From Mesostigma viride (taxonomy: Eukaryota; Streptophyta; Mesostigmatophyceae; Mesostigmatales; Mesostigmataceae): a stretch of 64,000 nucleotides of DNA. Below, piece by piece: positions 1-64,000 of the stretch. The notes under the pieces were generated by a model. The model was not told the DNA's origin. It did not search any database and saw only the letters and a list, made by a program, of their open reading frames with translations. Each line of letters opens with the position of its first letter. Within the stretch, counting starts at the first letter, position 1. The stretch covers positions 821,180 to 885,179 of the forward strand of contig RPFO01000644.1 of NCBI GenBank assembly GCA_009746045.1, given 5' to 3'. The position numbers and the translations under genes were made by a program.

Positions 1-1
1 G

Positions 2-313
2 CGTCCGGCACCCACGAGTGGCAGCGGCAAGAAACACAAGGCGAAGAAGTATCCGCTGGGGAATGTTGTGGCGCAGGCCGATGCCTTCCTGCGTGCCGTC
101 GGGCAGGAGCTAGCCGGCGAGGCACTGGCCGAGGGGGGCAAGGGTGCGGGGGAGAAGGGGGCGGAGGCAGGGCTTGGCATGAAGCAAGTAGCGCAGGAAC
201 GGCCTGGCGTTAAGGGGTTGGCAATGGATGAGGTGAGTGAGGGTTTCCAAGAGGATTCCCCGCAGAATCAGGCGTTAGAGGGTCAGTCTGCGAAAAAGAA
301 AAAGAAGAAGTAA
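2..313 (+). CDS. C-terminal part of an unidentified host gene, Lys-rich tail
   Basis: The frame is open from base 2 to a TAA stop, so the 5' part lies outside the window. The visible ~103 residues are hydrophilic, with a basic patch near the start (KKHKAKK), an Ala/Gly/Glu-rich middle and a terminal run of six lysines, which would suit a nuclear or nucleolar protein. A Met at base 68 could be an internal Met or a start. I recognise no domain. The stop is followed 64 bp later by TGTAA, the polyadenylation signal usual in volvocalean algae, which supports a real 3' end. Confidence is moderate that this is coding and low for any role. Confidence 0.5.
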   Translation, partial: RPAPTSGSGKKHKAKKYPLGNVVAQADAFLRAVGQELAGEALAEGGKGAGEKGAEAGLGMKQVAQERPGVKGLAMDEVSEGFQEDSPQNQALEGQSAKKKKKK

Positions 314-618
314 CTAAGTACTTGCGTGTCATGGGCAGAAGCATGCGACGGAGTACTAGTTATGCTAATCTTCTTTTGTAATAACTCGAAAGTAAAAAAA
401 CAAAGATCGTCTGCATCATGCCCCAACTCTAGCCTTACGAGATGGGCACTGCAGATTTGTAATGACCAAAGATGATTAATTATACACTAATTGATTAACC
501 ATCTATATTTTGGCTGTGGTGCCCACAACCCTGTAACTAGCAACTAGATAGCTAGCATCATCCATTCCATCCCAGCGTTTATTGCTGCCATTCGCCGGCT
601 GTATGAGGGCTCACTCCA
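314..618. other. 3' flank with two short LINE scraps
   Basis: No gene is seen. Bases ~512-574 match the LINE-A 3' UTR (GGTGCCCAC, CTAGATAGCT, CCATCCATTCCATCCC) and 575-612 match the family B reverse transcriptase at ~4796-4833. The two scraps are joined directly to each other and then to LINE-A copy 1, a chimeric junction. Confidence 0.55.
377..381 (+). terminator. TGTAA polyadenylation signal
   Basis: TGTAA lies downstream of the stop at 313. Chlamydomonas and relatives use TGTAA in place of AATAAA. A second copy-like site (TTTGTAATG) follows near 453. Confidence 0.4.
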
Positions 619-2464
619 GCCCTGACGGAACCCCTGGCCGACCCCAACGAGCTACCGCCGTTCACCGAGCTCGAGCTGAGCACCGCCGCCAAGCAACTCC
701 GCTTCTACGCCACCGTTGGACCTGACCAGCTCCCAGCCCCGGTGATTAAGCTGACGGCGCTCACGGGGTTCCTGCTTGACGTCTGCAACCGGATCCTGCT
801 TGCCGACGCGCCGCCGATTCCTGAGTGGCAGCACAGCTACCGTTTTATGCTGTACAAAAACAAAGGTTCCCCTGACGACCCCGCCAACTACAGAGGAGTC
901 TGCATCCAGAGCGCCGCACTCAAGTTGTTCATGCGCATGATCCTCAACCGCCTTCGTTCTGCTCTCGACTGTCACCTTGGGGAAAGTCAAATGGGCTTTC
1001 GTCCTGGGCGCAACACCGTCATGGCCATCTTCGTCGCGCGTCGCCTCTTCGAGGAAATCGCTCTCCTGCAACCTGGTGAGTTTCCCGCCATCCTGATCTT
1101 CGTCGACTTCATCAAGGCTTTTAATTCTGTCCTCTGGGACGCTCTATGGGCTGTACTTGCTCGCGCTCGCGTCCCCACTCCCCTGATTACCGTCATCCGC
1201 ACGCTGTATGAGGGGTCGACCACTTCGGTGCGCACTCAACACGGCATCACCCCGCCATGCCCACTGCAGACCGGCGTCTGGCAGGGTTGCGTCCTGTCGC
1301 CGTACCTGTTTATTATTGTAGTGGATTATGTTATGCGCCAGGCACGTGCTCGCTTTGCTAGCATTGCAGGCCGTGCCCCCGGCCTAGCGATCACGAACGA
1401 GCTTGGAGAAGGGGGGCCGACTAACAAGCAGAATTTACTAGCTGACCTCATTTATGCCAACGACATCACGCTCATCGAGAAGCCGGAGTCTGCCCAACTT
1501 TGGCTGGACTGCCTGGCGCTCGAGGCTCGGGAGGTTGGTCTAGAAATCAGCCCCAAAACGGAGGCCCTGGCCCTCGGCATGCCATGCCGAGGCAGGGCCC
1601 CCACCCACACTCCCCCCGGGCTCTTAGACGACACCGAGGTCCCCTACTGTACCCTACTTCAGGCCGCTTCAAGCTGCTCGGCAGTTGGCTTCCCGACTGC
1701 GAGGACGACCTGACGACACGGATCGGCATGGCGTGGGCGCAACTCCATGACCACCACCGCTGGTGGAGCAACCCCGCCCTACCCCGGATCGTCAAGCGTG
1801 ACCTCTTCAAGGTCGTCATTCTGCCGATCCTGACCTACGGCGCCGAGACCTGGACACTGACGCAGGAGCTGGAGCAACGACTCGACGGCGCGCCGTCACC
1901 CCCTCGAAGGCGCCTTTAACATCCCCTTTGGTTTGCACATTAGTAATGAGGTCGATTTGTACGCTGATTTGCCCTATGTTTCCCACATTATTAGGCACAG
2001 GCGCCTGGGCCTCGCCGGGCACCTGGCCCGCACAGATCAGGTAGATACATCAGATAGACTAGCTGGCACCAAGCCCGCCCAGCCTGGGCGATATGTCTTG
2101 AGTCACCTGGCGTGCCCCAGGCCGCGCGCGGCAGGGCCGCCACCAGTGGACTTTTCGTGATAGACTCGGCATGGGCACTAGACGTGACGGGCTCACACCC
2201 GGGCAGCCTCCTGGTTTGTCTGTAATATGGAGGCAGATGGTGCGCAAGGATAGATGGCAAGTAGTGATCACCCCCTTGGAAGCCTGTGGGGGCTCCGCGT
2301 GTGACTGTGTATGGCATTCATAGCGATTCAGGCCGCGGTGCCCACACCCCTGTAACTAGGACCTAGATAGCTTACACCATCCATTCCATCCCATGTTCCC
2401 CTCCCACGGAGAACTTATGCTCACGTGACACAGTCACGTGTCTATTAATTAATTAATTAATTTA
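616..2464 (+). pseudogene. LINE-A copy 1: broken non-LTR retrotransposon RT
   Basis: The frame from 619 to 1713 encodes the reverse transcriptase of family A, nearly identical to the copy at 38101-39987. Two key sites are changed: the catalytic YADD box reads YAND (near 1455) and the FD of motif A reads FN (near 1122). An insertion near 1580-1655 breaks the frame. The C-terminal region (GAETWTL block, then HLARTDQVDTSDR) continues in two other frames to ~2160. The 3' UTR follows with the family's CACGTGAC-type hairpin (here slightly mutated) and an ATTA tail ending at ~2464. The 5' end is truncated within the RT N-terminal extension. It is a dead copy. Confidence 0.85.
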
Positions 2465-2477
2465 CCGTATTATACCG

Positions 2478-2818
2478 TAGAAAATCCTAACTACACTACT
2501 CATCAAAACGCCTCCTCCGCTTGGGGGGAGGTGGCTTGCCCACAGGGTCGGGCGTACGTGTGTGCCTTGACAATCTTCTTCCACCGCGTCTTGTCCTGCA
2601 TGGCAGTCCAAAGACGGTACCTAGAGAGAGTGGATGCGGTGCTCAAACTGGGCTGGGACCACTAGGTCGTCCAGCAACATCTGAACGCAGTTCGTGACAG
2701 GTTTCCCTACCCTTTTGATGAGTAGTGTAGTTAGGATTTTCTAGATAGCTTAGAGTTAGGATAGTTCGATCACGCGGCTTCCTCCACCCCATCCATCATG
2801 GAATATGTGCTACATGAC
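2478..2818. mobile_element. LINE-B 3' end in head-to-head inverted arrangement
   Basis: Bases 2478-2717 are the reverse complement of the LINE-B ORF end and start of the 3' UTR (compare 5711-5950). At TTTTG (2713-2717) the sequence switches to the plus-strand 3' UTR (compare from ~5917), running to ~2818. The switch lies at a 5-bp match present in both orientations. This resembles twin priming or template switching during LINE insertion. Confidence 0.7.
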
Positions 2819-2820
2819 CC

Positions 2821-4112
2821 CCCCGGATCGAGGAGCTAGTCGCATTTTGCATTGAGCATCGTGTATCTATATTAGGCGTCCAGGAACACCGCCGCACGGT
2901 GCCACTTGGCCTGGTGAGCACTGCTCGCTTGGCGGGTGGCTGGCGGTTTTACTTCGCTGGCAGCGGTACGCCTGGCCAAGGTGGTGTTGGTCTTTTGTGT
3001 TCGCCGCTGGCAGTTACTAGCCTCAGCACGTAGGTACCAGCCTTAAGTTTCGCCTTATGGTAGCACATTTCACCTCTGTCGCGGAGGGGCGGTCTAAACA
3101 CCACCTCACGGTGGGGGTGGGCTACGCACCCCACAGTGGTCTACCTGAGTCGGCCCGTGAGGAGTTCTTCGAATCTTTGCATGACCTTGAGGGGGTCACT
3201 CCGGCCCGCCACTTTTTGGTTATGCTGCTCGACGCCAATGCTACGCTCCCCGTGGGCACTGCTGGCAGTCGCTTTGCGCCTGCTGACACGGAAGCTAACG
3301 CCAACACTCCCCTTTTCTCTGCCTTTTTGCGGGATAGCGGGATGGTTGCTGTCAACTGTCAATTCCAACGTCCCTCACAGGACTTGGTCACTTTTCGTGG
3401 CCCTAACGGCCGTCAGGCCTGTCTGGACTACGTGGTGGTACGGCAGCCCAGGTGCACCTCGGTTCTGGACGCCCGAGTGTTTGACACGCCCACGGTGTGC
3501 TCTGACCACCGGTTGGTGCGCGCGACCCTTCGGCTCCGGTTCCACGTCCCCGCGCGCCGCGCCGCACTGGTCCGCCCTGACTGGTCTGCTCTACGTCCGG
3601 TCAAGGGAGATCCTGAGGACTGGACGGACGCCGAGCACGAGCGGAACCGGTGCCGACGGAGTACCTGTCGGCCCTGGACGCCCGGGCGGACGTCGACGAG
3701 CTGGACAAGGGTGCCCCCAACGCAGCCATTTTTGCGGGCTTTGCGGCCCGTGCCCCGTTGCTGGCGGCCCGGCACCTGCCGGTCATGCCCCGCCGCCGCC
3801 CCGGCCCGCTCTACCGCCAGGACCCCAAGGTCTTGGCCGCCCGGCACCGCCTCAAGCGTAACCGGGACCCGCTGCAGAAACCATTGCTCAAGGCCGCCCT
3901 TGTGGAGGCCTACGAGCACGCTCAGGACGCGGAGGCGGCCCAGTGCATCGCGGATGCCAAGGCCTGCCAGGCCCGCAACCAGGGCAAGGACATGTGGTAC
4001 CACCTCGACCGGCTCGGCGGCCGGCGGCAGCGCACCCCGGTGGAGCACACGGGGGACGGCACGGCGCCGGTCAGCCTTGACCGCTGGTTGGCCCACAATG
4101 TTTCCTTGACCG
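2821..4112 (+). pseudogene. LINE-B apurinic-like endonuclease domain and linker (frameshifted)
   Basis: The first stretch reads RIEELVAFCIEHR then ILGVQEHRR, the first endonuclease/exonuclease/phosphatase motif, before a stop at 3031-3033. The next frame (3057 on) holds LLDANATL, then LDYVVVR and SDHRLV, the usual later blocks with the catalytic Asp-His pair. Near 3640 the reading moves to another frame and gives a charged linker (TEYLSALDARAD to KDMWYHLDRLGG) joining endonuclease to RT. The endonuclease would nick target DNA to prime reverse transcription. I infer it is broken by two or three single-base indels. Confidence 0.75.
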
Positions 4113-5927
4113 GTGGGGCGCGCGCCCCCCCCCGCCGCTCACCCCGAGACGGCCGCCCGCCTCGGGGTCGCCGGACCCCCGCCGCCGCCAGCGCCCCCCT
4201 CCTCGGCCGCGGACTACCAAGTCCCCGCCTTGCAGGAGGGCTGCCTTGCCACTGACGACGTCGTCCCCCCCTTCACTTTGAAGGAATTGGACGGCGCCCT
4301 TGCTCGCCTGCGGTACGATGCGGCGGTCGGTGCCGACCACCTTTCTGCTGAGCTGCTGAAGACCCCTGATCTGGCGGTTAGGGATCTTCTGCTGGCGTTC
4401 TGCAACCGTGTCCTGCTCTCTGACGAGCCTCCGCCTGCTGAGTGGCAGACGGCCATCCGCGTCATGCTGTACAAGAAGGGCTCTGCTGCTGACCCCGGCA
4501 ACTACCGGGGTGTCTGCCTCCAGAGCGCCGCGCTGAAGGTCTTCATGCGCATGATGCTGCACAGGCTCCGCGCCGCGCTGGACCCACACCTGGGTGAGTC
4601 TCAGATGGGTTTCCGTCGTGGTCGTAACACTGTCATGGCTGTGTTTGTCGCGCGCCGGTTGATGGAGGAGGTGCGTCGACTTCCCCCTGACAGTTTGCCG
4701 CTGGTCTTCATTTTTGTTGACTATATCAAGGCCTTTGACACGGTTCTCTGGGAGGCTCTTTGGGCCATCCTAGCTCTGGATCGGGTACCACCTGCGTTTA
4801 TTGCTGCCATTCGCCGACTGTATGAGGGCTCACAGGCAGTAGTGCGGACTGCGGAGGGCACCACTCCACCATTCCCCCTTCACCACGGGGTGTGGCAAGG
4901 TTGTGTCCTGTCCCCATACCTGTTCATTATTGTCGTGGATCACGTCATGCGCCGGGCACGTGCGCGCTTTACTGCTCTTAAGGGGTTCGAGCCAGGCTTG
5001 GACATCCTTAACGTGAAAGAGCACGGCGGGGTTAGACCTGGTTACCGCCTTGCCGACCTGATTTATGCGGATGATACCACCCTCATCGAGAGCCCCGAGC
5101 ACATTCAGACCTGGCTGGACTGCCTGGGCCTGGAGGCGCGGGCGGTGGGGCTGGAGATTAGTGTCAAAACTGAGGCGATGGTGATAGGGGCATCCAGTAA
5201 ACCACCGCTGCCGCGCCTGCTCGACGGGACGGAGGTCCCGTTCCGCGACCGCTTCAAGCTGTTGGGGAGCTGGCTTCCTGACACCGCCGACGATGTGGAC
5301 ACCCGCATCGGCCTTGCCTGGGCCAAGCTCCGTTCGCTCACACCTTACTGGCGCTCGAAGGGCCTGGACGGGCACCGCAAGCGCATGCTCTTCAAGGTCC
5401 TCGTCCTCACGGTGCTCACGTATGGCGCCGAGGCGTGGACCCTCCCACCCAAACTGGCAGCTCGGCTCGACGGCACAGTTTACAGGATGCTCCGGCAGGT
5501 CCTTAACGTAGGTTTTTCCGAGCGTCCGTCATCAGAGTCTTTGTATCATGGCATGCCTCGTGTTTCGGACGAGATTAGGCAGCGTAGGATAGCATTTGTA
5601 GGACACCTTGCCCGCACCAGCCAGGTCGACACCACCCTTGGTCTGGCCGGCCCCCAGCGGCTTGGCCAGCCAGGGCGGCACATTCTGACCTGGCCTGGCC
5701 CCGCGGACATTCCCAAAAGGGTAGGGAAACCTGTCACCAACTATGTTCAGATGATGCTGGACGACCTAGTGGTCCCAGCCCAGTTTGAGCACCGCATCCA
5801 CTCTCTCTCCCGTCTTTGGACTGCCATGCAGGACAAGACGCGGTGGAAGAAGATTGTCAAGGCGCACACGCCCGACCCTGTGGGCAAGCCACCTCCCCCC
5901 AGGCGGAGGAGGCGTTTTGATGAGTAG
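4113..5927 (+). CDS. LINE-B reverse transcriptase ORF
   Basis: The open frame is 604 codons long. RT landmarks are NYRGVCLQSAALKVF (~130), GFRRGRNT (~166), FVDYIKAFDT (~201, motif A), GVWQGCVLSPYLF (~259) and YADD (318-321, catalytic). After the RT come the LLGSWLPD and YGAEAWTL blocks, then a C-terminal stretch with a Trp-rich end and a basic tail (PPPRRRRRFDE). It performs target-primed reverse transcription. The Met at 4113 is probably not the natural start, because the upstream linker is coded in another frame that meets this one at a C9 run. All catalytic Asp residues are present. Confidence 0.85.
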   Translation: MGRAPPPAAHPETAARLGVAGPPPPPAPPSSAADYQVPALQEGCLATDDVVPPFTLKELDGALARLRYDAAVGADHLSAELLKTPDLAVRDLLLAFCNRVLLSDEPPPAEWQTAIRVMLYKKGSAADPGNYRGVCLQSAALKVFMRMMLHRLRAALDPHLGESQMGFRRGRNTVMAVFVARRLMEEVRRLPPDSLPLVFIFVDYIKAFDTVLWEALWAILALDRVPPAFIAAIRRLYEGSQAVVRTAEGTTPPFPLHHGVWQGCVLSPYLFIIVVDHVMRRARARFTALKGFEPGLDILNVKEHGGVRPGYRLADLIYADDTTLIESPEHIQTWLDCLGLEARAVGLEISVKTEAMVIGASSKPPLPRLLDGTEVPFRDRFKLLGSWLPDTADDVDTRIGLAWAKLRSLTPYWRSKGLDGHRKRMLFKVLVLTVLTYGAEAWTLPPKLAARLDGTVYRMLRQVLNVGFSERPSSESLYHGMPRVSDEIRQRRIAFVGHLARTSQVDTTLGLAGPQRLGQPGRHILTWPGPADIPKRVGKPVTNYVQMMLDDLVVPAQFEHRIHSLSRLWTAMQDKTRWKKIVKAHTPDPVGKPPPPRRRRRFDE

Positions 5928-6166
5928 TGTAGTTAGGATTTTCTAGATAGAGTTAGGATAGTTCGATCACGCGGCTTCCTCCATCCCATCCATTATGAAA
6001 TATGTGCTACATGACCTCCCCACGGAGGCATGTTATAATTTAATTTAATTTAATTTAATGACCCCCCCACGGAGGCATGTTATAATTTAATTTAATTTAA
6101 TTTTAATAATTATACCGTATAATACGCCGTATAATGGAACACTGCTGTGCCTACACCAACATGCTG

Positions 6167-6364
6167 CGTTCATCCATCTTCACTAGGGCAGCGTGAGGCT
6201 GTCTAGATAGATGTTGTAGTTAGAATGCTGTTAGATAGATGTCATAGGTAGCGGATGTAGATAGCTTAGACCGGTAGGACTGTTTGCACCCATCCACCCA
6301 TCCATCGGGGTTAATGCTCCGTGACTCCCCAACGGGAGCACGAGACTAATTAATTAATTAATTA
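6167..6364 (+). mobile_element. LINE-C 3' UTR end with hairpin and ATTA tail
   Basis: It carries the family C 3' signature: CTGTCTAGATAGATG, GACCGGTAGGACTG, a short CATC repeat, GGGGTTAATGCTCCGTGACTCC, then GGGAGCACGAGACT and an AATT/ATTA tail. The TGCTCC...GGGAGCA bases can pair as a terminal hairpin. The same layout occurs near 8400, 9900, 18450 and 48700. Confidence 0.7.
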
Positions 6365-6607
6365 ATCCATCTTCAGAGTAGGCTATGCTGCCCATGTTCG
6401 CAATGAGGACCTGTACCTCGGCATGCCATATATCACCAGCACCATTAAGTGGCGCCTGCAGCTAGTATAGGGCACTTAGCTCGCACCACCCAGGAAGACA
6501 CCTCACGTGGCCCCCCCGCGGGCCTGCGCCCAGCTCTGACAGCCTGGCCGGCACCTCCTTACGTGGGCCGGACCCCGTGATGCTAGACGCCGCAAGGCCT
6601 GCATGCA
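6365..6607 (+). pseudogene. LINE-C ORF C-terminal fragment
   Basis: The sequence matches the family C coding end seen at 7909-8172 and 18685-19219 (RVGYAAHV, NEDLY, GMPYIT, then GHLA and LTWAGP-type residues), with several indels. It is cut off by the palindromic element that starts at 6608. Confidence 0.6.
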
Positions 6608-6827
6608 AGTTATTATAAATAGTGACGGAACCTTTTTGCCACTTGGCAATTAGGTCCGTCACTATTTATCTGGCGAAAACCACTCGCCGGTATCTATTCC
6701 GCGAATCCGCGTTAAGTTCACGTGAACGTGGCGCGGAATTGATACCGGCGAGTGGTTTTCGCCGGATAAATAGTGACGGACCTAATTGCCAAGTGGCAAA
6801 AAGGTTCCGTCACTATCTATAATAACT
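6608..6827. mobile_element. Palindromic MITE-like element, copy 1
   Basis: This 220-bp inverted repeat begins AGTTATTATAAATAGTGACG and ends with the near-complement ...TATCTATAATAACT. Each arm itself folds on GTGACGGA...TCCGTCAC, so the palindrome is nested, with CACGTG at the centre. The open frame across it (66 codons) is only a by-product of symmetry. I see no transposase, so it would be mobilised in trans. The family is unassigned; TTA or TAA at the ends would fit PIF/Harbinger but is not decisive. Confidence 0.6.
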
Positions 6828-7123
6828 AAAACGTCGTAGTGTGGGGGCCGATATCTATCGTACCGCTGATGCCTACTGCAGTACCGAATCTCCATATTCC
6901 AACCGGGCATTTTTCCCTTCTGGCACTTTCGTTTGGCCTTCTGGTATCAATTCCTAGCGATTCGGGCCGCGGTGCCCACACCCCTGTAACTAGGACCTAG
7001 ATAGCTTATACCATCCATTCCATCCCATGTTCCCCTCCCACTGAGGACTTATTATGCTCACGTGACGCAGTCCGACGTGTCTATTAATTAATTAATCAAT
7101 CAATTCCTTCCGGTATTCGGAAA

Positions 7124-7171
7124 TGCCCGTGTCACCACAGGGATTCGAACCCCCGACTTACGTACGAGGTC
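7124..7171 (-). tRNA. tRNA 3'-half remnant (copy 1)
   Basis: The minus strand reads a T-arm with GGGGGTTCGAATCCC preceded by an anticodon-arm-like stretch around ACG. The 5' half is missing, so it is not a functional gene. The T-arm wording resembles organellar or bacterial-type tRNA-Arg(ACG), but that is only an impression. Confidence 0.35.
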
Positions 7172-7173
7172 TT

Positions 7174-7393
7174 AGTTATTATAAATAGTGACGGAACCTT
7201 TTTGCCACTTGGCAATTAGGTCCGTCACTATTTATCTGGCGAAAACCACTCGCCGGTATCTATTCCGCGAATCCGCGTTAAGTTCACGTGAACGTGGCGC
7301 GGAATTGATACCGGCGAGTGGTTTTCGCCGGATAAATAGTGACGGACCTAATTGCCAAGTGGCAAAAAGGTTCCGTCACTATCTATAATAACT
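7174..7393. mobile_element. Palindromic MITE-like element, copy 2
   Basis: It is the second copy of the 220-bp nested palindrome, carried in the second unit of the tandem duplication and apparently identical to copy 1. Confidence 0.6.
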
Positions 7394-7689
7394 AAAACGT
7401 CGTAGTGTGGGGGCCGATATCTATCGTACCGCTGATGCCTACTGCAGTACCGAATCTCCATATTCCAACCGGGCATTTTTCCCTTCTGGCACTTTCGTTT
7501 GGCCTTCTGGTATCAATTCCTAGCGATTCAGGCCGCGGTGCCCACACCCCTGTAACTAGGACCTAGATAGCTTATACCATCCATTCCATCCCATGTTCCC
7601 CTCCCACTGAGGACTTATTATGCTCACGTGACGCAGTCCGACGTGTCTATTAATTAATTAATTAATCAATTCCTTCCGGTATTCGGAAA

Positions 7690-7737
7690 TGCCCGTGTCA
7701 CCACAGGGATTCGAACCCCCGACTTACGTACGAGGTC
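7690..7737 (-). tRNA. tRNA 3'-half remnant (copy 2)
   Basis: It is a second copy of the remnant at 7124-7171, carried by the tandem duplication. It is identical in the T-arm and likewise lacks a 5' half. Confidence 0.35.
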
Positions 7738-7739
7738 TT

Positions 7740-7808
7740 AGTTATTATAAATAGTGACGGAACCTTTTTGCCACTTGGCAATTAGGCCCGTCACTATTTA
7801 TAATAACT
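7740..7808. mobile_element. Short palindrome made of the MITE outer arm only
   Basis: These 69 bp start and end like the 220-bp element but contain only one outer-arm hairpin (AGTTATTATAAATAGTGACG to TCACTATTTATAATAACT). It may be an internal deletion product or the ancestral unit from which the 220-bp form grew. It is followed by the LINE-C motif TTGCGGGCCTTGCGGCGCC in inverted orientation. Confidence 0.55.
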
Positions 7809-8449
7809 TGCGGGCCTTGCGGCGCCTAGTAGGCCTCTCCGTGATTTGGAAAAAGATGATGGACAAGGCCAAGTGGGCCCAGGTCATAGAGGACCAACAC
7901 ATGTGCTGCGTTCCATTTTCAGAGTAGGATATGCTGCTCATGTCCGCAATGAGGACCTGTTCCAGGGCATGCCATATATCACCAGCACCATTATTAAGCA
8001 GCGGCGCCTGCAGCTAGTAGGGCACCTAGCGGGCACCAACCAGGTAGACACCTCACGTGGCCCCCCCGCAGGACTGCGATCAGCTCAGCCTGGCCGGCAC
8101 CTCCTGACGTGGGCCGGGCCCCCTGATGTTAGACGCCGCAAGGCCCGCACCTTCAAAGAACAGCTAGTATAGAGGACATGGGGGGGCTAGGCCTCTCCGT
8201 GATTTGGAAGAAGATGATGGACAATGCCAAGTGGGCCCAGGTCATAGAGGACAACGAGCCCCCCCCTGTGGGGAAGCGCCCGCGTGTGCAAACGTGTGGG
8301 AGGCACGCCAGACAGCTCCCCTAGGGCATCGTTAGGCTGTCTAGATAGATGTTGTAGTTAGAATGCTGTTAGATAGATGTCGTAGGTAGCTGATGTAGAT
8401 AGATTAGACCGGTAGGACTGTTTGCACCCATCCATATCCATCCATCCAT
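7809..8449 (+). pseudogene. LINE-C 3' portion: ORF end plus 3' UTR
   Basis: After a short inverted scrap (7809-7900) the plus frame encodes the family C terminus (RVGYAAHVRNEDLFQGMPYI, then RRLQLVGHLAG and HLLTWAGPPDVRRRKAR) to a stop at 8172. The 3' UTR with GACCGGTAGGACTG and a CATC repeat follows, but the terminal hairpin is missing. The sequence changes abruptly at ~8449. It appears to be truncated at both ends. Confidence 0.7.
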
Positions 8450-8515
8450 CCTTGCGCGCATGGGCCTCCTTGGTGAGATTAAGCTGACTGCCCACCGCCT
8501 CCCCTGCGCGCGGGG

Positions 8516-8809
8516 TAAGGCCGGGGCGCCTCCGCAGTTCTTCTCATCTTTGAGAGCCCGGCGGACAAGAATTCGTTTCTCAGACGCCGCAAGCGGCTCG
8601 AGAAGACTCACTTCACCATTGACGACGACTTGACCCTGGCGCAGCAACAAAGGCGATGGGAGCTATGGCCGACCTACCTCCAGCTCCGGCAGACCAAGGC
8701 GGGCCAGCCGGTGTACTGGAAGGGGGCGGCCATCTACGTCGGCCACAAGCCCTGGCAAGCGACCCCCTCGACCACATCGGCCCCAGCGACCCCAGAAGCC
8801 CCAGCCTAG
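8516..8809 (+). pseudogene. LINE ORF1-type RNA-binding protein, C-terminal fragment
   Basis: One frame reads LLIFESPADKNSFLRRRKR, then FTIDDDLTLAQQQRRWELWP, then PVYWKGAAIYV, and stops at 8807-8809. The pattern of an RRM-like strand, a basic helix, ITIDDDLT and QQQRR resembles the C-terminal nucleic-acid-binding half of L1-type ORF1 proteins, which coat LINE RNA. There is no start codon or N-terminal coiled coil, so it is a fragment. I cannot tell which LINE family it belonged to; its position after LINE-C is suggestive only. Confidence 0.45.
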
Positions 8810-9244
8810 GGGAATACAGCAGTAGTAGTGTAGAATAGATAGACCGTGGCCATGTACATGTACGCCTACTACAGGCACTATACTAGCTAAGCCACGCGCT
8901 TTATTTAACCATGTACATGCGTGCCGATGATGTGCCACACTCCAGATGATGCCTAGCCTTATTTAGTAATGTTGTGCCCATGCAGGGAGTAACTCTCTGC
9001 TGAGATGCCATGCCCTATAGCTTTTTGTATAGCCATGCTGATCTTCCCCCCCATGACAGGCTCCCCCTTCGCTGGGCATAGCTTGAAGATCATGGAGATG
9101 CAAGTGCCCTGGTGCACCTAGAGCAAGGGTCCTTTACATTCCCACCCTTGCAGGAAGTAGCTTAGAATGTATGATAGGCCATATGCCCCTTCTCTGGGCT
9201 ATGTGCTACATATACTCCCAGCGGAGTTATGTTCCTAATGGCTA
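8810..9244. other. No gene seen
   Basis: This is AT-moderate sequence with several CCATGTACATG-like words and no sustained frame with recognisable content. It may be the 3' UTR of the preceding ORF1 fragment. Confidence 0.3.
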
Positions 9245-9645
9245 AATAATTAAAAAAAAATTAAATTAAATTATAACATGCCTCCGTGGGGAGGTCATGT
9301 AGCACATATTCCATGATGGATGGGGTGGAGGAAGCCGCGTGATCGAACTATACTAACGCTAGGCTATCTAGAAAATCCTAACTACACTACTCATCAAAAC
9401 GCCTCCTCCGCTTGGGGGGAGGTGGCTTGCCCACAGGGTCGGGCGTGTGCGCCTTGACAATCTTCTTCCACCGCGTCTTGTCCTGCATGACAGTCCAAAG
9501 ACGGGAGAGAGAGTGTATGCGGTGCTCAAACTGGGCTGGGACCACTAGGTCGTCCAGCAACATCTGAACGTAGTTGGTGACAGGTTTCCCTACCCTTTTG
9601 GGAATGTCCGCGGGGCCAGGCCAGGTCAGAATATGCCGCCCTGGC
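9245..9645 (-). mobile_element. LINE-B 3' end, 5'-truncated
   Basis: It reads, in plus order, an AAATT tail, the CCTCC/GGAGG hairpin, the 3' UTR and the complement of the last ~90 codons of the LINE-B ORF up to GCCGCCCTGGCTA, which corresponds to ~5668. The layout is that of a short 5'-truncated insertion. Confidence 0.75.
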
Positions 9646-9652
9646 TAAATAA

Positions 9653-9988
9653 TGCCATTAATTAATCCATCCATCGGGTTTAATGCTCCGTGACTCCCCA
9701 ACGGGAGCACGAGACTAATTAATTAATTAATAGAGGACCACGAGCCCCCTCCCGTGGGGAAGCGCCCGCGTGTGTAAGTTTTACACACGGGAAGCACGCC
9801 AGAGAGGTCCCCTAGGGTAGAGTTGATGTTGATAGATTTTGTAGATAGCTTTTGTAGATAGTTGTGGTAGATAGATTAGACCGGTAGGACTGTTTGCATC
9901 CATCCATCCATCCATCCATCCATAGGGGTTAATGCTCCGTGACTCCCCAACGGGAGCACGAGTCTAATTGATTAATTAATTAATTAAT
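9653..9988 (+). mobile_element. Two consecutive LINE-C 3' ends
   Basis: A minimal end (9653-9731: CATC, GGTTTAATGCTCC, hairpin, ATTA tail) is followed by a longer one (9732-9988: GGGGAAGCGCCCGCG, GACCGGTAGGACTG, six CATC units, hairpin, tail). Both are in the same direction, as if one insertion landed in the tail of the other. Confidence 0.65.
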
Positions 9989-10925
9989 CGCATATATATG
10001 CGGCATCGGATCGCCATGCATCCATGGGAATAGTTGTCTTGTGAGGACATAATAGTCCGTAAACTGGGTCATTGCTAGCTACAGCATGCACCCATTTCTG
10101 GTACCCGTCATATTTCGCGAATTTCCGGGAGCGCCGCGCCAGATGTGACGGTGGCAAGTGGCCCAACGCGTCCAAGAACTCGTGAGCATGCAGAAAAAGT
10201 GTAGGGTTGGGGGGGTAATTCGCCATAGCCTGTATGTAAAATATAGCCCAGGAAAGGAAATTATCACGTGACTTTGGCGGGAAATTTTCACTCACGCGCG
10301 CGCGAACGAGACATGGCTGCCAACGTGCCGTTAGCAAGGAAAAATTGCGTCTCCCGGCTAGAAACGGTTCAGACTGTTGCTCAGAGTGGTGATGCGTGAT
10401 TTTCGCAAGACAGGCATGGCCAGATTTTTAGGATTGGGAAAATACAGGTGGGAAAATACTGTCTTCTTGGTCGTCAGTGCCAGATGGGCCATAGCGTATC
10501 GTCTTTCGATTTTCTCCTTATGGCCGGGCAGTCTGAGCCAGCCCGAGCATCCAGTTTATTACGGAACATCCGCCGCACCATTTCCTGGGCTTGCGGATGC
10601 GTTTATAGGCCATCTATGCACGGAACATCAACCTCAGTGGTAATCATGTCAGATGCATGCATGATGAGGATCTGGCGGCCTAATATGCCTGTATAGCATT
10701 AGTATGTGTGAGATATGAGGGTCCCGGCCAGCAGAATCCGGAAAGGTCGTGCTCGAGCCAGGTACGGCCACGTTTTTGCGTGTTGTTTGCAGCGGAGTAC
10801 GCGTCTTCCATCCATTACATTTCACGAGTTTACTAGCTAGTGCACCGTTCAGCAAGCTTCCATACCTGCTGTAGAGGGTGGTATTAGCCCTGAAAGTGCC
10901 CAGTTTGTGGCATGTCTGATCTCTA
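9989..10925 (+). repeat. Diverged relative of the TTAA element at 19387-20724
   Basis: Long patches match 19460-20220 in order: GCGCCGCGCCA, ATCACGTGACTTTGGCGGG, GCGCGCGCG, ATGCGTGATTTTCG, TTGGTCGTCAGT and GTCCCGGCCAGCAGAA. The copy lacks recognisable termini and is cut by a LINE-A fragment at 10926. No transposase frame is seen. Confidence 0.6.
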
Positions 10926-11205
10926 GACCAACCGCCCGAGCCTCAAGCGCCAGGCAGTCCAGCCAAAGTTAGTCAGACGCCGGCTTCTCGATGAGCGTGA
11001 TGTCGTCGGCATAAATGCATGAGGTCAGCTAGTAAATTCTGCTTGTTAGTCGGCCCCCCTTCTCCAAGCTCGTTCGTGATAGCTAGACCAGGGGCACGGC
11101 CTGCAATGCTAGCAAAGCGAGCACGTGCCTGGCGCATAACATAACCCCCTACAATAATAAACGGGTACGGCGACAGGACGCAACCCTGCCAGACGCCCGT
11201 CTGCA
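10926..11205 (-). pseudogene. LINE-A internal RT fragment
   Basis: On the minus strand it encodes the RT stretch from the GVWQGCVLSPY block to the region around YADD (here disrupted by a small insertion near 11020). Both ends are truncated and no 3' tail is present, so it is a remnant rather than an insertion end. Confidence 0.65.
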
Positions 11206-11639
11206 GCACCATGTGCATGCAGAGCCGGAAAAAGGGAGTCAATTTAATTGACCCTAAATATAGGCACTTAAATTGTGGCGGATGCCGGCGGAAGCCACGA
11301 CGGTGCATTGTGGCTGTCGGCTGTAGGATTCCTCAAGATCGACCAGTGCATGCATATCATTATTTACATGTATATATACATTATATGTACATGAAAATTA
11401 AAGGGCAAATGATATAATATTAATAAATCAACTTAGGTAAAATTACAAATGAGCTAACATTGGGGAGCCTGAGAGCTAATATAGCACATTGACAGTATTT
11501 TAAAATATTATCGTATTATTAATGAAGTCTGGTATGAACATTTAGGACACTGCCGAGCCATGCGATCCGAGCCGTGGCCGCCAATTCAATGTGGGTCAAC
11601 CCTGGGTATGCCCTAACAACCTGCCGGCAGGGCGGGCAG
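11206..11639. other. No gene seen
   Basis: AT-rich sequence with short frames only. Nothing was recognised. Confidence 0.3.
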
Positions 11640-11955
11640 GCCTGGCCGGCCGTGAGAGGCCAGCTTTATATTGTGGCAACCCCCCCTACTATTGTTGTTG
11701 TTGTTGCCCACGCCGCACATAGGCCACCTACTTTATTATGTATACATTTACTGCCGCCTCGATTATGTAATCGAGGCGGCATGCACGCCGCACGGCATCC
11801 GCTTTGTGGCGGCCGGCCTACTCTTGTTGTTGGGGTCAAGTATCTCACCGCTCTCACCTTGTTTGCCACCCATAAGGCAGGACCAGCCGTTGGATCCACT
11901 ATTAATAACCCTGTCGGCACACCGGGGCGGGAATAAACTCAACTCAACTCAACTC
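11640..11955 (+). mobile_element. Retroelement family D 3' end with AACTC tail
   Basis: It shares with 55760-55952 a GTTGTTGTTGTTG stretch, CCACGCCGCACAT, then AACCCTGTCGG, a CCGG-centred hairpin, GCGGGAATAA and an AACTC repeat tail. This hairpin-then-simple-tail layout is that of a LINE or a SINE using LINE machinery. Bases 11753-11780 also form a short perfect hairpin (GCCGCCTCGATTA / TAATCGAGGCGGC). Confidence 0.5.
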
Positions 11956-12740
11956 TTGTTGTTTCGCACGTATACACTCAAAAGTAACTTGGGCTTGAAC
12001 CATGTGACGGCAGAGCTAGGAGAAACTCCTGGGCCCGTGGGGCGGCCAATCTGTGGCCCATGCTCAATAATTGTTGAAAATAGAATTCGATTAGTATTAT
12101 TAAATGATAATTACGGTAACTGGGTTTACAAACTCAGAGCCAACTCCGCCAAGCCCCCAGCTTCATCCACGCAACCATAGCCAGTGCCTGTGCCAGCAGA
12201 GTTGCGACAACCGTTGGACCGCTGTGGATCAGCATCGTCTGGCGGCTAGCCTACGGCGCTAGGCACCAGCGCAAGCCTAATTGGGAACGCGTCTAGTTGT
12301 ACGCACCAACCAACCCTCATTTCCATTACTGAACATATCAGCATAGTACAAACTAATAGGAGAACAAGAATATTCTGACACTTGTCACGCCTGACGGCAG
12401 TGACCAATGGCAAAATCATAGTACCGTATCATCGTACCTCGGTACCGGACCACTGCACAGCCAAAGTCTCTGGCGTAACTCAGATGGCAACCCGCACAGC
12501 GTAACTTAAATTGGCGTTGCTCACACGTCATGCCGAAATTCAGCCGAACCTCAAAACGGCCGGAATCTCTCGACTACCAGTACATAGTGACAGTAGTGAC
12601 TCACACTACTAGTGAAGTCCCAACGAGCCGAATTACCCAAACGCCTTAATAAATAATAACCACAAAATGGCTTGCGGGCACACACCGGAGCTGGCGTCGA
12701 CGTCGACGTGCTTCAGGCACAACTAGACAAAGATAGCATT
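11956..12740. other. No gene seen
   Basis: No coding or repeat structure that I can support. Short frames lack recognisable content. Confidence 0.3.
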
Positions 12741-14411
12741 CAGAATGCAGAAAAATTGCGCGAATATTACGGATGATGAGTTTATTATGTTATTCCATAG
12801 CGGACTTCGTGCGTTTTAACAATGTCGATGATTTTATTGATGACCATCGCCACGCGGGGGGCGACGTCCAATCTAGATCTGACATTTTCGTCGCGAGGAA
12901 TACATTAGATTGCACGCTAGCGGCGGTGATTGTCAGGTTTTATTGGCTTCATTTAGCTTCAAGGATCGTGTTTACATTGCTATCCGTAGAGCTTAGAAAA
13001 ATTTCGTGGGTTTTAGCAAGATTTCCGTCAATATCGCGCGCGCGATCCGATCGCGGGTGAGCTGTGTACAGTACTCTCCAACATGCATGCGCACTAGGCT
13101 GGTGGGATGCGTGTCTTAGTATCTTTCCGTGGAAGGTTTGTCTTTCTTGCGCCGCTGGGCGAAGGACGATGCCGGTAATGGTACGAAAGCGTGCTCAGCG
13201 TCACCTTGTAAATGTTTCGCTTCTTACGGTTTTCAACGAATGCGCAATTAGTTTTTGCCTTCTTTCCTTGCAGTTAAATTAGCACCAGTTATATATATAT
13301 ACATATGTAATTGCCGTTCCGTGCAGCGCATTGCCGAATTCCTGGCAGCTTTCAGTGATTTCATTTTCGCGACATGGCTGATCGGACGTGTCAAGGCACG
13401 AGCCATCGATCGCGGCATCAAGTTATTACGGGATTTGTCGTGTGGTTTCTTGGAAGGATCGGAGTTTGCTAACAGCACCTAGCTCTCTTTACGTGAATAC
13501 TCATGACGCAACCTTTCTTAGCAGCGGTCTCGCTGTACTTAGCTTATGCAGCTCACAATCTTGAGCTTGTTTCTTAGCGAACGATTGCGCTGGTAAGAAA
13601 GGCGATAGTGGGTGTTCTGAGGGGCATACTGCATAATATTGCAATATTATGGGTGGAACTGCATGTAGCTAGGTAGGGATCATCATAGTTTTCTTTGCCT
13701 CTCTCCCACTTATTTTATTATGGGAGAGCCCTAGTTCATATATAGCAAATTAAGGCAAAGTGACCATTGTAAGAAGCCCTAGGCCTGGCACGCAGCATGC
13801 ATGCTAAGTATACTTTCTCTCATGTGGACTGTCTATTGTTCCCCTTGGTTTGGCAATCAGTGGATATGGATTTAATCTAGAGTGTATTTGCTTTGGACAG
13901 CGTGGTTTTGGTATCATGATGTTCCCACCATACACCTGGGATATGCTTTTGAAGTGTTGGTTGGCCATGTAAAGCTACCTGCCTCATTAATTAGCTGTGC
14001 ACACACGCGTAAGGTGCCCGTGCCGAGAGAAGGCAAGGGCACATGAGGTGCCCAGCCACCTCCTTGTACGTTTTGGTCAAACTGGACTAAGCGATGGGCG
14101 GCTTTTGGATGGCATAGGAAGTGTTAGTGCCTTAATACTCACTATTGCCTTCCTTAGCGTCTGCACCGGTGGTCAACTGCCATGCAAGCGTTGTAATTAC
14201 TTTCACGTTTGTTGTCATTTATAATGCGCTCAACCTTTGACAGCTGCTGTATGCGCACCTGTAGTATTTAAGTGAATATCTCCAGAGGGTTAAATGATGT
14301 GTTGTTGATTTGTTTTATTTTTTCCTGCATCCCTGAAAAGTACGCCTTTGGGGGGAAACTTACTGTAATAACTCATGAAATACTCATTATATAGAAGAAG
14401 AAGATATAAGG
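12741..14411 (+). repeat. Diverged, truncated relative of the TTAA element at 15304-18412
   Basis: Ordered weak matches occur: GATGAGTTTATTATGTTA versus 15488, CCTGGCAGCTTTCAGTGATT versus ~15966, and a T-rich stretch plus AAAAGTACGCCTTT versus ~17300. TTAA-GGGG termini were not found. The 3' side is interrupted by the LINE-B fragment at 14412. Confidence 0.4.
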
Positions 14412-14917
14412 TCCACAATGTTTCCTTGACAGGTGGGGCTCGCGCCCCCCCCCCCGCCGCTCCACCCCGAGACGGCCACCCGTCTCGGGGTCGCCGGACC
14501 CCCACCGCCGCCGGCGGCCCCCTCCTCGGCCGCGGACTACCAAGTCCCCGCCTTGCAGGAGGGCTGCCTTGCCACCAACGACGTCGGTTCACCCCTTCAC
14601 TTTGAAGGAATTAGACGGCGCCCTTGCTCGCCTGCGGTACGACGCGGCGGTCGGTGCCGACCACCTTTCGGCTGAGCTGCTGAAGACCCCTGACCCGGCG
14701 GTGAGGGATCTTCTGCTGGCGTTCTGCAACCGGGTCCTGCTCTCTGACGAGCCTCCGCCTGCTGAGTGGCAAACGGCCATGCTGACAGACAGTACAAGAA
14801 GGGCTCTGCTGCTGACCCCGGTAACTACCGGGGTGTCTGCCTCCAGAGCGCCGCGGTGAAGGTCTTCATGCGCATGATGCTGCACAGGCTCCGCGCCGCG
14901 CTGGACCCACACCTGCA
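14412..14917 (+). pseudogene. LINE-B internal fragment
   Basis: It matches 4094-4591 of LINE-B copy 1, from HNVSLTGGARA through the C-run and the RT N-terminus (LKELDGALARLRYDAAVGAD) to LDPHL. An indel near 14790 breaks the frame. The C-run has 11 C instead of 9, and one more C is inserted just after, which leaves the net frame offset the same as in copy 1. There is no 3' end, so it is not a simple insertion. Confidence 0.75.
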
Positions 14918-15303
14918 CAACACCTTGAAATGGCCTTTTTTTTTTATACATTATGGCCCATGGCAAGTTTATTGTCAGATTGACCTAGGATTGGATCCCA
15001 CCACTCCCCGGGATGTGTCTGGCTAGTGGTGGAGTAGTTGAGTCAAAATGTTAAGTTTACATGGTACTCCCCGCTTAAGTTAACTCCAGATCCAAGGCCA
15101 AAACTGGCCACCGAAACCACTTGCACTTGCATAGAAACAATAGTTGATCTCAGATTATGCTGTAACTTTGCAGTGGTGATGAATAATAGTTGTTCTGACC
15201 TTGTACAAAGTTCTACGCCATTTGGAGCCCTAGCTGGTGACAAATGCTAGCAAAATTTTGCTAGCATTTGTCATTAATTTAATTTAAGTTAAGTTAAGTT
15301 AAG
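14918..15303 (+). mobile_element. Retroelement family E 3' end: perfect 34-bp palindrome plus tail
   Basis: The segment ends in a perfect palindrome (about 15239-15272, GACAAATGCTAGCAAAA and its complement) followed by ATTAATTTAATTT and a TTAAG repeat that runs into the next element. By analogy with families A-C this is a 3'-terminal hairpin and tail. No coding part was recognised. Confidence 0.4.
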
Positions 15304-17431
15304 TTAAGGGGACGGGACACCCCCGAATTTTTTGGCGCCAAAAAATTCGCGCCGGAGCCGAAGGTCACAAATTTCACGTGCACGGTGCGCGCACCCCTTG
15401 CGGAAGTGGCCATGGCGACTGCGTTCAGGCGAAACTACCACACTAGGGCAGGCGAAATGCAAAAATTTTACTCGAATCTAAAAGGAGATGAGTTTATGAT
15501 GTTAGTTTGTGGCGGAAATCAGCTGGTTTACAATATCGCTGTTGTTTTTTTATGCCATCGGCATGGGGGGTAATCTGAATTTTTTGGTCGCGCGGAATGA
15601 AATAGAATTCATGATAGCGGCTGTAAAATAGCGGTTTTGGGGGCTGTTCTGACCTTGAAGCAGGCATTAATATCGGTTGCATCGAATTCTAAACCGAGCT
15701 GGTGCTTTTTGCCAGATTTTCGGCCATTATCGGTAAGTAATTGTTCAGACCTGCGCAGTGTGTGTCTGACCTGTCCATGGAAGAACTGCTGTTGTTGCGC
15801 GCCTGGGCGAGGGATTTACGAGGGCAAGGTGCAGATTTGTCGCGAACGTTATCTGCTATCGGTGCTTTCTTCTATTATGAGCTCATCGTTCGAGGTTTTT
15901 TGCGTTCTTTTTGGGCAGTTTCCGCCAGCTAGCTCGCCGTCGCTTGCCGTTGTGTTGTCGAATACCTGGCAGCTTTAGATTGTTTTCGTTGATTTTGTGA
16001 TCAGGGCCGCTTCAGTCGCAGCCTATAGCTCTTCGGGAAGGTATAAGGCATTTCATAAAACGTGTTCTGGCAAGGATGTTGTGCGTATGGACGCTTCTTG
16101 TTGTTTGAGAGTGACGCACCCTCTCCTCACAGGCCGCAGCGGCATCACAGCGCTCATGCGGTGAAGGGCCGCCAATGGTTTCTTTGCATTTTATCGTGCA
16201 GGGATGGAAGTGTTATAGTGATGATGATGTTGGAGATATTGCATTTGTGTGACTGCATGTAGATATTAGCTGGCACCAATGGTTGTTTGAGCTTTCCTTT
16301 GTTATGATGATGTGACAAGACTACAATGTGCTGAGCCAACCATGGTTGAGATGCATGACTGCATGCAAGCTATATATACCATGTTCTTACTTGGTTCCTT
16401 GCCCTCCATAGTCCCAGTTTGTCATCCATGCCGGGGAGGACAGTTTAGGAGGTGTTGTTGTGTTGATTAGCTTGGTTGGCATCAACCTTACACTCTAACC
16501 TGGGAGAAACATAGGAAATGCTGCTTAGGCATGTTAGGGCTACCATCGTCAAGGCTATGCACATATTTACAAGGCTGGCCATGCTGGAGGGATGATGAAG
16601 ACATATGAGGTGCGTGGCCACCCCTTTGTACTTTGTAAACATACTCTGCATTTCTGGCCTGCGCTGGTTGTCTCCTTGATACTCTGCATGGTTTTGGTGC
16701 ATGTTGGATGGCATATTAAGTGGCACTGTGGGGTTACTAACTTACTGAGTGGCCCCTTAGCGCCTTGTCATGGGGTCATATAGGAAACCCATCAACTTGA
16801 GCAGTTCTTGTCGCAATGACCCCCCACATTGAGCGTGCGTTGCCGTCAGCGTGCAAGAGTTGATTATGTGTGCTTTGGTCAGTTTGCAGATGTCTTTGAT
16901 GAAGAAGGAGGTGCTAGTGTGGCTAAATGGTTACTCTAATTTCCTTGTAGCGTCTACATGGGTGACCGTCTTGGAATGATTGTAACTTGGGCAGTTCTTG
17001 TCAGAATGGCGTCAAACCTTGAACATAGGAGGTACCATATGTGCAGAGAATGGTAGTATGTGGTTTGGCCAGTTTTCATGAGGCTTAGATGTATAAAGGG
17101 GTGTTAGTGTGGTTAAATACTAGCTAAAACCTCCCTTAGCTTCGTCACAGGTGGCAATCTAGGAATATCCATCAAATAGGGCTGCGCTTGTCAGAATGAC
17201 CTGAAAATTTGGAGCTGCATGTCCCCCCTCTCTAGTATTTGAAAATATAAGATATGGCATGATTCCATGTGTTTATGATTTGTTTTTTTTTTTTTGGTGA
17301 AAAAAAGTACCCTTTTTGCGGGAAAATCCATCAATGTGTCTAAACATCATTGTTTTGTGCTCAAAATTAGGCAGACTTTCTCAAAAGTGGGGGAACTATA
17401 TGGAAGTATATGATTTGGTCCAAATATATTT

Positions 17432-18197
17432 TAAAAATATAATTACTTACAGCAGAGTGAAATCACTCAAACCAAAACAAACGCCCAGCTAGAAACCTAT
17501 ATACAGAGCCATGTCAAAGCTCTATACTACGATAAGACCAATGGAAACGCCTACTAACGGGAGGAACCTAATAGCCCTGCTGCACCGCAAAATCAGCCCG
17601 CGTACGGCGGAGCATGATGTCAGCCATGGCCCGAGTCAGCGCCACCGACAAGCGCTGACGCCAATATGACGTCCAGGTCCGCGCCGACCATGGGGCCCGC
17701 TGGCCCTCCAGGTCCAGCCGGTCCTCCCGGAGCCGGCAACACTCCTTGAAGAAGGCGGAGGTCAGGGGCCCCATGGCCCCAAACTCCTCCAGGACAAAGG
17801 GCACCACACGATGGTGCCCGACGTCGCCGTAGGCCAGGAGCTTGGCCCGCTCCGCCCGGTCCGCCGTGTAACCTGCCGTGAGGGAGGCCCCAGCCACGTG
17901 GCTAAGAGCCAAGGGCCGCGCCACCGAAACGTCAATAAGCAGATGCCGGCCACCCCCTCAAAGTCCAGCACCACGATGTCAGGCCGGTGGTTGGGGGAAT
18001 AGAAGGCAGCGCCATCCGCATCCTCGGACCGGATGTTCGCGTGGGGGAAAACCGACCGAATCATGGCGAGCACCACCGTCAGGAGGACAGTGTGCAAATA
18101 CAAATACCAATTCTGATTCTGTTGGCCCCCCATGCAGGCAAGGTAGTGAGTCCCCGTGGGATCCAGCGGCTGCCCACAGCTACCACAAGGCCGCCCT
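17432..18197 (-). mobile_element. 5'-truncated LINE insertion nested in the TTAA element
   Basis: Perfect 13-bp target duplications TCCAAATATATTT flank it at 17419-17431 and 18198-18210. The unfilled sequence is continuous with the sister element at 44887-48509, which lacks this segment. On the minus strand it runs from the C-terminal ORF region to an A/T-rich 3' end. It belongs to a different LINE clade from families A-C because its ORF ends in a nuclease-like domain. Confidence 0.75.
17568..18197 (-). pseudogene. LINE C-terminal restriction-endonuclease-like domain (frameshifted)
   Basis: The minus strand reads a zinc-binding start (CGSCGQPLDPTGTHYLAC), then RPDIVVLDFEG, and, after a one-base frame change near 17950, HLLIDVSVARPLA, KLLAYGDVGHHRVVPFVLEE and a stop at 17568. 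The Cys/His cluster followed by a PD...D-V core is the pattern of REL-type endonucleases found C-terminal to the RT in some LINEs, where they nick the target. The assignment rests on motif spacing, not alignment. The RT itself is missing through 5' truncation. Confidence 0.5.
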
Positions 18198-18435
18198 TCC
18201 AAATATATTTGCCCATTGTCCTAGGGAAAATATGCCGTCTTTTTCTATTTTTAGCGCGTAACCGGCATTTGGTGGGGGCTAGTACCCCCCCCAAGTGGTT
18301 GGAATTTTTTTAAAAAATCATATTTATGGTCCCCGATCATAATTGGATTTTTAGCACATGCATACGAATGGTTTGCAGAAAAGTGCCCTTTAGGGGTGTC
18401 CCCTCCCCTTAACCCAAGCAAGCTAGGCAGGCAAT

Positions 18436-19303
18436 TAATTAATTAATTAATTAGACTCGTGCTCCCGTTGGGGAGTCACGGAGCATTAACCCCGATGGAT
18501 GGATGGATGGGTGCAAACATTCCTACCGGTCTAATCTATCTACATTGGCTACATACTACATCTATCTAACAGCATTCTAACTACAACATCTATCTAGGCA
18601 GCCGCTCGCTGCCCTAGGGGGAGCTATCTGGCGTGCCTCCCGCGGGATTGCACACGCGGGCGCTTCCCCACTGGGGGGGGCTCGTTGTCCTCTATGACCT
18701 GGGCCCACTTGGCCTTGTCCATCATCTTCTTCCAAATCACGGAGAGGCCTAGGCCCCCCATGTCCTCTACTAGCTGTTCTTTGAAGGTGCGGGCCTTGCG
18801 GCGTCTAACATCACTGGGCCCAGCCCACGTCAGGAGGTGCCGGCCAGGCTGGGCTGGTCGCAGACCTGCGGGGGGCCACGTGAGGTGTCTACCTGGTTGG
18901 TGCGAGCTAGGTGCCCTACTAGCTGCAGGCGGCGTTGCTTAATGGTGCTGGTGATATAGGGCATGCCCTGGTACAGGTCCTCATTGCGGACATGAGCAGC
19001 ATATCCTACTCTGAAAATGGAACGCAGCATGCTGGTGACCGCGCCGTCCAGCTTGCGGGCCAGGTCGGCGGTGAGGGTCCACGTCTCGGCGCCATACATG
19101 AGAACAGGAAGGACGAGGACCTTGAACAGGTCCTGTTTCTCGATCTTGCCCAGGGGCTTGCGCCACAGGGCCCGGTACTGGCGTAAAGCGTGCCAGGCGA
19201 GGGAGATGCGATGATCCATATCAACCTCGCAGCTGGGGAGCAGGCTGCCCAGCAGCTTAACGCGGTCCCGATACAGGACTCGAGAGCCGTCTAGGAGATA
19301 GAG
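18436..19303 (-). pseudogene. LINE-C insertion, 5'-truncated, with 11-bp TSD
   Basis: Target duplications AGGCAGGCAAT lie at 18425-18435 and 19304-19314. Reading the minus strand from 19303, the ORF end (LFKVLVLPVLMYGAETWTL, then FRVGYAAHVRNEDLYQGMPY) is followed by the 3' UTR, a short CATC repeat, the GGGAGCA hairpin and an ATTA tail. It is the longest LINE-C coding remnant in the window and covers the region after the RT. One or two indels are present near 18900. Confidence 0.8.
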
Positions 19304-19386
19304 AGGCAGGCAATGATCCGCAATTGTTTCTTTCCCCTCCCTCCCACCCTGGAGGCTTCTTGCTTCCGCGTGCGGATTGAGAAACC

Positions 19387-20724
19387 TTAACCCATAGTCC
19401 GGAAACAGTTCGATATATCGAACTGTTTGACCCCCGGTGGCGCGGCGCTCAATTCCAGGAGCGCCGCGCCACCCGTGACGGATGTCAGTGGTCCGGTGGG
19501 TCTGGGAACACTTAGGGACGAAGGTGATGCATAGGCTTGGGGGTAATATTCGCCATAGCCTGGTAAATACAACGTGTATTGAGACAGTATCACGTGACTT
19601 TGGCGGGAAATTTTCACTCGCGCGCGCGCGTAACGAGATATGGCTGCTAGCGTGCCGTTATCAAGGAAATTTTGCGTCTCGCGGCTTGTAATGGTTCAGA
19701 ATGTTGCTCAGAATGATGATGCGTGATTTTCGTAGGTCAGGGGTGGCCAGATGTATAGCATTGGTAAAATACAGGTAGGACATTACTGCTTTCTTGGTCG
19801 TCAGTACCAGATGAGTAATGGCATGCCATATTTCGATTTTCTTCTTATGGCCCGGCAGTCTGCGCCAGCCCGAGCACCCAGTTTTGGTACGGGACATCCG
19901 CAGCAGCGTCCCTGTGAATTCGGATGCGTTTATAGGTCATCTTTGCACAGAACATCAACCTGGTAATCATGTCGGATGCATGCATTATGCGGCTATGGCG
20001 GCCTATGCCTGGAAAGCATTAGCCAGTGTGAGATATGAGGGTCCCGGCCAGCAGAACCCGGAAAGGTCGTGATCAAGCCAGGTACGGCAACGTGTTTGCA
20101 TGTCGTTTGCACGGGAATCTGTCGTTTATACATCCATTTTACACGAGTGTATCAGTGCCTCTTGCAGCAGGTTTCCATGCCTGCTGTATGAGTGCTATTA
20201 GCCCCAAATCTGCTCAGTTTGTGGTGTTTCTTTGGAGGATGCCATTCCGTTAGTGCTGGTTTAGCACTTCTTTGTTTCCCAGCACTTTTTACAGTCCTAT
20301 GTGGCTGTATACAATGCATAAGTGTGTGGCATTTCATGGATGGCTGCTTACGCGCGCGTAACCCACACACGTAAGTGAGCGCATTATATAGGTCAGATGG
20401 GCTATCCGTGCGGTCTGACCCAAGGAAAGCATGGTGGCACTATCTATTGAGATTGTCCAACCCCAGAATAATTTTTTAGAACCCTCCCTGCAGGGGATTT
20501 CCCTTGCCTGAAAATGATCGTCTTTTGTCCAACTTTGGCAGTAAATATCTTGCAAAGCACTGAATGGACTTGAGATATTATTGCATTTTCTGAAAGCCCT
20601 TGAAGTGTAGATACTCCTAGCACCTTGGTTGGGGGTATTTGGAGTTGTGGCCTATGAGTTATGATTTTTTCCATTTTCAGGGGTCTAAAAATGCCAAAAA
20701 CCCATTCCCGGACTATGGGTTAAG
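19387..20724. mobile_element. piggyBac-like non-autonomous transposon (TTAA, CCCATAGTCCGG ends)
   Basis: The ends are perfect 18-bp inverted repeats, CCTTAACCCATAGTCCGG at 19385-19402 and its complement at 20708-20725. TTAA followed by CCC is the classic piggyBac terminus. Just inside the left end are a perfect palindrome (ACAGTTCGATATATCGAACT) and a GGCGCGGCGCTC / GAGCGCCGCGCC pair. No transposase frame is present. A diverged relative lies at 9989-10925. Confidence 0.75.
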
Positions 20725-20903
20725 GCCACTGTTAACTGCTGCATTTGTGGCAGGGCTCCACTTATTGTATTCAATCAAATGCTGGTCTTCTTGGGAGCTG
20801 ACTGAGTGATCTTAACATATTCTGATCAGACACTCCGCAAAGGTGAAAACCATTTGCGGTTAGTGCCGGGCCGCGGAAAACGCGGAAAAACGCGATCTGC
20901 AAA

Positions 20904-20964
20904 TGAATCCGACCGGAATCGAACTGGGGACCTCTCGCACCAATTTTGCTGACTATAGGACGGA
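20904..20964 (-). tRNA. tRNA-like fragment lacking a proper D-arm
   Basis: The minus strand shows TCCGTCC at the 5' side, CCAGTTCGATTCCGG as a T-arm-like block, and GGTCGGA at the 3' side, which pairs with the 5' end with one mismatch. The interval is too short (~60 nt) and the T-stem does not pair well. It is probably a tRNA-derived relic or SINE head, not a gene. Confidence 0.25.
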
Positions 20965-21122
20965 CGTCTCCGGTTACCATGGCATCGCCAACTTACACCT
21001 ACAGTTATCCGCAAAATTTCTCCTGTCCGGGGAGTGATGCAAGCCTTTCGGATTTGGTACTAGATAAATCACTCGAGATCTGTGTGTAGGAGTACTACAC
21101 ACGTGTCTGTTAACATATATAC

Positions 21123-21527
21123 ATGTCCGTAAACCCACAGCCATATAAGCATATTACGATTCGGGGTGCTTCTGACCCCATACCCAGCCCTTACCAATCT
21201 GTCGAAGTCAAGTTTCATGATCCTGAACTGGGAAGGAGTGTTCGAATCGTATACTCTGGCAATCGCTTCATTTGTAAAGACATAATCACGTACCTGTATG
21301 CAAGGACTGGTCGTCTTTTGACCAGAGGGCGCAGTCTGGTCCACGACACACAAGCGAGACCCTTTGTCGTATTTGAGGGGGGCTCATTCGGCATTACTAC
21401 TTACGACGCCGAGATCTGGCATACAATAAACTCTATGCTCTACGACTGGAGTTTGGTGCGGACTGCAACCATTGAACACTATTTCCTGAGTGAGAGTCAG
21501 CAAGAATACTATTTCCTGAACGAGTGA
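21123..21527 (+). CDS. Unidentified 134-codon ORF
   Basis: The open frame (MSVNPQPYKHITIRG...) ends 22 bp before the copia-type gag at 21550. It has mixed hydrophobic and charged composition without low complexity. A stretch FICKDIITYL is faintly reminiscent of BRO-N-type domains, but not enough to assign. It could be a leader ORF of the gag-bearing retroelement or chance. The repeated ACTATTTCCTGA near its end (21478, 21507) is noted. Confidence 0.25.
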   Translation: MSVNPQPYKHITIRGASDPIPSPYQSVEVKFHDPELGRSVRIVYSGNRFICKDIITYLYARTGRLLTRGRSLVHDTQARPFVVFEGGSFGITTYDAEIWHTINSMLYDWSLVRTATIEHYFLSESQQEYYFLNE

Positions 21528-21549
21528 AACCTGTTTTTTCCTTTTTCGA

Positions 21550-22448
21550 ATGGCCGCCCCAGCTGTTGTTCGCGGCATCAAGGAGGGGACAGTGTTGGGT
21601 GCACTGAAGCACCTGTCTTTTGATGGCGAGAGACTAAACGATTTCCCTGTTTTCAAACTCAAAGTCGAAGGTACCCTGAAGGCAATTGGATATGAGGAGG
21701 CCCTCAAGGGCACACTGGGCGTCATTAATGAGCAACAACAACGCCTCGGATATGCATCTCTCCTGTCAGCTGTGAATGGGACTGCAGCTCTGTACGCAGC
21801 CGGCCCTAGCTCCAAACGGTTTACTTCACGAAGCGTGGGCAATTCTGGTAGACGTATATGGTCATGATCATGCAGACCACCTCCACACACCAGGCGACTA
21901 CGCTCGAGGAGCTGCTGGCTACGGAGAAGGTGCCAGTGGAGAAGGTGGCAGCCCATCTGAATGAGATGGAAAGGAAGTATCTTGAATACAACAAACTCAG
22001 CAGCAACAAACTCCATGACTCAATCCTGGTAACCAGCCACCGCCGACGTCTTCCAGCCGTATACGGCCCAGTCCTGGCCGCCTATAACCTTCCAGTTGAC
22101 CTCTCCTGGAAAGATTACAAGGCAGCCGTCCTTAAGGCTGATGATCATCTGCGGGTCAACCGCAATGGTGCAGGGTCTTCTTCCAACACCACCAGCGGTA
22201 CCGCCTACACCACCCAGGTCGCCTGTCCTCACTGTCAAGAGGACCTGGATGAGACTGTCTTTCACACCGCAGGTCCGAAGGTCAAGACCTGTTCACACTG
22301 CCGTCGCACCGGGCATACCAAGGAGCGTTGCTGGGCGCTCCATCCTGAACTGAAGCGGGCCAAGAGTGTGGCCAACGCCACTCTGGATATCCAGAAGATG
22401 AACCTGGATCAGGAGCCTGAGGAGGTTCCCCCTGGATTTGTTTTCTGA
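21550..22448 (+). pseudogene. Ty1/copia-type gag with CCHC zinc knuckle (frameshifted)
   Basis: The first part (LNDFPVFKLKVEGTLKAIGY...) resembles the N-terminal helix of copia Gag. After frame changes near 21780 and 21855 the second part runs from TTLEELLATEKVPVEKV through a capsid-like helical region to CSHCRRTGHTKERCWALHPE, a C-X2-C-X4-H-X4-C knuckle with the CW..HPE context common in copia Gag. A stop follows at 22446-22448. No protease, integrase or RT follows, so it is a gag-only remnant or a TR-GAG type non-autonomous element. TGTGTCAGAATTTTTGG at ~22487 might begin a 3' LTR, but I found no matching 5' copy. Confidence 0.65.
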
Positions 22449-23259
22449 ACAACTCTTACTTGTAGCCCTGCCTCACAGCATGGGGGTGTGTCAGAATTTT
22501 TGGTACTTTTCTGCTGTTCGTCTTACCGGCAATATTTTCAGTTCACTTTGCCAAAGTCCGATGTAGAGGTGTTGCGCTGGATTAGGACAAATTGCGGAAG
22601 GCATCAGAAGTGTTGAAATGTTGAAAAACGTGTTTTTTTTAACCAGGGGCATTGGCAAATAAGGTTTGGAATGGTTTTCACCATGTAACTGTATCGGCAG
22701 TGGCAATTTACCGTAAAAATACCGTGTTTCAGTACCAAACGCTATAAACGTTGTCACCACTCGGGGATGACACAATATTCCCAAGGTATTATACAACATG
22801 ATACGGTATTCCCCAGGTATTATACAACAAGAATGGATCCACTGTGTGCAATTGTTTGGTCGAACACTATCTCATACGTGTGGTGTTGTCAATTCCGTGG
22901 CAGCGACCCTTAACGGCATCAATGTGCGACGTTACCTGCGGGGCTTGGAACCCAGGCATCTCTGAACAATTTTTTACTAGATAATAAACATGCACCTGCA
23001 AGAAGTTGGGCAGGCCAGTGAATACCAGCTATGGCTGCATAGACAGTATGAGAAGAAGCAGCTTACGGAATGTGGCTGAATGGAAAAGGAGCGACCTCGA
23101 ATGGAAAAGGAGCGACCTCGATCCGACCAGTCGTTAAGAAGTTATGACGACAGCAATGTCGGCAGGCCACATGTCATCAAGTTAGTCGTTTCCTATAGAA
23201 CCTTCTAGAAGATATATTGCGACAGCCATGCTGAGTCAAAGAGTCTAGAGCCTTCTATA

Positions 23260-25707
23260 TTGCGTCAATACCTGCTGAGTCAGATTGCGCTTTGCGCTAT
23301 CAATCATGCCCACCCATATCGCCCCTATCCCCCCAGCGTCACCCCGGCCCCTCCACCTTCCACACATGTGTCCACCGATCCTTCCCTTTACTCCACCAGT
23401 CTCCGCTGCTTACGTCACATGTCTCGGCTTATGCAACGCGGCAACTTTCATGCATCCTATCTCGAAGCCTGCAGCTTGAAGAAGCTTACCAGCTTACACA
23501 TTGCCGTCGGGTCGTGCTCCCCAGCTGATCTGCAAGTCCCCCGCTCCCATGCCACTAGTCTGCGAGGCCTTCTCTCACGTATCATTCGGCACCGTGTCAA
23601 TGGGAATGCAGATGCACTGCGTCCGCGCCGTTTACTGATCTCACCTTTCATTCATGCTGCGATGGATGAGCTGTGTCTGCCACACATTCTGCATTTGCCG
23701 CAAGTGCAGGCTGCGATGCCGCTCGTGGTGTGCAACACTTTCGGCACTCCCATTGCCGCCTGGCGTTACTCTCCCACCTTGCATGGGACAAATCGGGTTT
23801 TCAGCAACGGGCAGGTCAGCTAGCTGCGATACAACGCCCACCGAGCTGGCCACCATCTTGGCAGGGCCCTGCCCCTGCCAACAACAACGGTATTTCAAGT
23901 ACCTTGATCCCACCTCACAGCACGTCATGACCGCTGACCTCAGCATCCTGCCGAGCCACACGCGTGTAGACCTTTTTGCCAAAGGCACCAAGTTTCGGCC
24001 GTGGGTCCAGCGCACGTGTGCCAAAGAGGTGAATGCAATGCTCTCAACATCACTGCGCAAATTCTGCAATGCCATGTGCACGGACCTACAGCTTGCTCCC
24101 CTTGCCATGGAACCGTGGTTTCGCGCCGTCATTCACGAATGCAATGCACGTCTCACCAGGCTTGATTACCGTCTCCGGCAGGTCCACCGCACCACCTGGC
24201 TCAACACCACAGATAAAGCACTTCTTGACCACTTCAAGCAGGACTTTATCATCACGTGTGTTGACAAGAGTGCCAACAACTTTGCTTTCATATGCAAGAA
24301 GCACTACCTTGCTACTTTGCAACACGAGTTGGCGTCCAGCCCTACCTATGTTCAGCGTGCACAGTCCACCGCCAGTATCACTGCTGCTCATCGGGCTTTT
24401 CTGCACAGCCAAAACATTTTTGCTCGGGCATTCCTTAAGCGGCAGCGACGCGCCACCACCACTACGTTCCCATATCTGTATCTCACTCTTAAGCTGCACA
24501 AAACTCCTGTTGCTTTGCGCACCATTGCTGCGTCGCATTCAGCCCCACTGATGCCTCTCTCGAAACTCATCTGCCATGCTTTGAATGCTCTTCTCCCCGA
24601 AGCCAATGCATTACATATGGGTGGAGGTGCTGTCGAATGCCGGGTATGAATGCGCTGGTAGTTGGATCGTCATAGACTCAGCCCAAGTACGCCTACGCCT
24701 TGCCGCCCTTAGCCGTTCTAAGACAGCAGCAGAGAAACGTATACCTATGCCCATAGCCACCTATGATTTCACCACTCTATATACCACACTAGATTTGCAC
24801 GATTTGAAAGCTCGTTTAGATAGCCTCCTTACTCGTCTGTATGCACGTAGGCCTCACGGGCGCAACCACCTGCACGTGCGTGTTTCTCAGACCAAGCCCA
24901 CGGCAACGTGGCTCTCATTCAGGGATCGCGGCAGGTGCTATCGTGCGGGATGGTTATAATTATATTATCACGAAGGCTGACCTTGTCCATTGGATCTCTT
25001 ATCTTGTTGATAACACCTTCATCTGTTTTGCGGGCAATGTATACCAACAAGCTATCGGCATCCCTATGGGCACTAACTGTGCCGGGCTCCTTGCAAACCT
25101 CTATCTATACACTTATGAGCTTGCCTTCATGGAGAATCTCATTGCCTCAAACGATGATGTTCTCATCAGGCGTTTTATCCATACATGTCGATACATTGAT
25201 GATGTCATCGCTTTCGACAACCCTGATTTCGCAACCCATTTGTATATCACCGCTGGTCTGCCTGGCATCTACCCGCAAGCGTCCCTCACATTAAAGCTCA
25301 CGTCGGAGGATACTCATTGCAATTACCTCGATCTTAACATTACCCATAACAAGAAGGGCTGGCGTACGGCTGTCTATGATAAGCGCAAGGATCCTAAATA
25401 CCAGCAAATTCCTTTTATTCGTTACCCCGATATTCACAGTCTCCTTTCCCACACAGCAAAATATGGTGTTGTTCTTTCTCAGTTACATCGTTTTTCCCGT
25501 CTTTGTTCTTATCGTGTTGATTTCATCACGACTCTTGTTGAACTCTTGCAGCGTTTATTGGTCAAAGACTATGACCGAGCCATTATGCTCCGTCAAGTCC
25601 GATGTTTTTTGCAACGTCACCCACATCTGTTCGGTGCTGCCCCTTGGCACAAGCTCTACAAACAGGTCGTGGACCGGCTGGATCGCATAGTATCTCCGCA
25701 CATCTGA
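23260..25707 (+). pseudogene. Penelope-like reverse transcriptase (three frames)
   Basis: The N-terminal part (23260-23823) ends MPLVVCNTFGTPIAAWRY. The next frame carries LAGPCPCQQQRYFKYLDP and HVMTADLSILPSH, then a central region to 24649. A third stretch (24655-24850) gives YDFTTLYTTLDLHDL, the first catalytic motif. The last frame (to 25707) has YQQAIGIPMGTNCAGLLANL, the catalytic YIDD at 25193-25204, NYLDLNI and YGVVLSQLHRFSRLCSYRVD. These last blocks are the signature of Penelope-like RTs. At least three frameshifts make it inactive. No telomeric function is implied. Confidence 0.8.
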
Positions 25708-26265
25708 ACCCTGTGATGCCAAATCTCCTTTGCGGCCGTTCCGAGCTTGGCACTGGATTCGTTGTCCACATCGTCGCGTCGCTGCCGCAACACGATGTTT
25801 TCTGGCATCCGCGGGCTTTTGGTTCCCGCCGCACATTTGAAAGACTGTGCTGTCCTCCGGCTTTTTGCCTTTGCACCGTGTGCAGTTCTTGGACGTTTGG
25901 AATCATGGCATGGCTAACGTGATGACTGACTAGCTAGACCTTTTCAGTGGTTTTCCATTTGCGGGTATTTCCTCGTAAATGGTGGGAGAGCGATCGCAGC
26001 AATGGTGCTCACCACTAGACACTCCCGGCCAGTTAGGCTAGAAACACACGCCCTGATCAAGCATGCTGTTTCCGGCCCCACCGTCTAGGTCATCTAGTCG
26101 CTCCACACGTAAGCCAGCCATAATTTCAATGCACAAGGATACACATTTCCATCACCATTCATCTTCATCATCCTGAACGACTCGAAAACGCGGAAAAGAT
26201 AACGGCAGGCTCGAGCTACCATGGTCCGGATTCTCCCGATTTCTGGCCTGCGCTGGTTGTCTCTT
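23260..26265 (+). mobile_element. Penelope-like retroelement (degenerate) with 3' UTR
   Basis: Coding remains run 23260-25707. The non-coding 3' part to ~26265 is identified because its complement recurs as an independent insertion at 51270-51809 bounded by target duplications. The end lies near GGTTGTCTCTTTG. No GIY-YIG nuclease domain is visible downstream of the RT, so this is either an endonuclease-less type or one with the nuclease at a lost N-terminus. Confidence 0.7.
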
Positions 26266-26510
26266 TGATGATATTTCTATGCAATATAAAGGCGCGATGG
26301 CCTCTGGGCCACAGCCGTCTTTACTAACGCAAACACTCACCTGTTTCACCTCAACGCAAGAGGCACTTTCCAAAAGTGCGCTGAGCATGCACCGGCCCCC
26401 AAACAAGGCCCGATTCCTCGAAACAAGCGGCTGGAGCACAGAAGCGCCATCACCGGAACCAGCTACAAAAAATTGCCCGCTATGAAGCCTCAGCCTGGCA
26501 ACCCCACGTT

Positions 26511-26644
26511 TGTCGCGTACTCGTGCCAAACTCCCTGCACTGACAGTAGCCCACGACCTCGTTGGCCCTCATGAGGTATGGCTGCATGGGCCGGTGATCG
26601 ATGGGCCACATGCTAGCCTTACCCCACTAGTGCTGCCCACTTTT
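26511..26644 (-). repeat. Repeat B, outer copy (element 3' end)
   Basis: This 134-bp segment is identical to 27776-27909. Its outer end CGCGACA (coding strand) abuts the CGTT flank. Confidence 0.9.
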
Positions 26645-26646
26645 CT

Positions 26647-27773
26647 TAAGACGAGAAGCCAGTGCCAACTGCACTTCTCAAAAAGGTGAGACCTGAGAGT
26701 GAGGTATGACTAGGTTAGGCTTCACACTGTGTTCTTTGTTGCAAATGAAATAACGTTTTTATTACCAATACTCTACCTAACTTGGCAGCTCTGTTTCAGC
26801 AATGGCTGGGCTCGATGAAAGAAAGGAGGGCTGGCCACACTTGCCACGCACCACCATGACCAAGACAGAGTTCAAGGATCCACACAGAGCTACATCCAAC
26901 GCCCTGGTGGAAACACACACTTATCCCAACGAATGCCTCACACTTACGCAATATCTTGCGTCAGCCTTACCACGTAGCCACGCTCAGTATCTGATCCTGA
27001 CGACAACCGCTTTGTCGTCCATACTGCTTCAATTACACCAAAGCTACTCCGTGGCACTCGGCTTTGGTCAGCACCAAGACCTAAAAGTACACAAAATCCT
27101 AAGTCGTTGTCTGCAACGACTCCCTGTTCCGCATATGAAACATATCATCTAGCACTTTCTCTTTAGACGACAAAATCAACTAGACAACCTGGGTAGGCCA
27201 GAAATCCCAGACGACAAAATGTCCTTGTCGCAGATCACTCCAGTGTCGACTTGCCGACCCCTGAGCTTGCCAAACAACTATATCACCAACCAAGCATGTA
27301 CGACAACTAGCTGGCCCTGACGAGAAAAGCTGCCTCGTCGCATTCACAAAAGCGGCTTGCCAGCCTGCCGAATATCAATGCCAATATTGCACGACATTAT
27401 CTACCTGCAGCGGACAGTTCTCGAGATCAATAACGCGCCAGCTTGCGTGCACGTGCATGTTCAGCCTGCACGATAAAGCATAATTGCCAGGCTGGCAGCC
27501 TAGCTTGGTCCGTGTTGTAGTCCAGCAGCCAGTGCGTGCTGCTTGCCAGCGTTGGCACTGACCTCTTGGTGACGCTTGTCAGTACCGCTGTCAACTCCCA
27601 GTGCTGCGCGTCGCACTACGGCGCATGCGTTGCTCCCGTAAGGCCCAAATGCCAAAGGCGTAACAACTCGCACACGCGCAATGCCTATAGCTGCCTCGCC
27701 TCGTCCCCCGGGCCGGCCGCGTGGCGGCCCCGCGTAAAGCCGATACTCGTGCGAATCGGAACGGCGCGCGACA
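26647..27773 (-). repeat. Terminal repeat A, downstream copy
   Basis: These 1127 bp together with the outer B segment form a complete 1263-bp LTR-like unit, TG...CA on the coding strand (27773 to 26511). It should supply the 3' end-processing region; no specific signal was picked out. Confidence 0.85.
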
Positions 27774-27775
27774 GC

Positions 27776-27909
27776 TGTCGCGTACTCGTGCCAAACTCCC
27801 TGCACTGACAGTAGCCCACGACCTCGTTGGCCCTCATGAGGTATGGCTGCATGGGCCGGTGATCGATGGGCCACATGCTAGCCTTACCCCACTAGTGCTG
27901 CCCACTTTT
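27776..27909 (-). repeat. Repeat B, inner copy, overlapping the end of pol
   Basis: These 134 bp are identical to 26511-26644. The segment contains the last five codons and stop of the polyprotein, so the RNase H tail is encoded by terminal-repeat sequence. It ends CGCGACA, then GC, then the TGTCGCG start of repeat A, like two LTR ends joined. Confidence 0.9.
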
Positions 27910-30900
27910 AGCGCGGTGTACAATGGTCATGTTATATTCTTGAATAATCATGGCCCAGCGCGCCAGCTTGCCAGTCAGATTGGCACTTGTCATCAACCAC
28001 TGCAGTGGCTGATGGTCGGTGACCAGCGTGAACTGACGCCCGAACAAGTATGGCCGAAAATGTTTGATGGCCCACACCACGGCCAGAGCCTCGCCCTCAT
28101 ACGATGAGTACTTGGCCTCAGCCGTGTTGTTGCTCCTGCTGGCATACGCCACCACATGTTCCTTGCCATGCACGTCCTTCTGTGCCAACACAGCACCAAG
28201 TCCAACCCTGGACCAATCCGTGTATAGCACAAATGGCTGGGCATAGTCGGGCTGACGGAGTATCGGCGCTGAGGTGAGCTCTGCCTTGATGGTCTCAATG
28301 GCGCGTTGCTGCGCCGGACCCCATGCCCAGACTGCACCTTTCTTCAACAGCTCCGTCAGTGGCTTAACCTTGGTGCTGAAGTTGGGGATATAACCTCGGT
28401 AATACCCCGCCAGCCCCAGGTAAGCCCGCACACCCGCCACATCCGTGGGCGTTGCCGCGTTGACGATCGCTTCCACCTTGGCCGCTTGTGGAGTTCTGCC
28501 GCCAGGAATGATCTGGTGTCCGAGGAAGTCGAGGCTCCGCTGCGCAAACCGACACTTCTCGGGATGCAGCTTCAGGTTGGCTCGCGCCAGTGCCATGCGC
28601 ACCTGCTCAAGGTGCTGGAGGTGTTGCTCAAATGTCTCACTGAAGATGATCACATCATCAATGTAACACGCAGCGAATGGCATGCCATTCAACACTTGAT
28701 CCATGGCACGCTGAAAGATGGCACTCGCATTCCTATGCCCGAAAGGCATCCTGACCCACTCATAGAGTCGGTGGCCCCCCCAGAACGCGAGCTTGCGTTG
28801 GTCACCCTCCGCCACTTGGATTTGGTGAAACCCACTGCGGAGGTCTAGGGATGAGATGAACTGCACGCGTGGCGATATCCGGTCAAGCACATCGTCCACT
28901 CGCGGCATGGGGTACCTGTCCATCGGGGTGTGTGCGTTGAGTTGCCGCAGGTCCGTCGCCATGCGCATCCCAGTCCATTCACCTGTCACCGCATCCTTCT
29001 TGGGCGCCACGACGGTCGCGGCCGCATAGTTGGATGTGGATGACCGAATGATGCCAGCAGCCTCCAGCTCCTCGCATTGTTGCTGCACAAACTCCAGCTC
29101 AGCTTGACTCAGCCGGTGTTGTCGGCGAAACAGTGGCTGATCGGTGTCCAGCGGGACCCGCATCTGCCCACCATTGTAGCATCCCAGCTCTTGACTGCTG
29201 AATGCAAACGCGTTGCGCGCACCTTCCAGCCACTTGAGCAGCCTCGCACGTTGCTCAGCTGTGAGGTGCTCACAGACGCTCCATTGATGGTTTGCTGCCG
29301 GGTCGCTTGCGCTCGAGACATTGTGCACAGCCACCGTGGGACCGCGCACGGCCGCCGACTGAAACAGCATGTATGCCGCCGCTCCCGGCGTAATGCCTCG
29401 CTCTCCCACCTGCCGTTGTGCCTTCGCCACGAGGAACTGAAAGGCCGGAGCCGCCGAGAACACACAGCTGGTGAGGAGCGCAGTCATGAGGATGACTGAC
29501 CATACCTGGCGCCAGGTGTAGGACCACCCTTGGCCCCTGCCGCCTGCACGCTCCGCCTTAGGCACACCAGCCGGCGCAGCACCGGTGGGTGGAGAAGTTT
29601 CACTCTGCGCCTGTGCAGTCGCAGCATGGACGGGAAGTGCAACCCGCTGCACCCTCCGCACACCTTGCGCTGCTAGCAAGGTGTACCCCACCTGCCAGGC
29701 TGACATGGCCTGGCCAATGAGCGACCATCGCTCCACCTCCAGGAGCCCTGGGGCGGCGGATGCACCTTCGGCAAAGCCCATGCTTAGTTCACGAAACCCC
29801 GCGGGTGGCTGAACCAAGAGACCTGTGGCACGCTCCCACACAAGCCCCTTGCCCCGGTCACGATAAGCCTGGGACCCTTGGTAACTGACAAGGGTGGGCA
29901 GTGCTCGCATGGGGGCGCCTGCCTTGTTGACGGGCGCGTAGGGTGCCTGATCATCGTGCTCCACATACTGCGCCGTGAGTTGACTGGGCAACACGACATC
30001 GACCGGTGGCAGCTCAATGTGGCTAGCGACATGCTGCATCACCGCCTGCGTAGAACCTTGGCCAGCGATGTTGGTCCAGAACGCGCGCAGCCGATGGGTA
30101 TTCCCTCCCAGCCCGGCATTGTCCGACACCACGGGTTCCCCCAAAATACCCACAATGGTGCCCCAATCCTCCCGAACAGTGGGGCTGGGACTGTCCACCG
30201 CCACTACGTTTTCAAATAAGTAGGCGGGTGGCACCTGCTGCAGCTGCTGGAGCTCGCCCACAATGCGCAGCATGTCCCAAAATAGGCCGCTCCTGCTGTC
30301 GGCAAGGCCCCGGCCATGCCCAGCCTGGCTCATGCCTTGGCACTCCCAGCCAGCAATGACCAACCCTACCTCGCCATGTTGTGAGATGAGGCGGCGCAGC
30401 TGCTGCTGCCCAAGGAAGCGCACGTCATGAGTGCCCTCGCCGAAGACATCAGCCCAGGCGGATGGAGGAAATTGTGCTGGGTATGCTTGCGACAAGATAG
30501 CGCAGTGGTGCAAATATGCCGCCCTGGCTGTGAGCGATGCCTCCACCGCAATGAGCTTGCTGCATACCCCCCCGCTGCTCAGGAAACCGGCTATGCCGCC
30601 ACCCATACCTGCGAACAGCTCCAGCACGACGGTGGCACGCCCGAAGTCCGGGATGCGTTCCAGCACCTCTGCGCTAAAGCCGGGGTACTGCGTGATGGCA
30701 CCCGGCTGGCGCCGCTTCCCCCCAGCACCCTTGGGCAGTGCCTGACATGCCGCCATCACCCGTGCGCGCACATCGCGCAGGCGTGGCAGGGGCGCAACCT
30801 GGGCAAGCCAACTTTGCCTCTGCGCATCCCGCGCTGGCAACGCCGCAGGCAGCACACACCGGTGCCTATCGCGCGCGCGCTTGTCGCTAGCCGCTTGCGC

Positions 30901-30930
30901 CATGTGCACCGCTTGCGCGTCCGGCCACAC
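27892..30930 (-). CDS. Polyprotein: C5-cytosine DNA methyltransferase / Ty3 RT / RNase H
   Basis: The open frame is 1012 codons and follows gag in the same frame after one TGA. It has no convincing ATG of its own at the start. Methyltransferase ~101-425: LELFAGMGGG (motif I, SAM binding), AGWECQGMSQAG with catalytic Cys197 (motif IV), FENV at 239-242 (motif VI), HRLRAFWTNIAG (motif VIII, DNMT3-like wording), then ELSMGF and RWSLIGQAMSAWQVGY (IX-X). A hydrophobic stretch lies at ~476-492. Ty3 RT ~600-810: SLDLRSGFHQ (D696), CYIDDV (756-759), DFLGH. RNase H ~900-1005: YTDWS (D905), E945, TDHQPL (D972). It ends HRAKSGQH, where other Ty3 elements continue into integrase. The enzyme set would copy the element and may methylate DNA; the latter is inference. 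Confidence 0.9.
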   Translation of the reverse strand: MWPDAQAVHMAQAASDKRARDRHRCVLPAALPARDAQRQSWLAQVAPLPRLRDVRARVMAACQALPKGAGGKRRQPGAITQYPGFSAEVLERIPDFGRATVVLELFAGMGGGIAGFLSSGGVCSKLIAVEASLTARAAYLHHCAILSQAYPAQFPPSAWADVFGEGTHDVRFLGQQQLRRLISQHGEVGLVIAGWECQGMSQAGHGRGLADSRSGLFWDMLRIVGELQQLQQVPPAYLFENVVAVDSPSPTVREDWGTIVGILGEPVVSDNAGLGGNTHRLRAFWTNIAGQGSTQAVMQHVASHIELPPVDVVLPSQLTAQYVEHDDQAPYAPVNKAGAPMRALPTLVSYQGSQAYRDRGKGLVWERATGLLVQPPAGFRELSMGFAEGASAAPGLLEVERWSLIGQAMSAWQVGYTLLAAQGVRRVQRVALPVHAATAQAQSETSPPTGAAPAGVPKAERAGGRGQGWSYTWRQVWSVILMTALLTSCVFSAAPAFQFLVAKAQRQVGERGITPGAAAYMLFQSAAVRGPTVAVHNVSSASDPAANHQWSVCEHLTAEQRARLLKWLEGARNAFAFSSQELGCYNGGQMRVPLDTDQPLFRRQHRLSQAELEFVQQQCEELEAAGIIRSSTSNYAAATVVAPKKDAVTGEWTGMRMATDLRQLNAHTPMDRYPMPRVDDVLDRISPRVQFISSLDLRSGFHQIQVAEGDQRKLAFWGGHRLYEWVRMPFGHRNASAIFQRAMDQVLNGMPFAACYIDDVIIFSETFEQHLQHLEQVRMALARANLKLHPEKCRFAQRSLDFLGHQIIPGGRTPQAAKVEAIVNAATPTDVAGVRAYLGLAGYYRGYIPNFSTKVKPLTELLKKGAVWAWGPAQQRAIETIKAELTSAPILRQPDYAQPFVLYTDWSRVGLGAVLAQKDVHGKEHVVAYASRSNNTAEAKYSSYEGEALAVVWAIKHFRPYLFGRQFTLVTDHQPLQWLMTSANLTGKLARWAMIIQEYNMTIVHRAKSGQH

Positions 30931-30948
30931 GCCCCCCCCCAGTTCTCA
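30928..30948 (-). promoter_or_regulatory. Gag/pol boundary: single in-frame TGA before a G9 run
   Basis: Reading the minus strand, gag ends GGA TGC GGC TGA and the same frame continues GAA CTG, a run of nine G and GTG TGG into the polyprotein with no second stop. This permits readthrough expression of Gag-Pol. A slip on the G run would lose the frame, so readthrough (or a recent nonsense change) is the simpler reading. Confidence 0.6.
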
Positions 30949-33759
30949 GCCGCATCCCCCTGGCTCCACCTCTATGCTGGCGGGCGACACCACTGCAGCC
31001 ACACACGCGTCTAGCGACACCACCCCCTGCGGGTTAGGCTCCGGGTCGCTGCTGCACTGAATGGGAAGAAGCGCCTTTTGCTTCCCCTCCCCCTGCCAAT
31101 CACGGCGGTAGGTCGCAACCTCCAGCCAAGGGTCAATTATGAGCCCGAGGCGATACATGACGTCCATCCCGATAAGGGCTGCATACCCACACCTGTCGAC
31201 CACCAAGGCCGGCACAGCCACGCAGGCCATCCGCTTTGGGTCCGTGGGGTTGAGGATGACGTTGATCAGCATGGAAGTCATTGCATCGGGTCGCGCCGCT
31301 GGCCCTTTCCATCCCTCCACGAGAACGGTGCTGTCTATGAGCCCGCCGTTCTCACGGGTCGCACCACACATCTTGGCCAGCTCCATGGTGATCACGAGCG
31401 GCCCGGCTCCGCCATCCAGCTTGGTGACGGACTTTGCGCTGGGGCACACCATAGGGCCCCAACAAGTGCCGTCCTCGCTGATTGCCTGGAAAGCGATAGC
31501 CGGGGACCCATCAGGGTGCTTTGCCACCGTGACTGTCCTCGGCACCCGTGACATCCGCTCCTCGCGGGTTGCTTCCCGGGGCATGGTTGGTGCTGGGACG
31601 TCTGCCGGGGTTGCCGGCATAACTGGCATGGTGACCCGCCGCGCAGTTTCCGCCACCGGCAATGTGCGTGCGTCTAGGCTGTCGGCGCACCGCTGCAGTG
31701 CCGCAGCTGCTTGGTGCACCAACGTGATGCCCCGCTGCCCGCAGCCATCAATCACTTGCCTGGCAGAAAACAAGGGAGCATCAATCACTCCATCCACTGG
31801 CAAGAATGGTGGCAGCTTGCGCCGCTGCTCGGCGTCGGCGGGGTTCGGGTGCTCCAGCAGCGATGACTCACCGCCGGTTGAACCTGCCGGGAACGATGCA
31901 GGAAGCTGGGGTGGCCCCCCCTCACCATTTCCCGTGGTTGGTAGGAACGACGGCAATGCCCGTGCCTGCTTGCCTCGGGTAGCTGCCTGGACCTCGACGG
32001 CATGGATAGGAGCCCAGAACAAGTCGGGTTGCTCCACCAGCGTATACGCGTCATACGCTTCCATCCCCGCCGCCTGCCCACTCGGTTGGCTGGGTGACGC
32101 CGGCGCTGCCGATACCTCAGCTGCCTGCTCTGTTGGCGTGCTGTCGGCCGCCACCATGGCCGCTGCATGTGCTTGCACGGTCTTGGTGACCACTGGGTAC
32201 TTGCACCCTGCCGGAGCATGGGCGGGCGTTCCAGCCGCGTGCTCCTTCTTGCACTGGGCTGGGCAGGCCCGCTTCACGTGATCTGGCTTCCCGCAGATCC
32301 AACATGCCTTGTGCGGGTCAGCCGTCGCCTGGCCGGTGCTGCTGGAGGCCGTGTTGTCGCCCCCCGCGCTGGCTGGCTTGTCCGCCTGCGACCCAAACTG
32401 CCGGCTGCTTGGTCCACCCCTTCCACCGCTGGACCCTCCACCGCCTGATTGCGCGCCACCCACCCTGTTACCCTTGTGCGCTTGGGCGACTTCTTGGCGT
32501 ACCAGCTCCACTAGGTCCGGGAGACCCCGTGCCTGTCGCCGGTTGAATGCATGCACTTCCGTGCACAGCTGGGCCAGGTCCCAGTGACAACCAAATCTAG
32601 GTTGTGGGATCATGGCAGCTTTTGGACCCAACGCCTTGAGCCACTTCTCACACGCCTCCGCCTCCGTCCATGCCGGGACCTCATCCCGCAAGACCTCCAG
32701 GCGGTCCATCGTGGCGTCAGGCGACTCCTTGTCCCCCACCTTGAAATCATGCCACTCCGCCTCCGCCTTGGTGGAGGAGTGGGCGTACTTGGCGCGCAGA
32801 AGTTCCCACAGCTCCTCGGCAGGGTCGACGTCAAATACCACGTGTTGGTAGTCCGGCAAGCCTTGTTGGTCGCGCCTGTACCACACATCGGATCTTCCCG
32901 TCTTCAGCGCCACCTCATGGTAGCCTGTGACCCACCGCTGCACCAGCTTTTGCGTGTTGCCCGAGAAAAACATTGGGATGTTGTCCATCTCAAAGGACTT
33001 CGGCAGCTGGTTATGCGTGACGATATACTGCTGGTGCAGCCAAGTCTTATATTTCCAATAGGCTTGGTTGATGTCAACAAGCCCACCGTCAGCAGTATAC
33101 CTGTCCTTGAGCTCCACCTGCGCTTGCACCGGCATTCCCACCTTGGATCCCTCAATCGGCGACCCATTGTAGCCCACCGGCATGCTTGGCGTCCTTGGTA
33201 GAGTAGCCACAAACCTCGGCTCCAGCCCATAGCCTCGTTCCACCGTGTATGGACTGCCTCGCTGCAATCCCGGAATGATGCCTGGCCGCACCCACGGTGT
33301 TTGTAGCCGTGGCGTCGCTGGGTTTGTTGGTGCCGGCGCATGCGGCACGCCAAAAGAAAACCCAGTTTGTGCACTAGGCATCCCAGGCACATGCTGCCGC
33401 GACGCCTGCATCTGTGGCGCTTGCGCCTGTGGCTGCACGGATGGTGCCTGCGACATTAAAGGCACCTGCGACTGCAACACCTGCGCTTGGGGCTGCCAAA
33501 CTTGCGCCTGCGGCTGCAACACTTGCGGCTGTGGTAGGTGCGGCGCTGGTGTCAGCGTTGCTTGCGCGGTCCACGTCGCGTGCAGACTTGCAATCTGCGC
33601 CGCCAACTGCGCCGTCTGCTGCTGCTGCAACTGCATAGCCAGCTGTTGCTGCTGCATCTGTTGTTGGGATTGTGCTACATGTTGCAAAATCTGCTGCAAC
33701 ACATCCGCACCCACCCCCTGGCTGGCACTTGGCCCCGGCGCTAGCCCGGTGCCTGCCAA
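30946..33759 (-). CDS. Gag with zinc knuckle and C-terminal protease-like domain
   Basis: This is a 937-codon frame. The N-terminus (~18-60) is Gln-rich and likely coiled, followed by a Pro/Gln/Ala-rich tract to ~160. A capsid-type helical domain lies at ~235-430 (IPMFFSGNTQKLVQRWVTGY and following). A zinc knuckle CWICGKPDHVKRAC is at 486-499. The retropepsin-like region is at ~775-890: LDGGAG at 781-786 in place of the usual D-S/T-G-A, and the second conserved block ALIGMDVMYRLGLIIDP at ~861-877. Gag would form the particle and package RNA, and the protease would cleave the polyproteins. The Ser/Thr-to-Gly change beside the catalytic Asp is unusual and could reduce activity. Confidence 0.85.
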   Translation of the reverse strand: MAGTGLAPGPSASQGVGADVLQQILQHVAQSQQQMQQQQLAMQLQQQQTAQLAAQIASLHATWTAQATLTPAPHLPQPQVLQPQAQVWQPQAQVLQSQVPLMSQAPSVQPQAQAPQMQASRQHVPGMPSAQTGFSFGVPHAPAPTNPATPRLQTPWVRPGIIPGLQRGSPYTVERGYGLEPRFVATLPRTPSMPVGYNGSPIEGSKVGMPVQAQVELKDRYTADGGLVDINQAYWKYKTWLHQQYIVTHNQLPKSFEMDNIPMFFSGNTQKLVQRWVTGYHEVALKTGRSDVWYRRDQQGLPDYQHVVFDVDPAEELWELLRAKYAHSSTKAEAEWHDFKVGDKESPDATMDRLEVLRDEVPAWTEAEACEKWLKALGPKAAMIPQPRFGCHWDLAQLCTEVHAFNRRQARGLPDLVELVRQEVAQAHKGNRVGGAQSGGGGSSGGRGGPSSRQFGSQADKPASAGGDNTASSSTGQATADPHKACWICGKPDHVKRACPAQCKKEHAAGTPAHAPAGCKYPVVTKTVQAHAAAMVAADSTPTEQAAEVSAAPASPSQPSGQAAGMEAYDAYTLVEQPDLFWAPIHAVEVQAATRGKQARALPSFLPTTGNGEGGPPQLPASFPAGSTGGESSLLEHPNPADAEQRRKLPPFLPVDGVIDAPLFSARQVIDGCGQRGITLVHQAAAALQRCADSLDARTLPVAETARRVTMPVMPATPADVPAPTMPREATREERMSRVPRTVTVAKHPDGSPAIAFQAISEDGTCWGPMVCPSAKSVTKLDGGAGPLVITMELAKMCGATRENGGLIDSTVLVEGWKGPAARPDAMTSMLINVILNPTDPKRMACVAVPALVVDRCGYAALIGMDVMYRLGLIIDPWLEVATYRRDWQGEGKQKALLPIQCSSDPEPNPQGVVSLDACVAAVVSPASIEVEPGGCG

Positions 33760-34409
33760 CCCGCTGAGCCGTATCTGCGATGATGGTGTGATGGGAAGTA
33801 CTGTTCCATCTTGAGGACCTGCCGCGCTGCCACCCAGCCCTCCGTTGACGACCGATGTGTCACCACCACCACCACCAACGCCACCACTCCGATCGGCGAC
33901 CCCCCCCCATTGCCCATCCCGGAACCCGAGGCTGCTGGTGGGACGAGTGGCCCATTGCCGTTGTCGCCAGTTGGCAAGGATGCCTGCGTGCCTGCAGCAT
34001 CACCCTGCCGCGGTGCGCCATCCACCACCGTGCCTTGGTTGGGGTTGGCGCCCCCTTGATGTTGACCATCTTGGTCTGCCATCAAGCTTCGTGCTTGTGC
34101 TCTCGTGAGCACCGTTTCTGCAACCAATCAGTGGGCTACAGAGTGAGCAGACGTAGTGCAAAATCAGTATGCACCACAGGGGCCACCACTTGGCCCCTTC
34201 AACTTGCTGGCACCACACCAGATGCAAGGGCAAGGAGAAAGAAAACAATTGCCTGAAAGCTGAAAACCAATGCTGCTTCAGGACCTTCTTGCAAGCTGCC
34301 TGCCTTGACAGCCTTGCACAGCCAGCTTTACCTCTATTCCTAGTATTCAGGAAGAGGCCTCAGCCTTGACCAAGCTTACCTACCAACTCTCAGTCTAGCT
34401 CTGTGTGGA
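33760..34409 (-). other. Untranslated leader of the Ty3-type element
   Basis: The 650 bp lie between repeat A and the gag start. A short in-frame extension of gag is possible: a minus-strand frame 33741-34127 overlaps but is in another register. I found no convincing tRNA primer-binding site next to the repeat boundary at 34410. Confidence 0.4.
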
Positions 34410-35535
34410 TAAGACGAGAAGCCAGTGCCAACTGCACTTCTCAAAAAGGTGAGACCTGAGAGTGAGGTATGACTAGGTTAGGCTTCACACTGTGTTCTTT
34501 GTTGCAAATGAAATAACGTTTTTATTACCAATACTCTACCTAACTTGGCAGCTCTGTTTCAGCAATGGCTGGGCTCGATGAAAGAAAGGAGGGCTGGCCA
34601 CACTTGCCACGCACCACCATGACCAAGACAGAGTTCAAGGATCCACACAGAGCTACATCCAACGCCCTGGTGGAAACACACACTTATCCCAACGAATGCC
34701 TCACACTTACGCAATATCTTGCGTCAGCCTTACCACGTAGCCACGCTCAGTATCTGATCCTGACGACAACCGCTTTGTCGTCCATACTGCTTCAATTACA
34801 CCAAAGCTACTCCGTGGCACTCGGCTTTGGTCAGCACCAAGACCTAAAAGTACACAAAATCCTAAGTCGTTGTCTGCAACGACTCCCTGTTCCGCATATG
34901 AAACATATCATCTAGCACTTTCTCTTTAGACGACAAAATCAACTAGACAACCTGGGTAGGCCAGAAATCCCAGACGACAAAATGTCCTTGTCGCAGATCA
35001 CTCCAGTGTCGACTTGCCGACCCCTGAGCTTGCCAAACAACTATATCACCAACCAAGCATGTACGACAACTAGCTGGCCCTGACGAGAAAAGCTGCCTCG
35101 TCGCATTCACAAAAGCGGCTTGCCAGCCTGCCGAATATCAATGCCAATATTGCACGACATTATCTACCTGCAGCGGACAGTTCTCGAGATCAATAACGCG
35201 CCAGCTTGCGTGCACGTGCATGTTCAGCCTGCACGATAAAGCATAATTGCCAGGCTGGCAGCCTAGCTTGGTCCGTGTTGTAGTCCAGCAGCCAGTGCGT
35301 GCTGCTTGCCAGCGTTGGCACTGACCTCTGGTGACGCATGTCAGTACCGCTGTCAACTCCCAGTGCTGCGCGTCGCACTACGGCGCATGCGTTGCTCCCG
35401 TAAGGCCCAAATGCCAAAGGCGTAACAACTCGCACACGCGCAATGCCTATAGCTGCCTCGCCTCGTCCCCCGGGCCGGCCGCGTGGCGGCCCCGCGTAAA
35501 GCCGATACTCGTGCGAATCGGAACGGCGCGCGACA
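34410..35535 (-). repeat. Terminal repeat A, upstream copy (LTR lacking its last 134 bp)
   Basis: These 1126 bp match 26647-27773 almost perfectly. The copy begins TGTCGCG on the coding strand but lacks the B segment that would end a normal LTR in CA. It is followed by the gag leader. A 116-codon frame on the opposite strand (34565-34915) is probably incidental. Confidence 0.85.
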
Positions 35536-35877
35536 CGTTTCTTCATCCAATACCCATTCCAGCGTCGAATATTAAGTGGAAAGCATGCAATGTTAGCCGC
35601 CACGTATTGCTGGCTTAGCTGCACCATGAATCCGCCGCGGATGCCACCTATTTCCCCCTTGCGGGGGCGTGGAAATGGCAAAGGCATAGAGTTACTATCC
35701 CGCAGCCCTACCGCGAGGGAGATTTTTTTAAAAACTCAATGAATTATGCTAAAAATTAGCTCGATCATTGATTAGTAACTCGTTGATTCCCCGACAATAA
35801 TTTGGCCAGCCATAGCTCGGTAGGATGTCTGGCAAGTAGTACTGCGGTCGTGCTGCGTGCATAGCACCTCGGGCAGC

Positions 35878-36320
35878 CTTGTGTGGAATCGCCTGGCCAT
35901 ACCTTGTGTGGAATCGCCTGGCAGCGCATTCCAACCGTAGAGACTTGTTTCGAGTACCGGCGGGTGAAACTCTGGTGCTAGATACTCTGGGCCATACCTT
36001 GTGTGGAATCGCCTGGCATCGCATTCTAACCGTAGATACTTGTTTCGAGTACCGGCGAGTGAAACTCCGGTGCCAGATACTCTGGGCCATACCTTGTGTG
36101 GAATCGCCTTGGCATCGCATTCTAACCTAGATACTTGTTTCGAGTACCGGCGAGTGAAACTCCGGTGCCAGATACTGGGGGCATACCTTGTGTGGAATCG
36201 CCTTGGCATCGCATTCTAACCGTAGATACTTGTTTCGAGTACCGGCGAGTGAAACTCCGGTGCCAGATACTCGGGGCCATACCTTGTTTTGAAATTTGGA
36301 ATCGCCTGGCATCGCCTTCC
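35878..36320. repeat. 95-bp tandem repeat, about 4.5 copies
   Basis: CATACCTTGTGTGGAATCGCC recurs with starts at 35898, 35993, 36088, 36182 and 36278, giving periods of 94-96 bp. Each unit also contains CTTGTTTCGAGTACCGGCG and GAAACTCCGGTGCCAG. The minus-strand frames across it are a consequence of the repeat. Confidence 0.85.
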
Positions 36321-37672
36321 AAGATACGCCAGGTCCCGCTTGAATTTTTGCCAGCGACCTCCGGGATTGTTGGCAGCGCAATGCTGAGTTAACTGACGAT
36401 GGCGGATGACTATGTCGGATTTTAGTGGCTGGATGCATGAAAAATGTCGGGAGTTTCAACATAATGATAGGGGTTAACGATATAATTTATGTTATGCAGG
36501 AGATTCCTGTCGACAGTGGGCATTGGAAAAAAAAGGATGATGCCAAGAAAGAGGACCTTTTGGGCGGTGCTAACCACCCGTGCCTCAAAAATTGCGGCAA
36601 GCAGGTGCATGATTTCTGCACCGGAATGTTTCAAGAGCCGGATGCGGAAGAGGGAACGCGGGATGGACTTGCCCGGAGTGTGGCGGGCCAGGGCGCCGTT
36701 CAGAACCAAACGATGATACCATGGCGGTAGATAACAAGCCCAGCGGCCCGGACCTGCCAACCGACAATCAAAGTTCTACCTTATACTATGGCCATAATGT
36801 GTGAAGCTAGCGTTTTCACGTTTGTTGCTTTCTGACGACAATACTGTGTGAAGTCATTATGTGTCCTGACATGACTTATTGCCCATGATGACTTAGAACT
36901 GTGGGAGAATCTCTTATGCATTATATGGACCATGCCACATAGAGCCGGAATCACGTCCATGTTCGTTTCACGGTTGGACAAGTTTGAGATTGAGAAAATT
37001 AATGTCCCCTACATTAGAATCAATGTTAGCCACACTTAAGGAGACCAAATCAACTTATTTTCTTGAGTCGGCATCAAAAGTGTCCTAAATTTCGCAATTT
37101 GTCCTAATCCAGTGCAACACCTCGTAGTATAAATCGGCACTAAATGTATCTCCAGCACTGTTCGCTGCCATTCGTACCGTACCGAGTGGTACTGTAGCCG
37201 CCTGACAAATTTGCCTGGATCCGCGCTTCGCGCCGACCCTATGTTCACTAAGTGCTGCCCTGGAGGCGCAATGTCCTTGTACTTGCATACTAGTGACCCA
37301 ACGCATCATTTTCGTGTTGATGTAAGCCACCCACTTTTGTGTGGCGGCTGGATGCACTCTAACTTGCACCGTAGATTATTCCTAGATCGACGGATATAGA
37401 GACGGTGTGTTTTTCCACCTAATGCCGTTGCTCTTGCCACGGTGTGTTTTTCCACCTAATGTTGCTATTGTCATGGCTACCGAGTTGGTCGGCTGAGCCT
37501 CAGTCTAATCCAAGGCATGTTTACAGCCTAGTTGGCTGCCCCTTAAAGCCTAGTTGGCTGTATTGCCTACTGTAGTTGGCATCCTTGCCTAGTTGGCATC
37601 CTTTGTATTTCGCACCTAGTTGGTGCATCATCTCATTTTTAACATAAAAGCCGATTACAGAGGTGAAAGATC
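36321..37672. other. No supported gene
   Basis: Short frames only (longest ~112 codons at 36422-36760, minus, unrecognised). A segment at ~37080-37150 is the inverted match of ~22540-22610, so a shared repeat is present. A degenerate CCTAGTTGGC short repeat runs ~37525-37625. Confidence 0.35.
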
Positions 37673-38059
37673 TTTCCTCCTCCACTCGTCGTCTGTCTCT
37701 GGTCCTCTACGGAGAACTGAGTTGAACTCAGTCCTCTCTAGAGGACCGAGTTTTTGGGTTTCGTAGAAAATTCGCCCCGGTCAGAATGTTTGACAAAAAA
37801 ATTCTCTCAAAATTTATTCAAATACTACGTGAAAAGATCTTTCTTGGACATATTTTAAAGATTTTTTTGGATTTGGTATGAGCGGCTAAATGTACGGTCA
37901 AAGTACAGGTGGTAAGGGTACTTTTCCACGTGAAACACGAGTTGCGGAAATGCACGACCTAGCCAGGGCGGCTCGCGCCCATGCATGCAGTTTACGTTTG
38001 CGGACGATTTAGCTGTCCAAACTCAGGAAATAGATTTAACATGCTCTAAAGATGATAAA

Positions 38060-40082
38060 TTGCTAGATGATGCTGGCTCACCGCAGCAGCAGCTCAACCA
38101 GTGGTATTCCTCCCAGTCCCGGCTGCTCGGCGCCCCCCCGCCGCCTCCGCCGCTTGGCCCTCTGGCGGCCGCACCGGCCTGGCAGTAGCACCGGCGGACG
38201 TCCCTGCGCCGCCCACGCCGCCCGCCGCTGAGCAGGACTACACGTACCCAGCCCTGACGGAACCCCTGGCCCACCCCAACGAGCTCCCGCCGTTCACCGA
38301 GCTCGAGCTGAGCACCGCCGCCAAGCAACTCCGCTTCTATGCTGCCGTTGGACCTGACCAGCTCCCAGCCCCGGTGATTAAGCTGACGGCGCTCACGGGG
38401 TTCCTGCTTGACGTCTGCAACCGGATCCTGCTTGCCGACGCGCCGCCGATTCCTGAGTGGCAGCACAGCTACCGTATTATGCTGTACAAAAACAAAGGTT
38501 CCCCTGACGACCCCGCCAACTACAGAGGAGTCTGCATCCAGAGCGCCGCACTTAAGTTGTTCATGCGCATGATCCTCAACCGCCTTCGTTCTGCTCTCGA
38601 CTGTCACCTTGGGGAAAGTCAAATGGGCTTCCGTCCTGGGCGCAACACCGTCATGGCCATCTTCGTCGCGCGTCGCCTCTTCGAGGAAATCGCTCTCCTG
38701 CAACCTGGTGAGTTTCCCGCCATCCTGATCTTCGTCGACTTCATCAAGGCTTTTGATTCTGTCCTCTGGGACGCTCTATGGGCTGTACTTGCTCGCGCTC
38801 GCGTCCCCACTCCCCTGATTACCGTCATCCGCACGCTGTATGAGGGGTCCACCACTTCGGTGCGCACTCAGCACGGCATAACCCCGCCCTGCCCACTGCA
38901 GACCGGCGTCTGGCAGGGTTGCGTCCTGTCGCCGTACCTGTTTATTATTGTAGTGGATTATGTTATGCGCCAGGCACGTGCTCGCTTTGCTAGCATTGCA
39001 GGCCGTGCCCCTGGCCCAGCGATCACGAACGAGCTTGGGGAAGGGGGGCCGACTAACAAGCAGAATTTACTAGCTGACCTCATTTATGCCGACGACATCA
39101 CGCTCATCGAGAAGCCGGAGTCTGCCCAACTTTGGCTGGACTGCCTGGCGCTCGAGGCTCGGGCGGTTGGTCTAGAAATCAGCCCCAAAACGGAGGCCCT
39201 GGCCCTCGGCATGGCAGGGCCCCCACCCACACTCCGCCTCTTAGACGATGCCGAGGTCAACTACCCTACTTCAGGCCGCTTCAAGCTGCTCGGCAGTTGG
39301 CTTCCTGACTGCGAGGACGACATGACGACACGGATCGGCATGGCGTGGGCGCACCTCCATGACCACCGCCGCTGGTGGAGCAACCCCGCCCTACCCCGGA
39401 TCGTCAAGCGTGACCTCTTCAAGGTCGTCATTCTGACGATCCTGACCTACGGCGCCGAGACGTGGACACTGATGCAGGAGCTGGAGCAACGACTCGACGG
39501 CGCCGTCACCAAGATGCTGCGCAAGGCCCTTAACATCCCCTTTGGTTTGCACATTAGTAATGAGGATTTGTACGCTGATTTGCCCTATGTTTCCCACATT
39601 ATTAGGCACAGGCGCCTGGGCCTAGCCGGGCACCTGGCCCGCACAGATCAGGTAGATACATCAGATAGACTAGCTGGCACCAAGCTCGCCCAGCCTGGGC
39701 GCTATGTCCTCACCTGGCGTGCCCCCGGCCGCGCGCGGCAGGGCCGCCACCCGTGGACTTTTCGTGATAGACTCGGCATGGACATGTGCTACACTAGACG
39801 TGACGGGCTCACCCCCGGGCAGCCTCCTGGTTTGTCTGTAATATGGAGGCAGATGGTGCGCAAGGATAGATGGCAAGTAGTGATGAAGGAGACCACCCCC
39901 AAGCCTGTGGGGGCTCCGCGTGTGACCAAGTATGGCATTCATAGCGATTCGGGCCGCGGTGCCCACACCCCTGTAACTAGGACCTAGATAGCTTATACCA
40001 TCCATTCCATCCCATGTTCCCCTCCCACTGAGGACTTATGCTCACGTGACGCAGTCACGTGTCTATTAATTAATTAATTAAT
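38060..40082 (+). mobile_element. LINE-A copy 4: best family A copy, 13-bp TSD
   Basis: Target duplications TAAAGATGATAAA lie at 38047-38059 and 40083-40095. The 2.0-kb insertion is 5'-truncated just before the RT (no endonuclease) and ends in the 3' UTR (CTAGATAGCTTATACCATCC), a CACGTGAC/GTCACGTG hairpin and an ATTA tail. The frame of the first ~40 codons (SPQQQLNQWYSSQSRLLGA) differs from the RT frame; the change occurs at a C7 run near 38133-38139. Confidence 0.9.
38101..39987 (+). CDS. LINE-A reverse transcriptase ORF (intact catalytic motifs)
   Basis: The open frame has 628 codons. The Met at 38101 is upstream of the C-run frame change and is unlikely to be natural. RT blocks: NYRGVCIQSAALKLF (~140), GFRPGRNT (~176), FVDFIKAFDS (211-220, motif A), GVWQGCVLSPYLF (~269) and YADD (329-332). 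Then come LLGSWLPDCEDD, YGAETWTL, a HLARTDQVDT block and a C-terminal Trp-rich segment. It is about 60% similar by eye to the LINE-B ORF throughout, so A and B are sister families. The function is target-primed reverse transcription, with the endonuclease absent from this truncated copy. Confidence 0.85.
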   Translation: MVFLPVPAARRPPAASAAWPSGGRTGLAVAPADVPAPPTPPAAEQDYTYPALTEPLAHPNELPPFTELELSTAAKQLRFYAAVGPDQLPAPVIKLTALTGFLLDVCNRILLADAPPIPEWQHSYRIMLYKNKGSPDDPANYRGVCIQSAALKLFMRMILNRLRSALDCHLGESQMGFRPGRNTVMAIFVARRLFEEIALLQPGEFPAILIFVDFIKAFDSVLWDALWAVLARARVPTPLITVIRTLYEGSTTSVRTQHGITPPCPLQTGVWQGCVLSPYLFIIVVDYVMRQARARFASIAGRAPGPAITNELGEGGPTNKQNLLADLIYADDITLIEKPESAQLWLDCLALEARAVGLEISPKTEALALGMAGPPPTLRLLDDAEVNYPTSGRFKLLGSWLPDCEDDMTTRIGMAWAHLHDHRRWWSNPALPRIVKRDLFKVVILTILTYGAETWTLMQELEQRLDGAVTKMLRKALNIPFGLHISNEDLYADLPYVSHIIRHRRLGLAGHLARTDQVDTSDRLAGTKLAQPGRYVLTWRAPGRARQGRHPWTFRDRLGMDMCYTRRDGLTPGQPPGLSVIWRQMVRKDRWQVVMKETTPKPVGAPRVTKYGIHSDSGRGAHTPVTRT

Positions 40083-40095
40083 TAAAGATGATAAA

Positions 40096-41397
40096 AATCA
40101 ATTTTTAGCTCGCGGGGATGCGATTTACCCGGTGTCGGCAAGGTTCTTGCTGGAAAAAACTGCGATAAGGCAGGTCGACGGAATTGATGACTGCGCTTGC
40201 TTTCCGGCGCAATTTCAATGGCTGATAGGTTTCTTTCTACATTTTAACATGCATTGTATTAGAATATATTGAGTGACAGTATAGATTTGATGATTTCGAC
40301 CATTCTGTCACGTCATGGTCTATGTGCCGCAAAGTGCCACTTTTGCGGGCACCGCCTGGGCCAAGGTAACGCCAGCCGTGCCAGGTAAAGCCGGATAATC
40401 GTTGCCTCTTCGTTTCTTGATGTTCGTATATGAGTTTAAGCTTGCGAGGCGTTGTCAGGTTCAAGTCTTGATGCTCTTTCTTGACCGTTGCCTGCCCCTC
40501 TCTAAAACCCCCTTTTCAGATGATGTTAGCAGGCATTTGCCTCAACCCAGTGTAGTTGTGCAGGGTTTTAGGAGCTGTGCAGGTTTCAACACCTTCATAG
40601 ATGTTAGTTATTCTTTTGCTACGTTCATACTGCATGATTGTGTGGCCACGGGCTGCGTCAAGGGTGCATTCAAGCTTTTACGGGTGAGTGAAAAGTCTTG
40701 GTGACAAACCACTGCCATCATGTGCCAGCAACTATGTTGGCCACATCATGGCAAGGCAAAACAGTTATAGCCATATCTATTGTTGTTAGAAACAATGGAA
40801 ATATGCTTAACCTACCCATTATATTGGTGGTTGACACTTATAACATAACCCTTTTTTGGTAGGTATCCAAGCCCATTCCCTATATGGATGCATAGGCTCT
40901 CACTGCATGATAAGGTATGATATACCTGAAGTATGATGATGCAAGTGTGTTGTCCTGTAATGCTTGAAGGGAAATGAGTTGTTTGGGATGGTTGGTGGCC
41001 ACGGTGATGTGTAGTATGACCGCACTTACATGCTAGCAAAGTTAGCAAAAGCCCCATTCCTCTCCTGAGGACTGAGAGTTTTTTAATTGTTTCAGGCAGT
41101 TGCAGTGGCCAAATCGAGCCCAGTTTTTTGCCACGTTTCAAGAACTATATTGTTTACATGCCTATATTTTTTCTTCATGCACCAGGATTTGATTGAATTT
41201 TTCCCACTCGTTCTTATCCCGAAAAATGCAAATTCGCGAGGGGTGCCCAACGTCCGTGTAATTTTCAGGTGTTCGGGTCAAGTTTTCACATATGCAGTAT
41301 TTTTGCCAACAAAATGACATCTAGTACACCCCCGATCCACATCAAAACATTTGGGATGGACCCCCCACCTAGTCGCTACACGCGGTTGAAAATTGTC
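40096..41397. other. Interior of the possible TIR element, no gene seen
   Basis: Short unrecognised frames only, longest ~109 codons (40812-41141, minus). Confidence 0.3.
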
Positions 41398-42295
41398 AAC
41401 TCAGTCCTCCTGTGAGGACTGAGTTGGGACAGACGACGTGGAGGAGGAGGAGGATATTTAAACAGACCAGCTGCATGGGGTTCGCCCATGTGGCGTACGG
41501 CGAGCGCGGGGAGCAGAGGAGACCGACGCCCCCGTTCCCGGTGCCGTCGCCGCCCCCGTAGTAGAACCCCCAGCCGTCGATGTCGCCAGCAGCCAGGGCA
41601 GTCGATCCGCGGGCCGATGCAGTGCGCCTGTGTTCTTGGATTCCCAGGATGGCGATATTATTGTCGATGCAGAAACCAATAAGATTGGAGACTCGGTGGC
41701 ACTGACAGTCGTCACTGCGCTGGCAGTGACAGCGGTCAGCGTCGGGCTGGAGCGTGCGGGCGTTGAGGGAGGCGATGACCTAGGGCGCGCGTTGACCGAA
41801 AAGGGGGATGCAGGCGGGGGTGGGGGCGGAGATGGAGCAGGGTGGTGATGATGGGGGTGGGCCGGGGTGGAAATGGTGGGGTAGGGGGGGCGGTTTGAGG
41901 ACTTATGCTTTCAATCACCGTTTCGATTCTTCCTGCCAACCCGTAGAGGCCACGCCGACGGTTGGCTCGGGTGGCCAGGTAGAATGAGTCTGCGTCCGCA
42001 TAAGAAATGCGCGCATAAGAAATGCGTGCAGTCGGAGGAGGTTTCGGAGGCGGCCGCGCGAGGCGGGGCGAACCTGGCTCACTGCCGACCCGTTGCTCTC
42101 TCTCCGACAGCCCGAGGGCTGCGAAGGCAAATGGGCGGGAAGGGGAGTTAGGCAGATCCCACTGCTAGTAGAGCCGCGGAGCCGCGGGGCCGCGAGCGTC
42201 GTCATTGATAGGAGAGAAGGGTTCGCAGCGCGGGCTCCGGCTCAGGTGCAAAGCAACGAATTTATTAGGGGGACGGCCAAGCCTGGCAGCCATAC

Positions 42296-42524
42296 CTGAG
42301 CTGAAGTTGCCGCGGTGGATCCCCACACGTGCTGGGGAGCAGGTGACCGTCGATGCCGGTGGCGATGGCGGTGACGGCGGGGGCCGAGCAGGGGGCTGGG
42401 GCGCTCGCACGGCGGTATCCATGGGGGTCGCCGTCACTGGAGGAAGGTCCTGGCCATTAATGCGGACGATGAAGACGCCATTCAAGAGGCGGGCATAGAT
42501 TCTGGACCGTAGTTGCGGGTTGGC
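42296..42524 (-). CDS. Possible host exon, Pro-rich extracellular-type protein
   Basis: On the minus strand a CAG acceptor before 42524 and a donor CAG|GTATGG at 42295 bound an open stretch beginning ANPQLRSRIYARLLNGVFIV, then PPARPPPSPPSPPAST and a Cys-containing tail. The GC-rich coding style and PPSPP block recall hydroxyproline-rich wall or pherophorin-type proteins of volvocalean algae, but I see no diagnostic pherophorin motif. Neighbouring GC-rich sequence (41460-42250) may hold further exons that I could not define. Confidence 0.3.
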
Positions 42525-42602
42525 CTGCTTGACCATGAACAAAACGGATGACAAACTAGGCGAAATGGTTGTACGCAGCCACCACGACAAACCGTTACAT
42601 AA

Positions 42603-43124
42603 AAGTAGTAAGGAAGGAACTTAAATTAACTTAAATTAAATTAAATTAAATCAAATCAAATCAAATCAAATCAAATCAAATTAACTAAATTAAATTAAAT
42701 TAAATTAAATTAAATTAAATTAAATTAAATTAAATTAAATTAAATTAAATTAAATTAAATTAAATTAAATTAAATTAAATTAAATTAAATTAAATTAAAT
42801 TAAATTAAATTAAATTAAATTAAATTAAATTAAATTAAATTAAATTAAATTAAATTAAATCACATTAAATCAAATTAAATCAAATTAAATCACATTAAAT
42901 CACATTAAATCAAATTAAATCAAATTAAATCAAATTAAATCAAATTAAATCAAATTAATCAAATTAAATTAAACTAATTATTTGATTATTTAATTATTTA
43001 ATTATTTAATTCTTTAATTAATTTCATTATTTCATTATTTCATTATTAAATTATTACATTATTACATTATTACATTATTACATTATTTAATTATTTAATT
43101 ATTTAATTATTTAATTATTTAATA
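42603..43124. repeat. Expanded LINE-A tail: TTAAA-type microsatellite blocks
   Basis: About 520 bp are made of successive blocks: TTAAA units (perfect for ~250 bp), then variants with CAAAT and CACATT, then TTATTTAA, TTATTTCA and TTATTACA units, then TTATTTAA again. It abuts the CACGTGAC hairpin of a minus-strand LINE-A 3' end at 43125, so it occupies the position of that element's tail. Confidence 0.85.
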
Positions 43125-43545
43125 GACACGTGACTGCGTCACGTGAGCTAAGTCCTCAGTGGGAGGGGAACATGGGATGGAATGGATGGTGTAAGCTATC
43201 TAGGATATGGAATGTGGGAAACATAGGGCAAATCAGCGTACAGATCCTCATTACTAATGTGCAAACCAAAGGGGATAATAAGGGCCTTGCGCAGCATCTT
43301 GGTGACGTTGCCGTCGAGTCGTTGCTCCAGCTCCTGCGTCAGTGTCCAGGATTGTCAGAATGACGACCTTGAAGAGGTACGTCACGCTTGACGAGCCGGG
43401 GTAGGGCGGGGTTGCTCCACCAGCGGCGGTGGTCATATGGAGTTGCGCCTGGAGTTGATCAGAATATGGAGTTGCGCCCACGCCATGCCGTGTCGTCAGG
43501 TCGTCCTCGCAGTCGGGAAGCCAACTGCCGAACGGAGTCATGTTC
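43125..43545 (-). pseudogene. LINE-A 3' fragment, internally deleted
   Basis: After the hairpin and 3' UTR the coding end appears with large gaps: NEDLYADLPYV-region bases join directly to the YGAETWTL-region and then to the LLGSWLPD-region. One piece (GGAGTTGCGCC) is repeated. It is a scrambled remnant. Confidence 0.65.
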
Positions 43546-43617
43546 CTAATTAATTATTTAATTAATTATGCCTATTAATTATTTAATTATTTAATAATTA
43601 ATTAATCATTAATAATT

Positions 43618-43852
43618 AATAGACACGTGACTGCGTCACGTGAGCATAAGTCCTCAGTGGGAGGGGAACATTGGATGGAATGGATGGTGTAAGCTATCTA
43701 GGTCCTAGTTACAGGGGTGTGGGCACCGCGCGGCCCGAATCGCTATGAATGCCATACGCGGTCACACGCGGAGCCCCCACAGACTTGGGGGTGGTCTCCT
43801 TCATCACTACTTGCCATCTATCCTTGCGTACCATCTCAGTGCCTCCATTAAT
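43618..43852 (-). mobile_element. LINE-A 3' end, short
   Basis: It carries the tail, hairpin, 3' UTR and the last ~30 codons in complement, ending near CTCAGTGCCTCC. It lies head-to-tail with the next copy, whose tail follows directly. Confidence 0.65.
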
Positions 43853-44886
43853 TAATTAATTAATAGACACGTGACTGCGTCACGTGAGCATAAGTCCTCA
43901 GTGGGAGGGGAACATGGGATGGAATGGATGGTGTAAGCTATCTACTAGGTCCTAGTTACAGGGGTGTGGGCACCGCGGCCCGAATCGCTATGAATGCCAT
44001 ACTTGGTCACACGCGGAGCCCCCACAGACTTGGGGGTGGTCTCCTTCATCACCACTTGCCACCTATCCTTGCGCACCATCTGCCTCCATATTACAGACAA
44101 ACCAGCTAGGAGGCTGCCCGGGGGTGAGCCCGTCACGTCTAGTGTAGCACATGTCCATGCCGAGTCTATCACGAAAAGTCCACAGGCGGCCATGCCGCGC
44201 GCGGCCGGGGGCACGCCAGGTGAGGACATATCGCCCAGGCTGGGCGGGCTTGGTGCCAGCTAGTCTATCTGATGTATCTACCTGATCTGTGCGGGCCAGA
44301 TGCCCGGCTAGGCCCAGGCGCCTGTGCCTAATAATGTGGGAAACATAGGGCAAATCAGCGTACAAATCCTCATTACTAATGTGCAAACCAAAGGGGATGT
44401 TAAGGGCCTTGCGCAGCATCTCAAGGTGACGTTGCCGTCCAGTCGTTGCTCCAGCTCCTGCGTCAGTGTCCAGGTCTCGGCGCCGTAGGTCAGGATCGTC
44501 AGAATGACGACCTTGAAGAGGTACGTCACGCTTGACGATCCGGGGTAGGGCGGGGTTGCTCCACCAGCGGCGGTGGTCATGGAGTTGCGCCCACGCCATG
44601 CCGATCCGTGTCGTCAGGTCGTCCTCGCAGTCGGGAAGCCAACTGCTGAGCAGCTTGAAGCGGCCTGAAGTAGGGTAGTTGACCTCGGTGTCGTCTAAGA
44701 GGCGGAGTGTGGGTGGGGGCCCTGCCATGCCGAGGGCCAGGGCCTCCGTTTTAATTCTGGGGCTGACTACTAGACCAACCGCCCGGAGCCTCGAGCGCCA
44801 GGCAGTCCAGCCAAAGTTGGGCAGACTCCGGCTTCTCGATGAGCGTGATGCCGTCGGCATAAATGAGGTCAGCTAGTAAATTCTGC
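43853..44886 (-). pseudogene. LINE-A 3' half with RT end
   Basis: The minus strand covers the 3' UTR back to the YADD-region of the RT (GCCGTCGGCATAAATGAGGTC in complement). Indels near 44425 and 44520 break the frame. It stops abruptly at the TTAA of the next element (44887). Confidence 0.75.
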
Positions 44887-47800
44887 TTAAGGGGACTCGC
44901 ACGTCCAAAAGCCTGAAAAACTGACTTCAATGAATTTCAGTTCCAATGCACTCGGGAACCATCTAGTGATGATTGAGTACCATAAATATGATGTTTGGAC
45001 ATTCATGCCACCACTTGTTGGGGGTACTACGCCCAACCACGCACCGGTGGCGAGCTAAAAATAGAAAAAGACGCTATTTATGAGATATTTTGCCCAAGAC
45101 AAACCACTTATCCAAATGACCTGCCCATACATTTCTGCAAAGTTCCCCCACTTTTTTAAAAGCTGGGCTATTTACATGGCCAAAATGGTCACATTTGTTT
45201 GAGTTATTAATTTTCCCGCAAAATGGGTACTTTTTTGAGCCAAAAAAAATAAATCAAATCATTAACACATCAGATTGGGTCATCCATACATTTTAAATTC
45301 CACTGAGTAAGGGGAAACACAACCCCAAAGTTTGAGCTCATTCTGACAAGCGTAGCTCAAGTTATTGATTTTCCTGTGATGCCACCTGGGTAGACGCTAA
45401 AAGAGAATTGAGCTAGTGCTGAGCCAAAATGACATCTGTTTTGCTACCCTAGACACCCAAAAACATGCCCACTTTGATCACGGAGTGTGAGGAGGATGTC
45501 CGGAGCGTCATACGCCCCACCCCTCCATCGTCACAGCCAGCCTTGTGAGTCTACCCTTAACAACAAGGCTGGTAGGACGACACGCCTGAGCAGCATATGT
45601 CATGCCTATCTCAGGCTAATAATGTGTGATTTTGTGCCAACAACCAAGTTGTTCCACCCAACAACACATTAACCCTTAAATGGTGTACGCTCAGTCCTAT
45701 TAAACGGACTGAGTTGCACATCTTCGCACATATGTTCATCTATGGCCTAAAAACAATTTCTGGCTACCCCTTGGTACCAAGCATGCATTTATGTTGAATT
45801 TCTTTGGGGACATGCCATTGGTCCCATATCTATGACTTTTGGGTGCTATAAATAGCACCAACCCCTGGGGGGTACGGAAAAATGGGATTTGAGACATACA
45901 TCATGCAATATGGACCACTTATACAAATCAGAAGGCCCTGGAATTTCAAAGGCAGTTACTTTATATCACAGGCATGCCATCAATGCATTCACAACATGAC
46001 ATGCCACAGAGCTGCACAAGCCAGCTAGCAAAAAGTCCAAAATAGCTCAGTCCGTTTAATAGGACTGAGTTTTTTTTTGGGGGGGGGCTAGCACTACCGT
46101 TTTGGTTTCCCATCCCAATGTGGCATAAAACATCATAGCTGGCCACACATGCATCCTCCAACACATTTCCAGCATATAAAACAGCAGCTCATGCTATATA
46201 ATACAGTAAATCTAATGCCATTGGGCATAAAGCACGTGTAGAAGGCACATGCAAGGAGCTTATTACCAACGTACCTTATACGCTACAAACAACTTCAAAA
46301 TACAAGGAAAAAGGAAAGAAACAAAATTAGCAACTTGCTGATGCTTCAATGCAAGCAGATCCCAGGCATCTCTATGTCTCTAACACACAGCAAACACACA
46401 AAAAGAAGGCGGACTTGGCCAGCATGCATGCCTAGAACTGGGCAGAAAAACATTCGCCCTGAGCTGTTAAAGCAACGGAAAGCATCGTATCATCACAATA
46501 AACATTATTACAAACGATATCTGTCGTTATACCAGCATTCATGTTGCAGCATACGCTAAAAGCAGTCAAAACTCGTCTAAAATCTGGCCGAGGTAACATT
46601 ACTACCCAGCCATCACAAGCCTATCCACAGAAGCAATAAAGCAACAAAAAGACACTCGTAAAGCCTCGATTATAGCCCCGAGACCTGTATAGAAACAATA
46701 TATGACACATGCGCGGTCACTGAGACATGGTAAAAGGCTAAAACGTACCTGGTCGAAACCGCAGATTACCTTGTTTGCGGGAGCTAGCACGCCCACCCCA
46801 CGAACGTAGCCTCAATAATGTCCTGGCCGCCATTGATGATCAACTGTGCTAGGAACAACGTAACTAACTCATCCATGCGCAAAAGTCCGAACATTTCCTG
46901 CCGAGCAACGAGTAGAGCTTGCACTGTCATCGCCTGGCCGCTCACACGATTTGCTGCGCCGCCACATAACCTCGGGACATATCTAGGCATTTGTAAATGA
47001 TGCACGGCTACGCAAATAGCATTTATAAGACCTAGGGATGATGCCTACAAAGTTTCAGTCGAATACGTCAAGCCATGCTCTCGCCCCAGTCAGTTGTTTG
47101 TGCCACCATAGCCGCGGACGTGAATAATTTTTATTCACGTCGTCCTTGTTTGGCCATGGTACCCCCCCAACTTTCCTTGACCATAGGTCCCTGTCCAGGT
47201 GTCCAAAAGTAGTAAACCAGGGGTGCACGAGAATCTACAAATCTAGATCTCAAAGCTGGTCCAGACAGAATCTCAAAAAGTTTGCTAGAATCTGAGCTAG
47301 TTCTGCCACAAACTCGGTCCGTTTAATAGGACTGAGAAAAACTCAGTCCTTTAAAACGGACCGAGTACCATTTAAGGGTTAAAAACCCTCTTCCAACAAG
47401 CCGCCGGACATGTGGAGGACCACACACGCAGTATATAAAGAGAAAACAAGCTGACTTTTTATCCACTGAGCCAACCTGTGGCTAGCTGCTCTGGTTAGCA
47501 TGACAAAGGCTATCATTTACTCAGTGGGAAAGGTGAAGAGACCATTGGAACAACCTACCTGACGCATGTGCCATCAAAGCATTGTGTCCCGCAAAATGCA
47601 CACTGCCTCCTTTCTAACAAGCACGAGCCACTTTCTTTAGGAGACAGGTGCCAGCTCGTGAGTGTCTGGGGAAAATGATGCCGCTGCTTAGGAAGACCGC
47701 GTGAATTTCCTCGAACACAACTGTCTATAAAGCAAAAGAAATTTCAGAGAAGCATGGAAATAAAAGCATTACACCTTCCCGACAGGTTGTGGGCCACGCG

Positions 47801-48509
47801 CTGCAGCAAGCCAGCCACGTCACAGACGAACTTGCTAAAAAACATCCAGGAATCCAGCGATGCAGCGCCAGGACCCGCAACTTCATGGCTGCATCTGGCC
47901 GGAAAGAAGGCAAAAAGCTTACGCTCAACGAGCTAAGAAAGCAGGAAAGCGCTATCTTAGGACGTTTAATACAAGAACGTACCATAACGGGCATTTATTC
48001 GTGCCCAGGCGCACAAGAAAGGCCACCCTTTCATGGAGAGGTCGGGCGCGCATCGCGCAGGCCTAATGTTATCTTACCGCAAAATGACGGGAAAGGTAAA
48101 GATAGCAGCGGGAATTTTTACGGCTTTAGAAACATCATTAAACTAGCTTCCATTAGGACCATCAAAACTGGCAACAATCGACAATCACACCTGCAGGCAT
48201 CAATTATACTTTATTCATCCCGACAGAAATTCAGGCCGGACCCCCCCTGCCGATGGTAAAGAAAAAGAGCCCGCGACATTATAGATCGCAACTATCCCAC
48301 CATAAAGTAGAATCAGTAACTAATTTTCTCCAAGAATCGAGCATTTTTTCTGCTTTCCGCGAGCCAGATTTGTCACGTTTCGTCTAAAAGCAGTCGCCAT
48401 GGCCACTTCCGCAAGGGGTGCGCGCACCGTGCACCCACTTTTCACGGTACGGAGGGTACCGCGGAATTTTTTTGGCGCGGAAAATATTCGCCGCGCCGAG
48501 TCCCCTTAA
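44887..48509. mobile_element. TTAA-flanked DNA transposon, GGGGAC type, copy 2
   Basis: The ends are TTAA-GGGGACTCG (44887-44899) and CGAGTCCCC-TTAA (48497-48509). The interior matches copy 1 (15304-18412) in inverted orientation, for example CGTCTTTTTCTATTTTTAGC near 45060 and the AAAATGGGTAC block near 45220, plus GTGCGCGCACC near 48420. No transposase frame was found. A smaller TTAA element is nested at 45669-47382. Confidence 0.7.
45669..47382. mobile_element. Nested piggyBac-like element (TTAACCCTTAAATGGT ends)
   Basis: The left end is TTAACCCTTAAATGGT (45669-45684) and the right end ACCATTTAAGGGTTAA (47367-47382), a perfect 12-bp inverted repeat inside TTAA. Close to both ends are palindromes of the type CTCAGTCC...GGACTGAG (near 45691 and 47310-47366), with another near 46050. 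TTAA-CCCT is a classic piggyBac end. It is non-autonomous, with no transposase seen. Confidence 0.75.
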
Positions 48510-48686
48510 TTGTAAATTATGCCTATACATTGAATGCCTTTACCCCTCCACCGTCTCTGACTCGTGACTTAAATGAGTCACGAGATGTACAGGTGGCAGC
48601 GCCCCCATTCAGCCTAATTTTTTTTTCTAGACCATACTAGGAACCAAGCATAACCATACATAGTCCATGGTAGGGCCCACCTGGGG

Positions 48687-49581
48687 AATTAATTTGACTT
48701 GTGCTCCCGTTGGGGAGTCACGGAGCATTAACCCCGATCGATGGATGGATGGATGGATGGATGGATGGATGGATGGATGGATGGATGGATGGATGGATGG
48801 ATGGATGGATGGATGGATGGATGGATGGATGGATGGATGGATGGATGGATGGATGGATGGATGGATGGATGGATGGATGGATGGATGGATGGATGGATGG
48901 ATGGATGGATGGATGGATGGATGGATGGATGGATGGATGGATGGATGGATGGATGGATGGATGGATGGATGGATGGATGGATGGATGGATGGATGGATGG
49001 ATGGATGGATGGATGGATGGATGGATGGATGGATGGATGGATGGATGGATGGATGGATGGATGGATGGATGGATGGATGGATGGATGGATGGATGGATGG
49101 ATGGATGGATGGATGGATGGATGGATGGATGGATGGATGGATGGATGGATGGATGGATGGATGGATGGATGGATGGATGGATGGATGGATGGATGGATGG
49201 ATGGATGGATGGATGGATGGATGGATGGATGGATGGATGGATGGATGGATGGATGGATGGATGGATGGATGGATGGATGGATGGATGGATGGATGGATGG
49301 ATGGATGGATGGATGGATGGATGGATGGATGGATGGATGGATGGATGGATGGATGGATGGATGGATGGATGGATGGATGGATGGATGGATGGATGGATGG
49401 ATGGATGGATGGATGGATGGGGACACATGCACAATCCTACCGGTCTAATCTATCTACAGCATCAAGCCAACTCTATTCTAAGCTTTCTACCCTACATAGG
49501 GGTCCTGTCTGGCGTGCTTCCCGCGTACGTGTTTGCCAACGCGGGCGCTTCCCCACGGGAGGGGGTTCGTTGTCCTCTATG
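48687..49581 (-). mobile_element. LINE-C insertion with 8-bp TSD and giant CATC repeat
   Basis: Target duplications ACCTGGGG lie at 48679-48686 and 49582-49589; the interrupted sequence is continuous in the other arm of the host element. The minus strand has a 5'-truncated 3' UTR (GGGGAAGCGCCCGC, ACCGGTAGGATTG), an expanded CATC block, GGGGTTAATGCTCC and the GGGAGCAC hairpin. Only a short AT tail is left. Confidence 0.8.
48741..49420. repeat. Perfect (GGAT)n microsatellite, 680 bp (~170 units)
   Basis: The tetranucleotide is uninterrupted. It lies exactly where other LINE-C copies have three to six CATC units, so it grew from the element's own 3' UTR. The very long frames it creates on both strands are artefacts of the repeat. 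Confidence 0.95.
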
Positions 49582-49682
49582 ACCTGGGGGTACAGTGGGT
49601 GGTCCCAGTGCTAGCCCCCCCTGCTCTATAAATAGCTCCCCCCCTCAGGGGGGTATGGTGAGTGTGCGCGGTGACACCCTTA

Positions 49683-50002
49683 ATAATTAATTCTAAATAA
49701 TTTATTACTAGACACGTGAAGTCCTGCGTCACATGAGCATAAGTCCTCAGTGGGAGGGGAACATTGGATGGAAATATGGAGGGTGTAAGCTATCTAGGTC
49801 CTAGTTACAGGGGTGTGGGCACCACGGCCCGAATCGCTATGAATGCCATAAGCGGTCACACGCGGACGGCCCCCACAGACTTGGGGGTGGTCTCCTTCAT
49901 CACTAAGTACATGCCATCTATCCGTGCGTACCATCTGCCTCCATATTACAGACAAACCAGGAGGCTGCCCGGGCGTGAGCCCGTCGCGTCTAGTGTAGCA
50001 CA
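49683..50002 (-). mobile_element. LINE-A 3' end insertion, 14-bp TSD
   Basis: Target duplications CGGTGACACCCTTA lie at 49669-49682 and 50003-50016. The 320-bp insert has tail, (mutated) hairpin, 3' UTR and the last ~60 codons, 5'-truncated. Confidence 0.85.
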
Positions 50003-50525
50003 CGGTGACACCCTTATAATGGATGATAGACCCCTTTCCTCTCGAGATGAGTTGATCCTGGGGTTGTATTTGTAGATAGATTTTTTAGTTAGGATGGGAT
50101 ACAAACACTACAAATCGTAACTGCCCCAGGGACCCATCAGCTGGTGCTAAAAATAACTGGGTTATTTCCCTACTCAGACAGCTGTGCACCAGGGTACCCC
50201 AGTACCCCCTTGACTTTGACCAGGCTTTCCACCCTGATACGGTGGCAAACTACGGTCAGACAAGTGTCCTATGTACAGATAGTGTGAATCTAGATCTTTT
50301 CGGTGGTCTAGTTGGTTCCCCCCAAAACCTTCACGCCAAATCCCTATACAGGGCGCACAAACTCGTGCAGAACGTGAGGCATGAGAAAAACTGGCAGTCG
50401 AAAATCAGCACGAGGACGGTTGGGGGGTTAATGTATATTTCCGGTATAGGACCCACAGTAGTGGGATTGTAGTCTTTGACAATGACCGCACATCATTGCT
50501 AGCTTATCCTGCATATCTGACCATT

Positions 50526-51114
50526 CGACGGCGCCGTCACCAAGATGCTGCGCAAGGCCCGGCCTTAACATCCCCTTTGGTTTGCACATTGGTAATGAGG
50601 ATTTGTACGCTGATTTGCCCTATGTTTCCCACATTATTAGGCACAGGCGCCTGGGCCTAGCCGGGCATCTGGCCCGCACAGATCAGGTAGATACATCAGA
50701 TAGACTAGCTGGCACCAAGCCCGCCCAGCCTGGGCGATATGTCCTATCCTGGTGTGCCCCCGGCCGCGCGCGGCATGGCCGCCCGTGGACTTTTAATTTG
50801 TGATAGACTCGGCGTGGACATGTGCTACACTAGACGTGACGGGCTCACCCCCGGGCAGCCTCCTGGTTTGTCTGTAATATGGAGGCAGATGGTGCGCAAG
50901 GATAGATGGCAAGTATTGATGAAGGAGACCACCCCCAAGCCTGTGGGGGCTCCGCGTGTGACCAAGTATGGCATAGCGATTCGGGCCGCGCGGTGCCCAC
51001 ACCCCTGTAACTAGGACCTAGATAGCTTATACCATCCATTCCATACCATGTTCCCCTCCCACTGAGGTCTTATGCTCACGTGACGCAGTCACGTGTCTAT
51101 TAATCAATTAATTA
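50526..51114 (+). mobile_element. LINE-A 3' end insertion, 11-bp TSD
   Basis: Target duplications ATCTGACCATT lie at 50515-50525 and 51115-51125. The insert begins in the ORF (CGACGGCGCCGTCACC), runs through NEDLYADLPYVSHII and the C-terminus with small indels, and ends with hairpin and ATTA tail. Confidence 0.85.
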
Positions 51115-51269
51115 ATCTGACCATTAATCTGAGTCATTGGGGCTGAGCGGATGACGCCAACACCGTCTTTGCTCTGCATGTCAGCCAAAATCATATCGCG
51201 GATCGTCCGATGTTGGCCACCGCGTCGCCTAACCCTGACAGGGCCTGCATGGCCACGTAAGAAGATATC

Positions 51270-51809
51270 AAGGAGACAACCAGCGCAGCTGGCCAGAAAT
51301 CAGGAGAATCCGGACCACATTGGTAGCTCGAGCCTGCCGTTATCTTGTCCGCGTGTTCGAGTCGTTCAGGATGATGAAGATGAATGGTGATGGAAATGTG
51401 TATCCTTGTGCATTGAAATTATGGCTGGCTTACGTGTAGAGACTAGGACCTAGATAGCTTATACCATCCATTCCATCTCATGTTCCCCTCCCACTGAGGA
51501 CTTATGCTCACGTGACGCAGTCACGTGTCTATTAATTAATTAATTAATGACGTGTAGAGCGACTAGATGACCTAGACGGTGGGGCCGGAAACAGCATGCT
51601 TGATCAGGGCGTGTGTTTCGAGCCTAACTGGCCGGGAGTGTCTAGTGGTGAGCACCATTGCTGCGATCGCTCTCCCACCATTTACGAGGAAATACCCGCA
51701 AATGGAAAACCACTGAAAAGGTCTAGCTAGTCAGTCATTACGTTAGCCATGCCATGATTCCAAACGTCCAAGAACTGCACACGGTGCAAAGGCAAAAATC
51801 CGGAACGGT
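51270..51809 (-). mobile_element. Penelope-like 3' end insertion, 15-bp TSD
   Basis: Target duplications ACGTAAGAAGATATC lie at 51255-51269 and 51810-51824. The minus strand matches 25865-26265, the 3' UTR of the Penelope-like element, with few differences. It is itself interrupted by a LINE-A insertion at 51442-51549. Confidence 0.85.
51442..51549 (+). mobile_element. Minimal LINE-A insertion (108 bp), 10-bp TSD
   Basis: Target duplications ACGTGTAGAG lie at 51432-51441 and 51550-51559. Only the last ~85 bp of the 3' UTR, the hairpin and the ATTA tail are present, so these bases are enough to define a retrotransposed end. Confidence 0.9.
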
Positions 51810-52925
51810 ACGTAAGAAGATATCTCCCAGGCTGGCCCGACTATAGTACTGTGCGCAAGGGACCAGCAGGGCCCTCCCACTCATCTGTATCAACCTGATT
51901 AGTACGGGCTAGATCATCAATTGGCCAGCAAATTGTAGTCTACGCTGCCTATAGCATATCCCCTAAACCGTCCTCGTGCCGATTTTCGACCACGAGTTTT
52001 ACTCATGACTGGAATTCGGCATGAGTTTGTGCGCCCTGTAGAAATCTCGCGGGAAGGTTTTCGCGGGTAAAAATAGGACCGTTGGAAAGGTCTAGATTCA
52101 CTCTATCCGTAGCACTCTTGAAAGACTGTATCTGACCACCGGACCAGGGTGAAAACCCTGGTCAAAGCTGACAGGGTACCCTAAACTGGTGACTCAAAAT
52201 AGTCATAAGATATTTTGAGCATTATCTTGTGGGTCCCTGGGTGAAACAAGACATGGAAGTGCTTGGATGTAGTGCTTGGGTACACTTACAGTCCCCCCTG
52301 AAATACTAGGGTGAAATCCAAGGTATACGTGGTCCATCATGCATTGGTTGTGAAGTTTATACTCGCGACCCGCGCGCAGCTGTCTCCAAGCATATGCGGC
52401 AGTGGTTATGGTGAATATTGGTGGCACACAGGTTGAAATATGCGTTAACATGCATGTTTGCCAATATTCCATGCTTACCTATCATGTCCAGGTTCAAAAC
52501 TGCACTAGAATGCTTGTTCTAGCCCCCCCTAAACTGGTGACTCAAATGAGTCACCAGTTATTTTTAGCTCCATCTGGTGGGCCCCTGGGGCAGTTACAAT
52601 TTTTAGTGCTAGTATCCCATCCTAACTAGTAAATCTATCTACAAAACCAACCCCAGGGGCAACTTATTGAGAAAAGTGGTCTATCATGCATTGTAAGTGG
52701 GTCACCGCGCACACTCACCGTACCCCCCTGAGGGGGGTGCTATTTATAGAGCAGGGGGGGCTAGTACTGCCAGGACCACCCACTATACTCCCAGGTGGGC
52801 CCTCATATGGGGATGCTTGGTTCCCAGCATGGTCTAGAAATAATAATTAGGCTGAATGGGGGCACCTGTGGCGTACTATGAAACTGGTGACTCACCTTAG
52901 GCACGAGTGCGAGACGGTGGAGGGG

Positions 52926-54303
52926 ATATTATATCAGACTCAGTGACAGCCCTGGCATCCCATCATGTGTAAGTCCTGATTAGCTCTTCTAAGCTGTACT
53001 TTGGAGCCCAGCCATAGCAGCCTCCCATATGCAGCCTACAGCCTGTGCTAGTTACAGACAATCAGTTGTCTCACTTACTGTCAAGAGACGACCCAGGACT
53101 GGGAGCACCCAGCACTTGGCCTGTTTGTAACCTGATGTTCTTTGTTTGTAAATTAGATAAATTTAATTCAACATCGACATGCCTCCAGGGGTAACTCGAG
53201 TCTGAGGCCAAGGAGCACTAGCTAACTACTCGGCCTAGGTAGTCGTTATGTACAACACTATCTATATATGTCCAAGCGGCTTCCACACGTGCAAGACAGT
53301 CAGGGACCCTCGATCAGCCTCTTGTAATTCGTGGCGCCGCAATTAGCAGGGTTATGGTAGTAGCCTGGGTTGTACACGAGTTCAGTATGTACAACTCTAT
53401 AGACGCTTACTGCTCCACTTGGCCCCTCCGTTATTGAAGGGACAGATAATTTATGGATTAATTTACTAACCAATCGCAAACAATGCAAGGTCGGTGTTCA
53501 CATACCCTGGCAGTGCAGCGCACGTGTAGCTGTCACGCCCCGGCCCGATCTCATATGTAAATAGATGAGCGACTGTTGCTGGGCCAGCTGGGCACCAAGC
53601 ATGTCGCGCGTCATCTCTGCACCAAAAGCTCGTTAAAAGGCGCCGGCGTAGGAGTGCCAACCAGAGAGTAACATACTTGCCTCCCCCAAAGCCTCTCCAA
53701 AAAGGCTGCATATTACAGCTAGCGCCCAAGGGGAGAGTTAATTTCACTGCCGCCTTCAGTTCTCCAAAAAGAGTAAGGCAACGTAGCATGGAAGATGCCA
53801 CAAGTGCGCACTGCAGGAAGTACTTGTAGGCCTAATTCTCTTCCCTAATGGCTGCCACGCGTTGAGCATAAGCGCCATCCTGCACTTCTGAGTTGCATCG
53901 CTCAACTAGTACCATCAGCCAAAAAAAGTACCATCGGCGACAAGATGCCGCCCCCCCGGACCCGGGTCCACTCCCCTCTGATCAACACGGCCACTTAAGT
54001 ACAACTATCTGTTTCTTCAGCTGCTGGCAGCCCAATGGAGATTAATCACAATTTCGCTCGCAAATTCAGCAACTCGAATGAGCTTCCAACTTGCAGTCTG
54101 GACACAAAATTTCTCCAGAAAGCAAGTGGACGCCGAGCACCAATCACTGCAGATATATGTGCAGCGCCAGCTGCCACTAGATGGCAAATTAAGCTGAATC
54201 TCTTACAAATTAACACATGACGTACCAGGGAGGAAATTCGCCACTTAATCTCAGTGCCGAAAAAAATCAAAGAATATCATCTCTGACTTTCCTTGATGAG
54301 CCC
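52926..54303. other. No supported gene
   Basis: Short frames only. The longest (53466-53801, minus, ~111 codons) shows no recognisable domain. No repeats with the rest of the window were noticed. Confidence 0.3.
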
Positions 54304-54816
54304 TTAATTTGCAGCCGCGGGTCGTGGTTCTTGGCTCAATTTCTGTTCGCTCTTTTCTTCGTGATCATGATCACCCGCGGACGTCGTCGCGGCCGTCGTC
54401 AGCTGATCTGCAGCCTTCGCCGTAGCTGCAGCTGCATCGGCTGGCCGCACATATTTGCCTTTTTCACCGTCCCATACATGACCTGCCGGCGCTCTGCCCC
54501 GCGGTTTGCTAATTGGCTTTGTGTCAGACTCGTTGACAGCTGGAACGTACTTTTTCTCTTCGGCATCCCAGACATAGCCCTTTGGTGCACGTCCGACAGG
54601 CTTGCCATCGGCGTTGGCGCTTCCGCACTTTGGCACATACGACTTTGTTTGTATGTCCCACATCATTCCAGCAGGAGGACGTCCTCTAGGCCTGCCATCC
54701 ATGGTAGGCTTCTTAACAGGCAGTGGTGTACCGTCGGGAACGTATTTCTCGGTCTCCTCATCCCAGCGATGGCCTACCGGCGGTCGGCCTCGCGGCCTCT
54801 TCGACGCCTTCGGCAT
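54304..54816 (-). CDS. Four-repeat AT-hook-like protein
   Basis: The 170-codon frame starts MPKASKRPRGRPPVGHRWDE. Four repeats of ~20 residues lie at about 8-26, 42-62, 72-92 and 104-123. Each has an AT-hook-like core (RGRPP, or GRAP) followed by G..WD....KYVP. The tail (~124-170) is Ala-rich, then acidic. AT-hooks bind the minor groove of AT-rich DNA, so a chromatin or DNA-binding role is likely, in the nucleus if it is a host gene. The hooks degrade from RGRPP to VGRAP in repeat 3. Proteins with similar AT-hook plus WD repeats are, as far as I recall, found in large algal DNA viruses, so a viral origin is possible but untested. Confidence 0.65.
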   Translation of the reverse strand: MPKASKRPRGRPPVGHRWDEETEKYVPDGTPLPVKKPTMDGRPRGRPPAGMMWDIQTKSYVPKCGSANADGKPVGRAPKGYVWDAEEKKYVPAVNESDTKPISKPRGRAPAGHVWDGEKGKYVRPADAAAATAKAADQLTTAATTSAGDHDHEEKSEQKLSQEPRPAAAN

Positions 54817-55759
54817 TTCTTAAATATAGAAAACTCCACCGATAAATATCACAAGGGTGCCGGTATTTTCGTGGTGTATTTGTTTAATATATATTTTAAT
54901 TTTTTTTCCTGCAGAAAATGCGCGCAGGTAATTCCCACAAATCGGCAACAATTCGAGGCGGGTTATTCGGCGCTGCAAAATAGGGCACCCGGCGCGCAAG
55001 TTCTCGCTCTTGTCTCTTTCATGCCATGATAGATAGAACCAGGATACGGGGCGCGAGATGCGGAGCAATAGCCGTTCATTTGATTTGTGTTCAGCGAAAC
55101 ACACCATACATAACCTAGTTGGAGCAATACCAAGATATTTTCCCGGCGCAAGGCGGCCTCCCGTCGCTGAACAAATCGGCAGTACGAGATCATACCGATG
55201 GTCCAAAATGCTAGACAAGTGGCTCAAGGAGAGGCAGTGTCCGTAACTGGCGCTTACTTGTAGAAATGCGGCAGGCACGTGGTTGGAATTGTGGCTTGCG
55301 TTCTTGGCCCTGCACTTCTTATGCACTGTTCAGCGAAAAGTTCCCCTTCGCTGTCTGAGGTTCTGAGGTTCTGAGTTCTGACGCAAAAGGGCGGACGCGT
55401 TAGCGACCTCGCCACAATCAAACCAGAATAACCCCGACCGCGCACTTGGCGCCTTGTTTGGCGACCACAAGCAAGAGCGGTTGGCAGGGACCTCTACCTC
55501 GTCAGTGAGCCCATACGAATCCCATCCCTAGCAGGCCTGCACTCAGCGCAGAGAGAGCATGTGCCGTACCATTGGAGAGTCATTGTGAACTACTGATCGA
55601 AGTTCATAATTGGCTAAAAAAAATAGACCCATTTCCCCGAAAAAACTACTGATCGAAGCGATACAGTAATATAAATCTACTTGATGTATCTGGAAGTATT
55701 TGTTTTCTCCTGGCCGTTGATCAGCTCCCATGTCTTGCAAAAATATGACTATGCTGCTT
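54817..55759. other. Upstream flank of the AT-hook gene, no gene assigned
   Basis: A 168-codon minus frame (54820-55326) lies directly upstream. It has no recognised domain and could be partly a 5' exon: a donor-like ACAA|GTAAGC occurs near 55256 on the minus strand. Not enough to call. Confidence 0.25.
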
Positions 55760-55952
55760 ACCAGGTGTTGTTGTTGACTTGTTGTTGTTGTTGTTGTTGT
55801 GTGACTTCACTGACGTGTCCCACGCCGCACATTTTGGATCCTCTCCATACTACTGTAAAATCCTGTATAATAAATATATAATACCTAGGTAACCCTGTCG
55901 GACCACCGGTGCGGGAATAACCTCAACTCAGCTCAACTCAACTCAACTCAAC
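55760..55952 (+). mobile_element. Retroelement family D 3' end, copy 2
   Basis: It shares GTTGTTGTTGTTG, CCACGCCGCACAT, AACCCTGTCGG, the CCGG-centred hairpin, GCGGGAATAA and an AACTC tail with 11640-11955. An inverted related piece (CACACCGGTCGG...CGGCGTGGGA) follows at ~56108-56145. Confidence 0.55.
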
Positions 55953-58038
55953 GCACATGAGCACTGAGCAGCAGAGAATCTGTAGTGGCCGAGGGCCGGA
56001 TATTGTTGTTGTTGTTGCCCGCGCCGTTGGATTCACTTTTTTAAAATGTGAAAAAGAAATGTTTATCTGAACAAAAATGATGTCAGTTCCGACTTTTATT
56101 ATTGGCGCGCACACCGGTCGGTCGGAATGTGCGGCGTGGGATACAGGTACAACTGACTGACTGACTGACACCGGTCGGAAACCTGTTTTTCAGGGTGCAT
56201 AGTTTCAACTTACCTGTCAGCTTAAACCTGGGTTGTCAGCTTAACTCATGTACTCCCCTGGAACGGGTTCGGCAACACCGCGGGACCTCCCCAATCAATG
56301 CCCGGGATGTGAGAAACTTCTGGCGAACGTGCCAGTGCGAAACTGCATTAGCTTTAGAGTTTAGAGTAGCGATACAGTATATATACAGTATGTAGCAGCT
56401 GCGATAGCGATATGTATAATTTAGTTAATTACGAGCGAATACGAATTATACGATACAGTAGCAGCTGCGATAGCGGCCCTGGTGGCCTGCTGAGTGCTGA
56501 CTGCTGTACGTATTGCTGAAGACGTGCGTCTTATTATAATTTTTATTGAGGGCATCGTACGAACCGAAAATGGGGAATTACATTCCTTGAAGCATTGCAC
56601 ACTTGAAGCAGTGACGTTGGGTTGGGATTTGGGATGCATATGTACGTTGCCATCGCCGGTATATTTGTAAGTAACGGCGTAGTACGTGTAATTTGCCTCC
56701 TCGGCAATAGGCGGCGTTCGCATTTTCAACTAGGAGTCCACTAGAACCTCCCAGCCGTCAGGGAATTGGTAGTGCGTTTCTCTGCATCCACGAGCAAAAT
56801 CCTCGTTTGCTAGGATACGGGGATTGCCTTAGCCGGCTAGGACGCTTGATCGACGCAAAGGCGTGAAGGCCGCACGTGTCAGAGGCCGGCTTAAGTTTGT
56901 GATTGGGGTTGAACTCCCACCTGCTAATAGGTATTACAACAGCCACGCCAGGTAAGTCCTTTAATGGCACACCCCCGAATGTAAGCACTTGAGGCTGGAG
57001 ACATGTGCAAGCTTACACTTGGGCGAAACATGACGTGGCCATGAAGTACTTGGATGAGTCTAAGAATGCAGACGATCGCGCCAAAAAGGACGTTGCGTTT
57101 ACGTCTCCATGATAGGCCAGCCATCGTGATTCACGGGCTAAAGAACTCAGTTAGAGTACGCACTGGTCCCGGCTCATCCAGGACAAATGGTTGAAACAGC
57201 CTGCAGCTATACTTAACTTCATCTCATTCCGTTGGCCATTCCCACCTCAAAGGCTGGAAGACGACGACTGCCGCTCTGTCCAGGCTGTTCCCACGCCTAC
57301 GCTCGACACTCTCCTCTGCTCAAATCGCATAGCGACACTCCTTTTGTCTATACATTTTTTGCCACCTGTTCAACCAGTCATGCCCGTCCTTGGTCCAGCC
57401 ATGCCCATGGCGCTGACAAGTTCGTTAGTAGGCGTGATCGCGTGCATTTGCTCCATCGCGCTCGGACTACGCATGATGGCTGCGCCACCAATTTGTGCTT
57501 ATGCCCCCACGCACGTTGTCTCTACATGATTGCTCCGATGCACCCCTCGCTTCCTGGCCGGCATTCACTATGGATGCAGCAGCACCCAGGTCATGCTGAT
57601 GCTCTAGTTATCTACATCACTTCGTGCTTCGTGCACGCACCACAACCAGCCCGCCCATCCACATGCCGATTCAGCTGCCCCCTGCCCCCTGCGCCCTTCT
57701 TCTCCCTGGCTTGCCCGCCTGGGCTCACCCTGCTCTTTCTCTGCTTCTGCGCCGTACCCCTGTCCACCCTGGTCCCTACTCGTCCCACTGTTGGTGTACA
57801 GTTGCGATCCGAAGACCTGTGAAGCAGGAGGCGCCGTCACCCATCATCATTCCGGATACTGCCACGTGCCGCCACGTGCTCCCACGTTCGGCCAAGTGCC
57901 GCCAGGCCACTACAGTCCAACTCCCAGGTCTCCACGCGTGTTGCCAGGTCTCCACGTCTACCGCCACCCTAGTGACAGCCTTACTAGTCAAAGGCACCAT
58001 CGAGTACGATAGCCTTTATCATCCATAAACAGGGGCCC
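55953..58038. other. Upstream region of the nucleoside hydrolase gene
   Basis: No gene was assigned. Long Pro/Cys-rich frames at 57191-57822 overlap each other and lack recognisable domains. Promoter or 5' exons of the downstream gene may lie here, but I could not fix them. Confidence 0.3.
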
Positions 58039-58614
58039 ATGGTCTCCCATGTATCCTTGGGCGATGCTGCGGGGGGGTCGGACCCCGCCACGCATGCCAC
58101 CGCTGGTGGAGCCATGCCCCCCTCATCCCCCGGTACCCCGCCCCCACCCGTCTGGTTCTCCCATGACGGCGGTGTCGATGACTACGTGACGCTCGCGCTG
58201 CTGTGTGGGGCCCACCACGCAGGCCGGTTGCGACTGCTGGGTGTCAGCGTGACCGAGGCGGATTGCTTCTTAGAGCCTGCGGTGTTGACCAGCCGCAAGC
58301 TGTTGGACTTGGCGAACCTGTCATCTGTCCCCGTGTCCATCTGCCCTGCACGGCCCGTGCACGCGTTCCCTTCCGAGTGGCGTCGGGCTGCTTTCGCGGT
58401 ATGCCATCTCCCGGCCCTGCTGCGTGACGGAGCCCCGCGCGCCCCGCTGGACCCGCGCGACGCGAGCGAGTGCCTGCTTGCGACGCTACGAGAGGAGGCG
58501 GCGCCGATCACGGTGCTGGAGACGGGACCGTTGAGCTTGGTGGCAGGGGTGGTGCAGCGCTTGGCGGCGCTGGATAAGGAGGAGGCGGCTGTTCTGCGGT
58601 CGCACGTGAAGCAG
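58039..58614 (+). CDS. Inosine-uridine-type nucleoside hydrolase, first visible exon
   Basis: The exon runs from the ATG at 58039 to a consensus donor CAG|GTAGGT. It encodes ~192 residues. After a Pro/Ser-rich leader comes WFSHDGGVDDYVTLALL (~38-54), the Asp-rich N-terminal motif that binds calcium and ribose in IU nucleoside hydrolases (DGGVDD keeps three of its Asp). Then LRLLGVSVTEADCFLEPAVL and ITVLETGPLSLVAGVV, the family's GVT and GPLTNLA blocks. The enzyme hydrolyses ribonucleosides to base plus ribose in salvage. An in-frame stop at 57985 bounds the frame upstream. The C-terminal exons are beyond the minisatellite-bearing intron and were not found before the window ends. Confidence 0.8.
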
Positions 58615-58874
58615 GTAGGTGTGTGGTGGTGGGGGTGGGTCTGGTTGCATGGTCTAGGATGTACGGCATGTGTATTTGTTGGTTTCCTCTCAGATGACCG
58701 GTTTAGTCGGTAAACGCCATGTGCATGCCGCGTGCCAAGGAATGATTGCATCATTTAATACGTACCTGTATTTGTTCTTTATATATACTACTGTAGAAGT
58801 AAAATATATGGCACAAGCTGTGCGACGGTGGTCTCTATATGTGCGATGTTATAATGTGCTCTGTGAAGAACACT

Positions 58875-61800
58875 GTAGTGGATGTAGGCGCACGCTTGTG
58901 TGGTGGATGTAGGCGCACGCTTGTGTGGTGGATGTAGGCGCACGCTTGTGGTGGATGTCATACACGCTTGTGTGGTGGATGTAGGCGCACGCTTGTGTGG
59001 TGGATGTAGGCGCACGCTTGTGTGGTGGATGTAGGCGCACGCTTGTGTGGTGGATGTAGGCGCACGTGTGTGGTGGATGTAGGCGCACGCTTGTGTGGTC
59101 GATGTAGGCGCACGCTTGTGTGGTGGATGTAGGCGCACGCTTGTGTGGTGGATGTAGGCGCATGCCTGTGTGGTGGATGTAGGCGCACGCTTGTGTGGTG
59201 GATGTAGGCGCACGCTTGTGTGGTGGATGTAGGCGCACGCTTGTGCGGTGGATGTAGGCGCACGCTTGTGCGGTGGATGTAGGCGCACGCTTGTGTGGTG
59301 GATGTGGGCGCACGCTTGTGTGGTGGATGCAGGCGAACGCTTGTGTGGTGGATGTAGGCGCACGCTTGTGTGGTGGATGTGGGCGCACGCTTGTGTGGTG
59401 GATGCAGGCGAACGCTTGTGTGGTGGATGTAGGCGCACGCTTGTGTGGTGGATGTAGGCGCACGCTTGTGTGGTGGATGTAGGCGCACGCTTGTGGTGGA
59501 TGCAGGCGCACGCTTGTGTGGTCGATGTGGGCGCACGCTTGTGTGGTGGATGTAGGCGCACGCTTGTGTGGTGGATGTGGGCGCACGCTTGTGTGGTGGA
59601 TGTGGGCGCACGCTTGTGGTGGATGTAGGCGCACGCTTGTGTGGTGGATGTAGGCGCACGCTTGTGTGGTGGATGTAGGCGCACGCTTGTGTGGTGGATG
59701 TGGGCGCACGCTTGTGTGGTGGATGTAGGCGCACGCTTGTGTGGTGGATGTAGGCGCACGCTTGTGTGGTGGATGTAGGCGCACGCTGGTGGTGGATGTA
59801 GGCGCACGCTTGTGGTGGATGTAGGCGCACGCTTGTGTGGTGGATGTAGGCGCACGCTTGTGTGGTGGATGCAGGCGCACGCTTGTGTGGTGGATGTCAT
59901 ATAGCTTGTGTGGTGGATGTGGGCGCACGCTTGTGTGGTGGATGCAGGCGCACGCTTGTGTGGTGGATGCAGGCGCACGCTTGTGTGGTGGATGTAGGCG
60001 CACGCTTGTGTGGTGGATGTCATACACGCTTGTGTGGTGGATGTAGGCGCACACTTGTGTGGTGGATGTAGGCGCACGCTTGTGTGGTGGATGTAGGCGC
60101 ACGCTTGTGTGGTGGATGCAGGCGCACGCTTGTGTGGTGGATGTGGGAGCACGCTTGTGTGGTGGATGTAGGCGCACGCTTGTGTGGTGGATGTCATACA
60201 CGCTTGTGTGGTGGATGTAGGCGCACGCTTGTGGTGGATGTAGGCGCACGCTTGTGTGGTGGATGTGGGCGCACGCTTGTGTGGTGGATGTCATACACGC
60301 TTGTGTGGTGGATGTAGGCGCACGCTTGTGTGGTGGATGTCATACACGCTTGTGTGGTGGATGTGGGCGCACGCTTGTGTGGTGGATGTAGGCGCACGCT
60401 TGTGTGGTGGATGTAGGCGCACGCTTGTGTGGTGGATGCAGGCGCACGCTTGTGTGGTGGATGTGGGCGCACGCTTGTGTGGTGGATGTAGGCGCACGCT
60501 TGTGTGGTGGATGTAGGCGCACGCTTGTGTGGTGGATGTAGGCGCACGCTTGTGTGGTGGATGTCATACACGCTTGTGTGGTGGATGTGGGCGCACGCTT
60601 GTGTGGTGGATGTGGGAGCACGCTTGTGTGGTGGATGTAGGCGCACGCTTGTGTGGTGGATGTCATACACGCTTGTGTGGTGGATGTAGGCGCACGCTTG
60701 TGGTGGATGTAGGCGCACGCTTGTGTGGTGGATGTGGGCGCACGCTTGTGTGGTGGATGTCATACACGCTTGTGTGGTGGATGTAGGCGCACGCTTGTGT
60801 GGTGGATGTCATACACGCTTGTGTGGTGGATGTGGGCGCACGCTTGTGTGGTGGATGCAGGCGCACGCTTGTGTGGTGGATGTGGGCGCACGCTTGTGTG
60901 GTGGATGTAGGCGCACGCTTGTGGTGGATGTAGGCGCACGCTTGTGTGGTGGATGTAGGCGCACGCTTGTGTGGTGGATGTAGGCGCACGCTTGTGGTGG
61001 ATGTTGGCGCACGCTTGTGTGGTGGATGTAGGCGCACGCTTGTGTGGTGGATGTGGGCGCACGCTTGTGTGGTGGATGTAGGCGCACGCTTGTGTGGTGG
61101 ATGTAGGCGCACGCTTGTGTGGTGGATGTAGGCGCACGCTTGTGGTGGATGTAGGCGCACGCTTGTGTGGTGGATGTGGGCGCACGCTTGTGTGGTGGAT
61201 GTAGGCGCACGCTTGTGTGGTGGATGTAGGCGCACGCTTGTGTGGTGGATGTAGGCGCACGCTTGTGCGGTGGATGTAGGCGCACGCTTGTGTGGTGGAT
61301 GTAGGCGCACGCTTGTGTGGTGGATGTAGGCGCACGCTTGTGTGGTGGATGTGGGCGCACGCTTGTGTGGTGGATGTAGGCGCACGCTTGTGTGGTGGAT
61401 GTAGGCGCACGCTTGTGTGGTGGATGTAGGCGCACGCTTGTGTGGTGGATGTGGGCGCACGCTTGTGTGGTGGATGTAGGCGCACGCTTGTGGTGGATGT
61501 AGGCGCATGCTTGTGTGGTGGATGTAGGCGCACGCTTGTGTGGTGGATGTCATGCACGCTTGTGGTGGATGTGGGCGCACGCTTGTGTGGTGGATGCAGG
61601 CGCACGCTTGTGTGGTGGATGTCATGCACGCTTGTGTGGTGGATGTAGGCGCACGCTTGTGGTGGATGTAGGCGCACGCTTGTGTGGTGGATGTAGGCGC
61701 ACGCTTGTGTGGTGGATGTAGGCGCACGCTTGTGTGGTGGATGTCATGCACGCTTGTGTGGTGGATGTAGGCGCACGCTTGTGTGGTGGATGCAGGCGCA

Positions 61801-63500
61801 CGCTTGTGGTGGATGTCATGCACGCTTGTGTGGTGGATGTCATGCACGCTTGTGTGGTGGATGTCATGCACGCTTGTGTGGTGGATGTGGGCGCACGCTT
61901 GTGTGGTGGATGTAGGCGCACGCTTGTGGTGGATGTAGGCGCACGCTTGTGTGGTGGATATAGGCGCACGCTTGTGTGGTGGATGTAGGCGCACGCTTGT
62001 GTGGTGGATGTAGGCGCACGCTTGTGTGGTGGATGCAGGCGCACGCTTGTGTGGTGGATGCAGGCGCACGCTTGTGTGGTGGATGTGGGCGCACGCTTGT
62101 GTGGTGGATGTAGGCGCACGCTTGTGTGGTGGATGTGGGCGCACGTTTGTGTGGTGGATGTAGGCGCGTGCTTGTGTGGTGGATGTAGGCGCACGCTTGT
62201 GTGGTGGATGTAGGCGCACGCTTGTGTGGTGGATGTAGGCGCACGCTTGTGTGGTGGATGTAGGCGCACGCTTGTGTGGTGGATGTCATACACGCTTGTG
62301 TGGTGGATGCAGGCGCACGCTTGTGTGGTGGATGCAGGCGCACGCTTGTGTGGTGGATGTAGGCGCACGCTTGTGTGGTGGATGTAGGCGCACGCTTGTG
62401 TGGTGGATGTAGGCGCACGCTTGTGTGGTGGATGTAGGCGCACGCTTGTGTGGTGGATGTAGGCGCACGCTTGTGTGGTGGATGTAGGCGCACGCTTGTG
62501 TGGTGGATGTAGGCGCACGCTTGTGTGGTGGATGTAGGCGCACGCTTGTGTGGTGGATGTAGGCGCACGCTTGTGTGGTGGATGTAGGCGCACGCTTGTG
62601 TGGTGGATGTAGGCGCACGCTTGTGTGGTGGATGCAGGCGCACGCTTGTGGTGGATGTAGGCGCACGCTTGTGTGGTGGATATAGGCGCACGCTTGTGTG
62701 GTGGATGTCGGCGCACGCTTGTGTGGTGGATGTAGGCGCACGCTTGTGTGGTGGATGTAGGCGCACGCTTGTGTGGTGGATGTAGGCGCACGCTTGTGTG
62801 GTGGATGCAGGCGCACGCTTGTGTGGTGGATGTAGGCGCACGCTTGTGTGGTGGATGTGGGCGCACGCTTGTGTGGTGGATGTAGGCGCACGCTTGTGTG
62901 GTGGATGTAGGCGCACGCTTGTGTGGTGGATGTAGGCGCACGCTTGTGGTGGATGTATGCGCACGCTTGTGTGGTGGATGTAGGCGCACGCTTGTGTGGT
63001 GGATGTCATACACGCTTGTGTGGTGGATGTGGGCGCACGCTTGTGTGGTGGATGTCATACACGCTTGTGTGGTGGATGTAGGCGCACGCTTGTGTGGTGG
63101 ATGTAGGCGCACGCTTGTGTGGTGGATGTGGGCGCACGCTTGTGTGGTGGATGTAGGCGCACGCTTTTGGTGGATGTAGGCGCACGCTTGTGTGGTGGAT
63201 GTGGGCGCACGCTTGTGTGGTGGATGTAGGCGCACGCTTGTGTGGTGGATGTAGGCGCACGCTTGTGTGGTGGATGTAGGCGCACGCTTGTGCGGTGGAT
63301 GTAGGCGCACGCTTGTGTGGTGGATGTAGGCGCACGCTTGTGTGGTGGATGTAGGCGCACGCTTGTGTGGTGGATGTCATACACGCTTGTGTGGTGGATG
63401 TGGGCGCACGCTTGTGTGGTGGATGTAGGTGCACGCTTGTGTGGTGGATGTAGGCGCACGCTTGTGTGGTGGATGCAGGCGCACGCTTGTGTGGTGGATT
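58875..63500. repeat. 25-bp minisatellite, ~4.6 kb, inside the hydrolase intron
   Basis: The unit is GTGGTGGATGTAGGCGCACGCTTGT, with roughly 185 copies by length. Variants are GATGTGGGC, GATGCAGGC, a short unit GATGTCATACACGC and units missing TGTG. Because 25 is not a multiple of 3 and the unit has no stop on either strand in most registers, it makes long meaningless frames (up to ~560 codons). It begins ~260 bp after the splice donor at 58615. Confidence 0.95.
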
Positions 63501-64000
63501 CAAGCACATAGTACACACGTGATAACTGTCTTGTACCAGTGGCCCAGGGTGTGATCCGCGGACACCGACACACGTACCCCAACGGCTTGCTCATCGCTGA
63601 TGTGCCATGTGTCCAGCATGGGGGAATCTGATTCAACATTTGCCATGTGGGCGTGGGCACATTTTTCTAACCCACATGGCCTAGAGTGTGGGACTTTTAT
63701 CTATTGATTATGTCGTGCTATGTGTCCGTTAGCTAAGTAATGCATCGTGCTCCTCTGTGGGGCATGGTTCCACTGGCATGCAGCATCAGTCACGCCTTCC
63801 TTGGGTGGCCACATGGCCGCTGGGAGGCATGGCCGTGCACAAGATAGGAGCCGCGTGTGGGGATAAGAGCTGTCTGATGCTGCGGGACAATCCACCCTTC
63901 TAATGAGTGTTATGACACTTGAGCTCCCAAGAAAACCAGCATTTGATTGAAAACAATGAGTAGAGCCCCTGCCAAAGGCAGGTTTAAGTAGTCATCTCGT
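63501..64000. other. Sequence after the minisatellite, no exon recognised
   Basis: I looked for the next nucleoside hydrolase block after an AG acceptor and found none. The intron may continue beyond the window. Confidence 0.3.

Follow-up and report, generated by a model that had tools for sequence, protein, structure and literature searches.

A Ty3-type retrotransposon family of Mesostigma viride with a Dnmt3-like methyltransferase, split repeats and junctions that may record end-joined circles

How does a retrotransposon come to carry its own C5-cytosine methyltransferase (MTase), and how could an element whose terminal repeats are divided between its two ends insert into a chromosome? Both questions are raised by a locus in the streptophyte alga Mesostigma viride, within the 64,000-nucleotide stretch of contig RPFO01000644.1 analysed here (the window). 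The original prediction was of a Ty3-type element with an MTase and a reverse transcriptase (RT) in one frame, the MTase placed ahead of the RT, with split repeats and without integrase; self-silencing, marking of cDNA or protection from a host nuclease were suggested as what the MTase could do.

The window element and its sister copies

The element in the window belongs to a Ty3-type retrotransposon family and is a recent copy with an internal deletion. It is a single insertion, and the limits originally given for it (26511–35535) are exact; its coding strand is the minus strand, and it is flanked by a 4-bp target-site duplication (TSD), CGTT at 26507–26510 and again at 35536–35539 (AACG in the list of copies below). 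Read along the minus strand, the layout is A1, gag, MTase-RT-RNase H, B1, GC, A2, B2. Repeat A1 (34411–35535) has the plus-strand terminus CGCGACA and repeat B2 (26511–26646) the plus-strand terminus TGTCGCG, such that the element ends form an inverted 7-mer. The gag frame (30946–33759) contains a zinc knuckle at about 32260–32307, with a zf-CCHC match at 0.0038 that lies below the family cut-off, and a protease-like segment, KLDGGA; it ends in a TGA immediately before the pol frame. The latter (27892–30930) is a truncated open reading frame of 1012 amino acids, in which Pfam domains confirm the predicted one-frame combination: the Dnmt3-like C5-cytosine MTase, placed by motifs and fold, at 29641–30645, the Ty3-type RT (PF00078) at 28510–29004, and RNase H (PF17917, PF17919) at 27934–28323. 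Beyond the deletion point (27909/27910), repeat B1 (27776–27909) is followed by a GC spacer (27774–27775), the centre of the palindrome CGCGACA-GC-TGTCGCG (27767–27782), and by the 1126-bp repeat A2 (26648–27773), both repeats being on the minus strand. One extra base (26647; A on the coding strand) lies at the junction of A2 and B2, a position that varies from copy to copy, and B2 consists of 134 bp identical to B1 plus a CT adjoining A2. Across 1127 aligned columns, A2 departs from A1 at a single mismatch and a single gap, and B1 and B2 match throughout their 134 bp, which marks the insertion as recent.

A protein search of the Mesostigma genome (439.9 Mb, 2243 contigs; 45 of 3962 candidates scored) returned at least 46 matches, which fall into two families. 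Six sister copies are 100% identical to the window copy over residues 1–1006 and have an open frame of 1642 residues; a further one has a frame of 1090 residues. The second family is 68% identical to the first, and many of its frames reach 2074 residues. Among predicted M. viride proteins, P0130 is 99% identical to the window MTase over 71% of the query, and P0001 starts like the family-2 frame of locus L034. In one full frame from each family (P0006 from contig C777, family 1; P0007 from contig C998, family 2), Pfam identifies DNA_methylase, RVT_1, RNase H, Integrase_H2C2, rve and a PHD finger, with no match to the tyrosine recombinase family PF00589 in either. The coding part of full copies comprises Gag-PR, MTase, RT, RNase H, DDE integrase and PHD finger. 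Hence, the predicted absence of integrase holds for the window copy and fails for the element. The MTase-RT order and the split repeats, on the other hand, are borne out in the sister copies as well as in the window, against the counter-case of MTase and RT lying in separate elements. This shared domain order makes the MTase a family trait; between the two families its amino acid identity is 66%, with synonymous sites near saturation.

Compared with the sister copies, the window element has lost integrase, PHD finger and polypurine tract (about 1.9 kb), and its deletion fuses pol directly to the start of B. Two other copies, C1967 and C1813, are likewise joined to the start of B after truncation at other points; the joins lie at base 3 of B in the window, base 1 in C1967 and base 7 in C1813, and the left breakpoints all differ. 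One might take such copies for a separate non-autonomous lineage, in which the loss of integrase is adaptive and the MTase has a new role, given that gag, MTase and RT are still open in the window copy, whose A repeats are nearly identical, and that C1967 and C1813 are also cut before integrase. This reading is largely refuted, and we regard it as very improbable: the window deletion also takes the polypurine tract, the breakpoints of the three truncated copies differ, and the sequence at the window breakpoint is present in 18 further loci (9 distinct copies), all of which continue past it, C1967 included, which is cut further on. Integrase loss as a family trait is likewise ruled out by the longer sister frames and the Pfam integrase of the two full frames. 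It is also worth considering that long repeats and nearly identical copies are the setting in which an assembly artefact might arise, or that a host gene was joined here by accident at a single locus. We give this hardly any credence; with 46 matches in two families, copies at many different sites with their own TSDs and a shared domain order, and relatives in other algae, both forms of it are refuted.

Several features of the coding region deserve mention. Where gag meets pol (30914–30975 in the window; loci L001–L016), there is a TGA and a run of 9–10 G; some copies have the two in the same frame with a stop between them, others have them in different frames, and in L010 they are open throughout. 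Readthrough or frameshifting may occur at the G run. The gag-pol boundary was located in 14 family-1 loci, and 13 of them have DGGA as the protease motif (L011 gave no match), against DSGA in both family-2 loci (L034, L035), such that the family-1 protease may be altered or inactive. A membrane-like hydrophobic stretch, WSVILMTALLTS, lies between MTase and RT at about residues 470–500 of P0006, and P0007 has a similar one at the corresponding position.

The methyltransferase and its relatives

The MTase has a C5-MTase fold (of two structure models, the first was poor, with a pLDDT of 57.7, and the second good) and collinear motifs nearest to DNMT3, which we take to be motifs I (ELFAGMGGG), IV (WECQGMS), VI (FENVV) and VIII (HRLRAFW). 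Proline usually precedes the catalytic cysteine of motif IV; in Mesostigma, it is glutamate. Of 125 aligned relatives, 86 have Glu at this residue, 27 Pro, 9 Ser and 3 Asp, and by parsimony it changes 16 times on a tree without outgroup. We infer that the putative MTase is an active CpG enzyme that would act on the DNA of the element itself or on the insertion site. The alternative, a catalytically dead domain that the polyprotein retains for a structural or DNA-binding purpose, could draw on the variability of the residue before the cysteine and on the report that KnitGypsy-Dnmt3 showed no activity in yeast, a result considered inconclusive by its authors in the accessible text (PMC5890265). 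We consider it unlikely, as all 125 relatives retain the cysteine itself and the Glu-Asn of motif VI, and 98–99% of them the Arg-x-Arg of motif VIII. Depletion of CpG was examined as a trace of self-methylation and gives a weak signal only (observed/expected 0.755 in the coding part of the element, 0.829 in the window without the element).

Where did this MTase come from? When the MTase of a metagenomic element served as query, 141 proteins matched, itself included; the 120 listed include proteins named from Haematococcus, Monoraphidium, Chlamydomonas eustigma and Cymbomonas. Domain orders were read in 127 proteins, comprising five matches from an earlier search, three translations of our own and otherwise matches to the metagenomic MTase. 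The order RT-RNase H-MTase-integrase-PHD is found in 77 and MTase-RT-RNase H-integrase-PHD in two, both from Mesostigma, while the remaining 48 show some of the domains or none; outside Mesostigma, the MTase follows RT or RNase H wherever they are seen together in this set. For the 87 proteins with MTase, RT, RNase H and integrase, MTase distances correlate with pol distances (r 0.71, reached by none of 500 permutations). This supports a long common history of MTase and pol, with the qualification that relatedness inflates the correlation. The Mesostigma MTases have a mean identity of 0.32 to the others, compared with 0.45 among the others, and the corresponding values for pol are 0.433 and 0.454. 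The Mesostigma MTase is thus the more divergent, while its pol is not. The Glu-Cys that the N-terminal MTase of Mesostigma shares with many relatives favours relocation over a second capture, though the Glu is at the residue that changes 16 times on the tree.

A candidate for a second N-terminal case, the Haematococcus protein P0003 (gag-PR-MTase), was rejected, since its MTase groups with elements of the common order, with modest support (0.63–0.86); the protein may be a gene-model chimera. In a search for standalone host relatives, run on candidates of limited length (the 8000 sharing most words), none of the 14 matches was named as a host methyltransferase. No DNA-level relatives of the algal elements were found in viral_contigs or genome_contigs, and no match carried the name of Klebsormidium nitens in the searches for relatives, where most matches are unnamed and, in one search, 120 of 141 were listed.

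Split repeats, junctions and the route of integration

Both families have the split direct repeats A1-coding-B1-A2-B2, the layout of DIRS elements. DIRS-like retrotransposons use a tyrosine recombinase and make no TSD, whereas the two full frames here have Integrase_H2C2 and rve instead, and TSDs are present. Where both ends were read, 10 of 11 copies have a perfect 4-bp TSD: in family 1 the window copy (AACG), C1579 (TACT), C2100 (CTTG), C1613 (GGCC), C777 (TCTC) and C1813 (TACA), in family 2 C1563 (CTGG), and three solo A.B units (CGAG, GAAA, ATCC); family-2 copy C998, with both ends read, has none. These TSD-bearing copies span split-repeat, single-unit and solo A.B forms, and their duplications indicate that integrase acts at the start of A and the end of B. 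The count leaves out copies with one end missing, truncated or unread, among them C1837, C1690:6.82M and C1967 (stretch examined without the A1 start), C1657 (3′ end unread), C1690:7.72M (B2 cut short), and 7 of 10 A/B places, namely five split-repeat copies with the 5′ end outside the stretch, and C335 and C1106, which have no A start at the expected position.

Other characters are those of Ty3/Gypsy elements. RT, RNase H and DDE integrase follow in that order in the two full frames (the window copy is without integrase), and the 4-bp TSD falls within the Ty3/Gypsy range of 4–6 bp. A polypurine tract precedes B1 in both families, as expected before a 3′ long terminal repeat (LTR): in family 1, the full copies read have GAGGGGGGGG directly before B1, and the family-2 tract differs from it in having one G fewer. 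The ends, however, are not identical complete LTRs, the left being A alone and the right B-A-B. In neither family do the 20 bases that follow A1 contain the TGG of a tRNA 3′-end primer site. Five family-1 copies (C1579, C1837, C1690:6.82M, C1813 and C1967) end in a single B and have no A2.

The two internal junctions behave differently. Pattern searches, which for both required exact flanks, found the A/B junction of family 1 at 26 places, 14 of them blunt. Among the 12 that are not, eight carry the first 1, 3, 4 or 5 bases of ATCCA, the sequence that follows A1; one has the G of the tract side and three are of other kinds. In family 2, 170 places match. Of the 100 listed, 84 are equally long, whereas the other 16 vary in length; a T run in A accounts for one of the 16 and another is differently built, and one place holds ACTCGAAGAGACT, 13 bases identical to the sequence following A1 there. 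The B1-GC-A2 junction, used as a control, is exactly GC at 20 of 21 places genome-wide; the sole exception (C800:10554–10582) has TGCAGC for GC, four extra bases. When the 26 A/B and 21 B-GC-A places were paired, 15 pairs had the observed order and the alternative order did not occur, leaving 11 A/B and six B-GC-A places unpaired. Two family-2 A/B junctions on the same strand of C998 (2217184 and 2218589) are 1405 bp apart, perhaps tandem A.B units or a permuted form.

A variable A2/B2 junction with bases following A1, set against a constant B1-GC-A2 palindrome, is the new observation here. Two-LTR circles are known to be recognisable by additional primer-site bases where the LTR ends have been joined. 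The combination seen here is the signature of end-joined two-LTR circles that were opened inside the LTR by integrase, and we lean, if only somewhat, towards insertion from such circles. The replicating LTR would be B-GC-A, from the polypurine tract to the end of A, and ordinary reverse transcription would yield LTR-coding-LTR. Each joining of the LTR ends into a circle would make the A/B junction anew and could trap a few stray bases of the primer site there; integrase would then cut the palindrome after CA on both strands, dropping the GC, and the opened circle, once inserted, would take the split-repeat form A1-coding-B1-GC-A2-B2. Truncated cDNA ends joined to the same LTR (B) end would give deleted copies such as C1813 and C1967, while the window copy, which also has A2-B2, would need an extra joining step or a later deletion. 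The integrase of a foamy virus is reported to act in this way on the palindrome of its circle junction, cutting each strand after CA so that a 2-base overhang results (PMC1180852), and the CA-GC-TG spacing of the Mesostigma palindrome would fit cleavage of that kind. Recombination between genomic repeats can be an alternative source of the single-unit and solo forms.

The polypurine tract before B1, the TSDs, the variable A/B and constant B-GC-A junctions and the truncated joins near the start of B all support the circle route. Counting against it are the lack of a TGG primer site within 20 bases after A1 in both families, C998 with its missing TSD, the one B-GC-A place with four extra bases, and the single length at 84 of the 100 listed family-2 A/B places. 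Its main difficulty is that two equal palindromes should also yield A-B-GC-A-coding-B, yet all 15 paired places have the other order. It is possible that one palindrome is preferred, that the alternative order collapses by recombination between its closely spaced A repeats and so escapes notice, or that a DIRS-like route was used, whereby an RNA from A1 to B2 is copied, B1-GC-A2 serves as a splint that restores the ends, and integrase inserts the full-length molecule with no end-joined circle. The repeat layout is that described for DIRS elements (PMC5890265), and both the constant B-GC-A and the fact that all 15 paired copies share one order agree with a process that is templated and has a set orientation. 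However, the A/B junction would then be copied, yet 12 of 26 family-1 places are not blunt, often with bases following A1; the joins of the three truncated copies fall no more than 7 bases into B; and a polypurine tract beside B1 is an LTR-type signal. We treat the DIRS-like route as a genuine possibility, though not a probable one. Two-LTR circles are commonly regarded as leading nowhere in the replication of retroelements. If the circle route is correct, junctions of circles appear to be preserved in many natural insertions of a single family, which makes the dead-end question testable by sequencing.

Known systems, a possible role for the palindrome, and the rest of the window

It is informative to set these elements beside those already described. 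The nearest is KnitGypsy-Dnmt3 of K. nitens (de Mendoza et al. 2018), reported with Gypsy domains and, in one figure legend, DIRS-like repeats (PMC5890265). Going by that description, it resembles the Mesostigma elements in its Gypsy domains, Dnmt3-type MTase in the Pol frame, DIRS-like repeats, streptophyte algal host and MTase under purifying selection, and is the one brief precedent for split repeats in an element of this type; unlike the present account, its accessible text is silent on target duplications, on variation at the junctions and on how the element integrates (PMC5890265). Its authors offer cDNA methylation as an idea and infer acquisition of the MTase in the K. nitens lineage (PMC5890265). 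The relatives found here suggest that the association of MTase and Ty3 elements may be older or more mobile than that, occurring as it does in several green algae and in two domain orders. SymbioDIRS-Dnmt3 and other DIRS-type MTase elements share the A-coding-B-A-B arrangement, with the SymbioDIRS MTase also in Pol (PMC5890265), but have a tyrosine recombinase where the Mesostigma elements have a DDE integrase and 4-bp TSDs. The MTase-bearing Ty3 elements of chlorophytes and metagenomes, known from proteins alone, have the same MTase family and mostly RT, RNase H, integrase and a PHD finger, with the MTase between RNase H and integrase and not before RT. Retroviral two-LTR circles, as in foamy virus, are alike in the cut after CA and the 2-base overhang proposed for Mesostigma (PMC1180852); the retroviral palindrome lies at the LTR-LTR joint, whereas that of Mesostigma is inside the LTR and its cleavage is inferred. 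Retrotransposon DNMT3s are briefly mentioned in a 2025 paper (PMC12344493, accessible in part). In the literature searched, by titles and openings of abstracts and with subscription journals mostly outside, there was no account of the A/B junction evidence.

The Mesostigma elements link two oddities, captured methyltransferases and split repeats, and this invites speculation. Were integration to proceed from circles, every split-repeat insertion would keep a cuttable integrase palindrome inside it. That palindrome has 4 CpG in 16 bp, where the mean over the window element is 1.03. By analogy with restriction-modification systems, the MTase might methylate the palindrome in chromosomal copies and so shield them from their own integrase. 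We think this distinctly doubtful; if true, it would explain the recurrence of methyltransferases in split-repeat elements (DIRS, SymbioDIRS, KnitGypsy and Mesostigma). Bisulfite data have been reported for M. viride, in connection with epigenetic regulation (PMC6947507).

The window has other features. At 23654–25707 on the plus strand, RT-like motifs seen by eye in two open frames (YIDDVI, GIPMGTNC) suggest a Penelope-like element, with no Pfam match at 0.01. Four copies of a 95-bp unit lie close beside the retrotransposon at 35895–36287, a GATG array of 171 copies occupies 48736–49420, and a tandem array of a 25-bp unit in 187 copies, with a strong skew of G over C, extends from 58874 to 63499.
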